Part shown: positions 1 through 64,000 of the stretch, piece after piece
How positions within the stretch are numbered: position 1 is the stretch's first letter
Layout: the number at the start of each line of letters is the position of its first letter
Source of the DNA: Neokomagataea tanensis
GTDB taxonomy: Bacteria > Pseudomonadota > Alphaproteobacteria > Acetobacterales > Acetobacteraceae
NCBI RefSeq assembly: GCF_006542335.1
Contig: NZ_CP032485.1
Coordinates: 467,501 to 531,500 of the forward strand
Direction: 5' to 3'
Length of the DNA stretch: 64,000 nt
Translations under genes and position numbers: made by a program
Notes under the pieces: model-generated
What the model was told of the DNA's origin: nothing
Database searches by the model: none
What the model saw: only the letters and a program-made list of their open reading frames with translations

Positions 1-2
1 CG

Positions 3-896
3 ACCCTGCTCTCCATCAAGACAGGCGGCTGCCCCGAGGACTGCGCTTACTGTCCACAAAGCGCTCGCCACGGTAACGGTGTGAAAGCCGAGCGCCTGAT
101 GGCAGTTGAAGCCGTCATGAAAGAAGCGCGCGCGGCCAAAGCCGCTGGCGCAGGCCGATTCTGTATGGGTGCTGCATGGCGCTCCCCCAAAGAAAGAGAC
201 ATGGAGCAGGTCTGCGCCATGATTGAAGGCGTCAAATCGCTTGGCCTTGAAACATGCGTCACATTAGGGATGCTGGATTCTGGCCAAACGGCTCGCCTCA
301 AAGAAGCTGGCCTCGATTACTACAACCACAATCTAGACACCTCGGAAGAGTTTTACGGCGCGATTATCACCACACGCAGCTACCAAGAGCGCTTGGATAC
401 ACTCGCCAATGTCCGTGACGCAGGCATCAACGTCTGCTGCGGCGGTATCGTCGGCATGGGCGAAGACCTCTCCGACCGTGCAGGTCTGCTTATGACATTG
501 GCAAACCTGCCCAAGCACCCGGAGAGCGTTCCCATCAACCTTTTGGTACGCGTTGAAGGCACACCTCTCAGCACTGCGGAAGAAGTGGATCCCATCACAT
601 TCGTCCGCATCATCGCCACTGCGCGCATCATGATGCCGCAAAGCCATGTTCGCCTTGCAGCGGGCCGTGAAAACATGACGGATGAAGCGCATGCACTGGC
701 TTTCCTTGCAGGCGCTAACTCCATCTTCTGCGGTGAAAAGCTCCTGACAACACCCAATCCCGCTGAACACCGTGACCGCCAACTGCTCAGCAATTTGGGC
801 ATGACCCCTATGGTCCAGCACGAATCCGAAATGGGAGCCATGCGTCCTGCTGTGCCGGAAGCAGCTTGCACAAAGCACATGGAGGCCGTCTCCTGA
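3..896 (+). CDS. bioB: Biotin synthase, 5' end outside the window
   Basis: Radical SAM enzyme that inserts sulfur into dethiobiotin, the last step of biotin synthesis. The frame is open from the first bases and already contains the radical SAM cluster motif CPEDCAYC (nt 30-53), so the true start lies upstream and about 50 N-terminal residues are missing. Further family motifs are visible: [19 protein letters not shown], and near the C-terminus [17 protein letters not shown], where many homologues have Y or A in place of the C before GEK. It ends in TGA at 894-896, overlapping the start region of the Hsp70-like gene. No other bio gene is in view. The identification is secure. Confidence 0.96.
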
Positions 897-2179
897 CTAC
901 ACCTACCTCCAACACTGTCCGGCTTGGTATTGATTTCGGTACAAGCAACAGCGTGATCGTCCTCTCCACAGGGGACGACGTGCAGCCTGTGACGCTACGC
1001 TTCAGTACCGGCGAATCACGGCAAACGTGCCGCACCCTTCTTTGTCTCTGGCACGAGACAGAGGGGAGCCGCCGCGTCCTGTCAGAAGCCATTGGCCAAG
1101 ACGCTATTGAAGCCTATCTGGACGACCCAGCCGAAAGCCGGCTTATCATGTCCATGAAGTCCTACCTCGCTCAGGCATCCTTCCAGGAAACACGCCTTTT
1201 CGGGAAGACCATGCGACTTGAGGATTTGATTGCCCGCTTCCTGCGCGCCCTTATGGACAAAGCAGGTTACGCGCCAGAGAGCACCAGCGTCACCATCGGG
1301 CGCCCCGTCCGCTTCGCGGGTGAACGAGCCAATGATGCCCTCGGCGTGAGCAGGCTTGAACAAAGCTTCATGGCCGCAGGTTTTCCCAAGCCTCATATTG
1401 TCCCTGAACCAGAGGGAGCGGGCTGGCGCTTCATGCAGCGCTTGGATCGCGCCTCTACAATCCTCGTTGGGGACTTTGGCGGCGGCACAAGCGACTTCTC
1501 CATCATGCGCTTTGACCCCGCAGAAGAGGAACGCGTGCAGACGCTCGGACACTCCGGCGTCGGCATTGCAGGGGACCAATTTGACGCACGAATCATTGAG
1601 CACGTCGTCGCGCCAGCTCTGGGCCGTAATGCGACATACCGGGTAATGGGCGGCGCGGCCTTGCCTGTACCGCCAGAATGGTTTTTGGACCTTGGCCGGT
1701 GGCACCGCCTGTCCATGATGCGCACACCGCAAACGCTGCGCTCTATTGAAGACGTCGCCAAAACTTCCTCTGCACCTGACGCGCTGCGTCACCTCTACCG
1801 CTTGATCGACGACCAAGCAGGGCAAGGGCTGCACCGCGCCGTAAGCGAAGCTAAAGCCGCCTTATCGCATCATGATCAAACAACTTTGAGCTTCGCTCAC
1901 GGTCAGTTCAAGCTGGATGCGACAATCAACCGAACAGAGTTTGAACAATGGATCGCGCCCGACCTCGCTCGTATGGATGCGGCAATCGCCCAAGCTTTGT
2001 CTGAGGCAGGAAACCCAACAATAGATCGCGTCTTCCTAACGGGAGGCACATCTTTCGTCCCGGCAGTACGCGCGCTCTTCTCGCGTCGTTTTGGAAACGA
2101 TAAAATAGACAGTGGTTCAGAGTTTGTTTCTGTAGCTGAAGGCCTCGCTTTAATCGAAGCAGGGCGTAAAGCAGCCTGA
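866..2179 (+). CDS. Hsp70-like (YegD-type) ATPase without a substrate-binding domain
   Basis: About 430 residues with the actin/Hsp70 nucleotide-binding fold. Visible motifs are phosphate-1 [10 protein letters not shown] near the N-terminus, phosphate-2 [12 protein letters not shown] in the middle and the adenosine motif [13 protein letters not shown] near the C-terminus. The C-terminal beta-sandwich substrate-binding domain of DnaK is absent, as in YegD-type proteins, so the client and role are unknown. The start is uncertain. TTG at 866 has a weak GGAAG before it. CTG at 893 overlaps the bioB stop (CTGA) and sits 7 nt after a strong GGAGG (881-885); it would give a 428-residue protein. Either start implies coupling to bioB. 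A hairpin follows at 2186-2208. Confidence 0.85.
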
Positions 2180-2185
2180 TTATTC

Positions 2186-2208
2186 AGGGGGATCAAAAAC
2201 ATCCCCCT
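2186..2208 (+). terminator. Hairpin after the Hsp70-like gene
   Basis: A perfect 8-bp stem, AGGGGGAT pairing with ATCCCCCT around a 7-nt loop, starts 7 nt after the stop codon. No clear U-tract follows, so it may be a weak or factor-assisted terminator. Confidence 0.55.
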
Positions 2209-2313
2209 AACAATCCGTTAAAGATACTTACCAAATACATAAAACTGTTACATTGACAAAATGATTAACTTTTAGAAACATCGTCATAATAATTCTTACC
2301 ATTTGAGGTTGTT

Positions 2314-3243
2314 ATGCCAATTTTAGCATTGAACAATGTTTCAAAGTCATTCGGTAACAAAATCGCCGTACGAGATCTCAGTTTTTCTCTCCAAACTGGA
2401 GAAATATTTGGATTCCTTGGTGGCAATGGGGCAGGAAAAACAACCTCTCTCCGCATGATTTTAAATATTGCGACACCAGACTCGGGCAAAATTGAGTTTT
2501 TTGGGAAACCCATACAACCAGAACATTTACATAATATTAGTTTTTTACCCGAGGAGCGTGGCCTATACCGAAACATGACAGCCATCGACACGCTCGTTTA
2601 CTTCGGTCGACTCAAAGGCCTAACGCGCAATGACGCACTGCAACGCGCCAAAAGCATACTGAATCGCTTCGGCCTCTCAGCGGAGAGTCAGAAAAAACTC
2701 ACTGAGTTTTCAAAAGGAATGGCTCAAAAAGTTCAAATCGGTATCGCTCTGATTAACGAGCCCAAACTTCTTATTCTTGATGAACCTTTTTCCGGGTTAG
2801 ACCCAATCAACCAGACCGTTTTAGAAGACGAAATTCTTTGTGCCGCACAAAACGGCACCACAGTTTTATTCTCAACCCATATTATGCAACACGCCGAGCG
2901 CCTCAGTCAGCGCATCCTGATTCTAAAACAGGGTGAAACACGCTTCCACGGCACCGTGGCGGAAGCATTGCGGAGCGTTGGCAATACAGTAATGCTCACT
3001 ACAACGGCCAATCCAACATCAATCCCCGGCATCACACGCGCAGAATGTGTCTCGCAGGATTCATCAGGCTGGAATCGCTGGGCAGTTACACTAGGGCCAG
3101 AGCAGAGTCCGTCAGATCTACTGCTGTACTGCACGCAAAACGCACTTCCACTCACAGCATTTGAGCAGCCGCGTCCTACGCTTCATGACGCTTTTATCCA
3201 CATTGCGGGCAATGCCGCATCACCTGTCAGCAAGGCGGCTTAA
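2314..3243 (+). CDS. ABC transporter ATP-binding protein (NatA-like)
   Basis: A 309-residue ABC ATPase with intact motifs: Walker A GGNGAGKT (about residues 36-43), a signature-like FSKGM, Walker B LLILDEPFSGLDP and an H-loop STH. The roughly 80-residue C-terminal extension is typical of NatA/CcmA-type exporter ATPases. ATG at 2314 follows a GAGG ribosome site in an AT-rich leader. It ends one base before the permease gene, so the two form one exporter. The substrate is not evident; NatAB and antibiotic or bacteriocin exporters belong to this group. The first half of the gene is noticeably AT-richer than its neighbours. Confidence 0.9.
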   Translation: MPILALNNVSKSFGNKIAVRDLSFSLQTGEIFGFLGGNGAGKTTSLRMILNIATPDSGKIEFFGKPIQPEHLHNISFLPEERGLYRNMTAIDTLVYFGRLKGLTRNDALQRAKSILNRFGLSAESQKKLTEFSKGMAQKVQIGIALINEPKLLILDEPFSGLDPINQTVLEDEILCAAQNGTTVLFSTHIMQHAERLSQRILILKQGETRFHGTVAEALRSVGNTVMLTTTANPTSIPGITRAECVSQDSSGWNRWAVTLGPEQSPSDLLLYCTQNALPLTAFEQPRPTLHDAFIHIAGNAASPVSKAA

Positions 3244-3244
3244 C

Positions 3245-4549
3245 ATGTTTTCTTCCTCATCATTCCGCCATATCTGGCTCATCGCCCTACGCGACTTCCG
3301 ACAAACTCTCAGCACTAAAAGCTTTTGGCTTACGGTTGTACTCCTACCCCTCGTGCCTCTGCTAATCGGGAAAATCACGCCCGGCCTGATCAACGACCGG
3401 GAGCATGAGAGCATCATCATTCTGGACCAAAACAACCAGATAGCCCCTCAATTATCGGCCGATCTCAAAAAGTATGACCCCACCAATGTCACTATCCCTG
3501 CCCCACCCAACATTGCTCATGCTCAACCAGACCAGCTCAACACAGTAGTGGCCCAGTTTTTGGCCCAGAAAAAAGGCCCATCGGCACAAACGTTTCAGGG
3601 CTATATCATCGCCATACCAAATTCTTTTCCCCAGACGGCGCAGGTGCATGTCTGGTCCAGCCACTCCCCGGGCACCACTCTGGCTGTCATTAAAAAAACT
3701 CTGTCCCATTATATGCGAACGCACGGCATGGTTGCCGCGGGCCTAACGGATGACGTTGCAAATCACATTAATGACCTTGCGCCGGATGTCGATTTACACA
3801 CACCCCCACATGGCTTTTCACCTGCTGCGCTCATACGCATCGGGCCAACATGCCTGTCTTACCTGCTATTAATTTCAGCAGTCTTTTCCATTCAGTGGCT
3901 TTTACAGGCACTTGTTGAGGAACGCTCAGGCAAACTACTCGAAACCCTTTTGGCATGCGTTACGCCAACCGAAATCATGCTGGGAAAACTGCTAGCTACT
4001 CTCATGTCACTGTGCCTGCTTGTAGGCTCATGGACAGGCGCGGCTATTGCATTCCTCTTGCATTTTGCCCCGCAGTTCGGCCTTCCATCAGAGACAATTC
4101 TTAATTCACTTCTTACCCCCCGCGTACTCATTGGTGCGCCATTCTTCATGCTGACCGGTTCGTCTCTTGTGGCAATGCTGACACTCGCTATCAGCGTGCG
4201 CTGCGAAACAATGCGGGAGGCGCAGGGCATGTTGGCGCCGCTTCTCGTTCTGCTCATATTGCCTGTGCAAACTCTACTGCAAATGAGCATCGCAGGGGCC
4301 GCGACACAAACAATCAGCGAAGCGCAATGGGTGCCGCTCTGGACGCCCTTCCTTGATCTCGCTCAGATCAATTCTGCACCTCTATGGCAGCTCTTGGTCC
4401 AAGGCGCGGAAATGCTGCTGACCTGCGCCATCCTTATCCCGCTTCTTAAGCGCCTTTTCGAGCACTCTATTCTGGATCACTCTTCAGCATCTGGCTGGAA
4501 AGAGATGAGCAAAACGATTTTGAAAATCATTAAGAAACAAAACGCTTAA
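3245..4549 (+). CDS. ABC-2 type permease (NatB-like)
   Basis: 434 residues from ATG 3245, which follows the ATPase stop by one base with an AAGGCGG-like site just upstream. The layout is that of NatB/ABC-2 permeases: an N-terminal membrane segment (about residues 25-45, VLLPLVPLLIG), a large extracytoplasmic region of about 170 residues, then a cluster of about five hydrophobic helices. The segment LVEERSGKLLETLLACVTPTE is characteristic of the family (conserved EER..G..E). An open frame extends further upstream inside the ATPase gene but lacks a ribosome site. It works with the preceding ATPase; the substrate is unknown. Confidence 0.88.
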   Translation: MFSSSSFRHIWLIALRDFRQTLSTKSFWLTVVLLPLVPLLIGKITPGLINDREHESIIILDQNNQIAPQLSADLKKYDPTNVTIPAPPNIAHAQPDQLNTVVAQFLAQKKGPSAQTFQGYIIAIPNSFPQTAQVHVWSSHSPGTTLAVIKKTLSHYMRTHGMVAAGLTDDVANHINDLAPDVDLHTPPHGFSPAALIRIGPTCLSYLLLISAVFSIQWLLQALVEERSGKLLETLLACVTPTEIMLGKLLATLMSLCLLVGSWTGAAIAFLLHFAPQFGLPSETILNSLLTPRVLIGAPFFMLTGSSLVAMLTLAISVRCETMREAQGMLAPLLVLLILPVQTLLQMSIAGAATQTISEAQWVPLWTPFLDLAQINSAPLWQLLVQGAEMLLTCAILIPLLKRLFEHSILDHSSASGWKEMSKTILKIIKKQNA

Positions 4550-4557
4550 AAAATACT

Positions 4558-4585
4558 GTGGCGGGGTAGGTCATTACCCCGCCAC
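4558..4585 (-). terminator. Terminator of the MCE operon
   Basis: An 11-bp perfect stem, GTGGCGGGGTA pairing with TACCCCGCCAC around a 6-nt loop, lies between two convergent genes. Read on the minus strand it is followed within 4 nt by a T-run (TTTTTT), so it best serves the minus-strand operon that ends at 4625. Confidence 0.8.
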
Positions 4586-4624
4586 GCCTCCAGTTAACGT
4601 CACAGCTGCACAAGCAACATTTCG

Positions 4625-5392
4625 TCAGCGAAGCACTTCTGCACTATCGTGCAATCGAGCCCTCAAAGACGCGGCCTCCTGCCCTCGCCCGTCGCGCATT
4701 GCAGAGCTCGCTGCGAGGGCAAGTGCCTCACGCATACTTACATAGTCACGCGCGTCACGCCTTTGCCCAACGACAACCAGAGCCAATTTTAAAGCCTCAC
4801 CAGCCTGCCCTGACAGCAAAGCTTGACGCGCTTTTAACTCTGTACAATCCGCTGACGGCAACGCGCTTTCAGCGCCTTTGCACGAAGAAATGACTGCTTC
4901 AGACAATGTCGCACCGTCTCTTAGGTCAAATGCTGCACGACCTATCAGGTAAGCAGCCTGCGTACGATCGGCTGATGATACCTCCGCTTGGGCCTCTCGG
5001 GCCTGACGCAAAGCGTTTGAAGGTAAGTTTTGCCTCAAGAAGGCTGCAGAGCGGATCAGTTTTAAATCTCCCACCTCAGGTTCCCCACGCAAAGACAATG
5101 CAGCTTGCACACGGTCCAATGTTTTTTGCACATCGTTCGTATGCTGCTGTTCAAGCTGAGCCGTCGCCAGATTAAAACCCGCATCATGCAGCGCCTGAGC
5201 ATCATCCCGCAGGAGCGCACGCTCGAAAGCGCGCTTGTATTGTCGCTCAGCTTCCTCAGGGTGCCCCAACTCAAATGCACTGCGCCCCGTCGCCATGGAG
5301 GACTGGTACGCCTCGTCCGGCTTAGAGCGCTCTACTGAGTGAGCGGAACAACCCGCCAAACACATTAATGCTGTCAGCATCCAATATTTCAT
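4625..5392 (-). CDS. TPR-like outer-membrane lipoprotein of the MCE operon
   Basis: A 255-residue protein with a lipoprotein signal (MKYWMLTALMCLAGC, acylated Cys15). The rest is alanine/leucine-rich helical sequence with TPR-like pairs such as GHPEEAERQYKRAFERA and GQAGEALKLALVVV. It is the last gene of the operon and overlaps the MlaD gene by 4 bp (ATGA). Many MCE systems carry an auxiliary lipoprotein in this position (PqiC/YmbA type), but this one looks like a helical repeat protein instead. I infer a periplasmic scaffold for MCE-mediated lipid transfer. No MlaC- or MlaB-like gene is present in the operon. Confidence 0.75.
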   Translation of the reverse strand: MKYWMLTALMCLAGCSAHSVERSKPDEAYQSSMATGRSAFELGHPEEAERQYKRAFERALLRDDAQALHDAGFNLATAQLEQQHTNDVQKTLDRVQAALSLRGEPEVGDLKLIRSAAFLRQNLPSNALRQAREAQAEVSSADRTQAAYLIGRAAFDLRDGATLSEAVISSCKGAESALPSADCTELKARQALLSGQAGEALKLALVVVGQRRDARDYVSMREALALAASSAMRDGRGQEAASLRARLHDSAEVLR

Positions 5393-6348
5393 GGGCGGAC
5401 CACCTTTGCTGGCAGGCGATCAGACGCGTTGCTCTCCGTACCATGCCCGCCCAGTATCCACAGGCCACGCAATTGATCCATTAATTTACGCAGTGAATCT
5501 GCCGTGGCCTGAGCTTGAACAATCATTCCCGGCAGCTCTGCCGTCGCATCGTTGGCATGCCCTATCGTCTGGCGGATTTGCGGCATCGCTTTACGCAGCT
5601 CATTCGTCGTTGAACGCGCATTCGCTAACGTGTGCTGGGCTTGGTCCATAACGCCGCTAAGCTTGCCTTCAATGGGCTTCATATTGCTCAGCAACACATG
5701 CACGTCGTCTAAAGTCTGGTTAACATGATTGAGCGTGTCGTCCTTAGCAATCAGCCCGCCGACACTTCCTTTACCCGCACGCAAATCCAGCAACATGCCG
5801 TCAACCTGTGCTGTAATGTCCTGCACATTATGCAGCGCAGGAACGAGTTGCGCCCTTAATTCCGTGACTGTCTGCGCGACGACATCCGCCGGATTTGGCT
5901 CTACTCCTGCATTCAGCACAGCAAAGCCCCAATCCAAATCCTCCCCCTTGCCACGGGTAATCGCAATGTAGCTCGCACCGGCAACGACAAAACGATGCCG
6001 AATAATGGCTTGGCTATCTTGGCGGATAAACGCTGCAAATTGCGGCTCAATCTCACCTTCAGCGTACATGCGGCCTGTCGTATTCATATCGACACGACGT
6101 ATCTCACCCGCCCGCACGCCCATCACTTCGATATCATTTCCTACAGCCAAACCAGCGACACCGTTTTCCGGCAAAACGAAATGAATAGTTTTTTCAGGCG
6201 TTAGCCACTGCTTCAAAACCCCTGCTTCCGCCATAGCAATGACAAAAACTGCCACGGATATAAAAACCAGCAATCCAACCCACTCATCCGCGTAGCGGTT
6301 GCGGTAGAGGAGCTTCACACTGCTATTATGGCGTCGGCGGAACATCAC
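5389..6348 (-). CDS. mlaD: MlaD family MCE-domain protein
   Basis: 319 residues. After a basic N-terminus there is one membrane helix (about 24-44), then an MCE domain (about 50-140) with the typical start VGNDIEVMGVRAGEIRRV. A long helical C-terminal region of Ala/Gln/Asn-rich coiled coil follows (about 155-300). MCE proteins form hexameric rings that carry lipids between the inner and outer membranes. The gene overlaps the ATPase-like gene upstream and the lipoprotein gene downstream by 4 bp each, so stoichiometric production is likely. Confidence 0.88.
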   Translation of the reverse strand: MMFRRRHNSSVKLLYRNRYADEWVGLLVFISVAVFVIAMAEAGVLKQWLTPEKTIHFVLPENGVAGLAVGNDIEVMGVRAGEIRRVDMNTTGRMYAEGEIEPQFAAFIRQDSQAIIRHRFVVAGASYIAITRGKGEDLDWGFAVLNAGVEPNPADVVAQTVTELRAQLVPALHNVQDITAQVDGMLLDLRAGKGSVGGLIAKDDTLNHVNQTLDDVHVLLSNMKPIEGKLSGVMDQAQHTLANARSTTNELRKAMPQIRQTIGHANDATAELPGMIVQAQATADSLRKLMDQLRGLWILGGHGTESNASDRLPAKVVRP

Positions 6349-7091
6349 GCACCTCGCTTCAAAAACAAACCATCATCGTGCAAACGCCAACGGGACGTCG
6401 CATCGATCCGCCCCGCTGCTGCGGGGAACGTCCCGCGGGTAATCCATAGCCCCGCTGCTCCGCGGTCGCGCGCCTCTGTCAAAGACGCCAAGAAGGCCTG
6501 CAATAGCGGCATTGGTACATCGTCCAAGGGGTTTTCTAACAGTAACAACGCAGGATCCCCCAAAAAGGCGCGAACACAATCGGCTCTGTAACGGTCTAAT
6601 AAAGATAATTTGGAGGGTATGCTCACAGGTAGCCCCGGCAACCCAAAACGTACCCCGAGTTCGATGGCCCGTTGTGCAAGTTTTTCTGTCGGTACACGCG
6701 TATGGTGCATATGCGGCCACAAGATGTTCAAATCCGTGCCGTACAGATCAACCCAACCACCATTAACAACCGTGCGCCCAACACGGCCACGCAATGCCGC
6801 TCGCCGTCGGTCATCAAGATCCTGCCACGCCATGCCCATGCAGCGCACCTGACCAGCAGTGAGAGGTAATAGGCCAACGCATAAATCCGCAAACAAAGCC
6901 GCTTGCTGCGGGTCAGGACATTCCACCAAAACCAGATCACCGGGGTTTAAGCGCAAATTGTACCGCACCGCCGCAAGTCCCCCATCTTCGAAGCGCGGAC
7001 GTGCATCCAGCAGCTCCAAAACGGCCTCCAGCGCGACGAGGTTACGTTCATTTTGTTCAGTCGGCGGGCGCTCTACGGCATTGCGGCTCAT
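6345..7091 (-). CDS. Degenerate MlaF-like ABC subunit (probable pseudo-ATPase)
   Basis: 248 residues in the slot always held by the MlaF ATPase, with the overall ABC pattern but none of its catalytic motifs. The Walker A position reads ECPDPQQAAL (57-66) instead of GPSGxGK[ST]T. The Q-loop Gln is Asn110. The LSGGQ signature reads KLSLLDRY (161-168). Walker B ends LLLLEN (182-187) where DE is expected. The H-loop His appears as Arg219. The frame is intact, the length is normal, and both neighbours are tightly spaced (4-bp overlap downstream, 1-nt gap upstream), so it does not look like decay. It probably binds MlaE structurally without hydrolysing ATP. Motif positions come from alignment by eye. 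Confidence 0.8.
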   Translation of the reverse strand: MSRNAVERPPTEQNERNLVALEAVLELLDARPRFEDGGLAAVRYNLRLNPGDLVLVECPDPQQAALFADLCVGLLPLTAGQVRCMGMAWQDLDDRRRAALRGRVGRTVVNGGWVDLYGTDLNILWPHMHHTRVPTEKLAQRAIELGVRFGLPGLPVSIPSKLSLLDRYRADCVRAFLGDPALLLLENPLDDVPMPLLQAFLASLTEARDRGAAGLWITRGTFPAAAGRIDATSRWRLHDDGLFLKRGA

Positions 7092-7092
7092 A

Positions 7093-7887
7093 TCACCCTA
7101 CCAACACGGTAAATAATACGTTGATGCCCATAACAGCCAACATTCCGCGCGCAAAACCGCGCGGCAGCAATGACGCTAAATCATCATCGGCCGTTGCATC
7201 CATTCCCGTTAGGCAAGATGTAATGCCAATGGCAAAGCCACTTATGATTAAACGCCCCGGTATTGATATATAATCAACGGCATGCACAGAGCTGACCACT
7301 TGGTCAAAAAACGTCCAAACCGGCATGCTCAACACGCCTTCCACACGGCAGACAATATAGCCAAAGAGAAGCGCAGTAATGCTAAAGACCATACCCAGCG
7401 TAAACCCGCTCACCATCATGGCCAGACTGCGCGGAAGTATAAAAACGAGGAACGGGTCGACCCCCATCCCGGTCAGTACCCTCATCTCGCCGCCAATCGT
7501 CAACGTACCAAGCTCTGTCAGGGTCAACATACCCGAGCGGCCCAATAAGATGACGCCAACCAATACCGGAGCAATTTCCCGTACCAAAACCGTGGACAGA
7601 ATAGACCCCGTAAGCTGGGCTATACCCGCAAATCCCAGCCAGTAAACGGCCTGCGCAACAATTCCGAACCCTGTAAGCGCCGCAGTAACAAACACGCTGA
7701 CCAAAGCACCCTTTGTGGCCTGTTTGAGTGTTTTCCAAAACTCAATACGAACTGTACGGCGCCATGAGGATGGGATGAGCGCCTCACGCAGCACACCCCA
7801 CCCCGTACCAAAAGCCATAAGCGTAAAACGCCCCTGCGCGCGAGAAAATCGTCCGGCCCCTGCAAGCACTGTGCGAAACATGTTCAT
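7093..7887 (-). CDS. mlaE: MlaE family lipid-transport permease
   Basis: 264 residues with about five to six membrane helices. It carries MlaE family hallmarks: a long amphipathic N-terminal segment, VREIAPVLVGVILLGRSGMLTLTELGTL, and GGEMRVLTGMGVDPFLVFILPR. MlaE binds the MCE ring and the ABC subunit in the inner membrane. It overlaps the upstream sensor gene by 4 bp and is one base from the degenerate ABC gene. ATG at 7887 and a second ATG at 7881 are both possible starts. Its sequence appears conserved, in contrast to its ABC partner. Confidence 0.9.
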   Translation of the reverse strand: MNMFRTVLAGAGRFSRAQGRFTLMAFGTGWGVLREALIPSSWRRTVRIEFWKTLKQATKGALVSVFVTAALTGFGIVAQAVYWLGFAGIAQLTGSILSTVLVREIAPVLVGVILLGRSGMLTLTELGTLTIGGEMRVLTGMGVDPFLVFILPRSLAMMVSGFTLGMVFSITALLFGYIVCRVEGVLSMPVWTFFDQVVSSVHAVDYISIPGRLIISGFAIGITSCLTGMDATADDDLASLLPRGFARGMLAVMGINVLFTVLVG

Positions 7888-10190
7888 TCTCGTCGGCCTG
7901 CAAGCGTAAAGCTTCTGACTGCGCCCCGCCCGGGTACGAAGAACATCCCCCTCGGCCTGAACAAGAACTGCTCCCTCAGAACTACATAAGCATCTTCTGA
8001 TACCTGGATCGTTCCTGCATCTGGCGCGGTCAATGCCAATCGTTCAGCCGCTACAACGGCCTGCCCCCAGAAATGCAATATGGATGGTTTCTGGCCGAGC
8101 ATAGTTGCCGCGACAGGCCCCATATCCAATCCAATGCGGAAGACAGGGTCCATATCCGCCTGTGCCAAGCGTATGTAACAGGCTTCACGAACTTGAATGG
8201 CAGCAACAGCGAGGCGCGTGGCAGCCTCCGCATCAGGCTCCTGCTTACACCCTCCGATCAGAATAATGCGATTACTCACAGCCTGCACGGAGAAAAGCCC
8301 TGTCTCCCGTGCAATACGCTGTATTGTGGCACTGATCTCGGTAACAAGTGTTATGCTTCTTTCTGCCATGGAACGATCAGCGGCAAATGTCTCTGCAAAC
8401 GAAATCACTGCAACAGGAACCGCAGGGTAAACACCGTTCCCTACCGGGCAGCCACTTTCAGGCGGCGCAAGGATAAAGCCCTCATCGAAGCGCGTTTGCA
8501 GTTTATGTACGTCTTTCATCGGCATAGAAGGCCCCTCATTGGCCTCTACTTCTGTTGCCTGTGCAAAGCGCAAGCCAGTGATAGCCGCTACGACTGCGAT
8601 AATATGTTCTGCTCCGTGCGCGCGTTGGGCATTTTCCAACATGACGCACCCAACAACATGCCCATTCGCTATGATAGGATAAACGTGCAAAGTGGCTGTA
8701 CCGAATGGACGCATGAACAAGCGATGAAAATTCCGCGTTTTGTCATTGCGGCTTGCATCATCTTCGGCCAGTTCATGCCCTTCCAAAACCAGCGCAAAGA
8801 AATCCTCGTGCTCGGATCTGGTGAGCGCAAAGCCCGCACCATGCACGTCATGATCCACTTCAAAGACATCTTCGGAAATTAGACGTTCGCCACCGGATAA
8901 AAACCGCCAGACACTCGTGCGGCTGGCGGAAGTTCTTTGCGCCAAAATTTCAGTCAAAGCCGGAACATCATGCGTAATCGAAAAGAGATCAGGCGTCCTT
9001 GCCAACCCCAGTAAAGCCGCATTCTCCGACCGCACACGATTGCGCGCTTTCTCTAGGGATGCCCTTATGCTTTCAAGCCGCCGCCCCTGCCACACAACCC
9101 CCGAGGCGAGCAAAAGCGCCAAAGCAATAACCACCAGAGAAAACACCAAATTTCGCGTGCGTGCACTTTGGGCAAAATCGGAAAAATCATTTTCTGGTGC
9201 ATTGAGCAACAAGACCCAGTCACGATGCACCATAGGCAGGGCTGAAGCGATCGTGACGTAATTTTTATTTCTGGCCCTAACCAGCCCTGCGCCTGAACCG
9301 TTGATGCGGTAAACATTTAAAGCCCGCGTAAAAACAGGTTGCGTCACCGGATCCAGTACGAGATGCGAGGGGTCGAAACCCTCCTTCTGTGAGAGCGCCG
9401 CAACGTTGTGACCCGCGATAACATGGCCTTGAAGATCAACGATAACGGCCTGACCACTTTTTCCGACTTGAAGCGAGTTCAAAAATTCAGTCAGTCGATT
9501 CAGCGAAATATTAATAGCGAAGACATTTCTATGCCCGTCACTTGTCGTGAACGGGATAGACGCTGTGATAATGAATTTATGTGTCGCCAGATATGCGTAC
9601 GGATCCGTCCAGTATAAATGACGATCAGGTTTCGCTATTGCCCCGACGAACCATGGGCGCGTTCTGAACTCTCCCCTATCCCCGGAATCAGAGCCCGTCC
9701 CCAACCAGTTCCCGGCTTGATCAACATAGGTATGTCGGTAGACGCGTTGGCCGTTTTCGACTTCCAAATGCGTTTGGTCGTAGGCGTTTTTATGGCGTAT
9801 CACCATCCAAAATTCGCCCTTGTCATTGGCCAAATAGAAACTATCGACCTGCGGCAAATGCGCCAGCATTGAACGCCCGTACAACATGAATGTATCGGGC
9901 GAGCTTGCATCAATCGGTATATCAAACATGTCAGGCGCTATGCTCGCGCTGTCCGAGGCAGGCGCCAGATAATGCTCGACTTCTTCCGTTACGTAGCGCT
10001 GCTGACTTCGCAGCAAGTCACGCGAAAGCGAAATAACGCCGCCACGCATTGTTTGGTAATTGTGTAAGCTAATTCCTATAATGCCGCCAATAACGAGTAG
10101 AACTCCAAATACTGGCCCTATGAATTGAAAAAACCTTTTACGGTTTTTCGCCGGATTACGGGTTGGATCTATAATCTCGGACGACGGCAT
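7884..10190 (-). CDS. Cache-type membrane sensor with degenerate class III cyclase domain
   Basis: About 768 residues from ATG 10190, which follows GGAGAGAG; GTG 10211 would add 7 residues. One membrane helix lies near the N-terminus (about 20-40). A large periplasmic region of roughly 310 residues has dCache character (RPWFVGA, YWTDPY, FAINISLNRL). A second helix follows (about 350-370), then a GAF-like region. The final 180 residues resemble class III cyclases (GLDMGPVAATMLG, VSEDAYVVL). Key cyclase residues differ: the two metal Asp appear as Glu (SFAETF) and Asn (AVSNRI), the purine-reading Lys and Asp as Gln and Gln, and the transition-state Asn as Val. First gene of the MCE operon, so it may report an external ligand to lipid transport. 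Confidence 0.8.
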   Translation of the reverse strand: MPSSEIIDPTRNPAKNRKRFFQFIGPVFGVLLVIGGIIGISLHNYQTMRGGVISLSRDLLRSQQRYVTEEVEHYLAPASDSASIAPDMFDIPIDASSPDTFMLYGRSMLAHLPQVDSFYLANDKGEFWMVIRHKNAYDQTHLEVENGQRVYRHTYVDQAGNWLGTGSDSGDRGEFRTRPWFVGAIAKPDRHLYWTDPYAYLATHKFIITASIPFTTSDGHRNVFAINISLNRLTEFLNSLQVGKSGQAVIVDLQGHVIAGHNVAALSQKEGFDPSHLVLDPVTQPVFTRALNVYRINGSGAGLVRARNKNYVTIASALPMVHRDWVLLLNAPENDFSDFAQSARTRNLVFSLVVIALALLLASGVVWQGRRLESIRASLEKARNRVRSENAALLGLARTPDLFSITHDVPALTEILAQRTSASRTSVWRFLSGGERLISEDVFEVDHDVHGAGFALTRSEHEDFFALVLEGHELAEDDASRNDKTRNFHRLFMRPFGTATLHVYPIIANGHVVGCVMLENAQRAHGAEHIIAVVAAITGLRFAQATEVEANEGPSMPMKDVHKLQTRFDEGFILAPPESGCPVGNGVYPAVPVAVISFAETFAADRSMAERSITLVTEISATIQRIARETGLFSVQAVSNRIILIGGCKQEPDAEAATRLAVAAIQVREACYIRLAQADMDPVFRIGLDMGPVAATMLGQKPSILHFWGQAVVAAERLALTAPDAGTIQVSEDAYVVLREQFLFRPRGMFFVPGRGAVRSFTLAGRRE

Positions 10191-10248
10191 ATGAGGAATC
10201 ACTCTCTCCACGATCTATACAGTATTAACGCACAATACCCTTCCGGGG

Positions 10249-10286
10249 TGCACCAATATTCTGCACCAAACATCGGCACATGTTTG
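10249..10286. promoter_or_regulatory. Direct repeat and dyad in the divergent promoter region
   Basis: Between the sensor gene and ygfZ there are two copies of TGCACCAA (10249-10256 and 10262-10269), 13 bp apart. Overlapping the second is a perfect dyad, CAAACAT - 6 nt - ATGTTTG (10267-10286). Such an arrangement suits a dimeric regulator. No convincing -10/-35 pair was found near it. Confidence 0.4.
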
Positions 10287-10341
10287 CCTACAACATATCT
10301 TAACTTGCCCGGCATACGAAGCATCCGCTACCTCTTTAAGC

Positions 10342-11196
10342 ATGACTAGCTTTCTCCCAGACCGCGCGGTCCTCTCCTTCACAGGCCAAGACCGCACTAC
10401 CTTTCTGCAAGGCTTGGTAAGCAACGACGTAACCCTTGCTACCGAAGGCCGCGCTGTGTGGAATGCCGTTTTGACGCCACAAGGGCGCTGGCTCAGCGAA
10501 TTTTTCCTCTATGAGCATACCGATCACAACGGCAGTGTGCAGTTGCTCATGGAATGCCCGGCCGATCATGCGGAAATGCTCCAAAAGCGCCTTTCGCGCT
10601 TTCGCCTCAGGGCAGATGTGCAAATCACCATTACAGATTTGCGCGTCATAACTGGACCGGCAGGCAGCACCCCTCCTGCTGCCAGCATCAGCGCCCCCGA
10701 TCCCCGCACAGAGAATGCCGGCTGGCGCGCACTTATTCCCCACGACATGACCGCCACAGGCGAAACGCCCGAAGCCTACAAACTGCGGCGCCTCGCGCTA
10801 GGCCTCCCAGATTGGCAAGATTTTGAAGCAGAAAAAACGCTCGCACTCGAAGCAAATATGGATCTGCTCAACGGCGTTTCGTTCACAAAAGGCTGCTACA
10901 TGGGGCAAGAGCTTACAGCCCGCACCCATTACCGTGCAGTCCTTAAGCGTCGTATCCTTCCCATCCATGCCCCTGAAGGCGCTTTTAACGACGGCGCCAC
11001 GATCATGCTGGGTGGCAAAGAGGTCGGAGAACTAAGGTCACATCATGGCACGACGGGCTTAGCCATTTTGCGCCGTGAAGCGTGGACTAGCGACGCGCTG
11101 ACCTTGAATGACCAACCCGTCAAGGTCATCTGGCCTGATTGGTTCCCGGCTGATCTTCGTCCCACATCCACGCCGGAGGAGACACCCGCGCCATGA
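10342..11196 (+). CDS. ygfZ: Folate-binding YgfZ/GcvT-like protein
   Basis: 284 residues. YgfZ-type proteins use tetrahydrofolate to help assemble or repair certain [4Fe-4S] clusters, including that of MiaB, which is encoded later in this window. The diagnostic motif KGCYMGQE is present near residues 189-196, followed by LTARTHYRAVLKRR. The N-terminus (FTGQDRTTFLQGLVSNDV) matches the GcvT-like fold. ATG at 10342 has only a weak ribosome site. It overlaps hisI by 4 bp (ATGA). Pairing with hisI has no obvious metabolic logic beyond one-carbon metabolism. Confidence 0.9.
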   Translation: MTSFLPDRAVLSFTGQDRTTFLQGLVSNDVTLATEGRAVWNAVLTPQGRWLSEFFLYEHTDHNGSVQLLMECPADHAEMLQKRLSRFRLRADVQITITDLRVITGPAGSTPPAASISAPDPRTENAGWRALIPHDMTATGETPEAYKLRRLALGLPDWQDFEAEKTLALEANMDLLNGVSFTKGCYMGQELTARTHYRAVLKRRILPIHAPEGAFNDGATIMLGGKEVGELRSHHGTTGLAILRREAWTSDALTLNDQPVKVIWPDWFPADLRPTSTPEETPAP

Positions 11197-11609
11197 CCTA
11201 CTCCGCCCCCCCGCCCGAAAAAATCAAAGCGCTCTGCAATACTATCCGCTTTGATCAAAACGGGCTCATTTCCGCCATAGCACAAGCACCCAACGGCGAC
11301 ATTTTGATGCTGGCATGGATGAACGAAGACGCGGTGGCTGAAACACTCGCTACTGGCAAAGTATGCTACTGGTCACGCAGTCGGCAAAAGCTCTGGCGCA
11401 AAGGCGAAACATCAGGGCAGCAGCAAAAACTAATTGAGGCGCGCCTCGATTGCGACCGAGACGCTATTCTCCTGATTGTTGAGCAAACCGGTGTTGCCTG
11501 CCACACAGGGCGGCGCAGTTGCTTTTACCACCGCGTAACACCCGATGGACTAGAAGACACAACATCCCCGGAAGTCTCTCCCGAGGTTTTGTACGGAGCA
11601 AAAACCTGA
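11193..11609 (+). CDS. hisI: Phosphoribosyl-AMP cyclohydrolase
   Basis: 138 residues, the single-domain form without the HisE pyrophosphohydrolase. It opens the purine ring of PR-AMP in histidine synthesis. Family motifs are visible: ILMLAWMNEDA, YWSRSRQKLWRKGETSG, the metal-binding RLDCDRDAIL, and VACHTGRRSCFY. It overlaps ygfZ by 4 bp and ends exactly one base from the convergent copD stop; no terminator lies between them. Other his genes are not in the window. Confidence 0.96.
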   Translation: MTYSAPPPEKIKALCNTIRFDQNGLISAIAQAPNGDILMLAWMNEDAVAETLATGKVCYWSRSRQKLWRKGETSGQQQKLIEARLDCDRDAILLIVEQTGVACHTGRRSCFYHRVTPDGLEDTTSPEVSPEVLYGAKT

Positions 11610-12518
11610 TTACATATCAGGTGAAAAGCCTTGCCCTCCCACGAGGGCTACAATGCCAATAATCACAACGTAACAAGCGTATTCCAAGCCAATGCTAACC
11701 TTGAGGCGCCTCAAAGCATGCGCCTCTTTATCCCCCGCCAATCCACGCTGCAAATATGGCGTCAAAACAAAATGATTACATGCCGCCAACACGAGCATGA
11801 GCGCAAAAAATATAACCTTTAAATATATTAATAAGACATAAGCACTCGGGTGAATGTAATTTTTCAAATTCGTACCAATTAAGAAATACGAATTAATTAA
11901 ACCTGTAGCAGTTAATAATGTAACGATAATATAGCCTGTGAATGAAAACTTCTTGAGGATGCTTTCAATGACAGATGCATCTTTCCTTTTTAGCAAAAAC
12001 CAATACAGCGCTGCTAGTGAACCGCCCCATACCGATGCGGCTAGAATATGCACAACATCCGCCACAAGATGGAGCCAGCCTAAGCCAAAGTCATTTGACG
12101 CAGCATGGCCAAACCAAACCAGCGTCATCAACGACAAGCCCGCCAGACAGGCACTTGCGAACCAGCTAACCTTAGATTCTGGAAGGCGCAAAATTAAAAA
12201 CAGGATACTTAGAACGGACAACAACCTAATGGTGAATAATATATCGTAGTCACCCTGTTGCAAAAATTCTATTATTTTAGAAAAAGACAATTCAACAAAC
12301 GGTATATCTTCCATACTCATGGTAAGAAAAATAACTTGCGATACTGAAAAAACCAAAGAGAACCAGCATATTATTGAGAATATACACTTAATATGCGGAA
12401 ATGAGATTTTATCTTTTATTTCATCGAAATACGTGGATAGAAAAAAAGATACCCCAAAACAAAGAGAAAGAGCCATATAAAGACTGGCTCTTATCCCTAA
12501 ATCTACCCACACTGGCAC
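11610..12518 (-). CDS. copD: CopD/YebZ-like copper-related membrane protein
   Basis: 302 residues with about eight membrane helices. The family region has histidines in membrane segments (VWFGHAASNDFGLGWLHLVADVVHILAASVWGG). CopD proteins are thought to move or sense copper together with the periplasmic CopC. The start is taken as GTG 12518; GTG 12512 is also possible. It lies 5 nt after copC. The gene is clearly more AT-rich than most of the window, with codons such as ATA and TTA, which may reflect acquisition or relaxed codon use. Confidence 0.82.
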   Translation of the reverse strand: MPVWVDLGIRASLYMALSLCFGVSFFLSTYFDEIKDKISFPHIKCIFSIICWFSLVFSVSQVIFLTMSMEDIPFVELSFSKIIEFLQQGDYDILFTIRLLSVLSILFLILRLPESKVSWFASACLAGLSLMTLVWFGHAASNDFGLGWLHLVADVVHILAASVWGGSLAALYWFLLKRKDASVIESILKKFSFTGYIIVTLLTATGLINSYFLIGTNLKNYIHPSAYVLLIYLKVIFFALMLVLAACNHFVLTPYLQRGLAGDKEAHALRRLKVSIGLEYACYVVIIGIVALVGGQGFSPDM

Positions 12519-12523
12519 TGATA

Positions 12524-12904
12524 TTACTGCACAGTAAACATGTAAGTACCTTTGACAGTATGCGTATCAACAGACACGGCACGGTACTCTACAACGTATT
12601 TTCCCGCGTCCAACGCTTCTGCCGGCACAGCGACAAGGGACTTGCCATCGGCTGAAACACTGCTCTTAACTGTGACGTCCTGCGGTGTCGGCATATCCAT
12701 ACCCGGCATAGACACCATTTTCAGCATAACCCGTGAGAAAGCTGGTACTAACTTCTCAGAGAAATTAAGCGTGATCTGCGCTGGCGCAGTTCCACTAGCA
12801 TTAATTGCAGGCGTTTCCGTCAAGAGTTTTGCATGTGCTTGCACAGAAGGGGCAGCACTCAAAGCCACGAATGACGCCGCAAGAATTGCGATTTTCGTCC
12901 GCAT
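12524..12904 (-). CDS. copC: CopC-like periplasmic copper-binding protein
   Basis: 126 residues from ATG 12904, preceded by GGAGA at good spacing; a longer frame upstream lacks support. A Sec signal peptide (about 1-24, ending VQAHA) leaves His as the probable mature N-terminus, the usual Cu(II) ligand of CopC. The mature domain carries ITLNFSEKLVPAFSRVMLKM and a C-terminal DTHTVKGTYMFTV, the conserved second copper region with Asp and His. It is followed by copD. A 6-bp hairpin (12938-12953) lies in its leader. Confidence 0.88.
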   Translation of the reverse strand: MRTKIAILAASFVALSAAPSVQAHAKLLTETPAINASGTAPAQITLNFSEKLVPAFSRVMLKMVSMPGMDMPTPQDVTVKSSVSADGKSLVAVPAEALDAGKYVVEYRAVSVDTHTVKGTYMFTVQ

Positions 12905-13004
12905 CGTATTTTCTCCATCTTTCACACACACACCCACCCTGCCATACGGCAGGAGTAGGATGCTCTGTTCAACCCAAAAACATTAATCTGTATTTTAAAC
13001 TTCG

Positions 13005-13781
13005 CTAGCGGATAGCATCTGGGACCATTGACCAACTGGGCACAAGAAAACTTGCCGGGCATGAGTTCTGGTCAAAAGGAGAAGACATAAAAGCCTCACT
13101 CTGCGGAAAGCTATCCAGCTTTTGAGGGTCTAACGTCATCCATATTTGACTAAGAACCGCCTGCCCGTCTGCTCGTTTGCTGCACTGGAACTGCAACCCA
13201 CGCTCAGCAGTCACACCCGATAAGTGCTTGAACTGCGCCAGCAACTCGTCACGTTGGACACGGTAGCCCACATTATTTGCCAGATAGCGCCCAAAGGCAG
13301 ATGCCTCAAAGCGCGAGCGAAGCGTCATTGCACTGACAAAAAAATCATCCGCCGGATACCCAAAGCATTGCACATGCTTAGTATACTCATGCGTCACTAA
13401 CGGGTGCTCAAAATGAGGCATTACAGCCGACAAAGCCGCACTCGTCTCTGGGCGCAAGCTCAATGTCTGCTCTTGCCCACCGTCAAGAAGTCCGCAGCCT
13501 TGCATCCACCACTTCTGCACAGGCACCCCTTGAGCTTCAAGCGAGGTCGGCTCAGAAGCCCACAAACCATGAAGACCAATCAATGGCGTTTTCGGTTGGT
13601 CCGATGTGCAGCTGTGGCCTGGCTTGTCAGGCAAACAAAAACCAGGCTGCCACGTAAGCGCCAGAGTGTCATGGCGGAAGTCAGCATGGTGCGTTGGCGT
13701 GATGCCAGCCCCAGGCGGAACAAGATTTGTCTCGCTACAACCTGCGACTACGAAAAACACCGCAAGAAGGAAGTGCTTCAT
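13005..13781 (-). CDS. Ribonuclease T2 family lipoprotein
   Basis: 258 residues. The signal FLLAVFFVVAGC marks a lipoprotein (lipidated Cys15). Both catalytic segments of RNase T2 are present: CAS I as IGLHGLW and CAS II as HEYTKHVQCFG, retaining both catalytic histidines, the Glu and the Lys-His. The enzyme should cleave RNA in the periplasm through 2',3'-cyclic phosphates. Anchoring an RNase T2 as a lipoprotein is unusual; E. coli RNase I is soluble. It overlaps fghA by 4 bp, so it is translated together with the formaldehyde genes. Confidence 0.85.
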   Translation of the reverse strand: MKHFLLAVFFVVAGCSETNLVPPGAGITPTHHADFRHDTLALTWQPGFCLPDKPGHSCTSDQPKTPLIGLHGLWASEPTSLEAQGVPVQKWWMQGCGLLDGGQEQTLSLRPETSAALSAVMPHFEHPLVTHEYTKHVQCFGYPADDFFVSAMTLRSRFEASAFGRYLANNVGYRVQRDELLAQFKHLSGVTAERGLQFQCSKRADGQAVLSQIWMTLDPQKLDSFPQSEAFMSSPFDQNSCPASFLVPSWSMVPDAIR

Positions 13782-14635
13782 CCCAGAAGTCCCCGCGCAT
13801 GATGTGCCATATGCGCTTCAATGACACTTTGTATAAACCAGTATGAATGATCATACGCGTCGTGCCGTCGTACCTGAAGCGCTTGCCCCGCCGCTTTAGC
13901 GGCATGCTCAAGAGCATCCGGCCTCAAAGCGCCAAGGAACTCATCTTGCAACCCTTGATCGACCAAAATCGTCGAAGAGTGCTTATGCCCATCTTCTAGC
14001 AGCAAGCATGGATCATATGCCCGCCAATTGCTCTGATCTTCCCCGAGATAAGCCGTGAAAGCCTTTCGCCCCCAATCAACAGCACTTGGCTGGCAAATTG
14101 GCGCAAGCGCGGAAACCGTTTTCCACCGATTAGGGTGAGACAAACCTTGGATTAAAGCTCCCATACCGCCCATTGAGTGGCCAATGATGCCTCTTCGCTT
14201 AGCGTCCAGCGGAAACAACTTTTCCGTTACACTGGGGAGCTCTTCCCCAATATAAGCTGCCATTCGATAATGCTGACTCCAAGGCTTTTGGGTCGCGTTA
14301 AGATAAAATCCAGCGCCCGTCCCCAAATCGTAGCTTGCCTCCTCACCTTCCACCCCCGCACCTCTCGGCGAGGTATCAGGGGCCACAAGCGCAATGCCAT
14401 GTTCAGCAGCAAAACGGATTGCGTTTGATTTTATCAGGAAGGTTTCCTGATTACAGGTTAAGCCAGCCAAAGCGTAGATAACAGGCACAGTTTGGCCTTC
14501 CAAAGCCTCCTTTGGAAGGAAAATACCAAACTCCGCAGGCAGGCCTAGCACCTCAGAATGGTGACGCAGGAACCGGACTGAACCGCCACAGCAAGCGTGC
14601 TGTTTTACAGTTTCGACCTTGGGGTGATTACGCAT
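13778..14635 (-). CDS. fghA: S-formylglutathione hydrolase
   Basis: 285 residues from ATG 14635; a longer frame runs into the preceding dehydrogenase gene and is rejected. An alpha/beta-hydrolase of the esterase D family that releases formate and glutathione, the second step of formaldehyde detoxification. Seen: the nucleophile elbow GHSMGGMGAL, VPVIYALAGLTCNQETF, APDTSPRG and the catalytic His in DAYDHSYWF. It lies 10 nt after the S-(hydroxymethyl)glutathione dehydrogenase gene, which supplies its substrate. Confidence 0.95.
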   Translation of the reverse strand: MRNHPKVETVKQHACCGGSVRFLRHHSEVLGLPAEFGIFLPKEALEGQTVPVIYALAGLTCNQETFLIKSNAIRFAAEHGIALVAPDTSPRGAGVEGEEASYDLGTGAGFYLNATQKPWSQHYRMAAYIGEELPSVTEKLFPLDAKRRGIIGHSMGGMGALIQGLSHPNRWKTVSALAPICQPSAVDWGRKAFTAYLGEDQSNWRAYDPCLLLEDGHKHSSTILVDQGLQDEFLGALRPDALEHAAKAAGQALQVRRHDAYDHSYWFIQSVIEAHMAHHARGLLG

Positions 14636-14645
14636 AAAACCCGCC

Positions 14646-15767
14646 TCAGAACTCAACGACTGTACGGATGCTCTCACCACGCGTCATGAGATCGAAACCC
14701 TCGTTGATACGCTCAATGGGCAGTTTATGCGTGATGAGGCTGTCGATGTTGATGCGCCCTTCCATGTACCAATCAACAATCTTCGGCACATCGGTCCGGC
14801 CACGCGCACCACCGAAAGCGGAACCTATCCACCGACGCCCGGTCACAAGCTGGAATGGCCGGGTGCTGATTTCCTGCCCCGCACCTGCAACGCCGATAAC
14901 ACATGACACGCCCCAACCACGATGAGCACACTCCAGAGCCTGACGCATCAATGTCACGTTACCAACGCACTCAAAGGTGTAATCTGCGCCGCCCCCTGTC
15001 AGCTCAATAATATGCCCAACAAGGTCACCATTAGGGCCAAGATCTTTGGGGTTTACAAAATCCGTCAAACCAAATTGGCGCGCCATTTCAGCACGCTCAG
15101 GGTTGAGGTCCACACCGATGATGCGCCCAGCGCCGACCATCTTGGCGCCCTGAATAACATTAAGGCCGATACCGCCCAGACCGAAAACCACTACGGTAGA
15201 GCCAGCCTCAACCTTCGCCGTAAACAATACGGCACCAATACCCGTCGTTACCCCGCAGCCAATATAGCAAACCTTGTCGAAAGGTGCGTCAGACCGGATT
15301 TTAGCCAAAGCAATTTCGGGTAAAACTGTGTAATTCGCAAAAGTTGAACAGCCCATATAATGCAAAACAGGCTGCCCCCGATACGAGAAACGGGACGTCC
15401 CATCAGGCATCAGCCCCTTACCCTGCGTTCCACGGATGGAGGTGCAGAGATTTGTTTTCTGGGACAGGCAGGATTTACACTCACGACATTCAGGCGTGTA
15501 GAGTGGAATGACATGGTCGCCCGGCTTCAAATGTTTGACACCAGCGCCGACCTCCCGAACAATTCCAGCGCCTTCATGGCCCAAAATTGCAGGGAACAAA
15601 CCCTCAGGGTCTTGCCCTGAAAGGGTGTATTTGTCGGTGTGACACAGCCCTGTTGCCTTAATCTCTACAAGGACCTCACCATCACGAGGTCCTTGTAGCT
15701 GAACTGTATCAACTTCAAGAGGTTGTCCCGCTTTCAAAGCGATTGCTGCAGTCACATCCATCGTCAT
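14646..15767 (-). CDS. frmA: S-(hydroxymethyl)glutathione dehydrogenase (class III alcohol dehydrogenase)
   Basis: 373 residues from ATG 15767, chosen because GAAGGA lies 4 nt upstream; a TTG 12 nt earlier is not preferred. A zinc medium-chain dehydrogenase that oxidises the formaldehyde-glutathione adduct with NAD. Catalytic zinc ligands are in GLCHTDKYTLSG and GHEGAG, and the structural zinc cluster is CRECKSCLSQKTNLC. The Rossmann motif is GLGGIGLNVIQGAK. It forms an operon with fghA and the RNase T2 gene. Also called adhC, it can act as a nitrosoglutathione reductase. Confidence 0.96.
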   Translation of the reverse strand: MTMDVTAAIALKAGQPLEVDTVQLQGPRDGEVLVEIKATGLCHTDKYTLSGQDPEGLFPAILGHEGAGIVREVGAGVKHLKPGDHVIPLYTPECRECKSCLSQKTNLCTSIRGTQGKGLMPDGTSRFSYRGQPVLHYMGCSTFANYTVLPEIALAKIRSDAPFDKVCYIGCGVTTGIGAVLFTAKVEAGSTVVVFGLGGIGLNVIQGAKMVGAGRIIGVDLNPERAEMARQFGLTDFVNPKDLGPNGDLVGHIIELTGGGADYTFECVGNVTLMRQALECAHRGWGVSCVIGVAGAGQEISTRPFQLVTGRRWIGSAFGGARGRTDVPKIVDWYMEGRINIDSLITHKLPIERINEGFDLMTRGESIRTVVEF

Positions 15768-15870
15768 ATCGTCCTTCAACCGAAACGCTCAGCAAAACTT
15801 TGCTATTCGCCAAACCGTTCATTCTACCGATAACATACACACCATAACGCACTCTTCGATGAGAGGTCCC

Positions 15871-16746
15871 ATGATCGTTCAACGTCGTTACGGGTTTATT
15901 CGGCTTTTTAAAGAAACACTCCCTACTATCGCCATCTTAGCATTATGGGACTTAGTCGTGGTCATTCTGTTCCAGATTTATCATCAGGACTGGATGGAAC
16001 AACCCACGCTGCCCATTTCTCTTATGGGGTCAGCTTTGGCGCTCTTTTTGGGCATCCGCAACAACGCCGCCTATGCCCGCTGGTGGGAAGGCCGTACCCT
16101 GTGGGGCGCCATCACCAATAATTGCCGCTCCTTTGGCCGCGAAACAGCCTCTCTCCTTGGAGGGCGCCCTGACTTGGCACGCGCAATGGCGGCCTACCCT
16201 CACGTTTTACGCGCCGCCCTAAGGGGGGAACCCACAGGCGAAGACGTTCAGCGCCTTATGCCCGAAGAAATGAAAGAGCGCGTTTTCGCCTGCACAAACG
16301 GCCCCAACGCCCTGCTCTACATGATCGGGCTAGGCGTACGTGACGAGGTCATCAAACACAATATTGACGGTGCCGTTCACGGAACGGTGGACCGCATATT
16401 GTCCGATATTGCCAATGCACAAGGTGGTCTGGAGCGCATCCGCAATACGCCTCTTCCCGTGCAATATTCACTTTTACCCGAAATCGCGACGCATCTTTTC
16501 TGCATTGTGTTGCCATTATCCGCTGTGCAAACCCTCGGTTGGATTACACCCCTAGGCTCAAGCATTATCGGTTTGCTCTTCCAAATGCTGGACCGCAGCG
16601 GCCGGGACCTACAAGAGCCATTCAGTTCATCAGTACATGCCTTGCCAATGGCAACGATGGCCCGCACCATTGAACGCGACCTGCTACAACCCATTGGGGA
16701 CAAGCCCGGCGCACCTTTTGCCGTAAAACATGGGGTCCAGCCTTAA
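15871..16746 (+). CDS. Bestrophin-like (UPF0187) membrane protein
   Basis: 291 residues from ATG 15871, which has GAGAGG 4 nt upstream; ATG 15859 is an alternative. Bacterial bestrophin homologues are pentameric ion channels (cation-selective in the characterised bacterial member). Visible family features are LGIRNNAAYARWWEGRTLWG, where the RxNxAYxRWWEGR pattern is diagnostic, and the C-terminal HALPMATMARTIERDLLQ. About four hydrophobic segments are predicted. It is divergent from frmA, with about 100 bp of shared promoter region. The physiological role is unknown. Confidence 0.9.
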   Translation: MIVQRRYGFIRLFKETLPTIAILALWDLVVVILFQIYHQDWMEQPTLPISLMGSALALFLGIRNNAAYARWWEGRTLWGAITNNCRSFGRETASLLGGRPDLARAMAAYPHVLRAALRGEPTGEDVQRLMPEEMKERVFACTNGPNALLYMIGLGVRDEVIKHNIDGAVHGTVDRILSDIANAQGGLERIRNTPLPVQYSLLPEIATHLFCIVLPLSAVQTLGWITPLGSSIIGLLFQMLDRSGRDLQEPFSSSVHALPMATMARTIERDLLQPIGDKPGAPFAVKHGVQP

Positions 16747-16833
16747 AGCTCCCATCGAAAAACCGCGACAAAAGCCGCTTTTTCTGGTATGAGGTTATCC
16801 TATGAATACGTTCAAGACCCCCAGAAGGGCGGC

Positions 16834-17388
16834 ATGACCGACGAGATGGCACGTGCCGCTGCCGTGAACACTGCTCGCCAGTCCGACCCGGAACAAGCCT
16901 CTGATCCCTTCCAGGAAGGCGACTCTATCGTTTACGCTGCTCATGGCGTCGGCCGTGTCGATAAAATCGGCACAGTCGAAGTCGCGGACACCGCAATCGA
17001 GATGATTCAGATTTCCTTTCCGGGAAATCAGATGACGCTCCGCATCCCGCTGGCAAAAGCCCGCAAGGCTGGCCTGCGCAAGATCGTGACGCGCGACATT
17101 GTCGAAAAAGCGATGACCGTCATCAAGGGTAAGCCGCATGTCAGCAAGGGCATGTGGGCACGCCGCGCCGTGGCCTATCAGGAAAAGATTAACTCAGGCG
17201 ATTTGATCCAAATTGCCGAAGTACTCCGTGACCTGCGCCGCAACGTTGACAGCCTCGACGGAAGCTTTTCCGAGCGTAAGCTGTTTGAAGCTGCCCAAGA
17301 ACGCTTCGTGGCAGAAGTCGCTGTTTTGGAAAACACAGACCCAGCAGCCGTTCTCGATAATCTAAACAAAACAATGAAGTCCGTTTAA
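16834..17388 (+). CDS. CarD family RNA-polymerase-binding transcription factor
   Basis: 184 residues from ATG 16834, chosen because AGAAGG lies 5 nt upstream; an in-frame ATG at 16789 lacks a ribosome site. The N-terminal CarD/CdnL Tudor-like domain shows FQEGDSIVYAAHGVGRVDKIG and a beta-rich stretch. The helical C-terminal part contains SGDLIQIAEVLRDLRRN and SFSERKLFEAAQERFVAEVA. Such proteins bind the beta subunit and stabilise open complexes, often at rRNA and growth-related promoters. It stands as a single gene with AT-rich DNA on both sides. Confidence 0.92.
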   Translation: MTDEMARAAAVNTARQSDPEQASDPFQEGDSIVYAAHGVGRVDKIGTVEVADTAIEMIQISFPGNQMTLRIPLAKARKAGLRKIVTRDIVEKAMTVIKGKPHVSKGMWARRAVAYQEKINSGDLIQIAEVLRDLRRNVDSLDGSFSERKLFEAAQERFVAEVAVLENTDPAAVLDNLNKTMKSV

Positions 17389-17437
17389 TTTTCTTTTGTG
17401 TCAAACACTTGAAAACGGACTGATTTACTCAAATTTC

Positions 17438-17506
17438 AACCGCTGTGTGGTTTTCGTGGCATCTCATTCAGAGGTGCTGCGTTGACTATAACAAGTCACA
17501 GCGGTT
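17438..17506. promoter_or_regulatory. Widely spaced inverted repeat upstream of the SDR gene
   Basis: AACCGCTGTG (17438-17447) and its exact complement CACAGCGGTT (17497-17506) lie 49 bp apart in the 166-bp gap before the dehydrogenase gene. This could be two operator sites or the base of an RNA stem. A TTGACT hexamer lies just inside it (17482-17487), without a good -10 partner. Confidence 0.35.
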
Positions 17507-17554
17507 TCAACCCGTTTTAGATACCAACCACTTTGAAGGATAGGTGAGGAAACC

Positions 17555-18355
17555 ATGCCCGCCCCTTACATAGACCGTTTCGCTGGCAAGAAAGTTCTTG
17601 TCACAGGTGCATCTCAGGGAATTGGTGAAGCAACGGCTCTCCGCTTCGCTGAAGAAGGCGCTCAAGTCGCCCTGAATGGCCGTAAAGAAGACAAGCTGAT
17701 TGCCGTGCGCGATAAGCTGCCGAAGGTTGCCGGCGGTGACCACGCCATCGCAACAGGCGACATCTCCAAGGAAGCTGACGTCAAGCGCTTGATGAGCGAA
17801 AGCATCGAGAGCATGGGCGGCCTTGACGTACTGGTCTGTAATGCTGGCTACCAGATCGCATCCCCATCTGAAGACATCAAGCTGGAAGACTTTGAAGGCG
17901 TTTTGGCTGTCAACGTCACAGGCGTCATGCTTCCTTGCCGCGAAGCCATCAAATACTGGCTCGAAAACGGCATTCACGGCGTGATTATCGTGAACTCCTC
18001 TGTTCACCAAATCATTCCTAAGCCGCATTATCTCGGCTACTCTGCGTCCAAAGGCGCGGTGGACAACATCGTCCGCACGCTGGCCCTCGAATACGCAAGC
18101 CGCGGCATCCGCGTAAACGCCGTTGCGCCCGGCGCGATCGTAACGCCAATCAACATGTCCTGGATCAACGACCCAGAGCAGTACAAGAACGTCTCATCGC
18201 ACATCCCGATGAAGCGCCCCGGTGAAAGCCGTGAAATTGCAGATGCAATCACCTTCTTGGCAGCCGAAGACAGCACATACATCACCGGACAAACTCTGTT
18301 CGTTGATGGTGGCCTGACCCTGTTCGGTGACTTTGAGAAGAACTGGTCTTCGTAA
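17555..18355 (+). CDS. SDR-family glucose 1-dehydrogenase-like oxidoreductase
   Basis: 266 residues, a classical short-chain dehydrogenase. The NAD(P) motif is TGASQGIG (about 17-24), the NNAG equivalent is CNAG, the catalytic Ser lies in IIVNSSVHQ, and Tyr/Lys in YSASKGA. The conserved PGAIVTP and C-terminal ITGQTLFVDGGLTL are present. Cytosolic SDRs of this type in acetic acid bacteria act on glucose or other sugars and polyols, usually with NADP; the exact substrate cannot be read from sequence. A good GAAGG site precedes ATG 17555. The following receiver gene starts 3 nt after its stop. Confidence 0.85.
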   Translation: MPAPYIDRFAGKKVLVTGASQGIGEATALRFAEEGAQVALNGRKEDKLIAVRDKLPKVAGGDHAIATGDISKEADVKRLMSESIESMGGLDVLVCNAGYQIASPSEDIKLEDFEGVLAVNVTGVMLPCREAIKYWLENGIHGVIIVNSSVHQIIPKPHYLGYSASKGAVDNIVRTLALEYASRGIRVNAVAPGAIVTPINMSWINDPEQYKNVSSHIPMKRPGESREIADAITFLAAEDSTYITGQTLFVDGGLTLFGDFEKNWSS

Positions 18356-18358
18356 ATC

Positions 18359-18727
18359 ATGACTCATTCTCGCACGGCGCTTGTCGTAGAGGACGATTTC
18401 ATTATTAGGCTCTGTCTAACAGAGTTTCTTGAGGGCGAGGGCTTCAGCGTTGCTGAAGCCTCCGGTCTCGAAGAGGTGGAGGCCATCTTAGACGGTGGCA
18501 CCACTTTCGACGTTCTTATAACGGACTACTACCTGACCAATAGTACTGGCCCGGAAGTTGTCTCCGCCGCGAGAAAAAAACAGCCGTCCCTGCCTGTTAT
18601 TTACATCAGCGGCAATGATGTTGCTCCAGACGGCACCTCACCACTTGCACGACACCTAACGAAACCTTACGCTTTAGAGGATGTTTTGAGCGCAATTGAC
18701 GCTCTTACTATTTCCTCTTCTCGTTAG
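18359..18727 (+). CDS. Single-domain response regulator (receiver only)
   Basis: 122 residues, a CheY-like receiver without an output domain. All phosphorylation residues are present: acidic pair Asp12/Asp13, phospho-acceptor Asp56 (LITDYYL), a Ser in YISGN and the Lys in TKPY. It begins 3 nt after the SDR gene and is probably co-transcribed with it. No histidine kinase is nearby. Such proteins often act as phosphate sinks or in phosphorelays in alphaproteobacteria. Confidence 0.88.
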   Translation: MTHSRTALVVEDDFIIRLCLTEFLEGEGFSVAEASGLEEVEAILDGGTTFDVLITDYYLTNSTGPEVVSAARKKQPSLPVIYISGNDVAPDGTSPLARHLTKPYALEDVLSAIDALTISSSR

Positions 18728-18737
18728 ACGGTGTTGA

Positions 18738-20345
18738 ATGACGCAAAGCAACTCTCCTGCGCCGCCTATTAATTACAGCACAACCTTAACGCATTGCAGA
18801 GACGCACTGCTCAAGAACGATGCTGCAAGCGCCTTAGAGCTGCTACAAACGCTCCCTGTAACGCCCGATACACTCTCAGAAAAGGCACACGCCCTTTTCC
18901 TCAATCGCGCTTATGTCGAAGCCGCCCGCTTCTTCATTGAGGCATCGCCCCCCTTTGGTCCGCACGCTATAGGGGTGTTCTTACCCAAGGCCGTCAAGCA
19001 AGGACGCCGCCCTGAGCTTCTATACCTCATTGATGCGGCCCTTAAAGAAACCCCAGACGATGTACGCCTTTTTGAGGCCAAAGCCACAGTCCTGATGGAA
19101 CTCGGCCGTCTTAAAGAAGCAGAACTGCAAATACGCAGCAGCCTTGAGCGACGACCAAACAACGACAATACGCTCAATACTCTCGCAATGATCCTTTGTG
19201 AGTCAGGCCGCTTTGATGAGGCCATAGCCATTCTGAAAACGCTTCATCAGCGGGCGCCCGATCAATGGACCCCATTGTGCAACCTCGCGTGCACATTGAC
19301 AAATATCGGCCGCCTTGATGAAGCCGCCAATCTCTACCGTGAAGCAATTATTTTAGCCCCACAAGAAGCTGCTTTGCGCCTCAACCATTCCATAACAATG
19401 CTCAAAGCAGGCCGTATGGCGCAGGGCTGGGCCGAGCACGAATGGCGTTTTGGTCTACCAGGGCACACCAGCCTCCCCCGTGAGCGCCTTTTGCCCAATA
19501 TTACACCCTCGCTGGACCTCAAAGGCAAACGCGTCCTGATCACTCAGGAAGAAGGGCTGGGCGATACGCTCATGTATCTACGCTACCTCCCCGCACTGAT
19601 ACGCACCGGCGCGCTGGTACATGTCTGGGGCGCCCCCACGCTTACCGCGCTCACCGAACGCATCGAGGGTATCTCGGCAGTCCAAAGCGGAGGTAAAACC
19701 CCGGATTACGACTACCATTGCCCTTTTATCAGCTTGCCACGGGCTTTCTCTGCTACGCCCGATGCCATGGGCGCGCCAGTGCCTTACTTGACCGCGGACC
19801 CAGCCAAAAAGGCTTACTGGCTTAAAGCAGTCCACTCCGATCAAAAGTTGAAAGTCGGGCTCGTCTGGGCTGGGGGAGCTAGACCCGAAAACTCCACATC
19901 CTACATGCTGGACCGTAAACGCTCCATGCCTTTAAAGGCACTCAACCCCCTCGCCTCTCTGGAGGGGCTTTCCTTCTATTCCCTGCAAAAAGACAGCCCC
20001 GCTGAGCAATTGCCAGATTTTTCAGGCCCTATTACCAATTATATGCCGCAATGCCTCGACATGGATGACACAGCCGCGCTCGTTTCGGCGCTGGACGTCA
20101 TCGTTACGGTTGATACATCAATGGTTCATTTAGCAGGCGCTCTCGGCAAGCCTGTCATTATGATGGACAGGACGACTAATTGCTGGCGCTGGTTGCAAGA
20201 CCGCGAAGACAGCCCCTGGTATCCGGCGATGCGTATCGTACGACAAACACGCTTCCAAGAATGGGGAGATGTCGTAGAACGCGTTGCACAACTCTTAAAA
20301 CGCGCCCAATCCGAGGGAGCCTCGAGTATTTCTGCGGCAAAATGA
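18738..20345 (+). CDS. TPR protein with glycosyltransferase-like C-terminal domain
   Basis: 535 residues. The N-terminal half (about 1-235) contains TPR units, e.g. GRLKEAELQIRSSLERRPNNDNTLNTLA and GRLDEAANLYREAIILAPQEA. The C-terminal half resembles the Rossmann-like domain of ADP-heptose/GT9-type transferases (QEEGLGDTLMYLRYLPAL, VDTSMVHLAGALGKPVIMM). Proteins of this architecture are common in alphaproteobacteria, sometimes near flagellin or surface glycosylation genes. It lies 10 nt after the receiver gene. The acceptor is unknown. Confidence 0.82.
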   Translation: MTQSNSPAPPINYSTTLTHCRDALLKNDAASALELLQTLPVTPDTLSEKAHALFLNRAYVEAARFFIEASPPFGPHAIGVFLPKAVKQGRRPELLYLIDAALKETPDDVRLFEAKATVLMELGRLKEAELQIRSSLERRPNNDNTLNTLAMILCESGRFDEAIAILKTLHQRAPDQWTPLCNLACTLTNIGRLDEAANLYREAIILAPQEAALRLNHSITMLKAGRMAQGWAEHEWRFGLPGHTSLPRERLLPNITPSLDLKGKRVLITQEEGLGDTLMYLRYLPALIRTGALVHVWGAPTLTALTERIEGISAVQSGGKTPDYDYHCPFISLPRAFSATPDAMGAPVPYLTADPAKKAYWLKAVHSDQKLKVGLVWAGGARPENSTSYMLDRKRSMPLKALNPLASLEGLSFYSLQKDSPAEQLPDFSGPITNYMPQCLDMDDTAALVSALDVIVTVDTSMVHLAGALGKPVIMMDRTTNCWRWLQDREDSPWYPAMRIVRQTRFQEWGDVVERVAQLLKRAQSEGASSISAAK

Positions 20346-20580
20346 CCTGCAGGGCGTGGATACACAGTACCCTTTTGCAGCTTTTAGCTCGGTACTGCTC
20401 TCCCCTTACTACGGTCATTCTTCAATTCAAAAATTGATGGAAGGGAGCGGAGAAACTCAAAGTGCGCACGTAAAATCAGGTATTTTCACGCCGCGCGAAA
20501 CCACCTGACATGACGACGCTTTTATAAAACATTCTTAGTTTTCTCCTGCACCCTTGCAGGCCCGGCCAGCGGAGACCCCC

Positions 20581-21486
20581 ATGCGCATTCTCATCACAGG
20601 TGGAACGGGTTTGATTGGCCGCTCACTAACAGCACAATGGCTGCATCAAAGACATGATATCACTATCCTGAGCCGCACGCCTGAACGGGTTGCACAAATC
20701 TGCCCCGGCGCAAAAGGCACAGCGGATCTTAATAGCCTGCATAAAAGTACTCCCGGCTTCGACGCCGTGGTCAATCTCGCAGGGGCCCCAATAGCAGACC
20801 GCCCATGGACACAAAAACGGCGCTCCATCCTTTGGAAAAGCCGGATCAGCCTGACAGAAAAAATCGTTAGCTTCATGGGGCAACAAGATCACAAGCCAGC
20901 ATTACTTTTATCGTCATCTGCTGTGGGTTGGTACGGTGACCAACGCGATGACCTTATCACTGAAAGCAGTCCTGCACGCGATACTGACTTCGGAAGTACG
21001 TTGTGCCAAGCATGGGAAAATGCTGCGTTACGCGCGCAGGATTTTAACACCCGGGTAGCTATAGTCAGAACCGCCCCCGTGCTCTCCGCGCATGGCGGCA
21101 TGTTGCAGCGTATGTGCCCGGCTTTCCGCCTCGGGCTAGGCGGTCGTATCGGCAGCGGGCACCAGTGGATGCCTTGGATTCACCTGCAAGACATTGTCCA
21201 AATTTATGACACGTTGCTGCACAACAATGCCTGCCACGGCCCCTACAACGCAGTTGCGCCACAACTGATACGAAATACCGAATTTACGCAGGCGCTGGCC
21301 AATACGCTCCACCGCCCCGCAAAATTCGTAATACCTGCGGCACTCCTCAAACTTGCGCTCGGAGAGATGTCGAGCATGATGCTGAACAGCCAAAGAATTC
21401 AGCCGGAGAAGCTTGAACAAATCGGCTATAACTGGGCATACCCGGACATTGAATCCGCCATGCGTGAATGCCTAGGAAAGCACTGA
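20581..21486 (+). CDS. TIGR01777 family epimerase (YfcH-like)
   Basis: 301 residues from ATG 20581, preceded by GGAG at 7 nt; the longer frame from 20554 is not needed. An extended SDR-like fold with N-terminal MRILITGGTGLIGRSL and the family segments VNLAGAPIADRPWT, LLLSSSAVGWYGD and HLQDIV. The C-terminal DUF1731-type region ends in LNSQRIQPEKLEQIGYNWAYPDI. Related proteins are described as nucleoside-diphosphate-sugar epimerases, but the substrate is not established. The 235-bp gap before it holds no recognisable gene. Confidence 0.88.
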   Translation: MRILITGGTGLIGRSLTAQWLHQRHDITILSRTPERVAQICPGAKGTADLNSLHKSTPGFDAVVNLAGAPIADRPWTQKRRSILWKSRISLTEKIVSFMGQQDHKPALLLSSSAVGWYGDQRDDLITESSPARDTDFGSTLCQAWENAALRAQDFNTRVAIVRTAPVLSAHGGMLQRMCPAFRLGLGGRIGSGHQWMPWIHLQDIVQIYDTLLHNNACHGPYNAVAPQLIRNTEFTQALANTLHRPAKFVIPAALLKLALGEMSSMMLNSQRIQPEKLEQIGYNWAYPDIESAMRECLGKH

Positions 21487-21512
21487 AAGACGTCACTCAG
21501 CTTCGGGTATGT

Positions 21513-21875
21513 TTATAGCGGTCTACGCAACCACCGTTGCAAGAATGGTCGTATTCTTAGGAATTTTACGTAGCCGTATTCGAGCATACCCAAGATCGTT
21601 TTGTTTTTTGCCAATAGTCCAAGCCACCGCAAGGCTGGGATCTCGCGCCACATAGCAGCAAACGCAGCTGCACCGGAATAAAGCGTTTCCCCCTTTTGCG
21701 CGTGCAAACGACGCAGCATGAGGGAACGTTCAAGCGGGCAAGAGGCGCCTGCTTCGGTCAGGTCAATGAACCTGATACGCTGACGCTTATCCAACCGTTT
21801 CATCAGAGCAATTTCGCGCAGGCACAATGGGCAGCCGCCATCATACCACAATGTCAAACGTCCATTTTGCTCCAT
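21513..21875 (-). CDS. DCC-family (DUF393) thiol-disulfide oxidoreductase-like protein
   Basis: 120 residues. The hallmark YDGGCPLC lies near the N-terminus and gives the family its name (DxxCxxC). The remainder follows the family pattern: IRFIDLTEAG, ALRWLGLLA, YGYVKFLRIRPFLQ. It is predicted to be a small thioredoxin-like redox protein. The substrate is unknown. It is convergent with the epimerase gene (26-bp gap). Confidence 0.88.
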   Translation of the reverse strand: MEQNGRLTLWYDGGCPLCLREIALMKRLDKRQRIRFIDLTEAGASCPLERSLMLRRLHAQKGETLYSGAAAFAAMWREIPALRWLGLLAKNKTILGMLEYGYVKFLRIRPFLQRWLRRPL

Positions 21876-21973
21876 TTTTTCAGCCCTTGCTTTTATTAGC
21901 GCCTAACGGAAAACGTTTTAGTCTTTCAACAAGTTTAAGCCTTTTTACATCGGGATTTAGTCGGAGCTTTCAG

Positions 21974-22453
21974 TCAGTCAAAAGACGGCATAACAGACGG
22001 CATCTTAGGCTTCCGCGCTTTGACGACCAAGGTATCCAATGCTGAAAGAAAGCGGGAACGATCGTTCTTAGCGAAACTACTCGCCCCTGGTGTTATCATC
22101 CCGGCTGAACGCAAGTCCGTCATTAAATTACGCATTGCCAACGCCATGCCGATTGCGTCGCTGTCCAAAATTCTTCCTTTAGGCTCCAGCACGTAAGCAC
22201 CTTTTTCTACGCAACGTGCGGCCAGTGGAATATCCGCTGTAATGACGATATCCCGACTTTCTGCACGCTCCGCGATCCAATCATCAGCAACGTCAGGCCC
22301 CGCATCGACCACAATACGCTCAATGATGGGGGAGGACGGCAAAGCAATCATTCGGTTCGCTACAACGAATACGTGCACATTGTAGCGCCCTGCCACACGA
22401 TACACCTCGTCTTTGACAGGGCAGGCATCAGAATCAATAAAAATACGAGTCAT
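21974..22453 (-). CDS. YaiI/YqxD family (DUF188) protein
   Basis: 159 residues from ATG 22453; the extra 16 residues of the longer frame are hydrophobic and lack a ribosome site. It carries conserved family features: IFIDSDACPVKDEVYRVA, VVDAGPDVADDWIAE, VITADIPLAARCVEKGA and GKNDRSRF-like FAKNDRSRFL. The pattern of Asp residues suggests a PIN-like or NYN-like metal-dependent fold. The function is unknown. It follows tamB after a gap of 123 bp that contains a strong hairpin. Confidence 0.88.
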   Translation of the reverse strand: MTRIFIDSDACPVKDEVYRVAGRYNVHVFVVANRMIALPSSPIIERIVVDAGPDVADDWIAERAESRDIVITADIPLAARCVEKGAYVLEPKGRILDSDAIGMALAMRNLMTDLRSAGMITPGASSFAKNDRSRFLSALDTLVVKARKPKMPSVMPSFD

Positions 22454-22501
22454 TCCCGCAAACTGACTCAGGAACACCAGAAGCGCAAACCAAACATGCA
22501 C

Positions 22502-22529
22502 TGCCTCCCCTCATACATAAGAGGAGGCA
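22502..22529 (-). other. Strong hairpin between tamB and the YaiI gene
   Basis: On the minus strand TGCCTCC pairs with GGAGGCA and the stem continues inward (with G-U pairs) to a 12-bp helix and a 4-nt loop. No U-tract follows, so it may be a processing or pausing element rather than a classic terminator. Confidence 0.45.
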
Positions 22530-22576
22530 TATGTGACATTACTCTTGGATAAGGCGCCACATCAGCATACTCAGCC

Positions 22577-25500
22577 TCAATAATCATACCCGTAAGACAA
22601 ACCAACGCTTGAGCCCGGATCGTTTTCAGGGGTTGTGAAGCCTGTCACCTGCCCACCTGTACCAACGGTCGTGTTCAGCTTAAGACGTTTGGTCAGGTCG
22701 ACTTGGACTTGTGCTTGTGTCCCGGTGCCAGACATCGCCTGCTTGGCGCCCACATAAACACCTTTCATGACGTATTTACCTGCCTCAACGCTGGTACCGC
22801 CATTATTGACCCCACCACCACCACCAATAGCGAGGCGATCCAACCCAAGCGCATTACGCACCTTAGACATCGGGTCAAAGGAAGAGCCGCCCGCCAGCTG
22901 CGCAACAGCCGCACCAAGCTCAGCCAGCTGCATGGTTGATAGCGAATGTGAATCCGTACCGAACAGCAAAATAGCCAAGACTTCATCGCGCGGCTGATGC
23001 GGTACGGATGTGAAATCCAATTTCGGCGCGCTCGCGTAGCCCGTTACGAGCAGAGAAGCGAGCGTACCTTTCGCATTGCGATCAGCCCGAAAATCAAGCG
23101 TGGGGTCCAAACGGTGGTTAACGCCCGCGCCGTTGAAACCAACGCGTCCATGCGTGAAGTTTAGGTTGATGCCAGCAAGGTTGAAGTTACCGCGCCGCAA
23201 ATCAAATCCACCCGTCACAATCGGCGCAGTACTAACACCGCCAACATGAAGGTTACCTGCCATTTCAGCATCAAGCCCATGGCCGCGCACCAAGAAACGA
23301 CCCGGCGAGTTAACATTGATGTTTAAACCTATCGACAGAGCACTCGTTGGTGCCGCTGCTTTTTGTCCGGGACGAATAACATTCAACTGCGGAACCGATG
23401 CAGGCAGTGAATCTGGAATATTCACAAGGACAGACGGCAGCCCCACTTGGCCATCCACATCGATATGGGATGCGGCATGCCCATGAATCCTTAAATCGGT
23501 ATTGATAGTCGCCGTAATCAAATCACTCGCTATTGGCGTCGCATTTTGCGATACAATCGCTATATCCATTGGCAGCTCAGGCTGAAACACCCCAACATTG
23601 CCATCAATAGCGATTGTGCCTTGCCCGGCATGCGCCAGAATATGCTGGATATGCAGCGCATCCCCTGAAGCCAGAACCGTGCCATTAATGGCCGTAAGGC
23701 TCACACCTTGAGCATAGCTATTAAAGCTGACGTTTTGTACTTGAACACTACCACTGGCGCGAGGCTGCTTGGCCGTTCCTGCAATATGCATATCCAAAAC
23801 GACATGCCCTTGAGTTTCCATCCCCTGTGCACCGAGGACTGCATTCGCCACGTCCAGATCAACATGACCTTTGGTCGCCAATGCGAGCGCCCCTTGAGGC
23901 GAAAGGGGTACCGTACCATTCGCGCTTAGATTGATTTTCGGCCCTGCCTCAAACAAAGCGTCAAGCCGCGCAACTTTTCCTGCAAGCGCAACATTTGTGC
24001 GTAGGTTTGCCGCTGGCAGTGACGCTGCCGGCCCCGTACTCAAATGCAAGCCCTGCGCTGTCAGAGCCACCGTCCCTCCGGGCTCAGCCATAGTTCCAGT
24101 CAAATGTGCACGGGCAGCAATAACACCACTCGCCTTTAAGTCGGGCGCAAAAGGGCGCGCCAGTGCAGGCGTCAAATGGTCAATCGTAGCATCCAATGCC
24201 AAGCGTGGTTTTACATCGCCGCGCACATCAATGGTAGCGGGAGCCACGCCCGTTGGCGCAACCGTCATGCGGAAGTGATCCACACCCATGCGCTCACCGA
24301 AGCGAATAAGAGATGACCCGGACACAACCAGCCGTTCCCCCTTCGCAAGGGCCTCCAAACGCGAAAGCTGAAGTGTTTTTTCCGGGACATTCACCCGCGC
24401 AACAGTATTGAGGGAGGCCGGTGCCCCCATGACATTTTGGAAAGCCCCGGACGCTACAATATCAAGCGCCGTTTGTGGGCCTTTCACGCTCGCCTTTAAT
24501 CCTCCGGTCATGTCCCCTGATGCTTGATGCACCCGCAAACCTGCCAGATTGATGTCCAGATTAGGAATGGGTGTTCCCGTCGGGTCATCAACAAACCCTT
24601 TAAGGGTCAGATTTTTCACTGACGCCTGAGGAGCCGCTAACGTACTCTCCAGCCCCAATGTCACGCGGGGGGGCGCATTCGCGGTTTCCGTTGTATGTAA
24701 CGCCAACATAAGGCGCCCGCTAATTTTTTGCCCCGAAATACGGCGAAAATCCGCCAGATTACGAATAGCTAGATCAAGGTCCCCTAAAGGAATTTTAGCG
24801 CCCGCAGGCAAACGCAAAGCGCCCTTCCCGCTCAGGCTATTCCAATCCAATTGCGCCAAATTGACAAAAAACGTTCCGGCATCATCCCGCCTGAGCTGCG
24901 TGTCCAATGCAAAGGGTGCTCGGTCCAGCTCTCCATGACCAAGGATCCGCCCCTCTGGATGCGAGGGCAGATGCCGGGCATCAACATCAAGCGTTACCGG
25001 CCCGGCAGGTACGTCATTAGCACCGATATTGCCCTTTAAGCCTGCTTTTAAGGCCAAATCCTGCATGGGGCCGTCAAGTTGCGCCACAAGCTCTGTCTGG
25101 CCATGAAGCGCGGGAACGGCTTTCGCCAAATCGGTTAATTTAAGCGCCAGCTGCGCGCTCACAGTCTTTGCCTGATCAGCCGCTAAACTTCCATTCGCAG
25201 AGAGGTGCAGCGCCTGTCCATCTACACCGACCTGATGCAAGACAACGCCCCTCGCCGCAGATTGGCTAACGTCAAAAGAGAAACGCCCGTCTCTGCCGAT
25301 CAGGTTAACGGCTTGCGGTTGCCCAGCAACGATACTTAACAGACCTTGGCCTTTTAAGGTCAGGTCATCCTGCTCTGCTTTTGGCAAAGCCACGTCCGCA
25401 TCCAAAGAAGCCTTGCCAGACAGATCAACGTTACCGATCCGAGCCAGAGGCGCCAGATTGGGCAGAGTTACAGCGATATGTGCCTTCACAGCCGGGCTCA

Positions 25501-26785
25501 GAGTCGCGTTCAAACCGACCGTAAACAGTTGATGCGTCACACTAACATCGACAGGTCGGGACGGCGCAAAAGGATGTGCCACAACGTCCAAGTCAAGCGG
25601 TGCGCTGGCCAATATCTGTGGATCAGGTGCCGGAACCCGCAGCCCTAGGATATGCGCCGTCAGATGCAGAGCGTTTTTGGTCTGATCCGGCTGCTCCTGC
25701 CCGTCAAAGTGCAGACTTAAGTGATCCAGCCCAGCACCAGCGACAGCAAGGGCATCAACATCCAAAAGCCCTTGGCCCGAGGGCCCCACAAACGGCCCAT
25801 GCAACACGGTATCAAGCGCAATATCGTTCCAGCTTACACCCGGCTTCGGTGCCATAGCGGGGGCATGGCCTTTAACATGCACATTGAGTGTGTTGGCCAA
25901 AAGATTAAGCGCACCGTTCGCATCCAGTTGCGCAGCACCCGCTTTAAGGTGCGTTTCCAACGCTGCATCGTCCCGTGGCCCATTAAGCGACACGACCAGA
26001 TTAAGCGGCTCTAGCACGGGCATTCCACCCAGCGTCTGTATCAGGCCACCCTCTCCTTCTTGCGCGGAGATATTCGCTTTAATGCGATGAGCGGGCGTTT
26101 CCAGCACAAGGTCAACCAAACCCGGCATATCGAGGCGCTGCACCCGGAAAGCGGCCGCTATATCGGGGAGGTTTGCCACGCTCAAACCGGCTCCGAAAGG
26201 AGCTATTGTATCAACCCGCAAACGTCCGTTTGCTTTTAGTGTTATGGCCTGCCCCAAAAGTGAAGGAGCAACGACCAAACGGTCCAGCGCCATGTGGTCC
26301 ACGACCACGCCAAATGAGGGCAAACCGCCGCCTTTTGCGGAAGTAGCTTTTTGGGTGTCCGCTGTGCTTTCTGAAACTGGAGCGCGAAGGACGTTTAGCT
26401 GCCCAATTGCAACCTCATCAATATGCACCGTTTTATGAAGCAGGCTGAGAGGAGACCAGCGAAATGCGAAACGATCCAAGGCCAGCCATACGCCTTGCTT
26501 GTCTTTTACCTCCAAATGATTGAAGGCCAAACTTAAAGGCAATGTGCCCGACAAGCCTGTAAGGGTAACCATCCCACCTGAGAGAGGCGTAATTTTACCC
26601 TCGATCAGACGCTGCCCCGGCCCGGTGTTTACAGCAACAAGCACGGCAGCAATCGCCACCACGACAATACCGACAGGCACGCCTAAAACCCACGCCATAA
26701 CTTTGAGCATGCGGCGAGCAAGAGAGCGCTTTACCGGCTGCTTGGCTGCTTGTGTGGTGTCCTGCTGCTCAAGATTATGTGGCAT
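22577..26785 (-). CDS. tamB: Translocation and assembly module subunit TamB
   Basis: 1402 residues from ATG 26785, which shares its A with the tamA stop (TGATG); the longer frame is rejected. One membrane anchor lies near residues 27-55 (MAWVLGVPVGIVVVAIAAV). A very long periplasmic beta-rich region of AsmA/DUF490 type follows, and the C-terminus shows the TamB domain (LDFRADRNAKGTLASLLVTGYASAPKLDFTS, DEVLAILLFGTDS) ending in a beta-signal-like VGLSYGYDY. TamB spans the periplasm as a hydrophobic groove for lipid transfer and helps TamA insert some outer-membrane proteins. Confidence 0.93.
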   Translation of the reverse strand: MPHNLEQQDTTQAAKQPVKRSLARRMLKVMAWVLGVPVGIVVVAIAAVLVAVNTGPGQRLIEGKITPLSGGMVTLTGLSGTLPLSLAFNHLEVKDKQGVWLALDRFAFRWSPLSLLHKTVHIDEVAIGQLNVLRAPVSESTADTQKATSAKGGGLPSFGVVVDHMALDRLVVAPSLLGQAITLKANGRLRVDTIAPFGAGLSVANLPDIAAAFRVQRLDMPGLVDLVLETPAHRIKANISAQEGEGGLIQTLGGMPVLEPLNLVVSLNGPRDDAALETHLKAGAAQLDANGALNLLANTLNVHVKGHAPAMAPKPGVSWNDIALDTVLHGPFVGPSGQGLLDVDALAVAGAGLDHLSLHFDGQEQPDQTKNALHLTAHILGLRVPAPDPQILASAPLDLDVVAHPFAPSRPVDVSVTHQLFTVGLNATLSPAVKAHIAVTLPNLAPLARIGNVDLSGKASLDADVALPKAEQDDLTLKGQGLLSIVAGQPQAVNLIGRDGRFSFDVSQSAARGVVLHQVGVDGQALHLSANGSLAADQAKTVSAQLALKLTDLAKAVPALHGQTELVAQLDGPMQDLALKAGLKGNIGANDVPAGPVTLDVDARHLPSHPEGRILGHGELDRAPFALDTQLRRDDAGTFFVNLAQLDWNSLSGKGALRLPAGAKIPLGDLDLAIRNLADFRRISGQKISGRLMLALHTTETANAPPRVTLGLESTLAAPQASVKNLTLKGFVDDPTGTPIPNLDINLAGLRVHQASGDMTGGLKASVKGPQTALDIVASGAFQNVMGAPASLNTVARVNVPEKTLQLSRLEALAKGERLVVSGSSLIRFGERMGVDHFRMTVAPTGVAPATIDVRGDVKPRLALDATIDHLTPALARPFAPDLKASGVIAARAHLTGTMAEPGGTVALTAQGLHLSTGPAASLPAANLRTNVALAGKVARLDALFEAGPKINLSANGTVPLSPQGALALATKGHVDLDVANAVLGAQGMETQGHVVLDMHIAGTAKQPRASGSVQVQNVSFNSYAQGVSLTAINGTVLASGDALHIQHILAHAGQGTIAIDGNVGVFQPELPMDIAIVSQNATPIASDLITATINTDLRIHGHAASHIDVDGQVGLPSVLVNIPDSLPASVPQLNVIRPGQKAAAPTSALSIGLNINVNSPGRFLVRGHGLDAEMAGNLHVGGVSTAPIVTGGFDLRRGNFNLAGINLNFTHGRVGFNGAGVNHRLDPTLDFRADRNAKGTLASLLVTGYASAPKLDFTSVPHQPRDEVLAILLFGTDSHSLSTMQLAELGAAVAQLAGGSSFDPMSKVRNALGLDRLAIGGGGGVNNGGTSVEAGKYVMKGVYVGAKQAMSGTGTQAQVQVDLTKRLKLNTTVGTGGQVTGFTTPENDPGSSVGLSYGYDY

Positions 26786-28950
26786 CAGAACGTCTCCCCA
26801 AGGCCAAGATACAACTCCCATTTATCGCCCTGTGCCGGGCGATTAACAGGCAACGCGACATCCACGCGCACCGGTCCAATAGGCGTAAAATACCTCACGC
26901 CAGCTCCGTACCCTATTCGCAGCGTACCCTGCCCCGGCCTGGACCCCGTCCCGACCTGCCCAGCATCCACGAAAGCAGCCATACCCAAGTTTTTTGGTAG
27001 GCGTTGCCGGAACTCTACGGTGCCAGCATCCATGGACGTGCCACCTATCGCATATTTCGTGTTGCCGTATTGTGGCCCTACCCCTTGATAGCGAAAGCCA
27101 CGCACCGTTGCTGGGCCACCAGCGTAGAGGCGTTGGTCCGGCGGGATCTGATAAGTTGATGCACCCTGCACAGAACCAACAATGCCGCGCACGGCAAGCA
27201 CCGAACTGCCGGGCTTGGTAATGCCTAGCCGGGCAAAATCGAAATATGTTGAAGCTTGCGCCGTTAAAATAGTAAAGAACGAAGTGGTGCTGCCCAACGA
27301 AACAGAGGGCGTCGCCGTTAAAGATGCGCGTATCCCGTGCGTTGCTGGGTCGATAGGGTTTAGCAATTGCGTGCTGTCATAGGTCGCAGATAAGGGCGTA
27401 GAAATAATGAAATAGCGGCGCGTGTCCCCAAATTGCTGGATTTCTTCACGCATGCCCATCAAACCCGCCGAGACAAACCAGTAACGCCCCAAGTGCCGTC
27501 CTAATCCACCGCGCGCCAAAAATGCTGTTTGACGGTAGGAATATAAAAGCTGCTTTATCGCCTCAACCCGCAGGCTCAGCGTCTGATCACGCCGTAGAAA
27601 GTCCGGCTTGTTAAAATCTGCATACACATCATAACCAAGGCCTTGTTGAGCAGAACCGCCCAGCCCGGTGACCAGCGCCGTAAGCTTTAACTGCTCGGCC
27701 GCCCCCAAAAGGTTATGATGCGTCCAGCTCACACCCGCACGTCCACCCAAATCTGTGGAAAAACCAGCCTGCGCTGAAAGCGTGTGTCGTTTGCCTTCCG
27801 CAAAGCCAAAATTTACGGGCATTGCTTGGGTAACACCCGGCACGCGGCTGATATTTGGCCCAAGCGTTATGATAGGGGGGGCATCATGGACCTGAACAGT
27901 CGAAAACACGCCCGTGCCTGCCAGGTCTTGCCTTGCAGCCTCAATCGTTGAAGGGCGATAAAGCTCTCCTTCATGCAGGGTTAAGCGGCGGCGCAGAAAT
28001 GAATCTTTGACATGCACCAAACCGCTAAGCGCGATGGGCCCAATAACGACTTTAGGCCCGCGCTCCACGTGGTAGATAATATCGAGAGTCTGACTTTGCG
28101 GCTTAAGATACGCCACTGGCGTCGCGACAACGGCTGTCGCGTAGCCCTCCTCTTCCAGATAAGTCAGCAGATTTCCTTGAGCGGCCAAAACGGTCGCCGC
28201 CAGAGCAGGTTGACCGCTGGCAAGCCCAAAAGCTTTTTGTTCGCCCTCAGTCAGCGTTACCGGCTGAGGCGGCTGCGTTGTGGCCTGAGCCTTGGTGGCA
28301 GCAGGCGAAGCTCCTGCTTTATGCTGCGTTTGTGCCGAAGCCTGTGTCGGAGCTGGCGTCGGGGGTTGCGTCGAAGCTGATGTCGGGGCTGACGGGTCTG
28401 CTTTGACCTTGGGTTCAGGCGCCACAATGGACACATCACCGAGGCGGAACTGCGTCCCTAGCGCCGCCGCAATCGTGATTTTTACGCTTCCCTTGCCCCC
28501 GTTTTTGGCGCCCGCAGTTTTTAAAGCGTCCGGCAATTCAGGGTTAAGTCCGTCTAATGATTGCCCGGCAACATCGACGCTGATGGTAACGTGACCAGCA
28601 TAGTAGCCTTGAGATTCCAGGGCGGTATTAACCCGGTCATAATCGGCACGAATACGCCCCGAGAGAGCGTATGGCCCAACAGCCTGTGTTTTTTGCAATA
28701 CTTGAAGCTGTGAGGATGCCGCGACGGCACTATCAACGGCACCGTTCCCCGTTTTTTTTAAAGACACTTTGTAAGGAACGACGACGGCCTCTTGAGCAAC
28801 CGGTGCGGGAGTGGTCCCTGATACGCCCGAACTACCGGGCTGCGGCGCGGCGGCGAGAGCCCCGACCGAAAGCAAGCTCGTGCCTCCAACCAGAAGGGAG
28901 CTCAAAGCAATACGCGAAGCAATACAACGGAAAAGACGACCTGCTGGCAC
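26785..28950 (-). CDS. tamA: Translocation and assembly module subunit TamA (Omp85 family)
   Basis: 721 residues from GTG 28950 (CAGGA upstream). A Sec signal peptide (about 1-34, ending ALAAA) is followed by POTRA-type domains, then a C-terminal Omp85 barrel with the typical LYAGGPATVRGFRYQGVGP and ending GLGETF. A low-complexity Pro/Ala/Thr/Gln segment of about 60 residues (roughly 174-233) interrupts the POTRA region and makes the protein longer than E. coli TamA (577). It is coupled to tamB. It is divergent from plsC across 283 bp. Confidence 0.92.
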   Translation of the reverse strand: MPAGRLFRCIASRIALSSLLVGGTSLLSVGALAAAPQPGSSGVSGTTPAPVAQEAVVVPYKVSLKKTGNGAVDSAVAASSQLQVLQKTQAVGPYALSGRIRADYDRVNTALESQGYYAGHVTISVDVAGQSLDGLNPELPDALKTAGAKNGGKGSVKITIAAALGTQFRLGDVSIVAPEPKVKADPSAPTSASTQPPTPAPTQASAQTQHKAGASPAATKAQATTQPPQPVTLTEGEQKAFGLASGQPALAATVLAAQGNLLTYLEEEGYATAVVATPVAYLKPQSQTLDIIYHVERGPKVVIGPIALSGLVHVKDSFLRRRLTLHEGELYRPSTIEAARQDLAGTGVFSTVQVHDAPPIITLGPNISRVPGVTQAMPVNFGFAEGKRHTLSAQAGFSTDLGGRAGVSWTHHNLLGAAEQLKLTALVTGLGGSAQQGLGYDVYADFNKPDFLRRDQTLSLRVEAIKQLLYSYRQTAFLARGGLGRHLGRYWFVSAGLMGMREEIQQFGDTRRYFIISTPLSATYDSTQLLNPIDPATHGIRASLTATPSVSLGSTTSFFTILTAQASTYFDFARLGITKPGSSVLAVRGIVGSVQGASTYQIPPDQRLYAGGPATVRGFRYQGVGPQYGNTKYAIGGTSMDAGTVEFRQRLPKNLGMAAFVDAGQVGTGSRPGQGTLRIGYGAGVRYFTPIGPVRVDVALPVNRPAQGDKWELYLGLGETF

Positions 28951-29087
28951 CGATTAGTCCTGATCCCACAACACTGAAAATACATATTATCTGGCGCAAA
29001 TTTCCATGCACCTAAACTCTGTAAAGGCAGGCGGCCTAGCCCGCGCATCATACAACGCACGAGACACCACTTTAGATGTGCGCATTA

Positions 29088-29101
29088 GAGGTTTTAACCT
29101 C
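29088..29101. promoter_or_regulatory. 14-bp palindrome in the tamA-plsC divergent region
   Basis: GAGGTT-TT-AACCTC is a perfect dyad in the middle of the 283-bp gap between the divergent tamA and plsC genes. The position suits an operator, but no regulator is implied by the sequence. A short frame (29006-29212) crosses it and shows no coding character. Confidence 0.3.
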
Positions 29102-29233
29102 CTACAGCGCAAAAAAGCCCGCCCCGTTCTAACAAGATTCACAAAAATACAAAAAAAATCCTACGAAAAAGCCCCGCAAATGCCCCCCGAACGGATTGTA
29201 TGTTCCGCTTGAAAACCTTATCAATCACAGGTG

Positions 29234-30229
29234 ATGGCTTACCGTAATGCAGGGCAACAGACCCGACGCCGCCCCAATTCACGTCCGGTTTTAAGCGAGG
29301 ATGAACTCCACGCTGCACACGTTGTCACAACGCGCACAACGCGCACAACGCGTATGAGTCGCAGCTTCTGCATCGGCCGTCTGATCTCTATTCTGATCAC
29401 TACGTTTTGGCTCGGCTGCGTCCAAACCCTTCTCGTGCGCTTGCCGGGCAGTGGCAAAATACGTCTCGCACGCTTTTACTGGGCAAGCGTAGCTCGTATC
29501 CTTGGCCTTAAAGTCCGGGTCGTTGGTCAGCCTGCGGGCGGTATCCGCACAGCCAAAGACGTCCAGAACGGTGCGCGGCCTGTAGTATACGTTGCCAACC
29601 ACACGTCTTGGCTCGATATTGCTACAATGGGTGGCGTAATCCCGACCGTCTTTGTCGCGAAGGGCGAAGTCAGCGGCTGGCCACTAATCGGTATTGTCTC
29701 CCGCCTCGGGCGAAGCATCTTCGTAAGCCGCAACCGCCAAAATACCGGCCGAGAACTCGAAGACATGTCAGCCCGCCTGTGGGCCGGAGATGACATCATG
29801 CTGTTCCCTGAGGGAACATCAAGCGATGGCACACGGGTTTTGCCCTTCTTGTCATCCTTCTTTGCCGTAGCAAAACCGGGTCGCCTCGAACAGGCGGGCA
29901 TGCCCAAGCCCCCACCCGTTCTTATTCAGCCTGTCTCTCTCGTCTATGACCGGCTGGAAGGCCTCCCCGTTGGCCGCATGCGCCGCAAAGTCTTTTCGTG
30001 GTTCGGGGACATGGACCTCGCCCCGCATGTCTGGGCTTTTGGCCAATGGCGGACGATGAGAGCAACGGTTTTATTCCACCCTCCCATCGACCCTGAAAAA
30101 TTCCGCTCGCGCAAAGTACTCGCCCAAGAGGCATATAAAATTGTGGAAAACGGCGCGACGGAAATTCGCCGTGGCCGTGTTGGGCGCGCTCCCGGCGGTG
30201 AAGCCGTCATAGGCGAGAATCGCCCGTGA
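29234..30229 (+). CDS. plsC: 1-acyl-sn-glycerol-3-phosphate acyltransferase (PlsC-like)
   Basis: 331 residues from ATG 29234, or 291 from ATG 29354. It transfers an acyl chain to lysophosphatidate in phospholipid synthesis. Acyltransferase motif I is NHTSWLD and motif III is FPEGTSSDG. A hydrophobic segment follows the second possible start (FCIGRLISILITTFWLG). The first 40 residues are low-complexity and include three copies of a 9-bp repeat (29327-29352) encoding Thr-Thr-Arg units. Neither start has a clear ribosome site, so the extension may be untranslated. The C-terminal region after motif III is longer than in E. coli PlsC (245 residues). Confidence 0.9.
   Translation: MAYRNAGQQTRRRPNSRPVLSEDELHAAHVVTTRTTRTTRMSRSFCIGRLISILITTFWLGCVQTLLVRLPGSGKIRLARFYWASVARILGLKVRVVGQPAGGIRTAKDVQNGARPVVYVANHTSWLDIATMGGVIPTVFVAKGEVSGWPLIGIVSRLGRSIFVSRNRQNTGRELEDMSARLWAGDDIMLFPEGTSSDGTRVLPFLSSFFAVAKPGRLEQAGMPKPPPVLIQPVSLVYDRLEGLPVGRMRRKVFSWFGDMDLAPHVWAFGQWRTMRATVLFHPPIDPEKFRSRKVLAQEAYKIVENGATEIRRGRVGRAPGGEAVIGENRP
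29327..29352 (+). repeat. Three tandem copies of a 9-bp unit
   Basis: ACAACGCGC occurs at 29327 and 29336, with a third copy from 29345 whose last base is not matched. In the plsC frame it encodes TTR repeats. Gain or loss of a unit would not shift the frame. Confidence 0.85.
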
Positions 30230-30554
30230 AAAGCGTGCTTGTCACGTCAGCACAGTTTCGCAACGTTTTTTCAACCTTCGCGAAGTTTGCCTTGACTCAC
30301 CCCGATTTCTCACTTCACTCTCAGTCTTGAAAATGGCGCAATACTGCGGCCCTTTAACGAAGGTGACCCCCTATTCAGGCCTGTGCTGCACATCTGTTCT
30401 CATGCCGTCCAACACAGACGGATTGTGAAGAAACCTTGATTGTAAGCGTTTCCCCCACCATAACCGCGCTCAACTCTGCATGGTCTGCCCATTCCGCGCT
30501 GTTGCGCTGTCCGGACACCAACATGCACATGTCTGTCTTCACCTTTACCGGACC
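30230..30554 (+). promoter_or_regulatory. 325-bp gap between plsC and miaB with candidate promoter
   Basis: No credible gene is seen. The best promoter candidate is TTGATT (30436-30441), a 17-bp spacer and CATAAC (30459-30464), about 90 bp before the miaB start. A TTGACT (near 30293) lacks a matching -10. An open frame extends miaB upstream to 30480 but without a ribosome site or conserved sequence. Confidence 0.35.
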
Positions 30555-31967
30555 ATGAACTTGACCGCCGAGACGATCACCGCCGCCCCTTCAGCTACCC
30601 GCCCACGTCAAGGCCTGCACGTCATCACGTGGGGCTGCCAGATGAACGTCTATGATAGCGCACGTATGTCTGACGTTCTACGGCCACTCGGCTATGGCCC
30701 GGTCGACACCCCAGAAGACGCAGACATGATCATTCTGAACACCTGCCACATCCGTGAGCGGGCGACAGAAAAAGTCTTCTCTGAACTCGGCAAACTACGC
30801 AAAATCCGAGATGAACGGGTTCAAGGCGGCAAAAGCCGTACCGTTATTGCGGTTGCGGGTTGCGTGGCCCAAGCTGCCGGGGAAGAAATTCTCTCCCGTG
30901 CGCCCTATGTAGATCTTGTCCTTGGCCCACAAACCTACCATCGCCTCCCAGAGATGGTTGCGCGCGCTGCACGCGCCGGCGGTACAGTCATCGACACGGA
31001 TTTCCCGGCCGAGCAAAAATTTGATTACCTGCCAGATCAAGCCGCACCTCAGACGAACGGCAACTTGACGGCTTTCCTTACCATTCAGGAAGGCTGCGAT
31101 AAATTTTGCTCGTTCTGCGTGGTGCCGTACACACGTGGCGCAGAGAGCAGCCGCCCCGTAGCCTCTGTCATTGCAGAAGCCCGGCGCATGGTCATGTCGG
31201 GCGTCCGCGAGATCACGCTCCTCGGCCAGAACGTGAATGCTTATCATGGGCTTGATGAGAATGGCCGCAGCACAACGCTGGCCGAACTCGCGATTGACCT
31301 CGCTAAAATTCCGGGGCTGGAGCGTATCCGCTACAGCACATCGCACCCGCGCGATGTTGAGCAGACCCTGATTGACGCACATCGGGACATCCCCGCTCTG
31401 ATGCCGTTCCTCCATCTGCCTGTGCAGAGCGGATCGGACCGCGTGTTAAAAGCCATGAACCGTGGCCATACGGCAGATGAATACCGTGATATCATCCGCC
31501 GCCTGCGCGAAGCTCGCCCTGATCTTGCCTTGTCCTCCGACTTCATTGTCGGGCACCCCGGTGAAAGCGAGCAAGACTTCCAAGATACAATGCAGCTTAT
31601 CCGGGACGTTGGCTTTGCCAGTGCCTATAGCTTCAAATATTCTCCGCGCCCGGGAACACCTGCGGCTGGCCAACCTCTACAGGTGGCAGAAGACGTCAAA
31701 GACCGACGTCTGGCGGAGCTACAGGCTCTTCTGCGCGAGCAGCAAGACGCCTTTAATGAATCGTTGGTCGGCACGGTTCAGGATGTGCTGATCACGGGAC
31801 TGGGCCGCAAACCGGGCCAGCTCGCAGGGCGCTCGCCGTACCTGCAACCCGTCCATTTTGATGGACCGGCTGAACTGATCGGCCAGATCGTCAAAGTGTC
31901 CATCACCATCCGCCGCACGAATTCGCTCGGTGGCGTCCTGATCCGGGAGACAGCCCTCGCTTGCTGA
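30555..31967 (+). CDS. miaB: tRNA-2-methylthio-N6-isopentenyladenosine-37 methylthiotransferase
   Basis: 470 residues from ATG 30555. A radical SAM methylthiotransferase acting on tRNA position 37. The N-terminal cluster Cys are in WGCQMNVYDS, NTCHIRERA and VAGCVAQA; the radical SAM triad is CDKFCSFC followed by VVPYTRG; a TRAM domain forms the C-terminus. The length fits the family (about 450-480). It heads the widespread miaB-phoH-ybeY-ybeX cluster. The start lacks a strong ribosome site but gives the usual N-terminus. Confidence 0.96.
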   Translation: MNLTAETITAAPSATRPRQGLHVITWGCQMNVYDSARMSDVLRPLGYGPVDTPEDADMIILNTCHIRERATEKVFSELGKLRKIRDERVQGGKSRTVIAVAGCVAQAAGEEILSRAPYVDLVLGPQTYHRLPEMVARAARAGGTVIDTDFPAEQKFDYLPDQAAPQTNGNLTAFLTIQEGCDKFCSFCVVPYTRGAESSRPVASVIAEARRMVMSGVREITLLGQNVNAYHGLDENGRSTTLAELAIDLAKIPGLERIRYSTSHPRDVEQTLIDAHRDIPALMPFLHLPVQSGSDRVLKAMNRGHTADEYRDIIRRLREARPDLALSSDFIVGHPGESEQDFQDTMQLIRDVGFASAYSFKYSPRPGTPAAGQPLQVAEDVKDRRLAELQALLREQQDAFNESLVGTVQDVLITGLGRKPGQLAGRSPYLQPVHFDGPAELIGQIVKVSITIRRTNSLGGVLIRETALAC

Positions 31968-31996
31968 ACACCTCACCGTCCCGCTCCGCTGCCCCT

Positions 31997-33214
31997 ATGT
32001 CTGAGCCACAGGCAAACCCTGCTGGCCACGGGGGGAACACCCGCACCATAGCCCTGCGTTTTAACGATAACATTCTGCTTCAACGCCTTTTAGGTGACCA
32101 CGACCGTCACCTCGTCCGGCTTGAAGCAGGGTTTAACGTCCGCCTCTCCTGCCGTGGCAACAAGATTGCCATTACGGGTGAGGATGAAGCCGTCAGCCGC
32201 GCACAGGCTGCCATCATTGCTCTGTATAACCAGCTTGAAGGTGGCGCGCAGATTGATGGTGCACAAATTGACGGGATTATCCGACTGACAGCCCTGCCCA
32301 GCCGCCAGGAAAGACCTCAGCACAACGCATATAATGCTGAGCATAACGCGGCACCGGGGCGCCACGAACACCAAGAACGCACGCGCCCGCAGCGTAACCA
32401 ACAGCCCAATAACCGCCACAATGCCCAACCGCGCCACAACAATGGTGCGCCATCGCAAAATACCGGTAACGCCGCTTTCGATGACCTGCCAGCTATCCGG
32501 ACCAAGCGCGGTGTCATAGCACCACGCTCACACGGCCAAGCTGAGTATATGGAAATGCTTGCGCGCACTGATCTCGTATTCGGCATTGGCCCGGCAGGTA
32601 CAGGCAAGACCTATCTTGCCGTTGCCCAAGGGGTGAGCATGCTGATGGCCGGTCAGGTTGACCGCATCATCCTCTCGCGCCCCGCTGTTGAAGCTGGTGA
32701 AAAGCTGGGCTTCCTACCCGGAGACATGCGGGAAAAAATTGACCCCTATCTCCGCCCACTATACGACGCTTTGCATGATATGATGCCGGGTGATCAGGTC
32801 GTGCGCCGTATGGGCACAGGGGAGATCGAAGTCGCCCCCCTCGCCTTTATGCGCGGCCGTACCCTTGCACATTCATACGTTATTTTGGATGAAGCCCAGA
32901 ACACCACGCCTGCACAAATGAAAATGTTCCTTACCCGTATGGGCGAAGGAACACGCATGGCCGTGACGGGTGACCTCAGCCAAATCGACCTTCCGGGCGG
33001 CGTTTCGTCCGGATTACGGGAAGCCGTTGAAACCCTTGATGGCCTCAAGGGAATTGGCGTAACCCATTTCTCCTCACAAGACGTAGTGCGTCACCCCTTG
33101 GTGGCGCGCATCGTTGATGCCTATGAACAGAAAGCGCCAGCCACCCGCGACAATGTCCGGGACCGCCTGCGCCGGGAAAGCAATGGAACCTCCAAGTCCC
33201 CACGCCGCTACTGA
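31997..33214 (+). CDS. phoH: PhoH family ATPase
   Basis: 405 residues from ATG 31997; TTG 31961, overlapping the miaB stop with GGGAG 10 nt upstream, would add 12. The N-terminal region is KH-like (LVRLEAGFNVRLSCRGNKIAITGE). Then comes a polar linker of about 55 residues rich in His, Asn, Gln and Arg, followed by the PhoH P-loop domain with Walker A GPAGTGKT, LSRPAVEAGEKLGFLPGD and Walker B YVILDEAQNTTP. Together with YbeY it is linked to RNA and ribosome metabolism. The linker is preceded by a small duplication (AQIDGAQIDG). Confidence 0.93.
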   Translation: MSEPQANPAGHGGNTRTIALRFNDNILLQRLLGDHDRHLVRLEAGFNVRLSCRGNKIAITGEDEAVSRAQAAIIALYNQLEGGAQIDGAQIDGIIRLTALPSRQERPQHNAYNAEHNAAPGRHEHQERTRPQRNQQPNNRHNAQPRHNNGAPSQNTGNAAFDDLPAIRTKRGVIAPRSHGQAEYMEMLARTDLVFGIGPAGTGKTYLAVAQGVSMLMAGQVDRIILSRPAVEAGEKLGFLPGDMREKIDPYLRPLYDALHDMMPGDQVVRRMGTGEIEVAPLAFMRGRTLAHSYVILDEAQNTTPAQMKMFLTRMGEGTRMAVTGDLSQIDLPGGVSSGLREAVETLDGLKGIGVTHFSSQDVVRHPLVARIVDAYEQKAPATRDNVRDRLRRESNGTSKSPRRY

Positions 33215-33671
33215 TATACTCATCGAAGACGCCCGATGGCGGGCGGCGGTTCGCGATGCAGAACGCACCATTTGGCGCGCGCTCGCGGCCGTCGCCCGGC
33301 AGGGTGGCCCCGATTTCAGCAGTGGCCCCGCCCCCTCTATCCTTCTCTCAAGCGACCGTGTGGTTAAACGCCTCAACGCGCGTTACCGCAACCGGAACAA
33401 GCCAACCAATGTTCTGACATTCACGCCCGTGGCCCCCGGCCATGGCGGGGACATTATCCTCGGCTATGAAACCGTCGCTAAAGAGGCTCTCGCCGCCAAG
33501 CGCTCTATGCGTGCCCATCTCTCACATCTGGTCATGCATGGCGCGCTGCATCTGGATGGGCATGATCACCACCATCCGGGTGAAGCCCGGGCCATGGAAA
33601 GCCTTGAGAGCAGAGCATTGCGCTCCCTTGGCTTCAGTGACCCTTGGAAAAATGGTGGAGCACGCCAATGA
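33183..33671 (+). CDS. ybeY: Endoribonuclease YbeY, rRNA maturation factor
   Basis: 162 residues from ATG 33183, preceded by GGGAAAG. It overlaps the phoH end by 32 bp. The zinc motif is MHGALHLDGHDHHH, with the three conserved His of HGxLHLxGxDH. RYRNRNKPTNVLTFT matches the family's substrate-side region. YbeY is a metalloenzyme involved in 16S rRNA 3' processing and ribosome quality control. It is placed between phoH and ybeX as in most Proteobacteria. Confidence 0.95.
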   Translation: MEPPSPHAATDILIEDARWRAAVRDAERTIWRALAAVARQGGPDFSSGPAPSILLSSDRVVKRLNARYRNRNKPTNVLTFTPVAPGHGGDIILGYETVAKEALAAKRSMRAHLSHLVMHGALHLDGHDHHHPGEARAMESLESRALRSLGFSDPWKNGGARQ

Positions 33672-34615
33672 CGGACGAACAAATCGACCGCTCATCGGAT
33701 GATGGCAAGCGCTCAACCAATAGCCGCGGACTGTTCAACATCTTCGGCCGCCGTGGGCGCGACCAAGGACTGCGTGAGTCCATCGCCACTCTCGTGCAGG
33801 AGGCATCACAGCCCACCGAAGATGCCGACATAGAGCCAGAACTGGACCGCCAAGAGCGCTCCCTCATTCTGAACGTGCTGCGCCTACGTGACATCACGGC
33901 TGATGATGTCATGATCCCGCGTGCAGATATCACAGCAATGCCGGAGCATATCTCATTGGAAGATGCGCTGGCGCTGATGCGGCAAGAAAACCATTCGCGC
34001 ATGCCAGTCTATCGCGGGCAGTTGGATGATATTGCCGGCATGATCCACGTGAAAGATCTGGTGGCTTATGTGGATGAGCCGGCTGCCTTTGATATCCGGC
34101 TTCTTTTGCGCCAGCCCTTAATGATTGCACCGACCATTCCTGTGCTCGACCTGCTGCTACAAATGCGGCAGCGCCGCATGCACATGGCACTGGTTATTGA
34201 CGAATATGGCAGCATCGACGGATTGGTTACGATCGAAGATTTGATCGAAACCATCGTAGGTGACATCGCCGATGAGCATGACGACCCCGTAACAGCACTC
34301 TGGACAGAACGGCCGGACGGCTCCTTCGACCTCGACGCACGCTTGCCTGTGGAGGAACTGGAATCACGGCTGGGCGTAGTGCTCACGGATGCTGAGCGTG
34401 AATCTGAGATTGAAACGGTAGGCGGCCTCGTCTTCCGCCTCGCTGAGCATGTCCCAGCGCGGGATGAAATTCTAACCCATGAAAGTGGCTTAGAATTCCG
34501 GGTACTGGATGCCGATGCCCGACACATTCGCTCTTTGCGCATGCGCATTCCAGAAGACTGGGAACGGCGCACAATGCCGGAACACCGCCCTACTGAAGAT
34601 GATCGCAGCGCCTAA
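33668..34615 (+). CDS. ybeX: CBS-domain protein of the CorC/YbeX family
   Basis: 315 residues from ATG 33668, which overlaps the ybeY stop (ATGA) and has GGTGGAG upstream. It has two CBS domains (about 85-205; RADITAMPEHISLEDALALM, HMALVIDEYGSIDGLVTIEDLIE) and a C-terminal CorC/HlyC transporter-associated domain (DARLPVEELESRLGVVL). There is no membrane segment. Described roles include magnesium/cobalt efflux and ribosome maturation. A hairpin at 34625-34651 follows directly. Confidence 0.92.
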   Translation: MTDEQIDRSSDDGKRSTNSRGLFNIFGRRGRDQGLRESIATLVQEASQPTEDADIEPELDRQERSLILNVLRLRDITADDVMIPRADITAMPEHISLEDALALMRQENHSRMPVYRGQLDDIAGMIHVKDLVAYVDEPAAFDIRLLLRQPLMIAPTIPVLDLLLQMRQRRMHMALVIDEYGSIDGLVTIEDLIETIVGDIADEHDDPVTALWTERPDGSFDLDARLPVEELESRLGVVLTDAERESEIETVGGLVFRLAEHVPARDEILTHESGLEFRVLDADARHIRSLRMRIPEDWERRTMPEHRPTEDDRSA

Positions 34616-34624
34616 GCCCAAGCT

Positions 34625-34651
34625 CCCTCTCCCCCAAAAATGGGGAGAGGG
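34625..34651 (+). terminator. Terminator-like hairpin after ybeX
   Basis: A 10-bp perfect stem, CCCTCTCCCC with GGGGAGAGGG around a 7-nt loop, begins 10 nt after the ybeX stop. A T-run is lacking. The rest of the 249-bp gap holds no gene; a small hairpin (CAGGG-GGCA-CCCTG) occurs near 34773. Confidence 0.6.
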
Positions 34652-34864
34652 CCTCTACCCCACACGAACTAACATCCCGCTATTTCTGCGGCTTCCGTGC
34701 TCCAGAATCCGTCGCCTTGCTCGATGCACCCGCAAGGCACCTCTTGGGTCAGTAACAGACAAGGGGTTGACGTGCAGGGGGCACCCTGTGCCATTGACAA
34801 GCATCACTGATTGCTAACGGCCTCTCAAAATCTGGGGCTCTTCCGGCAAGGGAAACATCGCTTT

Positions 34865-35500
34865 ATGTCCTTCGGTCGCCGCGCTTTCTTATCGTCTCTT
34901 CCAGTTGCTGCCGCTTCGCTCAGCCTCGGCACGTCCATTGCCAGAGCAGATACCAGCATACCAGCGAGCGACCCACGGCTTTCACCACGCTTTATTGGAC
35001 GCCCTGACGCACCAATCCATGTGGATGAATGGTTCTCTCTGACCTGCACACATTGCGGTCACTTTGCCGAAACCGTTTTCCCCGAAGTCAAAGCAAAGCT
35101 TATAGACACAGGCAAAGTCTGCTACCGCTTTCACGACTTCCCGCTTGATCAATTAGCCCTGCTCGGTGCGATGGTTGCACGCACTCTCCCAGCGGACCGT
35201 TATTTTGCATTCACGGATGACCTGCTGCGCACACAGATGCAGTGGGCTTTTGGACGGGACGTTGACCCTATCGAAGAACTAAAAAAACATGCATCTCTCG
35301 CGGGGCTCTCTGCATCTGAAGTAGACGCGATCAACGCCGATGAAACATTCCGGCAGGCTATTGTCTCCCGCCAAGATAAAGACCAATCTTTCTTGGAAAT
35401 TTCGGGAACACCCTATTTCCGTATTAATAATACCCCGGCTGACAGCACTATTGCTCTCAGCTTCGATGCATTTAACGCTGCTCTCGCAAAGGCGCACTGA
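34865..35500 (+). CDS. DsbA-like periplasmic thioredoxin-fold protein (first copy)
   Basis: 211 residues from ATG 34865. The signal carries a twin-arginine motif (FGRRAFLSSL) and ends ARA-D, suggesting Tat export. The mature part is DsbA/Com1-like with a CTHC active site (SLTCTHCGHFAE), followed by FPEVKAKLIDTGKVCYRFHDFPL and the cis-Pro region GTPYFRIN. It is likely an oxidoreductase for secreted proteins. A close paralogue begins 2 bases after its stop, so the pair arose by tandem duplication. Confidence 0.9.
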   Translation: MSFGRRAFLSSLPVAAASLSLGTSIARADTSIPASDPRLSPRFIGRPDAPIHVDEWFSLTCTHCGHFAETVFPEVKAKLIDTGKVCYRFHDFPLDQLALLGAMVARTLPADRYFAFTDDLLRTQMQWAFGRDVDPIEELKKHASLAGLSASEVDAINADETFRQAIVSRQDKDQSFLEISGTPYFRINNTPADSTIALSFDAFNAALAKAH

Positions 35501-35502
35501 TT

Positions 35503-36144
35503 ATGAATAACTCCCCAGTGTTATCTCGCCGCTTCATCCTTGGTGCCGCCCCTGCTGCCGCAGCACTTTTCGGCACGACGGCCCACGCACAGGCGCCTAG
35601 TGGCAATGCACTTCTGGCGCAGCGTTTAAGCCCACGTATTATCGGCAATCCAAACGCTAAGGTGCTCGTGCAAGAATGGTTCTCCCTGACCTGCACGCAT
35701 TGCGCGCATTTCGCGACGGAAGAATTCCCCGAGATCAAAGCCAAGCTCATTGATACGGGCAAAATTCGCTACCAGTTTCACGACTTCACCGGCGACCAAG
35801 TTGGCCTTACAGCCGCTATGGTAGCTCGTGCCCTGCCTGAAGAACGCTACGTTCCCTTCTTGGAAGCACTTTTCTCCAGCCAAATGCAATGGGCCTTCAA
35901 CCGCGAGGGGGACCCGATTGAGCGCCTAAAGCAAATCTCGGCACTTGCAGGCATCTCCTCCAGCGACTTTGATGCCATCCACAACGACATGGGCTACATG
36001 CAGGCCCTGTTTGAACAGGTCAAAAAAGACTCCGAGACCTACAACATCACAGGCACACCTTACTTCCGCTTCAACAACACGACGTTAGACGGCGATCCAG
36101 ACACTTACGCGCACTTCGCTGAACTCGTCGCCAAAGCGTCTTAA
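35503..36144 (+). CDS. DsbA-like periplasmic thioredoxin-fold protein (second copy)
   Basis: 213 residues. It has the same plan as the preceding gene: a twin-arginine signal (LSRRFILGAAP) ending AHAQ, a CTHC active site (SLTCTHCAHFAT) and the cis-Pro motif GTPYFRFN. The segment MQWAF is shared with the first copy. Family members serve disulfide formation in the periplasm; two copies may have different partners. It lies 28 bp before smc. Confidence 0.9.
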   Translation: MNNSPVLSRRFILGAAPAAAALFGTTAHAQAPSGNALLAQRLSPRIIGNPNAKVLVQEWFSLTCTHCAHFATEEFPEIKAKLIDTGKIRYQFHDFTGDQVGLTAAMVARALPEERYVPFLEALFSSQMQWAFNREGDPIERLKQISALAGISSSDFDAIHNDMGYMQALFEQVKKDSETYNITGTPYFRFNNTTLDGDPDTYAHFAELVAKAS

Positions 36145-36172
36145 TTGACTTAAAGCCCCCTCCCCTCGCAGC

Positions 36173-39100
36173 ATGGCTTCATCCGACACAACGATAAGCC
36201 GCCTCACTATAGGCGGCTTTAAGAGCTTTGCGGATGAAGTGCGGGTAGAGATTCTGCCGGGGCTGACCGGCATTGTCGGCCCTAATGGATGCGGCAAATC
36301 TAATGTTGTTGAAGCTCTCCGCTGGGCCATGGGCGAGAGTTCCGCCCGCGCGTTGCGCGGCGGAGAACTTGATGATCTGATTTTTGCGGGGACCAGCACC
36401 CGCTCAGCCCGCAATCTCGCGCAAGTTACGCTACACATCACCAACGCACGCGGGCTGGCTCCTGCTCCATTTCACGAGGCTGATGAACTCGAAGTTACGC
36501 GCAAAGCCGAGCGCGGTTCAGGGAGCGAGTACCGCATCAACGGGCGAACCACCCGCGCGCGCGACGTTCAGACCCTCTTTGCGGACCTCGCATCGGGTGC
36601 ACGCAGTTCAGCCATTGTCAGCCAAAATCGTGTCGGGCTGCTCATCGCAGCAAAACCTGAAGAGCGCCGCCTTCTTCTAGAAGAAGCCGCAGGCATCACA
36701 GGCCTCCATGCCCGCCGCCACGACGCTGAACTTAAACTCCGCCAGACCGAGACAAACCTCTCGCGGGCAGAAGACCTCCGCCTGCAACTGGAAGAACGCC
36801 TTGAAGCTCTGTCCGAACAATCCGGGCAAGCAAAAATCTACCGTGAACTTTCCGATCAAATTCGTGCGCTTGAAGTTAGTCTACATGCCCTGATGCACGC
36901 ACGCGCAAACCGTGCCGTACAACGCAGCCGGGATGATTTGGCTCGTGCAAAGGAAGCGTTAAAAGAGGCGGAACGCGCCTCCGAAGCCGCACAAATTGCG
37001 GACTTTCAAATTCGCGCAGCCTTGCCCGCAGCACGCAAGGCGAGCGAGGACGCACGGTCAAAAGTTGAAAATCAGCGGCTCGTTACAGAAACGACTCGGC
37101 ATGATCTAACGCGCGCACAAGATGCCGTTGCCAACGCCACAGAACGCCTCAATCAAACCGAGGACGATTTAGCGGACCTCACCGCCCGCCTCGATCAAGA
37201 CAAACGCACTGCACGCGATATCCACAACGAACTCACACAGCTTGATACGGAACGCTCGCAAGCTCCCCAGCAACACGCTGAACTTTCGACACAAGCTGCA
37301 CAATTAGCGCTGCAGGAAGCGGCAGCTCAGGAAACGTATACTACCGCACAACGGCATTACGACTTAGAGAGCGTCCAGCAAGAGGCCCTAAAGCACGCCC
37401 TCTCTGCTCTCAGCGCACGCCTCGAACAAGAGCGGCAGGCCTATACTACCGCAGAGGACGAGCATTGCGCGCTGCAAACACAGTTAGCAGACGGCCCCTC
37501 TCTCCCTGAGCTGCAAAAACAAACGCAAGCCGCATACACTGCTGCCGATAACGCACGCCAAACGGAACATGCCTCACGCCAATCCCTGCAAGAGGCGCGC
37601 CTCTCGTTAGAACAAGCCACACGAGCGGTTGATGAAGCAAAAACGCGCTACGCTCAGGAACAAAAAACCTTAAAAGACCTCCTACAACGCATCACAGCCA
37701 CCCAAGAGAGACAAAAAAGCGATTTACAAGACCGTCAGACAGCACAAGCCACTCTCATAACCCCCCAACAGCGCGACGCCTTCATCTCAACATTTCTGGC
37801 CGCACAAGAACAACTCGCCCATGCCACAGAGGCTGAGCACAGCGCGAACGCAACACTGGATGCGCAAAACGCTCTCTGGGTGCAGGCACGCGCCGCAGCT
37901 GCTGCTGGCCAGCAGCAGCACACTGCCATGCAGCACGCCCTGCAAAATGCAGAAAAACGCCTCAACCTTACCCAACAGCGCTACGAAAACGCGCTTGCCC
38001 AGCATAAGCGCTGCACAGCAGAACAACCTGACGCGGCACTTCTAACCCAAGCAACACACGCGGCTCAGCACAGCGAACAAACACTGGCAGACTGTGAGGC
38101 AGACATCATCCAGTCTGAGGCCGATTTGGTTGCTTATCGGGCAGATGCTGAGCAAACACTGAATGCTGAGCAAAGCCTTGAGAACTCACTCCTCAAAAAA
38201 CGGAGCCAAGCAGAGGGACTGACACAAAGTCTCAAAACAACGACGAAAAACCCGTCCCCACTTGCCGATGCTCTTATTATTCCCGCCCACCTTACACACG
38301 CTGTTGCCGCAGCCTTGGCTGAAGGGCTGGATGCTTCCCTTGCGGCTGACGATGTTCCGGCCACACGCCGCTGGAATCGTCTGCCTGCCTTGGCGGGCGC
38401 GCTCCCACCGGCACAACTTACACCTTTGAGCCAGATCCTTACCGTCCCGGCGGCCACACGCCGCTGCTTTGAGCATATATTTCTTTTGGAGCCGCCATAT
38501 GACGGAGCCGCGCTTCAACCGCTGCTTCAGCCCGGGCAATCCATCGTCAGCACTCAAGGGGCTCTGTGGCGATGGGACGGCTACTATCGGGCGGCCACAA
38601 GTGAAGACCCAGCCGCAGCCCTCATTGAACGGCGCCGCCTCCTTGCCTCCCTTCAGGCAGACATAGCATTCGAGGCGGAGCAACTACCTCTCGCCAAGCA
38701 ACAACGCCAAGCCTCTCAGGCCACACTGCATGCGGCGAATGCCGCTCTAGCCGCATTGCGCCACAAACGTGTTGCCGCTGAACACGCTCTAAGCAATGCG
38801 CGCCGTACTCTCGCCGAATGTACCCAAAACACGACACGCGCTAAAGATCGCTCAGACGCTGCCGCGCAACTCCTCCAAGAAACACAGTACGACCTCGAAG
38901 AGGCAAAAAAACTCTTCCAGCACACGCACGACGCGCTTGCTGAGTTGCCCTCCCCCGATGGCCTTATTGCAGCAGCAACCCAGCACGCAGAGCACGTCCA
39001 AACAGCCCAAAATGCGCTCAACGCCTGCCGCCAACGACGGCATCAGGCGCAAAACGCACTCGATTTCGCCCGGAATGAGCGCGATCAGGCCTTTCTTCAG

Positions 39101-40705
39101 CACAATACTGCTGAAGAACGCTTAAAACATCTCGAGCATAATCTTGAACGTACCGAACAGGATTTGACGGCATGGCTGCATGCCGCTGATGAGCACCAAA
39201 AAATATGTGACGGCATTGACCTTGAGGCCTTGAACACTCAGGCATCTTTTGCACAGTCAACGCTTACCGCAGCCCAAAATGCGCTACAAAACGCCTCTCA
39301 ACACAGCGCAAGCACGCAAGCGATAGCGCAGCAATCCCGCGCAGAACTCTCTGCGCGCGAACATATTCTCACCACAGCTTCGGCGCGGCTTGCGGTACTG
39401 ACACCTCACAAAAACGGCTTGAGCGAAAGCCTTGCGCGACTTGAACAAGAGCACGCAACGCAGACATCGGCGTTTACGCACCGCCCTGCACTCACCGCCC
39501 TCGCCACGGCAAGAGACGCCGCTTTTCTTGCCCTCAACGACAAAAAAGATGCACACCAACAAGCGCAACAGAGTTTAGCTGACTGCACCCACGATGCCGT
39601 TCGCCGCGAAAGTACTATTGCTTCGCTGCAAAGCCGTTTGCGGGATATCACCCCTCAAATAACCGCTACAGCAGAACGCCATGAGACGCTTACTGCGCGC
39701 TTGGCGGCCCTGCGCACCGAACATGATGCCGCATTGGTCGCACCTGAACAGATCACCGCCGACCTTCAGCGGCATGAACATGCCTTGCGCCACGCCGAAG
39801 AAGTCTTGGAAGCCGCGCGCCTCAACGAAGTTGTGGCGGAGGAAAAAGCCCAGACCTCACAAGAAAAACTGTACCAGCTTAATCAAACCCTCTCTGAAGG
39901 GCGCGCGAGCATTGCTCGCCTCACCGAGCGTGCTGAACACGCTGAAGCGACACGCACCAAACTTCATGCTGAAAGCGACGCACCAGACCCTCTTGCTCCC
40001 TACCCGCAAGACCTCTCCGAAACTGCTGAAACAACATCCCGCCGCCGCCTAGCCCGCCTCATACGTGACCGTGAGGCTCTGGGACCAGTCAACCTCAGAG
40101 CAGACCTAGAGTACCAAGAAGCACGTAAAACTGCGGATACAATCGCCCATGAGCATGCCGAACTCACACAGGCTATTGCGCGCTTGAGGGGCGCTATAGG
40201 CAGCATCAACAAAGAAGGGCGGGAGCGTTTAACAGCTGTTTTCTCTGCTGTAGATCAGCACTTTCAATCTCTTTTCTCGCGTATGTTTGGCGGCGGCCGC
40301 GCCCATCTTGGACTGGTTGGCAGCGATGATCCGCTTGAAGCCGGGCTCGAAATTTTTGCTCAACCCCCGGGAAAAAAGCTCTCCACACTCTCGCTTCTCT
40401 CCGGTGGCGAGCAAGCACTCACTGCGCTCTCACTTATTTTTGCAACATTTCGCTGTAATCCTGCCCCGATCTGCGTTCTTGACGAGGTCGATGCCCCGCT
40501 TGATGACGCAAATGTTGAGCGCTTTTGTGCGCTACTTATGGATATGACCAAAGAAGCCGGAACACGCTTTCTGGTCGTGACCCATCATCAGCTTACTATG
40601 GCGCATATGGATCGGCTTTATGGAGTGACTATGCAAGAACGTGGCGTTAGTAGAGTGCTCTCCGTTGACCTAAAACGCGCCACCGCAATGGTCGATGGAG
40701 TGTAA
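36173..40705 (+). CDS. smc: Chromosome segregation SMC protein, unusually long
   Basis: 1510 residues, against about 1150-1200 for most bacterial SMC proteins. Walker A is GPNGCGKS (36-43). Near the C-terminus are the signature LSGGEQALTALSL and Walker B CVLDEVDAPLDD. The hinge lies around residues 690-810 and is of the alphaproteobacterial type (SIVSTQGALWRWDGYY). The two coiled-coil arms, each about 500 residues, are Ala/Gln/Glu/His-rich. The ATPase drives loop extrusion with ScpA/ScpB, which are not in this window. The frame is uninterrupted over 4.5 kb. Confidence 0.95.
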   Translation: MASSDTTISRLTIGGFKSFADEVRVEILPGLTGIVGPNGCGKSNVVEALRWAMGESSARALRGGELDDLIFAGTSTRSARNLAQVTLHITNARGLAPAPFHEADELEVTRKAERGSGSEYRINGRTTRARDVQTLFADLASGARSSAIVSQNRVGLLIAAKPEERRLLLEEAAGITGLHARRHDAELKLRQTETNLSRAEDLRLQLEERLEALSEQSGQAKIYRELSDQIRALEVSLHALMHARANRAVQRSRDDLARAKEALKEAERASEAAQIADFQIRAALPAARKASEDARSKVENQRLVTETTRHDLTRAQDAVANATERLNQTEDDLADLTARLDQDKRTARDIHNELTQLDTERSQAPQQHAELSTQAAQLALQEAAAQETYTTAQRHYDLESVQQEALKHALSALSARLEQERQAYTTAEDEHCALQTQLADGPSLPELQKQTQAAYTAADNARQTEHASRQSLQEARLSLEQATRAVDEAKTRYAQEQKTLKDLLQRITATQERQKSDLQDRQTAQATLITPQQRDAFISTFLAAQEQLAHATEAEHSANATLDAQNALWVQARAAAAAGQQQHTAMQHALQNAEKRLNLTQQRYENALAQHKRCTAEQPDAALLTQATHAAQHSEQTLADCEADIIQSEADLVAYRADAEQTLNAEQSLENSLLKKRSQAEGLTQSLKTTTKNPSPLADALIIPAHLTHAVAAALAEGLDASLAADDVPATRRWNRLPALAGALPPAQLTPLSQILTVPAATRRCFEHIFLLEPPYDGAALQPLLQPGQSIVSTQGALWRWDGYYRAATSEDPAAALIERRRLLASLQADIAFEAEQLPLAKQQRQASQATLHAANAALAALRHKRVAAEHALSNARRTLAECTQNTTRAKDRSDAAAQLLQETQYDLEEAKKLFQHTHDALAELPSPDGLIAAATQHAEHVQTAQNALNACRQRRHQAQNALDFARNERDQAFLQHNTAEERLKHLEHNLERTEQDLTAWLHAADEHQKICDGIDLEALNTQASFAQSTLTAAQNALQNASQHSASTQAIAQQSRAELSAREHILTTASARLAVLTPHKNGLSESLARLEQEHATQTSAFTHRPALTALATARDAAFLALNDKKDAHQQAQQSLADCTHDAVRRESTIASLQSRLRDITPQITATAERHETLTARLAALRTEHDAALVAPEQITADLQRHEHALRHAEEVLEAARLNEVVAEEKAQTSQEKLYQLNQTLSEGRASIARLTERAEHAEATRTKLHAESDAPDPLAPYPQDLSETAETTSRRRLARLIRDREALGPVNLRADLEYQEARKTADTIAHEHAELTQAIARLRGAIGSINKEGRERLTAVFSAVDQHFQSLFSRMFGGGRAHLGLVGSDDPLEAGLEIFAQPPGKKLSTLSLLSGGEQALTALSLIFATFRCNPAPICVLDEVDAPLDDANVERFCALLMDMTKEAGTRFLVVTHHQLTMAHMDRLYGVTMQERGVSRVLSVDLKRATAMVDGV

Positions 40706-40779
40706 TCTCTTGTTCATACGTGCATTTTACCCATCGAAATTTGACGCTGCCGCGTTTAAGTCTTTTGATAAGACGCGAA

Positions 40780-41514
40780 ATGAAAGAGAGCATCATTCCT
40801 GACCCCCTGCCCCTGACAGCCGCTGCACAGGCACGAATCCTCGAACACGGGATTCGGGTGGTGGGAGACGTGCATGGTGACCTCAACGCGTTTCAACACG
40901 CCGCGAGGACGGACCGCTTCGTTCTGCAACTAGGAGATCTGGTCGATCACGGCCCTGACAGCGTTGGGGTCATGGAGTTGATGCTGGACCTGCTGGATCA
41001 ACAACGCGGCCTGTTTATTCTCGGCAATCATGACCGAAAACTCGGCCGCGCACTGGAAGGGCGGCGTCTGCGCCGGGACCCGCCACTGGAAGACACCCTC
41101 AAAGCTTTTAATCTTCCTGAAAATGCAGCCATTCGGGAGCAGACCTATCACGCTATCGCGGCCGCCCCAGCATGGCTGCGCTTGGGACGCTCGTTATTTG
41201 TGCATGGTGGTTTTCATACTGCCATGCTGCTTGAGGCTCCACCTCCGGGGCTGGATGATATGTCCGCCCCGCTCTCTCGTGCCCTTTTCGGGGAAACGAC
41301 AGGCCGACTACAACCTGATGGTTACCCCGAGCGGCGTTTGACTTGGATTAACCGTATTCCAGCAGGGATGACCGTCTATGTCGGCCACGACCGCCGCTCA
41401 ACGGATGGCCGCCCATGGCGGCGCACCGGACGACTGGGAGGCACGGCCGTCTTTACAGATCTCGGGGCAGGAAAAGGTGGACATCTTGCTTGGATTGACC
41501 TCAACTCACCCTAA
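40780..41514 (+). CDS. Metallophosphoesterase (calcineurin-like)
   Basis: 244 residues from ATG 40780; the longer frame from 40720 lacks conserved sequence. Metal-binding motifs in order are GDVHGD, GDLVDHG, GNHDRK, a later HGG, and VGHD with a histidine in the final site. The pattern is close to bis(5'-nucleosyl)-tetraphosphatase/PrpE-type or protein serine/threonine phosphatases. The substrate cannot be decided. It lies between smc and the chorismate mutase gene. Confidence 0.85.
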   Translation: MKESIIPDPLPLTAAAQARILEHGIRVVGDVHGDLNAFQHAARTDRFVLQLGDLVDHGPDSVGVMELMLDLLDQQRGLFILGNHDRKLGRALEGRRLRRDPPLEDTLKAFNLPENAAIREQTYHAIAAAPAWLRLGRSLFVHGGFHTAMLLEAPPPGLDDMSAPLSRALFGETTGRLQPDGYPERRLTWINRIPAGMTVYVGHDRRSTDGRPWRRTGRLGGTAVFTDLGAGKGGHLAWIDLNSP

Positions 41515-41532
41515 TTATTGACGGAGGCCCGC

Positions 41533-41868
41533 ATGATCCCAACGCAACAGAACGAAGCCCTAAACGAACTCGAAATATTACGCGCCAGTATTGATAATAT
41601 TGACGCAGCGTTGATTCACATGCTGGCCGAGCGCTTTCGCTGCACCCAAGCCGTTGGTGAACTTAAAGCACGCGCCTCGCTTCCTGCTGCTGATCCAGAC
41701 CGCGAAGCACGACAAATTACGCGCCTACGTGAACTCGCCCATAATGCCCACTTAGACCCGAATTTTGCCGAGAAATTTCTCTCTTTCGTGGTCAAGGAAG
41801 TTATCCGCCATCATGAGGCTATTGCGGCACAAGCCACGCCGCCTGCCACTGAGCAATCCTATACATGA
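41533..41868 (+). CDS. Chorismate mutase (AroQ class)
   Basis: 111 residues from ATG 41533, with GGAGG ideally placed upstream. It shows the all-helical AroQ pattern: LRASIDNIDAALIHMLAERFRCTQAVGELKA, then DPDREARQITRLREL, with the conserved catalytic Arg and Lys (R11-like and K39-like) visible. It converts chorismate to prephenate for Phe and Tyr synthesis. It overlaps the phosphatase gene downstream by 4 bp. Confidence 0.92.
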   Translation: MIPTQQNEALNELEILRASIDNIDAALIHMLAERFRCTQAVGELKARASLPAADPDREARQITRLRELAHNAHLDPNFAEKFLSFVVKEVIRHHEAIAAQATPPATEQSYT

Positions 41869-42398
41869 CACGCCACCTGCTTCTTCTTCGCCACGCTGAA
41901 GCCGGTCCCTACGCGCATACGGAAGCGGGAGACCGCGCGAGAGCACTCACAGGCAAGGGTGTCGCACAAGCTGCACAAACCGCCAGTGCTCTCCTGCACT
42001 GGACTGCACAACACGATATTGTTTGGTCCGCGAAAGAGGCACTTACCCTGTGCAGCCCAGCACAACGTACCCGCCAAACGGCTGATATCGCGCTACAGCG
42101 AAGCCATTGTAGATCAGCGCGACTAGAGCCAGACACTCTTTACAGCGCAACGGCCCAAAACCTGCTTGAACACATTTCATCTACAGATGAGCATATTCAA
42201 ACACTTTTGCTCGTTGGTCATAACCCAGCTATCGAGCATTTGGCGTATGATTTAATCGGACCAAGTGCGCAGCTAAAAGAAAACGATGTGTTCCCAAAAG
42301 GCTATCCGCCTTCAACGCTCACTCTTTTTTCATTAGCCGACAATTGGTATGCGGCGCGCCCCTCCACGCTGGCCTTTCTCGGCATCAATGCCCCCTAA
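41865..42398 (+). CDS. SixA-like histidine phosphatase
   Basis: 177 residues. The catalytic RHA motif lies at the N-terminus (LLLLRHAEA) and the second His is in LLVGHNPAIEHLA. SixA-type proteins remove phosphate from phosphohistidine, for example in phosphorelay or PTS proteins. The gene overlaps chorismate mutase by 4 bp (ATGA), although no functional link is known. An Arg near CSPAQRTRQTADI completes the phosphate pocket. Confidence 0.88.
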   Translation: MTRHLLLLRHAEAGPYAHTEAGDRARALTGKGVAQAAQTASALLHWTAQHDIVWSAKEALTLCSPAQRTRQTADIALQRSHCRSARLEPDTLYSATAQNLLEHISSTDEHIQTLLLVGHNPAIEHLAYDLIGPSAQLKENDVFPKGYPPSTLTLFSLADNWYAARPSTLAFLGINAP

Positions 42399-42415
42399 GC
42401 ACCCCCATGTGCTAC

Positions 42416-42476
42416 GGAACATTCAGTAGAAGAACACTAGTCTTTCCGTGCTCCTTCACGGTATGAAGGAACATTC
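42416..42476. promoter_or_regulatory. Direct repeat and dyad upstream of citrate synthase
   Basis: GGAACATTC occurs at 42416-42424 and again at 42468-42476. Just before the second copy is a perfect dyad, TCCTTCA-5 nt-TGAAGGA (42452-42470). The 176-bp gap then becomes AT-rich before the gltA start. It may be an operator region or a terminator of the preceding operon; no T-run is seen. Confidence 0.35.
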
Positions 42477-42574
42477 TCGTCTCACCCGGTGAATATTTCT
42501 TTTCTAATTAATATCGTTTGAAGAAATTTTCTTTTCTGGGTTTCGCTTAGTTCATGCCTGCTCGGTGGTGATAT

Positions 42575-43870
42575 ATGCCCAAAACCTCATCCGCTTCCTT
42601 CAGCGCCAATAATAAGACACGGGATCTTCCTGTTCTCAGTGGCACAGTCGGCCCGGACGTCGTCGACATCCGAAGCATCCCGCGAGAATTCGATACATTT
42701 ACTTTTGACCCGGGCCTGGTCGCAACCGCTACATGCACAAGCGCCATCACCTATATTGACGGTGACAACGGAACATTGCTGCACCGTGGCTACGCTATTG
42801 AAGACCTGGCCGAGCACTCAAACTTCATGGAAACCGCCTTCCTACTGATTTATGGCCAACTGCCAAATCAACAGGAATCCGCCGCTTTCTTGCAAGACAT
42901 GGCCAAGCACCGTTACCTGAACGAGCAAGTGCGTAATTTCTTTAATGGCTTCCGCCGTGACGCACACCCCATGGCCATACTATGCGGCACTGTCGCAGCA
43001 TTATCCGCTTTCCACCATGATGGCCTTGATATCGGCAGCCCCGCCGATCGGGATTTATCAACCCGTCGCCTCATTGCAAAAGTACCGACGATTGCCGCTT
43101 GGGCCTACAAATATTCCATTGGCGAGCCATTTGTATATCCAGACGAAAGGCTCTCTTTCTCTGAAAATTTCCTGAATATGATGTTTGCCCGCCCCGGCAA
43201 CCATTACAAAGTGAACCCTGTTCTCGCCCGTGCAATGGACCGGATTTTCCTCCTCCATGCAGACCATGAACAAAACGCGTCCACAACCACTGTCCGTATT
43301 GTCGGTTCCACGGGCTCCAACCCCTATGCCTGTATTTCTGCAGGTATTGCAGCCTTGTGGGGGCCTGCACATGGCGGTGCCAACGAAGCCGTTCTCTCCA
43401 TGCTGGAGAGCATTGGCACACGCGAGGACATCCCAGCCTTCCTCGAAAAAGTAAAAAGCCGTGAAACAAGCGTCCGACTGATGGGATTCGGACATCGCGT
43501 GTACCGCAACTTCGACCCCCGGGCGAAAATCATGCAGGAAACCTGCCACGAGGTTATCGCAGAGCTAGGGCTTGAACGCGATCCACTGCTCGATCTCGCT
43601 ATGGAACTTGAACACATCGCCCTGTCAGACGATTACTTCATCCAACGCCGTCTCTATCCCAACGTAGACTTTTACTCGGGCCTCATCCTGAAAGCCCTTG
43701 GCATACCAACCAATATGTTCACTGCTCTCTTTGCCGTGGCACGCACAGCTGGATGGATTAGCCAGTGGAATGAGATGCTCAACGACCCGGCAGCCCGTAT
43801 TTTCCGGCCTCGCCAGCTTTATACCGGCGCCGGGCAACGCCCGTTCACCCCCATGCACGAACGGGGTTAA
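42575..43870 (+). CDS. gltA: Citrate synthase, type II
   Basis: 431 residues, the usual size of the hexameric bacterial enzyme. It condenses acetyl-CoA and oxaloacetate. Visible motifs are [15 protein letters not shown], the active-site region [23 protein letters not shown] with catalytic His, [12 protein letters not shown] and [14 protein letters not shown] with the Asp. In acetic acid bacteria this gene (also called aarA) contributes to acetate resistance. It is transcribed alone, with a complex upstream region. Confidence 0.97.
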
Positions 43871-43899
43871 AGACTTCCTACCTACTGCGTAACGTGCTG

Positions 43900-44343
43900 C
43901 TATGAGGTCAGCTTAGGCCTCATAGCGCATTCATCGAGTAGAATTTGCTCAACCTTCAACGCTTTGCGCTTGTGCTCTTCCACAGCGTCCTCCTGCAAAC
44001 GCTCCACAACACTCAGCGCTGCTTGCGCATCCAAGAGTGCTGCATGGACACAATCTCGGTCCATACCAATACGCTGTCTCTGGGCTTCTGCCTCCCTAAC
44101 GGCCTTCTGCCCAGAGGGAAGCCACGCACTAAAAGCCTCTACAGCTTGATCATCAGACTGGGCATCAATCGCCGCATTGCGCTCCGTCACAATGCGCTGC
44201 TGAGCCGCCACCAAAGCACATTCTGCTTCCTGCTCAAGGCCAACCACCTCCCTGAAAACCTGCTCCACAGACTCCAGTTCGTTTTTCCGTACAGCGTACA
44301 AAGCATCCAACGTCGCTTGTTCCATGACACTTTTCTCTCTCAT
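43900..44343 (-). CDS. fliJ: FliJ-like flagellar export chaperone
   Basis: 147 residues, almost entirely charged/alanine-rich coiled coil with no cysteine-rich or membrane region. Sequence alone is weak, but it overlaps the fliI stop by 4 bp and has the size of FliJ, which always follows fliI in this arrangement. FliJ couples the FliI ATPase to the FlhA export gate. It converges with gltA with no terminator between them. Confidence 0.72.
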   Translation of the reverse strand: MREKSVMEQATLDALYAVRKNELESVEQVFREVVGLEQEAECALVAAQQRIVTERNAAIDAQSDDQAVEAFSAWLPSGQKAVREAEAQRQRIGMDRDCVHAALLDAQAALSVVERLQEDAVEEHKRKALKVEQILLDECAMRPKLTS

Positions 44344-45686
44344 GCTTCATTATCACCCAGAACAGCCACCAGATGCTCGAACACATCTTGAGCGTGTACG
44401 GGTTCATGTTTTCCTTGGGTCAAAAACTCTGTCAGGGCTGGCATAAGGCGAATGGCTTCGTCAGTTTCAGGCTCAGACCCTGCTTTATAGGCTCCCAAGC
44501 GCAGCATATCTGCCACCCGTTCGTAACGAGCCATGACTGAACGCGCTTTCTTCGCCAGGCCTGCCTCTGCGGCGGACAAGCACCCCGGCACAGAGCGTGA
44601 CAATGATTTTAAAACGTCAATGGCGGGGTAGCGTCCTTGCTCACCAATGCGGCGGTCCAACACTACATGACCATCCAAAATACCCCTGACCGCATCCGCC
44701 ACAGGCTCATTATGGTCATCACCCTCTACCAACACCGTGAACAGCGCCGTAATCATACCCTGCCCCGGATAGCCCGGCCCTGCGCGCTCTAGCAGTTTGG
44801 GCAATTCCGCGAAAACAGATGGAGGATAACCACGCGTAGCTGGCGGTTCTCCCGCAGAAAGCCCAATCTCACGCAAGGCCATGCAGTAGCGTGTGACGCT
44901 ATCCATCAAGAGCAAAACGGATTTGCCCTGATCCCGGAAATATTCGGCCACAGCCATGGCAGAAGTCGCAGCATCACGACGCATCAGCGGCGGCATGTCC
45001 GATGTCGCTACGATCACGACGCTCCTTGCCAGCCCTTCGGGACCTAGGTCGTCTTCAATAAACTCGCGAACCTCACGTCCCCGCTCCCCTACCAAAGCAA
45101 TCACGGCCACGTCACATTGTGCGCCACGCACCAGCATCGACAGCAAAGAAGACTTGCCGACACCGGAGCCGGCGAAGAGACCCAAACGCTGCCCGACTCG
45201 CGTTGTGACGAAAGCATCCATCGCGCGCACCCCCAAGTTGAGGCGTGCCCCTAAACGTGCTCGCGTTGCGGCATTTGGTGGCGCAGACCGTAAGTCCTGT
45301 CTATGACCCGACGAATCCAAACCTCCTCTGCCGTCCATCGCTCGGCCAAGAGGGTCCAAAACACGCCCCAACCATCCATCACTGACCTGTAAAGCCGCTG
45401 AGGACGCAACCGATAGCGGCAACCATGCCTCACATCCCGGCCCGACACCGTCCAAACCACCGAACGCCATGGTTTGCGCAAGCCCATCACGGAAGCCAAC
45501 AACTTCAGATTGTATTTTTTCGCCCGACCGAGCGGTAACAGTCAGCCTATCTCCAATGGATAAGAACGATTCTAGCCCTTGAATACTCATGCACAGGCCC
45601 GAAACATCTCGCACAGTGCCCACCACGCGATCCGGGTAAAGACCAGATATTCGCTCATTTGCATGATTTAAAAGCTGGTTTTCCAT
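44340..45686 (-). CDS. fliI: Flagellum-specific ATP synthase FliI
   Basis: 448 residues, an F1-like ATPase of the flagellar type III export apparatus. Walker A is GSGVGKSS, followed by VIALVGERGREVREFIEDDLG; Walker B is VLLLMDSVTRYCMALREIGL and the family segment GEPPATRGYPPSVFAELPKLLERAG is clear. The fliI-fliJ pair is isolated from other flagellar genes in this window and is divergent from ctrA, a known class of flagellar regulator. Confidence 0.96.
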   Translation of the reverse strand: MENQLLNHANERISGLYPDRVVGTVRDVSGLCMSIQGLESFLSIGDRLTVTARSGEKIQSEVVGFRDGLAQTMAFGGLDGVGPGCEAWLPLSVASSAALQVSDGWLGRVLDPLGRAMDGRGGLDSSGHRQDLRSAPPNAATRARLGARLNLGVRAMDAFVTTRVGQRLGLFAGSGVGKSSLLSMLVRGAQCDVAVIALVGERGREVREFIEDDLGPEGLARSVVIVATSDMPPLMRRDAATSAMAVAEYFRDQGKSVLLLMDSVTRYCMALREIGLSAGEPPATRGYPPSVFAELPKLLERAGPGYPGQGMITALFTVLVEGDDHNEPVADAVRGILDGHVVLDRRIGEQGRYPAIDVLKSLSRSVPGCLSAAEAGLAKKARSVMARYERVADMLRLGAYKAGSEPETDEAIRLMPALTEFLTQGKHEPVHAQDVFEHLVAVLGDNEA

Positions 45687-45766
45687 TGGAAATCTTAACT
45701 TTTAGCTGGTTTTTCCAGCACTTAACTTCGCCCGGAAAACCTAACAAAAGGTGAACAAATCTCTAA

Positions 45767-45781
45767 TTAACGTTGAATTAT
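45767..45781 (+). promoter_or_regulatory. CtrA-box-like site between fliI and ctrA
   Basis: TTAA-7 nt-TTAT matches the CtrA consensus TTAA-N7-TTAA at 7 of 8 positions. It lies in the 182-bp AT-rich region between the divergent fliI and ctrA genes, both expected CtrA targets. A hairpin (GCTGG-loop-CCAGC, 45705-45719) also lies in the fliI leader. Confidence 0.45.
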
Positions 45782-45868
45782 GAAAAATTTGCGAACCTAG
45801 AGTTTAATTTCTCGACAAATACAACTTAAGGTAGTAAACAACTGCTTACCAACCCAGGAGTTGAACAC

Positions 45869-46615
45869 ATGCGTATCCTTCTTGTTGAGAGTGACTTAAA
45901 CAGCGCGACACATCTTACTCAGGCGCTCCGTGCAGCATCTTACACCGTCGACCACACAGCCCTCGGGGAAGAAGCTCTCGAGATGCTCCGCCATTATGAC
46001 TATGATGTTGTCGTACTTGAGCTCATGCTCAACGACATTGAAGGATATGACGTCATCCGCCGCTTGCGTGCAGCACGGATCAGCACCCCAGTGCTGGTGC
46101 TGTCCACGCTTCTAAGGCCACAAGCTAAAATTCGCGCATTCTCGATGGGCGCTGATGACTACCTGACCAAACCCCACGATAGCGGCGAACTGGTTGCCCG
46201 CCTGCAAGCCATTACCCGCCGCTCACGCGGCTTTGCTGAGCCACGCCTGCGCATTGCCAATATTGAACTCGACCTGAACAGCAAAAGCGTAAGCGTAAGT
46301 GGAACACCCCTGCACCTAACCGGAAAAGAATACGCTATTCTGGAGCTGCTCGTTATCCGCAAAAACTCAGTGCTTACGAAAGATGCGTTCTTGAACCACC
46401 TATACGGCGGCATTGATGAGCCAGAAATGAAAATCATCGATGTGTTTATCTGCAAGCTGCGCCGCAAACTTCAAGCCGCAAAAGCCGCAAACCTGATTTC
46501 AACCGTGTGGGGCCGCGGCTACATTCTACGCGAAGAGCCTAACAACTCTTCTGAACACATCCCTGAAACCGCCTACGAACAAAGCGCTTTCACAGTCCAT
46601 GCCCCTGCAATGTGA
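45869..46615 (+). CDS. ctrA: CtrA-type response regulator with Glu in place of the phospho-acceptor Asp
   Basis: 248 residues; AGGAG lies 8 nt before ATG. The N-terminal receiver aligns without gaps to Caulobacter CtrA through at least residue 60. Position 51, the phosphorylated Asp, is Glu (VVVLELML; codon GAG at 46019-46021). Acidic-pocket Asp8 is Ser, while Glu7, Asp9, Ser79 and the Lys of TKP are kept. The winged-helix output domain is very well conserved (LTGKEYAILELL, FLNHLYGG, EMKIIDVFICKLRRKL, TVWGRGYILRE). CtrA controls the cell cycle and flagellar genes in alphaproteobacteria. The substitution predicts regulation without phosphorylation. It is convergent with thiD. Confidence 0.92.
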   Translation: MRILLVESDLNSATHLTQALRAASYTVDHTALGEEALEMLRHYDYDVVVLELMLNDIEGYDVIRRLRAARISTPVLVLSTLLRPQAKIRAFSMGADDYLTKPHDSGELVARLQAITRRSRGFAEPRLRIANIELDLNSKSVSVSGTPLHLTGKEYAILELLVIRKNSVLTKDAFLNHLYGGIDEPEMKIIDVFICKLRRKLQAAKAANLISTVWGRGYILREEPNNSSEHIPETAYEQSAFTVHAPAM

Positions 46616-46622
46616 GAAGAGT

Positions 46623-47447
46623 TTAGTGCTCGGCGATGTTCCATCTGGGTTGGATACTCACGCCATGATTAACCGGGCCATGGCCTTGGCCAAAGCCCGG
46701 TGCAGTCAATAATGCCTCTTGCAGGTAGGTCACTGCCCGACGCACCGACGCTTCAAGCGCCAGACCTTGCGCCAACCCTGTCGCGAGGGCACTCGCCAGC
46801 GTACAACCGGTACCGTGAGTGTTGCGTGTCTCAAGCCTCTTATGCTTGAAAACATGCTCATCACCTTCGCTCGACATTAATAAATCATATAGATACGGGC
46901 CAGCAGCAGCTGGCAAATGCCCGCCTTTAAGCAAAACGGCCCCGGCCCCGTCCGCCAGAAGCTGGCGCGCAGCCTTTTGCATGGCTGCAAAATCGTCAAT
47001 CTTTATTCCCGTCAGAGCTTCAGCCTCAGGGATATTAGGCGTAACCACCCGGCACCGTGCCAGCAGCCGTTCACGCACAACATGGATTCCGTCCGTTTCC
47101 ATTAGTGCAGCCCCGCTTGTCGCAATCATAACCGGATCAAGAACAATCGGCACGTCGGGATACGCTTCGAGCGCATCAGCCACAGCATGCACCGTGTCCG
47201 CCTGCCCTAACATCCCGATCTTAATGCAATCCGCGCCTAGATCCTGCATCACGACGGCAATCTGCTGCTTTACGAATGCAACAGGAACCGGATGCACACC
47301 ATACACGCCACACGTGTTCTGGGCCGTGAGTGCCGTGATGGCACTCATGCCGAAGCCACCCAACGCGGTGACCGCTTTCAGATCCGCTTGGATACCCGCA
47401 CCACCGCCCGAATCACTGCCAGCAATAGTCAGAACACGCCCACGCAT
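46623..47447 (-). CDS. thiD: Hydroxymethylpyrimidine/phosphomethylpyrimidine kinase
   Basis: 274 residues of the ribokinase fold. The N-terminal [18 protein letters not shown], the substrate loop [10 protein letters not shown] and the C-terminal [14 protein letters not shown] with catalytic Asp/Cys region are typical. It phosphorylates HMP twice in thiamine synthesis. It begins 3 nt after glmM, so the two form a pair. No TPP riboswitch was seen in the short spacer. Confidence 0.95.
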
Positions 47448-47450
47448 TGC

Positions 47451-48809
47451 TCAGACTTTCGCTAAAGCAGCAATGGCTTCACATGTTTGCTCCACCACCA
47501 TATCAACGAGCGCTTGATCCTCAGCCTCAACCATCACGCGAATAAGTGGTTCTGTACCACTCGCCCGCAGAACCAAACGGCCACGTCCGGCCAGCTGCTC
47601 ATCGGCCCGTGCACGAATTCCATTCACTTCCGGATGATGCAACGGGTTGGTGCCAGCATAACGCAGGTTCTGCAGGCGCTGCGGGTAAGGCGTAAACACG
47701 CGGCAAACTTCACTCGCAGGTTTTTTCTTCTCTACGCACACTGCCAAAACCTGTAGCGCTGCCACTAGGCCATCCCCGGTCGTCGCATAATCTGACAGCA
47801 CCATATGACCTGACTGCTCACCACCCAGATTCGCACCGATTTCACGCATGCGCTCTACCACGTAGCGGTCACCAACAGCCGTCCGTTGCAGGGTGAGACC
47901 ATTCGCTTCTAGCGCCTTTTCTAAGCCCAGATTTGACATGACAGTCGCCACGACTGAAGAGCCTGCCAAGCGCCCGGTCTCTTTCCACGAAAGAGCCATC
48001 AGGCCCAATATCTGATCGCCATCCACAACTGCGCCTGTCTCATCGACAATCAGCAAGCGATCAGCGTCACCATCAAGCGCAATACCAAAATCTGCCGCAT
48101 GCTCACGCACAGCCTGAGACAACGTCTCTGGATGCGTAGAACCCACGCCGTCATTAATATTCACACCGTCAGGATCGCAGCCAATACGAACAATTTCCGC
48201 ACCCAACTCCCATAATGCTTTGGGTGCCACGCGGTAGGCCGAGCCATGCGCACAATCAACGACGATTTTAAGGCCATCTAAACGCAGCCCACGCGGGAAG
48301 GAGGCTTTAGCATTCTCAATATACCGCCCTGCCGCATCATTCAGGCGAGAAGCGCGGCCCACATCTTCTGGTGCCGCGAGGCGATCCGTCAAATCCTGTC
48401 CCATCATGGTTTCGATCTCAATTTCCGCTTCATCTGAGAGCTTGAAACCATCCGGACCGAAAAGCTTGATACCGTTATCTGTGAACGGGTTATGTGATGC
48501 CGAGATCATAACCCCGACATCCGCACGCAAAGAACGCGTCAGCATAGCAATGGCAGGAGTAGGTAGTGGGCCAACCAGCGTGACATCCATGCCTGCGGAC
48601 AGAAACCCAGCCACAAGCGCACATTCAATCATATAGCCGGACAAGCGCGTATCTTTACCCAGCACGACATTGTGCCGACGATGGCTATTGCTGCGAAAAT
48701 ATAGACCAGCCGCCTGCCCCAATTTTTGGGCAATTTCCACCGTCATCGGTGAGGTGTTTGCTTTTCCCCGAATACCATCTGTTCCGAAGAATTTGCGCTT
48801 GCTGGCCAT
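47451..48809 (-). CDS. glmM: Phosphoglucosamine mutase
   Basis: 452 residues from ATG 48809, giving the classical N-terminus [15 protein letters not shown]; upstream starts would add residues absent from the family. The active serine is in [14 protein letters not shown], the metal loop is DGDADRLL and the sugar loop is GGEQSGHMV. It makes glucosamine-1-phosphate for peptidoglycan and LPS. It is separated from ftsH by a strong terminator and is followed by thiD. Confidence 0.96.
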
Positions 48810-48872
48810 GTTTCTATCTTTCCGCGTCATTACCCGTGTAACAGGCATCTATCTTCCGGGACTTATAAATGG

Positions 48873-48911
48873 AAAAAGCCCTGCTGGCACAGGCCAACAG
48901 GGCTTTTTTTT
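48873..48911 (-). terminator. Strong rho-independent terminator of ftsH
   Basis: AAAAAGCCCTG pairs with CAGGGCTTTTT, and an inner TGGC/GCCA helix closes the loop. On the minus strand a T-run follows directly. It separates ftsH from glmM and may work in both directions. Confidence 0.9.
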
Positions 48912-48932
48912 ACCGATTACTACCCGAAAAAC

Positions 48933-50837
48933 TTACCCAGCCTGAGCAGCTGAGCCAAGGTTCGTCGGTGGTGTCGTCGGCACAGAAGCACGACGGTTGT
49001 TTGGCAGTTGGTCCGTGTTTTCAACACGCTCAATAGCCTCACCGCGCACAACCTTGCCCACTTCGTCACCATTCAGCGTCTCATACTCAAGCATAGCTGC
49101 CGTCAGACGGTGCAACTCTTCAATGTGAGACAACAGCAGGTGCTTTGCCTGAGCATAAGCCGTGTCGATCAGCGCCTTGATTTCTGTATCAATGTCGCGG
49201 GCCGTTTGCTCAGAGATGTTCTTGCTTTGCGCCACTGAATGCCCAAGGAACACTTCCTGGCCATTATCGCCATAAGCGATCATGCCAAGTCGGTCGCTCA
49301 TGCCCCATTCCGTGACCATACGGCGGGCCAGATCGGTCGCGCTTTTAATATCGCCAGATGCACCCGCGCTCACATCTTCCGGGCCAAAGATAATCTCTTC
49401 AGCTACACGCCCACCCATAGCGATGACCAGACGTGCCAAGCACCACTTGCGGCTGTAGGAGATATTGTCTTTTTCAGGCAGTGTCATAACCAAGCCCAAA
49501 GCACGACCGCGCGGTACAATCGTCGCCTTGTGGATTGGGTCTGAACCCGGAGTGTAGAGAGCGCAAATGGCGTGACCGGCTTCATGGTACGCCGTTGAGC
49601 GCTTTTCGTCCTCGGTCAAGATCATGGAGCGACGCTCCGCACCCATCATAACCTTGTCTTTAGCTTCCTCGAACTGTGCCATTCCCACCGTGCGGCGGCC
49701 CTGACGAGCAGCCATAAGGGCAGCTTCGTTCACAAGGTTGGACAGATCTGCACCAGAGAAGCCCGGCGTGCCACGCGCAATCGTTTTAGGGTCAACGTCA
49801 GAGGAAAGCGGGACCTTCTTCATGTGCACATGAAGGATCTTCTCGCGGCCGCCAACATCGGGGTTCGGCACAACGACTTGACGGTCAAAACGACCGGGCC
49901 GCAGCAATGCAGGGTCCAGCACGTCAGGACGGTTCGTCGCAGCAATCAGGATGACGCCTTCGTTGCTCTCAAACCCATCCATCTCAACCAGCATCTGGTT
50001 AAGCGTCTGCTCGCGCTCGTCATTGCCGCCGCCTAAGCCAGCACCACGATGGCGGCCAACGGCGTCAATCTCATCGATGAAGATGATGCATGGCGCAGCT
50101 TTTTTGCCTTGTTCAAACATGTCGCGCACACGCGATGCACCGACACCCACGAACATCTCTACGAAGTCAGAACCCGAAATCGTGAAGAAAGGCACATTGG
50201 CTTCACCCGCGATAGAACGCGCGAGCAGCGTTTTACCTGTACCGGGAGGGCCAACCAGCAGCGCACCCTTGGGGATTTTACCGCCCAAGCGTGTAAACTT
50301 CTGAGGATCTTTCAGAAATTCAACAATTTCTTCCAGCTCGCTTTTAGCCTCATCAATGCCCGCGACATCGGCAAACGTTACACGGCCCGTTTTTTCCGTC
50401 AGCATCTTCGCACGGGATTTACCAAAGCCCATGGCCCGGCCACCACCTGCCTGCATCTGGCGGAACATCAGCACGCTGAAGCCGAGAATCAGGAGGATAG
50501 GACCGTAAGACAGAAGATAGTGCAGGATTGGGTTTTCACCGCTTTCCTGAGGCTTCGCGGTGACTTCGACGCCAGCGTTCGTCAGGCGGGAAATCATGTC
50601 ACGATCGAACGGCGCGTATGTCTCAAAGGCCGTGCCATTCGTCAGCGTGCCACTGATGTTCTGTTCCTGAATCAGGACTGAGCGTACCTGATGGCCCTCA
50701 ACATCATGGATGAAATCGGAATAAGCGATCTGTTGCGTTGCGTGCTGACCTCCCCCTGACTGAAGGACCGTGAGTCCCAGCAGCAGTATCAGGAGGATCA
50801 CGACCCAGATCCCAACGTTACGGCCTAGATTATTCAT
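48933..50837 (-). CDS. ftsH: ATP-dependent zinc metalloprotease FtsH
   Basis: 634 residues from ATG 50837 (MNNLGRN, the usual alphaproteobacterial start); ATG 50852 is possible. It has two membrane helices (about 6-25 and 100-120), an AAA domain with Walker A GPPGTGKT, Walker B FIDEID, the second region of homology and [21 protein letters not shown], then the zinc site HEAGH. It degrades unassembled membrane proteins and sigma-32. The 148-bp leader before it shows no certain promoter. Confidence 0.97.
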
Positions 50838-50985
50838 GTCGTTCTCTGTCATCTTCGGGAATCATCATCACGCAGTGCGCCTGCATGAACATTCCCCCAA
50901 TGATCTTAACATAGGCCGATCCGCGTATGTTCCCACCCCATAAAACCGCTTAAAGTCGCTTTATACTGCTTTTTAATGCTATTTC

Positions 50986-52257
50986 TTATGTAATCGGCGT
51001 GCCCGAGGCCCAAATTACATCCCAATCGCCACCGCAAAAACGCGGCACACGCAACAAACGCCCTTCAGAAAACAATCCGGGCGCCGTCCTTAAAGCCCCC
51101 AATGGCAAACCGAGCTGACGCGCATCATATGCCGCTGCCTGATCCCCTAACGCCCCCACTTCCAACGGCGCACCTTCGTCGGAAGAATAAATCCTCGGCA
51201 GCAACCATCGATGGTCCCAGCACACGCCTTCGTATGCGGGGACTGCGCCCTGCACATCCCGTTCCTCACGGAAAAGAATGAGCCCTGCACCAAAGCGCCC
51301 CGCTGGCTTGGTGATAACCCCGTTTAAAGAGCCTACCCCTTGCTCAAGCAACCGCTCAACAGCATCACGGGCGGGGCGATATACCCGCCCACTGACCATT
51401 CGCAACAAATCTGCCATGACCCGCGTCCGCAATGAGGCAGACGTAACGTCTTGCACATGAAAGTGGCACCACCCCGCAGCATGCCACCTTACATGCTGCG
51501 CCAAACACGCGGCTACCTCGTCAGCGCAAGCCTCGCTCTGCCTTTGAGCCTCTTTTTGCTCGGCACGCGCCTCATGCCGCATGACATCCGTTAGGTCCTG
51601 CCGCCAACGCACACGCTCAAAACGTCTATTTTGGTTTGACGGGTCCTCGACCCAAGGCAATTCAGCACTCCGCAAAGTAGCGCGCAAACGCTCTGGCTCC
51701 ACGCCAAGCAAAGGCCGCAGGACGCGCACAAAGCGACGCATGTGCTGCGCTCTGATCCCACGCAGTCCGTCCACATATGCATAATCTTTATCATTTGACG
51801 GCAAAGCACCGGCACGTGTCCGGCGCATCCAGACCGTCTCGTCCTGATCATGCAGGTGATGTGCTACTAATAGATCAATACAGCCCCGCTGCACGCAGGC
51901 AGCCTCTAACGCGGAAAAGCGCTCGGAGCGGGCCCTTTCCTGCATTCGCCCCGGTTGAAACGGCGCAAGACGCAGCACATGGACCTCTAAACCCATCGCC
52001 ATCAATTGCCTATGAACATTAGCCGCCTCAGTTGCAGCTTCTGCCCGCAAGCCATGATCTACCACAAAGGCTACGACGTTCTGACGCCAGCGGCGCAGCA
52101 ACCATGCCAAGGCCAGCGAATCAGCACCACCGGAAACTGCTACAGCCATCGGTGCTTGCGGGACATCCGGTAAAAACGGCCCAAAAACATGCATTAAACG
52201 ATCAAATTCTAATGCAGAAATCGGACCGAGAGACAGACTGTTAATGACAGGCAGCAC
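50986..52257 (-). CDS. tilS: tRNA(Ile)-lysidine synthetase
   Basis: 423 residues from GTG 52257, tentative, overlapping the end of cpoB by 17 bp; ATG 52194 is an alternative. It converts C34 of tRNA-Ile(CAU) to lysidine. The PP-loop motif is SGGADSLAL, followed by HHLHDQDETVWMRRTRAG, where many homologues show HHxDDQAET. The C-terminal region is short. The order cpoB-tilS-ftsH is common in Proteobacteria. Confidence 0.92.
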   Translation of the reverse strand: MLPVINSLSLGPISALEFDRLMHVFGPFLPDVPQAPMAVAVSGGADSLALAWLLRRWRQNVVAFVVDHGLRAEAATEAANVHRQLMAMGLEVHVLRLAPFQPGRMQERARSERFSALEAACVQRGCIDLLVAHHLHDQDETVWMRRTRAGALPSNDKDYAYVDGLRGIRAQHMRRFVRVLRPLLGVEPERLRATLRSAELPWVEDPSNQNRRFERVRWRQDLTDVMRHEARAEQKEAQRQSEACADEVAACLAQHVRWHAAGWCHFHVQDVTSASLRTRVMADLLRMVSGRVYRPARDAVERLLEQGVGSLNGVITKPAGRFGAGLILFREERDVQGAVPAYEGVCWDHRWLLPRIYSSDEGAPLEVGALGDQAAAYDARQLGLPLGALRTAPGLFSEGRLLRVPRFCGGDWDVIWASGTPIT

Positions 52258-53143
52258 GCGTACGGAATGTTGTCTCTGCTGCCTTCACCCGTGCTTCAGG
52301 TGAAGGAAATTCAGCTTTGAGTTTGTCCAGAGCCTGACACGCCGAAGGCTTATCACCTAATGCAAGCAAAGATGCCGCTACGCCCAGCAATGAATCCTGA
52401 GCCTTCGCAGATTTGGGAGCCTTACCGTAAGCATCGTAATACGCGACCGCTGATTCGCGGTACTGCTTTTGACCCGCCAAAGACTGAGCGAGCAGGAACT
52501 GCGCGTCCATGCGGCCCGGCACGGACTTCGCCGTTTTAACAGCGAAACGCGCATCGCTTTCTGCATCAGCATAGCGCCCCGCATGAAGGGCAGCATTACC
52601 TTGATGCAATGCTTCCAACGCTGTTTTAGGCGCTGTATCAGCAGGAGCCGCAGTGGCGTCGTCTTTAGCCGCTGGCGTCGCGGCCGCTGCACCTGCTGCC
52701 GCACCTAGGCTCCCAGCTGCTGCGCTGCTCGCTGCACCAGAACCACCGTTCTGCGCTGCAAACTGCATGTCAGAAATCTGTTTGGACAGATTTGCCTGCG
52801 TCGTTTGCAGCGTATTGGACAATTGGTCCAACTCTCCCCGCATTTGGCGGTTCTGCTCTTCCAAAGCCGAGACGCGTTGCAAGAGTTGCGCGGTGAGATC
52901 CCCATTCGCACCACCTGCGATACTCGGCGCAGAACCCGTGGCACTAGGGGCCGCCAAGGAAGGCGTATTTTGTAGCTGCGTTAATTGCTGCCGTATTGCG
53001 GCAAGCTGATTTTGCAACGCAATCCCCTCGCGGGAAGAAATAGCGTCACCCGCATCCGGTGCATCTTGCGCTACCGCCAGAGGCGAAGCGCACAACAAAA
53101 CACCACCCAACAGCAGAGACCGCCACGAAAAAAGCTTAACCAA
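52241..53143 (-). CDS. cpoB: Tol-Pal system protein CpoB (YbgF)
   Basis: 300 residues from TTG 53143, chosen because GGAGG lies 5 nt upstream and the result starts directly with a Sec signal peptide (VKLFSWRSLLLGGVLL, cleaved after AVAQ). An N-terminal coiled coil (about 45-130) is followed by an Ala/Gly linker and a TPR domain (about 180-295). CpoB coordinates cell-wall synthesis with outer-membrane constriction by Tol-Pal. It is separated from pal by a terminator, so it may have its own promoter. Confidence 0.9.
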   Translation of the reverse strand: MVKLFSWRSLLLGGVLLCASPLAVAQDAPDAGDAISSREGIALQNQLAAIRQQLTQLQNTPSLAAPSATGSAPSIAGGANGDLTAQLLQRVSALEEQNRQMRGELDQLSNTLQTTQANLSKQISDMQFAAQNGGSGAASSAAAGSLGAAAGAAAATPAAKDDATAAPADTAPKTALEALHQGNAALHAGRYADAESDARFAVKTAKSVPGRMDAQFLLAQSLAGQKQYRESAVAYYDAYGKAPKSAKAQDSLLGVAASLLALGDKPSACQALDKLKAEFPSPEARVKAAETTFRTRAACH

Positions 53144-53250
53144 GAGCCCCTCCACACCACGTAATATCTGGCTACACAAACACGTCTAAAGAAGAATGCG
53201 TAGAAACTGGGCTGAAATCAGGCAATGAGCAATGCCTAGCCAATAAAAAA

Positions 53251-53279
53251 GAGGCCGAAGGATATTCTCCCGCGGCCTC
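53251..53279 (-). terminator. Rho-independent terminator of pal
   Basis: GAGGCCG pairs with CGGCCTC across a 15-nt loop; on the minus strand TTTTTTATT follows immediately. It lies between pal and cpoB. Confidence 0.85.
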
Positions 53280-53308
53280 CCTTTCACGCATAAAACTGCG
53301 TAAATCGA

Positions 53309-53794
53309 TTACTTAACAGATGTAATCGAGTTACGGTTTTGTGCCCATGATGATTCGTCGTCACCATCAGCTGTTGGGCGATCTTTACCATAGGAAATGG
53401 TGCTGATGCGGGAAGCGCTTACGCCCTTTGCAACCAAGTAGTCGCGTGCTGCGTTAGCACGACGCTGGCCGAGAGCAATGTTGTACTCTTCCGTACCACG
53501 GTCGTCACAGTTACCAGCGAGCTGGATCGTAACTTGTGGGTACTTCGCCAACCATGCAGCCTGCTTGTCCAGCGTTGCACGTGCTTCGTCTGTCAGCTGG
53601 GAGTAGTTCAGCGGGAAGAAGACGCGGTCGCCAACGTTAGCAACCAGGTCAGCTTCGCTGCCAGGGATCGGGCCAGCTTCTGGTGCAACTGCAGCCGTAG
53701 AAGCGCCTGACGTGTTGCCAGCATTCGTGTTCGCGTCAGAGCACGCAGCGAGAACAAGCGCCAGACCCAGCGCACCAAAGACCTTTAACTTCAT
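53309..53794 (-). CDS. pal: Peptidoglycan-associated lipoprotein
   Basis: 161 residues from ATG 53794. A lipoprotein signal ends LVLAAC (Cys18). The OmpA-like domain (about 55-160) shows VFFPLNYSQLTDEARATLDKQAAWL and the peptidoglycan-binding NCDDRGTEEYNIALGQRRANAARDYL. Here NYSQL replaces the usual DxxxL spacing of FDxD. It anchors the outer membrane to the wall and pairs with TolB. It is separated from tolB by 405 bp and so has its own transcription signals. Confidence 0.96.
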   Translation of the reverse strand: MKLKVFGALGLALVLAACSDANTNAGNTSGASTAAVAPEAGPIPGSEADLVANVGDRVFFPLNYSQLTDEARATLDKQAAWLAKYPQVTIQLAGNCDDRGTEEYNIALGQRRANAARDYLVAKGVSASRISTISYGKDRPTADGDDESSWAQNRNSITSVK

Positions 53795-54199
53795 GTTTCT
53801 CAAATCCTGAGAGCGGTTCCTCACGGGAAACCATAAAAGCGACTGAAATCGCGGAAAGCGGGACCACGTCTCCCTTCCCTGACTGTCCGATTGCCCATCC
53901 GGGCACCGTACCGTCCTCTATTAAAAACGTTGGTCACAGACGCCCATACTCATGACTCAAATCAACGGTCAAGCGTTGTTATTGCGACATGATGATCGAA
54001 AAGGTCTTTAGTGGCAAACTTACACCAGCCTTAACGCGTTATGTCTCTTTGTTGCCACATACATATGGCCGAAAACAGCCATTTTTGTAACAGCGCTGTG
54101 TGTCAAAGCACTTATAATATGCACCCACTGCGGAGCTGGCCCGCAGTGGATTTATAACGACGCAGCGAAAAGTTGCAGCGCCGCTCCCTAAACGAATCT
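53795..54199 (-). promoter_or_regulatory. 405-bp gap between tolB and pal
   Basis: No credible gene is seen. A candidate pal promoter on the minus strand is TTGACC (53967-53972), an 18-bp spacer and TATGGG (53943-53948). Nearer tolB, a 9-bp perfect stem CCACTGCGG/CCGCAGTGG (54125-54149) may end tolB transcription. A 10-bp palindrome ACAGCGCTGT lies at 54090-54099, and a weak hairpin followed by TTTTT (plus strand) at 54065-54086. Confidence 0.4.
54125..54149 (-). terminator. Hairpin after tolB
   Basis: A 9-bp perfect stem, CCACTGCGG with CCGCAGTGG around a 7-nt loop, lies about 50 nt after the tolB stop. No U-tract follows on the minus strand. Confidence 0.5.
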
Positions 54200-55552
54200 T
54201 TAGCCGTTCATCGGTGACCATGCGGGATCGGACGCGCCGGTACCCGTGTGGAGGATACGTTCGTTGAATCCGGTAATATCAACAGTCCCGATTGCAGACG
54301 AGAATCCCGCCCCTCCTGCACCCGACGCCGTTTGGCGGCAGAAGGCAAGCACCCGCCCATTTGGGCAGAAGGTTGGTGATTCAACCGTGAAGCCTTTGGT
54401 GAGTATCCGTTCACCAGAACCGTCTGGATTCATCACGCCGAGAGAGAAACCGCCGCCACCAATACGGGTAAACGCGATCAGATCACCACGCGGGGACCAA
54501 ACGGGCGAGCCATACTGGCCAGAGCCGTAAGATATACGTTGCGCTCCACCGCCTGACGCACTCATGACGTAAAGCTGAGGACTGCCCCCACGGTCGGAAA
54601 CAAACACAATCTGGCGGCCATCCGGGCTGTAGCATGGGCTTGTATCAATCGCCCCGCCGGAATTGGTCAACTGCCGCTTGCTGCCTGAAGCCAAATCAAC
54701 GGAATACAGGTCTGAGCCGCTCCCACGGGTTGCGGACAGCACAACCTGTTGCCCATCCGGCGCAAAGCGTGGCGCAAAAGAAATGCCGTCAAATGTGCCC
54801 AGAACCTGCTGACGGCCGGAGCCCAAATCAAACAGATAAACGCGCGGACGATTATTCGCATAAGACATGAACGCAACTTGATCGCGCGAAGGGTTGAAAC
54901 GTGGCGTCAGCGTCAACCACTGCCCGCCCGTCAACATCCGCTGATTAAATCCGTCTTGGTCCATCAACGCTAACTTGGTGATTTGGTGGCGGCGTGGTCC
55001 TGTACGCGCAATATATGCAATGCGGGTATCAAAATATCCCTTCTCGCCGAGCATCCGCTCATAGATCACATCAGCAATGATATGCGCGATACGGCGCCAG
55101 TTCAGCTGCGAAGCTGTATAAGCCGTTCCCTGCAATTGCTGTCCGGACACAACATCCCACAGCCGCATTTCAACGCGTACGCTGTCGCTACCAACGGCTT
55201 GGCCCGCCACGGCAGCGCGGGCACCTTGGGCTTTCAACCCCGCGAAATCAGGGGTGGAGCCCGGAGGCACACTACCGTCCATGACTTTGAACAAACCCGT
55301 GCTGCTCAAGTCAGAAGCAATGACGCTAGAGATCTGTGACCCCAAGCCGGCACCAAAGCTTGGCACAACAATGGGAATGGGAGCTTGCCGCGCTTGATCT
55401 ACCGTAATTTCAGCTTCGCCAGGTGCCGCAGCACTTTGTGCAAAAGCTGAAAGTGGGGAGATCATAAGCCCCCCTGCCGTCGCAGCCAAAACTTTGCGGC
55501 GGGAAAAAACAGTGCTCAGTGTCTCAGCGTCACGATCAGACAGGAAGGACAT
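54200..55552 (-). CDS. tolB: Tol-Pal periplasmic beta-propeller protein TolB, with Tat-like signal
   Basis: 450 residues. The N-terminal domain (about 45-175; VPSFGAGLG, ISSVIASDLSSTGLF) is followed by a WD40-like propeller with repeated SPDGRQIVFVSDRGG and SPRGDLIAFTR units. The leader is unusual: SRRKVLAATAGGLMI carries twin Arg at 18-19 before a hydrophobic stretch, a Tat-type signal, where E. coli TolB uses Sec. The start at 55552 includes 15 residues before the motif, normal for Tat leaders. It follows tolA by 19 bp. Confidence 0.95.
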   Translation of the reverse strand: MSFLSDRDAETLSTVFSRRKVLAATAGGLMISPLSAFAQSAAAPGEAEITVDQARQAPIPIVVPSFGAGLGSQISSVIASDLSSTGLFKVMDGSVPPGSTPDFAGLKAQGARAAVAGQAVGSDSVRVEMRLWDVVSGQQLQGTAYTASQLNWRRIAHIIADVIYERMLGEKGYFDTRIAYIARTGPRRHQITKLALMDQDGFNQRMLTGGQWLTLTPRFNPSRDQVAFMSYANNRPRVYLFDLGSGRQQVLGTFDGISFAPRFAPDGQQVVLSATRGSGSDLYSVDLASGSKRQLTNSGGAIDTSPCYSPDGRQIVFVSDRGGSPQLYVMSASGGGAQRISYGSGQYGSPVWSPRGDLIAFTRIGGGGFSLGVMNPDGSGERILTKGFTVESPTFCPNGRVLAFCRQTASGAGGAGFSSAIGTVDITGFNERILHTGTGASDPAWSPMNG

Positions 55553-55571
55553 TCGGTTTACCCTTCAAAAG

Positions 55572-56567
55572 TTAGGGTCGGAAAACAAAACGCAACTCAT
55601 GCGTCTTGCCCAACAGATTTCCAGGAATAGGAAGATGCGCACAGGTTGGGCTCAACACTGCGTCACGGGCCCGCTCCGCCAATACGCGATAGGAAGGATC
55701 CCCTGCCATACGCGATGCTGTTTCTGGTGCGAAGCGCACTAAACGAGCCTCCCCTTGTGCATCAACCGTTACAATTAAATGCGCAACGAAGCTGGCATAG
55801 TTCCGTGCTTCCGTATCTTCCGTGTAACAACGGCGAACTGAAGCACCGATAGCCTTCTGGTCACCAAGGCTGAGAGCCTTCGTGATGTCACCATTTGGCA
55901 CACCGCCGCCATCCGGCGCACCGCCCTGCGGCGGGTTAGCCCGCGCATGTGCCGCATGCGTCTGCTTCTGGTCAGCTCGGAAACTATCCAAGGTGGCTAA
56001 AAGAGAATGGCTGTCCGGCTGCGCGTTCTTGGTCGGGTGATCCTGCGTAATATGCGAGAATTTTGGCGTATCCGGCAACGTGTCCGCCTTCTGCGTCTGC
56101 GGCGAAGGTGGCGCTACCATCTTCGACTCTGACGGAGGGGACGGACGCGGAGGTGCCGCGGGCGTTGGTGACGGCTCAGGTGTTGTAACCTTTGGCGGCA
56201 GCTTCAACGGCGGCAGCGGCGTCGGCTTACTCTCCGGCGGTGGTGGCACAGCTTGTGGCGGGGGTGGCGGCGGTGGCGGCTCCTCCGTCGGTGCCTTCTC
56301 CGGTGGAGTTGGAGCAGGAGGCGCATCATTACGAACCGGCGCCGGCGCTGGAGCTGGCTTCGGTGCAGGGTGATCCGCTTTAATAGGATGTGTTGGTGGG
56401 CCAGCCTGTTCAAACTGCATTTCAACCGCCGGGGGCTCCGGCGGTTCAGGCGGCTTGGAGAATGGGATCGTGACCAACATGTACAGGATCAGGGCGCTAT
56501 GCACCCCAACCGAAGCCAGAAGCGCGCCGCGAAAACGCCGGCGATCCGAGCGGCGAGAAAAAGCCAC
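55572..56567 (-). CDS. tolA: TolA/TonB-like energy-transducing protein
   Basis: 331 residues. One membrane helix near the N-terminus (about 13-34, ALLASVGVHSALILYMLVTIPF) carries the SHLS-like HSALIL region. A Pro-rich spacer (about 40-160; PEPP, PPPPPPP, KPTPLPPL) replaces the long helical arm of E. coli TolA. A C-terminal domain of about 100 residues follows (IGASVRRCYTEDTEARNYASFVAHLIVTVD). It links TolQR to TolB/Pal. The Pro-rich spacer is TonB-like, but the position inside tolQR-tolB supports TolA. Confidence 0.9.
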   Translation of the reverse strand: MAFSRRSDRRRFRGALLASVGVHSALILYMLVTIPFSKPPEPPEPPAVEMQFEQAGPPTHPIKADHPAPKPAPAPAPVRNDAPPAPTPPEKAPTEEPPPPPPPPQAVPPPPESKPTPLPPLKLPPKVTTPEPSPTPAAPPRPSPPSESKMVAPPSPQTQKADTLPDTPKFSHITQDHPTKNAQPDSHSLLATLDSFRADQKQTHAAHARANPPQGGAPDGGGVPNGDITKALSLGDQKAIGASVRRCYTEDTEARNYASFVAHLIVTVDAQGEARLVRFAPETASRMAGDPSYRVLAERARDAVLSPTCAHLPIPGNLLGKTHELRFVFRP

Positions 56568-56581
56568 CGGGTAGGCTCCTC

Positions 56582-57022
56582 TTAAGGCCCGCTCTGCGGC
56601 TGTTGAGCTAACAACGCCACATGCGTAAACCCGCCAGACGTAATTTGCCCCATGACCTGCATGACGCGACCATAATCAATATGTGCATCAGCACGCACAA
56701 AAATACGGTGGTTTGGGTCATCTTGTGCCAGCGTTTTCAGCTGAGCCACTAACTGATCACCCGATACTGGGTCTTCCCCCAGATAAATCGAGCCATCCCC
56801 ACGCAGTGAAACCGTAATGGGTTTCGTATCCGCGTTTACCGGGCTGGCATCCGTCTTTGGCAGGTCAACATTAACACCACTGGTCATCATTGGCGCTGTC
56901 ACCATGAAAATGATGAGCAGAACCAACATCACGTCCACAAGCGGAGTGACGTTAATTTCTGACGCTGCGCGGTTTCGCCTGCGGCCTCCCTTGCGCGCGC
57001 CGCCTCCTGCGGACATGCCCAT
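56582..57022 (-). CDS. tolR: ExbD/TolR family protein
   Basis: 146 residues. The N-terminal membrane helix contains the essential Asp (INVTPLVDVMLVLLIIFMVTAPMM). A periplasmic domain of about 100 residues ends in RIFVRADAHIDYGRVMQVMGQI. With TolQ it uses the proton gradient to energise TolA. It starts 3 nt after tolQ and lies 14 nt before tolA. Confidence 0.96.
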   Translation of the reverse strand: MGMSAGGGARKGGRRRNRAASEINVTPLVDVMLVLLIIFMVTAPMMTSGVNVDLPKTDASPVNADTKPITVSLRGDGSIYLGEDPVSGDQLVAQLKTLAQDDPNHRIFVRADAHIDYGRVMQVMGQITSGGFTHVALLAQQPQSGP

Positions 57023-57025
57023 GGT

Positions 57026-57757
57026 TCAGACCTTTCCTTCCGAACGCTCTTCAGACTGACGCGACAGGATCGCCGCAAACTCTGTGCCAAAAGCGTCCAT
57101 ACGGTCCGAAAAACGGTCGAGCGAGGCACCAATTACGTTATACGCAACATAGGCCGGAATCGCGGTGACAAGGCCGATAGCTGTAGCAAACAATGCTTCA
57201 GAAATACCGGGAGCAACAACCGACAAGTTCGTATTGTGCATCGCTGCGATAGATCCAAAGGCATGCATAATACCCCAGACTGTACCGAACAGCCCAACAA
57301 ACGGCGCTACCGGGCCAATTGTTGCCAGAAAGACCAGGCGAGCACCCAAGCGGTCGTTCTCACGGCCAACTGTGATACCAATTGCACGGTCTACGCGGTC
57401 TTTTACGCCACCATGTACCAGATCAATCCCGCTAATACGGGCTGAACGGCGCCACTCACCCATTGCGGCACCAAATACGGCTGCCAAAGGATGTGTTGGG
57501 CGTGCGCCGTCGGATTCGTACAGTTCGTCCAGCGAGCCGCCCGACCAGAAACGATCTTCAAATACCGTTGCTTCACGGTTCACACGACGCAGCAGGAAAA
57601 ACTTCTCTGCAATGATCGCCCACACACCGGCGCTGCACAGGATCAACCCTATCATCACCAGTTTGACGACGATGGAAGCGTGCAGGAACAAGTCTAGCGG
57701 CGAAAGTCCAGCCGCGTTGACCGCTCCAAGCGCGCTTGAAGTCACGTCATGATCCAC
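57026..57757 (-). CDS. tolQ: MotA/TolQ/ExbB proton channel protein
   Basis: 243 residues from GTG 57757, chosen because AGGAG lies 6 nt upstream; the longer frame is rejected. There are three membrane helices (about 24-46, 145-167 and 180-200 by eye), with the family motifs LATIGPVAPFVGLFGTVWGIMHAF and ISEALFATAIGLVTAIPAYVAYN. It forms the TolQ5R2 motor. It follows ybgC by 81 bp, in the classical ybgC-tolQRAB order. Confidence 0.95.
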   Translation of the reverse strand: MDHDVTSSALGAVNAAGLSPLDLFLHASIVVKLVMIGLILCSAGVWAIIAEKFFLLRRVNREATVFEDRFWSGGSLDELYESDGARPTHPLAAVFGAAMGEWRRSARISGIDLVHGGVKDRVDRAIGITVGRENDRLGARLVFLATIGPVAPFVGLFGTVWGIMHAFGSIAAMHNTNLSVVAPGISEALFATAIGLVTAIPAYVAYNVIGASLDRFSDRMDAFGTEFAAILSRQSEERSEGKV

Positions 57758-57838
57758 AATATTCTCCTGTCCTGATCCGATGTTATTTTTACGGGTCAGA
57801 ACCTTCCATGACATTTCACGCGGAAACAGAAAAGTGGG

Positions 57839-58264
57839 TCAATGCACTCCTGCTTCCAATTTTCTTATTGCATCACACCAACGTGGCGGAATTCGGGCCG
57901 GTTTTAACGTATTCATCTCAATACAGGCGAGTTCAACATCCAGAACGACCGCCTCTTCATCCAGCTTTTCGGCGTTTCGTATGGTCTGCTTCAACTTGAG
58001 ACGCGCAGGCGTAATTGCAATGAGCGCAGTCTCAACCTCCATCATGTCTTCAAGGCGCAGCGGCGTGCGGTAACGGACCCCGACTTGCCTAACGACAAAT
58101 CCAATACCGTCCGTCTCTAAAAGTTCGGTAACTGCCGCGTTTGCAGAACGCATTGCCTCACTGCGGGCGCGCTCTGCGAACGCGAGGTAACGGGCGTGAT
58201 AAACAATCCCCCCGGCATCCGTATCTTCGTAATAAACGCGAAAACGAATTTTATGCGTTGCCAT
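57839..58264 (-). CDS. ybgC: Acyl-CoA thioesterase YbgC
   Basis: 141 residues of hot-dog fold. The catalytic region YYEDTDAGGIVYHARYLAFAERARSE is diagnostic, with the active Asp in DTDAGG and the Tyr-His pair after it. It hydrolyses acyl-CoAs and is encoded with the Tol-Pal genes in most Proteobacteria. It lies 30 bp after ruvB, so the ruv and tol genes may share a transcript. Confidence 0.95.
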   Translation of the reverse strand: MATHKIRFRVYYEDTDAGGIVYHARYLAFAERARSEAMRSANAAVTELLETDGIGFVVRQVGVRYRTPLRLEDMMEVETALIAITPARLKLKQTIRNAEKLDEEAVVLDVELACIEMNTLKPARIPPRWCDAIRKLEAGVH

Positions 58265-58294
58265 CGGATCACTCCGCTTAAATGAAATTAAACG

Positions 58295-59341
58295 TCAAAC
58301 GTCCGAAGGACTCTGCTCCAGCGCAGTCAGCAAATCAACCTGACTGGCAGGTGGTGTCAGGCCCAGATGCTTCCATCCCGGCTCACCCAACATCCGCCCT
58401 CGTGCCGTGCGCAAGACCATGCCTTCCTGAATGAGATAGGGCTCAATAACATCCTCGAGAGTATCTCGTGCTTCAGCCAAACCTGCTGCAACTGTCTCAA
58501 CCCCGACCGGGCCACCTTTGTGGTGCTCTGCGATTCGCATAAGATAGCGTCGGTCCATTGCATCCAGTCCACGCGCATCGACTTCAAGTCGTGACAGCGC
58601 CGCATCAGCCAACTCCCGGTCTATAACCGCCTTTCCTGCCACAAGGGCGAAATCACGCACCCGACGCAACAGACGGCCAGCGATACGTGGTGTACCGCGA
58701 GAGCGACGGGCAATCTCCTCCGCGCCCTCAGCTTTCAAATTCATCCCCAATTTAAGCGCACCACGCGAAACAATCGCCCGAAGTTCATCCGGTGTGTAAA
58801 AAACGAGCCGCAGAGGAATGCCGAAACGATCACGGAGGGGCGTTGCCAGAAGCCCTGCCCGCGTTGTCGCTGCGACTAAAGTGAAAGGTGCGAGATCAAT
58901 CCTTACGGACCGAGCCGCCGGCCCTTCCCCAATGATGAGATCCAGCTGGAAATCCTCCATTGCGGGGTATAGGATTTCTTCAATTGCGGGCTGAAGGCGG
59001 TGTATCTCGTCAATGAACAACACATCACGCGGCTGAAGATTAGTGAGGATAGCAGCCAAATCCCCCGCACGCTGAATGACAGGACCAGATGTCGCACGGA
59101 ATCCAACCCCTAATTCCCGCGATACAATTTGCGCGAGCGTAGTCTTGCCTAGCCCCGGCGGACCGTGCAGCAAAACATGGTCCAGCGCTTCCCCGCGCGC
59201 ACGCGCGGCTTCAATGAACACGGACAAATTTTCGCGGCTTGCTTTTTGTCCTGTAAAATCCGCCAGACTTTCCGGCCGGATGCCGCCCTCATTCATATCA
59301 TCCGGCTGCTTGGCTGCATCCGTAGGGCGCATATCACTCAT
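58295..59341 (-). CDS. ruvB: Holliday junction branch-migration ATPase RuvB
   Basis: 348 residues. Walker A is GPPGLGKTT, Walker B FIDEIHRL, and sensor 1 is [18 protein letters not shown]. The C-terminal winged helix includes [14 protein letters not shown] and the family-typical [17 protein letters not shown]. It drives branch migration with RuvA. It overlaps ruvA by 4 bp. Confidence 0.97.
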
Positions 59342-59952
59342 CGTGCCAGATCCTTAAGGCTCAACCGGATCACCAAATCCAAACTCGCACCATCATGCTC
59401 TGCCAATATCTTTTTGACGACCGGCCACGCTTCTGCACGGCGAAACCCCAGCCCGGCTAATGCCAACAAAGCATCACCCTCCAGCCCTGTTTCGGCAGCC
59501 GCGGTTACGAACCCGCCTTGAGGAGCGATTGTCGCTGCACCAACGGGCATCTTAGCGATTTTATTCTTCAACTCGCTTAATATTCGGTCTGCCAAGCGGG
59601 GACCAACGCCTGCCGCCCGCGTCAAAGATGCCCGGTCACCGGCGTTAATGGCCAAAAACAAGTCACCCGGAGCGTTAGAGGACAAGATCGCCAAGGCGAC
59701 TTTTGCTCCAACGCCCTGAACCGTTGTCAAAAGCCGAAACCATTCCTGCTCCTCAGTGGAAGCAAAGCCGTAAAGCAGAATGGCATCCTCTCGTACAACC
59801 GTTTCAATCAGCAAACGTGCGACAGAGGGAGGCATCGGGACGGATGCCAACGTGCGCGTGGAGGCGGATACAACATAGCCTACGCCGTTGACATCAACGA
59901 TGCAGCGCTCACCCTCAATCTGCCCGACAAGCCCTGTAAGTTGACCAATCAT
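59338..59952 (-). CDS. ruvA: Holliday junction-binding protein RuvA
   Basis: 204 residues from ATG 59952, preceded by GGAGG; the longer frame lies inside ruvC. An N-terminal OB fold ([26 protein letters not shown]) is followed by tandem helix-hairpin-helix motifs ([31 protein letters not shown]) and the C-terminal RuvB-binding domain. It overlaps both ruvC and ruvB by 4 bp. Confidence 0.97.
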
Positions 59953-60455
59953 GCCATGTGCCTCCCCTGCGCTACCTGCAATGAACTTGCCCTGTAATGC
60001 GCATGACATATGGCCACGGCTAAAGCGTCCGAGGCATCAGCTTTATAGATTTCTGCTCCGGGCAACAGGCGCTTAATCATCATTGTCACCTGCTCTTTAC
60101 TGGCAGAGCCTGTGCCAACGACGGACTTTTTTACTTTCATCGCGCCGTATTCCGCAACCGGGAGCCCTTCATAAGCTGGCGTCAGCAGCGCAACACCACG
60201 GGCATATCCCAGCTTCAATGTCGAAGAACCGTTTCTGTTTACGTAAGTCTCTTCGACTGCGGCCTCTGCAGGCGCGTATTCTCTAATCAACGCCTGCAAG
60301 CGCCCGTGCAATTCACACAAGCGCAGCGGTACGGATTCCGCACCGTCAGTACCAATGACCCCAGATGCAACATGACGCAGGCGATTACCGTCTACGTCAA
60401 TAATGCCCCACCCCATGAAGCGCAGGCCGGGGTCGATCCCCATAATGCGGATCAA
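59949..60455 (-). CDS. ruvC: Holliday junction resolvase RuvC
   Basis: 168 residues. An RNase H-like fold with catalytic acidic residues in [25 protein letters not shown] and the C-terminal [15 protein letters not shown]. It cuts junctions bound by RuvAB. It overlaps yebC by 4 bp (ATGA) and ruvA by 4 bp. Confidence 0.97.
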
Positions 60456-61201
60456 GCGGCAAGCGCCTCTGCAACGTCGTCTGGCAGGTCAAAATTGGCA
60501 TAGACAGCCTGAACGTCATCGTTATCGTCCAGAACATCAATCAGCTTGAGAACGCTGCGAGCCTTCTCTTCGTCCAGCGTGATCGTATTTTCGGGGCGCC
60601 AGTCAAGCTTAGCAGAAGTCGGCTCACCGAAACGCGCTTCAAGTGCATCGCGGACTGCAAACAAATCTTCCATTGCGCAGGTCACTTCATGGCCTTCAGC
60701 CGTCGTAGCCGCATTATCAGCGCCGGCTTCAATTGCTGCCTCAAGCATATCGTCTTCTGACGCTACGTCTTTCGGATACGACACAACACCTAAACGCTGG
60801 AACATGAAGGAGACCGAGTTAGACTCGCCCATAGAGCCGCCATGCTTGGAAAACGCTGCACGGACCTCGCCTGCGGTACGGTTGCGATTATCCGTCAAGC
60901 CTTCAACAATGATGGCAACACCAGCTGGGCCATAACCTTCGTAGCGGACTTCTACGTAATCCTCGCCACCTGCTGCGCCTGATGCTTTCTTGATCGCACG
61001 CTCAACATTATCTTTGGGCATGTTAGCTTCACGCGCGGCGGAAAGCGCTGCACGCAGGCGAGGATTTGAAGATGGGTCAGGAAGGCCCGAACGCACGGCA
61101 ACCGTAATTTCGCGCAGAACTTTAGCAAATTGCTTGGCGCGCTTGGCATCCTGAGCGCCCTTACGGTGCATAATGTTTTTAAACTGTGAATGACCGGCCA
61201 T
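60452..61201 (-). CDS. yebC: YebC/PmpR family regulator
   Basis: 249 residues with the highly conserved start [23 protein letters not shown] and, later, [30 protein letters not shown] and the C-terminal [22 protein letters not shown]. Family members act as transcription factors or as translation factors for polyproline stretches. It heads the yebC-ruvCAB operon. SD GAGGGAG lies upstream, after a structured leader. Confidence 0.96.
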
Positions 61202-61223
61202 GCCTGCCTACTCCCTCTCATAC

Positions 61224-61299
61224 GGAGGTGGTCCGGGCCTGACCCTTCGAGGTTTTTCTCCCCGAACTCCCGGCAGGAGCTTTAGGCTCCCGCACCTCC
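61224..61299 (-). ncRNA. Candidate structured RNA leader of yebC
   Basis: On the minus strand a 76-nt segment folds with a closing helix GGAGGUG/CACCUCC (61293-61299 with 61224-61230), a first hairpin CGGGAGC-CUAAA-GCUCCUG (61274-61292), and a second arm made of CCGGG/CCCGG (61269-61273 with 61233-61237) and UUCGGGG/CCUCGAA (61260-61266 with 61246-61252). The CACCUCC strand could also pair with the yebC ribosome site GAGGGAG. This suggests a regulatory leader or small RNA; no known family was recognised. Confidence 0.45.
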
Positions 61300-61310
61300 T
61301 TACTTATGTA

Positions 61311-61362
61311 CCAAAAAAGCAAAGGGCATTTCGCCCCTTACCCAAACGGGGCGAGGCCCCGT
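61311..61362 (-). terminator. Terminator region of secA
   Basis: On the minus strand ACGGGGC-CUC-GCCCCGU (61346-61362) is followed by a second small hairpin (AAGGG/CCCTT) and then TTTTTT (61313-61318). It ends secA transcription before the yebC leader. Confidence 0.75.
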
Positions 61363-61383
61363 CAAACTAAAAACCAGTATCGC

Positions 61384-64000
61384 TTAGGCGAGCTTGCCGT
61401 GGCAATGCTTGAACTTCACGCCCGACCCACACGGGCAGTTTGCGTTGCGCGCAACTGTCTCGTGCCATGCCTGCAGCGTTGCCGCGTCAGGTTCGGCGGA
61501 CTCTAGCTGCGGCGCAGCACTTTCTGGCACCGCCGGATAAGCCGGGGGTTCAGCCACAGCTTGAATGCGCGTCATGGTCTGAGTTACGCGCACGCGCATG
61601 TCGTCCAGCATGTGCGTGAACATCTGGAACGCTTCCTGCTTGTACTCGTTCAGCGGGTCACGCTGACCGTATGCACGCAGGCCAATGCCTTGGCGCAATT
61701 GGTCCAAGCCATGCAGATGCTCTTTCCAAACAGCATCAAACGTCGTCAGCACAACCTGCTTTTCGACCAAACGCATCAGCTCCGGCCCCATATTAGCGGC
61801 GCGCGCTGCCTGTGCCTTCTCAGCCTCAGACTCAATACGTTCAATAACAACATCGGCGTCGACGCCATCTTCCTTCGCCCATTCAAGCACAGGAAGATCA
61901 AGGTTCAACACACGAATGATATCTTTGGACAGACCTTCCATATCCCACGCTTCAGGAAAGGATTTTTCTGGGATGTGCGCGTGGACCAGTTCTGCCACAA
62001 TTTCCTGACGAAACTCGGTTACAACACCCGAAAGGTCATCCAGAGCCATGTATTCGCGGCGCTGTGCGTACACTTCCTTACGCTGATCGTTCATGACGTC
62101 ATCGTATTTAAGTGTATTCTTACGCATGTCGAAGTTACGAGCTTCTACGCGTTTCTGAGCCGTTTCGATGCCCTTATTCATCCAAGGGTGGACGATTGCC
62201 TCACCCTCTTTCAGGCCCATTTTCTGCATAAGGCCACCCATACGGTCGCCCGAGAAAATACGGATCAAATCATCTTCAAGGGAGAGGAAGAAACGGGAGT
62301 TACCCGGGTCCCCCTGACGTCCAGCACGGCCGCGCAGCTGGTTATCAACCCGGCGGCTTTCATGCCGCTCGGTACCGATAACGTATAGACCACCCGACGA
62401 CATCACCGCTTCATGACCCTTGGCCACTTCCTGCTGAATACGCTCAGCAATACGGGTCAATTCACCTTCGTCCTCTACGCCTTCGCTTGAGGCATGGATC
62501 ATCATCTCGGTGTTACCACCAAGCTTAATATCCGTGCCGCGCCCTGCCATATTCGTAGCAATCGTAATCGCGCCCGGGGCACCAGCCTGCGCAACGATAC
62601 TCGCTTCTTTTTCATGGTGGCGGGCGTTTAGAACGCTGTGGGCGATCTTTCGCTTGTTCAAAAGCGCGGAAAGATATTCACTTTTCTCAATAGAAGTCGT
62701 CCCAACTAAGATCGGCTGACCTTTTGCGTGGACTTCTTCAATCAAGTTGGCGACAGCGTCATATTTCTCAATGGCCGTGAGATACACTTCGTCATCTGTG
62801 TCCTCACGACGGACTGCACGGTTTGTTGGGATTTCCACAACTGTGAGGTTGTAGATTTCAGCAAACTCATCAGCTTCTGTCATCGCCGTACCGGTCATGC
62901 CAGACAGCTTCGGATAGAGACGGAAATAATTCTGGAACGTAATGGACGCCAGCGTCTGATTTTCCTGCTGGATTTCCACGCCTTCTTTCGCTTCAAGCGC
63001 CTGATGCAAACCGTCAGAATAACGGCGGCCATCCATCATGCGTCCCGTAAACTCGTCAATGATAACGACTTTACCGTCACGTACGATGTAATCCACATCG
63101 CGCGTGAAAAGCGTGTGCGCACGCAGCGATTGCTGCACGTGATGCACCACAGCTACGTTGTGAATATCGTATAGGCCGCCTTCTGGCATGACCTCCGCAT
63201 CCCGCAGCAGGGCTTCGACGGCGTCTGACCCTGTCTCGGTCAGCGTAACATTCTTCTGCTTTTCATCTTTATCGAAAGCGTCAGGCACCTGCACTAGGCG
63301 CGCAACAACGGCATCCACAGAGCGATACAGATCGGAGCTATCTTCTGCCGGACCGGAAATGATCAGCGGCGTTCGCGCTTCATCGATCAAAATGCTGTCC
63401 ACCTCATCCACGATCGCGTGGTTGAAAGGACGCTGCACCATATCGTTCAGAGAATACTTCATATTATCACGAAGATAATCGAAGCCGAACTCGTTGTTGG
63501 TACCGTAGGTGATGTCACACGCATAAGCTGCACGGCGTTCATCGTCAGACAAATTCGGGATGATAACGCCCGTCGTCAAACCGAGAAAACTGTACAAGGC
63601 CGACATTTCTTCTGCGTCACGCGAGGCAAGATAGTCGTTGACAGTTACGACATGAACGCCTTTGCCAGTCAGCGCATTGAGGTAAACGGCCAGGGTTCCA
63701 ACAAGCGTCTTGCCCTCGCCCGTCCGCATTTCTGCAATGCGGCCGTCATTGAGCACCATGCCACCAATAAGCTGGACATCGAAATGGCGCTTGCCCAGCA
63801 CTCTGCGCGCCGCTTCACGGCACACAGCAAAGGCTTCTGGCAAAAGTGCATCGAGCGTTTCGCCTTTCGCTAACCGCTCACGAAACAAAGTAGTGCGCTG
63901 GCGCAGCTCATCGTCTGTCAGTGGCTGAACCGATGCCTCAAGAGCATTGATTTCAGGCACACGGCGTTGATACGCCTTGAGCATACGATCGTTAGCGGAG
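61384..64000 (-). CDS. secA: Protein translocase ATPase SecA, 5' end outside the window
   Basis: The frame stays open to the right edge; 866 residues lie downstream of an internal Met at 63984, and the codons before it (SANDR) match the normal SecA N-terminus, so about 15-20 residues are missing. Motifs are MRTGEGKT (Walker A), [11 protein letters not shown] (DEAD-like), the preprotein cross-linking region, and [14 protein letters not shown] and [18 protein letters not shown] (helicase domain 2). The C-terminal zinc site is [14 protein letters not shown], which binds SecB and ribosomes. Confidence 0.97.

Follow-up and report, generated by a model that had tools for sequence, protein, structure and literature searches.

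In alphaproteobacteria, CtrA is the textbook example of a master regulator controlled by phosphorylation, and the question raised by a gene of the acetic acid bacterium Neokomagataea tanensis is how such a regulator works once its phospho-acceptor has been replaced. The gene lies on the forward strand at positions 45869..46615 of the window, the 64,000-nucleotide stretch of DNA analysed here, and the initial annotation read it as a CtrA with a natural D51E replacement that may have left the CckA-ChpT phosphorelay, with its control passing to expression and proteolysis. The open reading frame starts with ATG and encodes an OmpR-type response regulator of 248 amino acids, in which Pfam recognizes a receiver (77.9 bits, cut-off 30.2) and a Trans_reg_C domain (74.3 bits, cut-off 26.2). 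The NCBIfam CtrA model NF045991 is by far the top model at 324 bits, yet under its own cut-off of 350, and the solved CtrA chain 4qpj_C is the best match for the receiver, aligning without gaps over residues 1-118. A receiver joined to an OmpR-type winged helix, a best match to CtrA and, in a two-contig genome of 2.58 Mb, only one hit at E<=1e-50 (with 13 of the 21 first-look candidates scored) identify the protein as a single-copy CtrA orthologue. Among the best 80 of 462 loci, its nearest relatives are the CtrAs of Neokomagataea (90% identity to N. anthophila) and Gluconobacter.

The receiver domain spans residues 1-117 (45869..46219; PF00072 covers residues 3-112) and is now an aspartate-less pseudo-receiver. 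Codon 51 (46019..46021) is GAG, which places Glu at the phospho-acceptor position, and codon 8 (45890..45892) is AGT, which replaces the second acidic (Mg2+) residue with Ser; 4qpj_C has Asp at both positions. The codons, the gapless 4qpj_C alignment and the alignment of relatives confirm the two replacements proposed by the initial annotation. The alignment of relatives shows that Ser79 (46103..46105), a conserved phosphoryl-contact position, is retained, as is the conserved switch lysine, Lys101 (46169..46171), which was also compared across ChpT-less genomes; D9 and D56 are still present, and the winged-helix DNA-binding domain (DBD; residues 128-222, 46250..46534; PF00486 covers residues 145-220) is conserved. 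A phosphorelay-controlled CtrA is expected to have Asp51 and the acidic pair, whereas this protein carries Glu51 and Ser8. With its Asp missing, it matches the definition of aspartate-less receivers (ALRs), the pseudo-receivers or atypical response regulators that lack at least one of five catalytic residues, as given in the available part of PMC12632262, where replacement of Asp by Glu, of Lys by Arg and of the second acidic residue by Asn is described as common.

Control by the phosphorelay would also call for ChpT in the same genome, which was sought with the Pfam profile PF10090 and its cut-off. The search, proposed by the initial annotation, found nothing above the cut-off in the N. tanensis genome, and the one sub-threshold hit (20.4 bits) overlaps the ATPase region of a hybrid kinase. 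Among 14 known genomes used as a control, only Caulobacter exceeds the cut-off. In 50 chosen genomes, ChpT was detected above the cut-off in none of the 23 with E51 and in 23 of the 27 with D51, a 24th hit, in G046, being discounted as a kinase because it lies within an 830-amino-acid frame. An even sample of the family comprised 200 genomes, of which 175 had a CtrA match, 169 had a CtrA that was read, and 166 yielded all five catalytic residues, namely receiver residues 7, 8, 51, 79 and 101 (the quintet). Of the 99 genomes with ChpT, 97 have an intact quintet, versus 12 of the 67 without ChpT (broken in 55), an association for which Fisher p-values overstate the case since the genomes are related. 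At a completeness of at least 95%, the counts are 74 of 74 with ChpT and 5 of 54 without (49 broken), and when a single genome of this completeness is taken per genus (72 genera), they are 43 of 43 and 3 of 29.

The two ChpT-positive exceptions, G183 (E51) and G153 (N8), are fragmented genomes of 88 and 90% completeness. Conversely, G149, G080, G180, G063 and G159 have an intact quintet without ChpT at a completeness of at least 95%, and the CtrA match of G159 has an internal stop. Some ChpT absences may be assembly gaps, as completeness falls below 95% in 7 of the 12 ChpT-less genomes with an intact quintet. The CtrA matches of G134, G191, G226, G237, G243 and G246 remained unread, and G112, G082 and G136, whose reading frames lacked receiver residues, were excluded from the 166. 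Second CtrA copies were read in G109, G107, G183, G232, G175 and G218 and none was counted; in G218 the second copy has Asp51 and the counted one Gly. The only ChpT hit of G125, inside a 1036-amino-acid kinase-like frame, was scored as absent, and that of G119, which spans the whole model inside a 746-amino-acid frame, as present. In the Rhodospirillales, the share of genomes with chpT, cckA and divL is only 27-36% according to the available text of PMC8116508. The departure of CtrA from the ChpT phosphorelay is thus supported by a genome without ChpT above the cut-off and by a receiver integrity that tracks ChpT across the family.

The spread of E51 was followed in named contigs, where the 80 best of 462 loci were kept. 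Forty of these have E51, and every one of them bears the name of an acetic acid bacterial genus (Gluconobacter 21, Acetobacter 12, Neokomagataea 3, and Asaia, Tanticharoenia, Brytella and Acidomonas 1 each), and forty have D51, labelled as Acetobacteraceae genera, Rhodospirillales, Alphaproteobacteria, Proteobacteria and, once, Acidobacteria. The replacement is therefore real, but it is no peculiarity of one organism, since it is widespread in acetic acid bacteria. Position 8 divides the 40 E51 loci, with Asp in 12, which are exactly the 12 Acetobacter loci, Ser in 26 and Asn in 2. The coexistence of E51 with and without a full acidic pocket is compatible with D51E having arisen first, which it fits and does not prove. 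Two CtrA proteins of the public protein database (P0062 and P0064) have Asn51, one of them also Gly8, and both read TTP instead of TKP; they possibly represent another independent receiver loss.

The number of origins was addressed on a midpoint-rooted FtsH tree of 98 tips, a single-gene tree in which some nodes are weakly supported. A single ChpT-free clade of 45 tips holds the named acetic acid bacteria, and tips without a genus label are called acetic acid bacteria only by their position beside named ones. In total there are 13 maximal ChpT-free clades; ten hold a broken quintet or a receiver-less match, and the three that are wholly intact are single tips (G125, G214 and G149). Parsimony requires 9 changes for ChpT and likewise 9 for Glu versus any other residue at position 51, a number that rises to 14 when all residues at position 51 are distinguished; residues 8 and 101 need 23 and 15 changes, respectively. 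E51 also occurs outside the 45-tip clade (G131, G198 and G183), therefore it must have more than one origin, and Asp and Glu alternate inside the clade.

Without ChpT, residue 51 is not uniform: across the 67 ChpT-less genomes it is Glu in 32, Asp in 26, Arg in 4, Ala in 2, and His, Gly and Ser in one each. The family-wide comparison called for at the outset shows E51 to be common in acetic acid bacteria and also reveals this variation. Even a single genus (g60) mixes the two carboxylates, with E51 in G185 and D51 in G110 and G234. Positions 79 and 101 vary with residue 51: counted over genomes that are not independent observations, 57 of the 58 ChpT-less genomes with Asp or Glu at position 51 retain both S/T79 and K/R101. 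Of the 9 with another residue, 1 retains both (S/T79 alone in 3, K/R101 in 1), and the other 8 have lost at least one of the two. In the first 54 ChpT-less genomes read, residue 79 is Ser in 52 and Thr in 2. By contrast, an acidic residue at position 8 is kept in only 16 of the 58. While the Mg2+ ligand is lost, the residues expected to bind a phosphoryl group, or a carboxylate mimicking it, persist.

These observations, namely the residues themselves, the lack of ChpT above the cut-off, the association of the two across genomes, purifying selection on the receiver and the coupled retention of positions 51, 79 and 101, form the basis of an explanation that we consider probable. Most acetic acid bacterial CtrAs, including this one, would be out of the CckA-ChpT relay and act as phosphorylation-independent regulators, in which Glu51 is plausibly a phosphomimetic. 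Judged from sequence comparison, the departure from the relay, extended to a clade, appears well supported, and active mimicry of phosphorylation by Glu51 is plausible. ChpT would have been lost, the phospho-acceptor of the CtrA receiver would have been replaced (here by Glu) and usually the Mg2+ ligand D8 as well (by S, N, P or G), and CtrA would act as a DNA-binding regulator without phosphorylation. In its most likely state, Ser/Thr79 and Lys/Arg101 would hold the carboxylate of Glu51, which would mimic the phosphorylated receiver without Mg2+ and keep CtrA active-like and DNA-binding, with an output set by its amount, perhaps via its own promoter. We infer that the N. tanensis CtrA cannot be phosphorylated, is activated by E51 and has fliI, fliF and ctrA itself among its targets. 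Several observations count against this explanation: residue 51 is not always Glu in ChpT-less genomes, Asp and Glu occur within one genus, G183 pairs E51 with a ChpT match, five ChpT-less genomes of at least 95% completeness have an intact quintet, ChpT presence takes only 9 changes on the FtsH tree, and the canonical CtrA box shows no enrichment in this genome.

The same variation makes neutral erosion a serious rival, given that ChpT-less relatives also carry D, A, R, H, G or S at position 51. After ChpT loss the receiver would be a passive fold, Glu51 simply the easiest conservative swap, and the DBD would work whatever the residue at position 51. ChpT-less genomes with Arg, Ala, His, Gly or Ser51, or with a match to the DNA-binding part only, indeed keep the DBD signature, and the repeated changes of residues 8 and 101 on the FtsH tree also speak for erosion. 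Moreover, Glu is the commonest residue at the acceptor position of aspartate-less receivers in general, according to the portion of PMC12632262 available, and this 2025 review adds that an activating role of that Glu has been disproved in some of them. Against erosion stand the coupling of a carboxylate at position 51 to S/T79 and K/R101, with the non-independence of the genomes in mind, the presence of Glu in this CtrA and in each of the 40 loci that bear acetic acid bacterial genus names among the best 80 of 462, and the low dN/dS of the receiver. Comparison of this gene with three Neokomagataea homologues gives values of 0.039-0.055 for the receiver and 0.031-0.048 for the DBD, which are rough at a dS of 0.7 to 4.5, and the receiver appears to be under purifying selection in Neokomagataea. 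On balance we regard erosion as unlikely, though it takes perhaps a quarter of our belief. The most decayed CtrAs (genera g68, g96 and g24) have lost the receiver motif and retain an intact DBD signature, therefore CtrA evidently can exist without a receiver motif; the homologues concerned (L356, L358, L360, L361 and L363) carry Arg or Ser51. In genus g57, a second, divergent CtrA paralogue (L365, L366 and L368) keeps Asp51 and is missing the acidic pocket and the lysine.

A somewhat less likely alternative is that the pseudo-receiver remains a switch with a new input, which could be a partner protein, a small ligand or a modification other than Asp phosphorylation. Purifying selection on the receiver would suit this idea, as would the finding that 26 of the 40 receiver positions at least 95% conserved in genomes with ChpT are still at least 90% conserved in 54 ChpT-less genomes, including Y43, D46, D56, R67, D96, D97 and E107. 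In addition, CtrA is retained in 7 of 31 E51 genomes without an FlhA match, which points to other duties. No candidate partner or ligand was found, which weighs against it. That a different donor phosphorylates this CtrA at another acidic residue is very improbable: D9 and D56 remain and the genome encodes a REC-HK-REC hybrid kinase, but the protein has neither the acceptor nor the second acidic residue, ChpT has no match above the cut-off, and receiver chemistry relies on Asp and the acidic pair, as stated in the part of PMC12632262 at hand. An artefact, either a sequencing error at 46019-46021 or a second canonical CtrA elsewhere, can be dismissed as next to impossible, since Glu51 recurs in all three other Neokomagataea loci and in 37 further named loci, and the genome has its single CtrA match.

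If CtrA is indeed locked in an active-like state, its amount becomes the point of control. The C-terminal Ala-Ala of CtrA is its ClpXP degron in Caulobacter. Here the last two codons (46607..46612) encode Ala-Met, and the Ala-Ala of most D51 CtrAs is missing. Among the best 80 of 462 loci, the 40 D51 proteins end in Ala-Ala (35), Val-Ala (4) or Ala-Gly (1), and all 12 E51 proteins with D8 end in Ala-Ala, versus 1 of the 28 E51 proteins without D8, in which Ala-Val, Val-Ala and Thr-Ala are the commonest other ends. If Ala-Ala serves as the ClpXP degron as it does in Caulobacter, regulated proteolysis was probably lost after phosphorylation, although Val-Ala-like ends may still be recognised for degradation. 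Continued proteolytic control of CtrA in N. tanensis is unlikely, and this part of the original proposal is not supported, given the Ala-Met terminus, the near absence of Ala-Ala from E51 loci without D8 and the failure of all six single-domain receivers tested to reach the CpdR cut-off. The amount of CtrA would then likely be set by transcription.

The divergent neighbour of ctrA is fliI (44340..45686, reverse strand), which encodes the flagellar export ATPase (NCBIfam TIGR03498, 608.7 bits, cut-off 587.45). Between the two genes, alignment reveals an imperfect TTAA-N7-TTAAC-like box (CTAACAAAAGGTGAAC, 45741..45756, forward strand), a candidate CtrA site. It occupies one aligned position throughout the 25 Neokomagataea and Gluconobacter sequences, each of which agrees with the pattern in 7 or 8 of its 9 letters. 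Its mean match is 7.56 of 9 letters, and 1 of 200 letter-shuffled patterns was equally good. Another box, with one mismatch, lies upstream of fliF, on a background of 0.37 sites with at most two mismatches per 200 bp (13 stretches of 20 kb). The canonical Caulobacter TTAA-N7-TTAAC box is not enriched genome-wide, with 8 hits at 6 places versus 16 for the reversed control, and the 64-kb window contains no exact TTAA-N7-TTAA, 0.45 being expected. The leader of ctrA (45830-45868) is conserved in the same 25 aligned sequences, GTAGTAA being present in 25 and GGAGTTGA in 23, and is possibly a promoter core or an RNA leader. The idea that E51-CtrA is kept solely for flagella was rejected: of 31 E51 genomes, 7 have kept CtrA but show no FlhA match at E<=1e-20, therefore flagella are not its sole role.

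A broader version of the preferred explanation, to which we give a little less than an even chance, is that ChpT loss repeatedly freed CtrA, in up to 13 ChpT-free clades on the single-gene tree, and that acetic acid bacteria mostly settled on an Mg-independent, locked-on receiver (a carboxylate at position 51 with S/T79 and K/R101), the degron being lost later. If true, a cell-cycle phospho-switch has turned into a dosage-controlled regulator in nature's own D51E experiment. The laboratory ctrA-D51E allele of Caulobacter and Rhodobacter capsulatus is the identical exchange at the identical position (described in the available parts of PMC6363796 and PMC12186491), whereas E51 here is natural, clade-wide and coupled with pocket loss and ChpT loss. 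In R. capsulatus, overexpression of D51E slightly reduced gene transfer, as the accessible text of PMC6363796 reports, therefore the effects of mimicry depend on the target. With CtrA of the Caulobacter and Brucella CckA-ChpT-CtrA pathway, the N. tanensis protein shares a homologous receiver-winged helix architecture, a gapless receiver alignment to 4qpj_C and a conserved DBD, and it differs in having no acceptor Asp, second acidic residue or C-terminal Ala-Ala, in a genome without a ChpT match. What sets this case apart from other ALRs is that the converted protein is CtrA, elsewhere a phosphorelay target, and that the conversion extends over most of a clade, in genomes that have no ChpT match.

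Among the literature matches listed, covering titles and abstract beginnings outside subscription papers, there was no report of a Glu51 CtrA in acetic acid bacteria; the main text of Brilli et al. (PMC2877005), as far as available, does not contain the terms D51, aspartate or phosphorylation site, nor does that of PMC13214618, to the same extent, mention CtrA. A family with ChpT in some genera only, and with matching changes at the phosphorylation site, provides a natural series of CtrA states, from intact D51 through E51 with an intact pocket (Acetobacter) and E51 without D8 (here) to a lost receiver motif. Such a series allows CtrA function without phosphorylation to be tested directly, partly in cultivated food bacteria, and makes acetic acid bacterial CtrA a clean case for how pseudo-receivers work.

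As to the remaining relay components, the only kinase with a C-terminal receiver found in the genome is a REC-HK-REC protein of 632 amino acids with no Pfam PAS match, which scores 283 bits against a CckA cut-off of 1000. The CckA models give similarly low scores (273-394 bits) to seven hybrid kinases from relatives, of which four belong to ChpT-positive genomes, and thus do not discriminate, so that CckA cannot be called absent here. The REC-HK-REC kinase is the closest approach to CckA found in this genome, and it forms an adjacent histidine kinase pair with a REC-HK protein of 644 amino acids (L110 1354-5183, corresponding to C1:200853-204682 of the same genome). Six single-domain receivers score from nothing to at best 60 bits on the CpdR model (cut-off 180), and two of them flank a CheA-like gene and score best or well on CheY models. 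A 122-amino-acid single-domain receiver in the window (18359-18727) weakly resembles CpdR (43 bits, cut-off 180), and the gene beside it looks by eye like a short-chain dehydrogenase. Finally, when a transmembrane hybrid kinase of Acetobacter was used as a probe, near-full-length relatives (61-100% identity) were found only in the nine Acetobacter genomes among the 37 searched, the relative in one of the nine being split over two frames.
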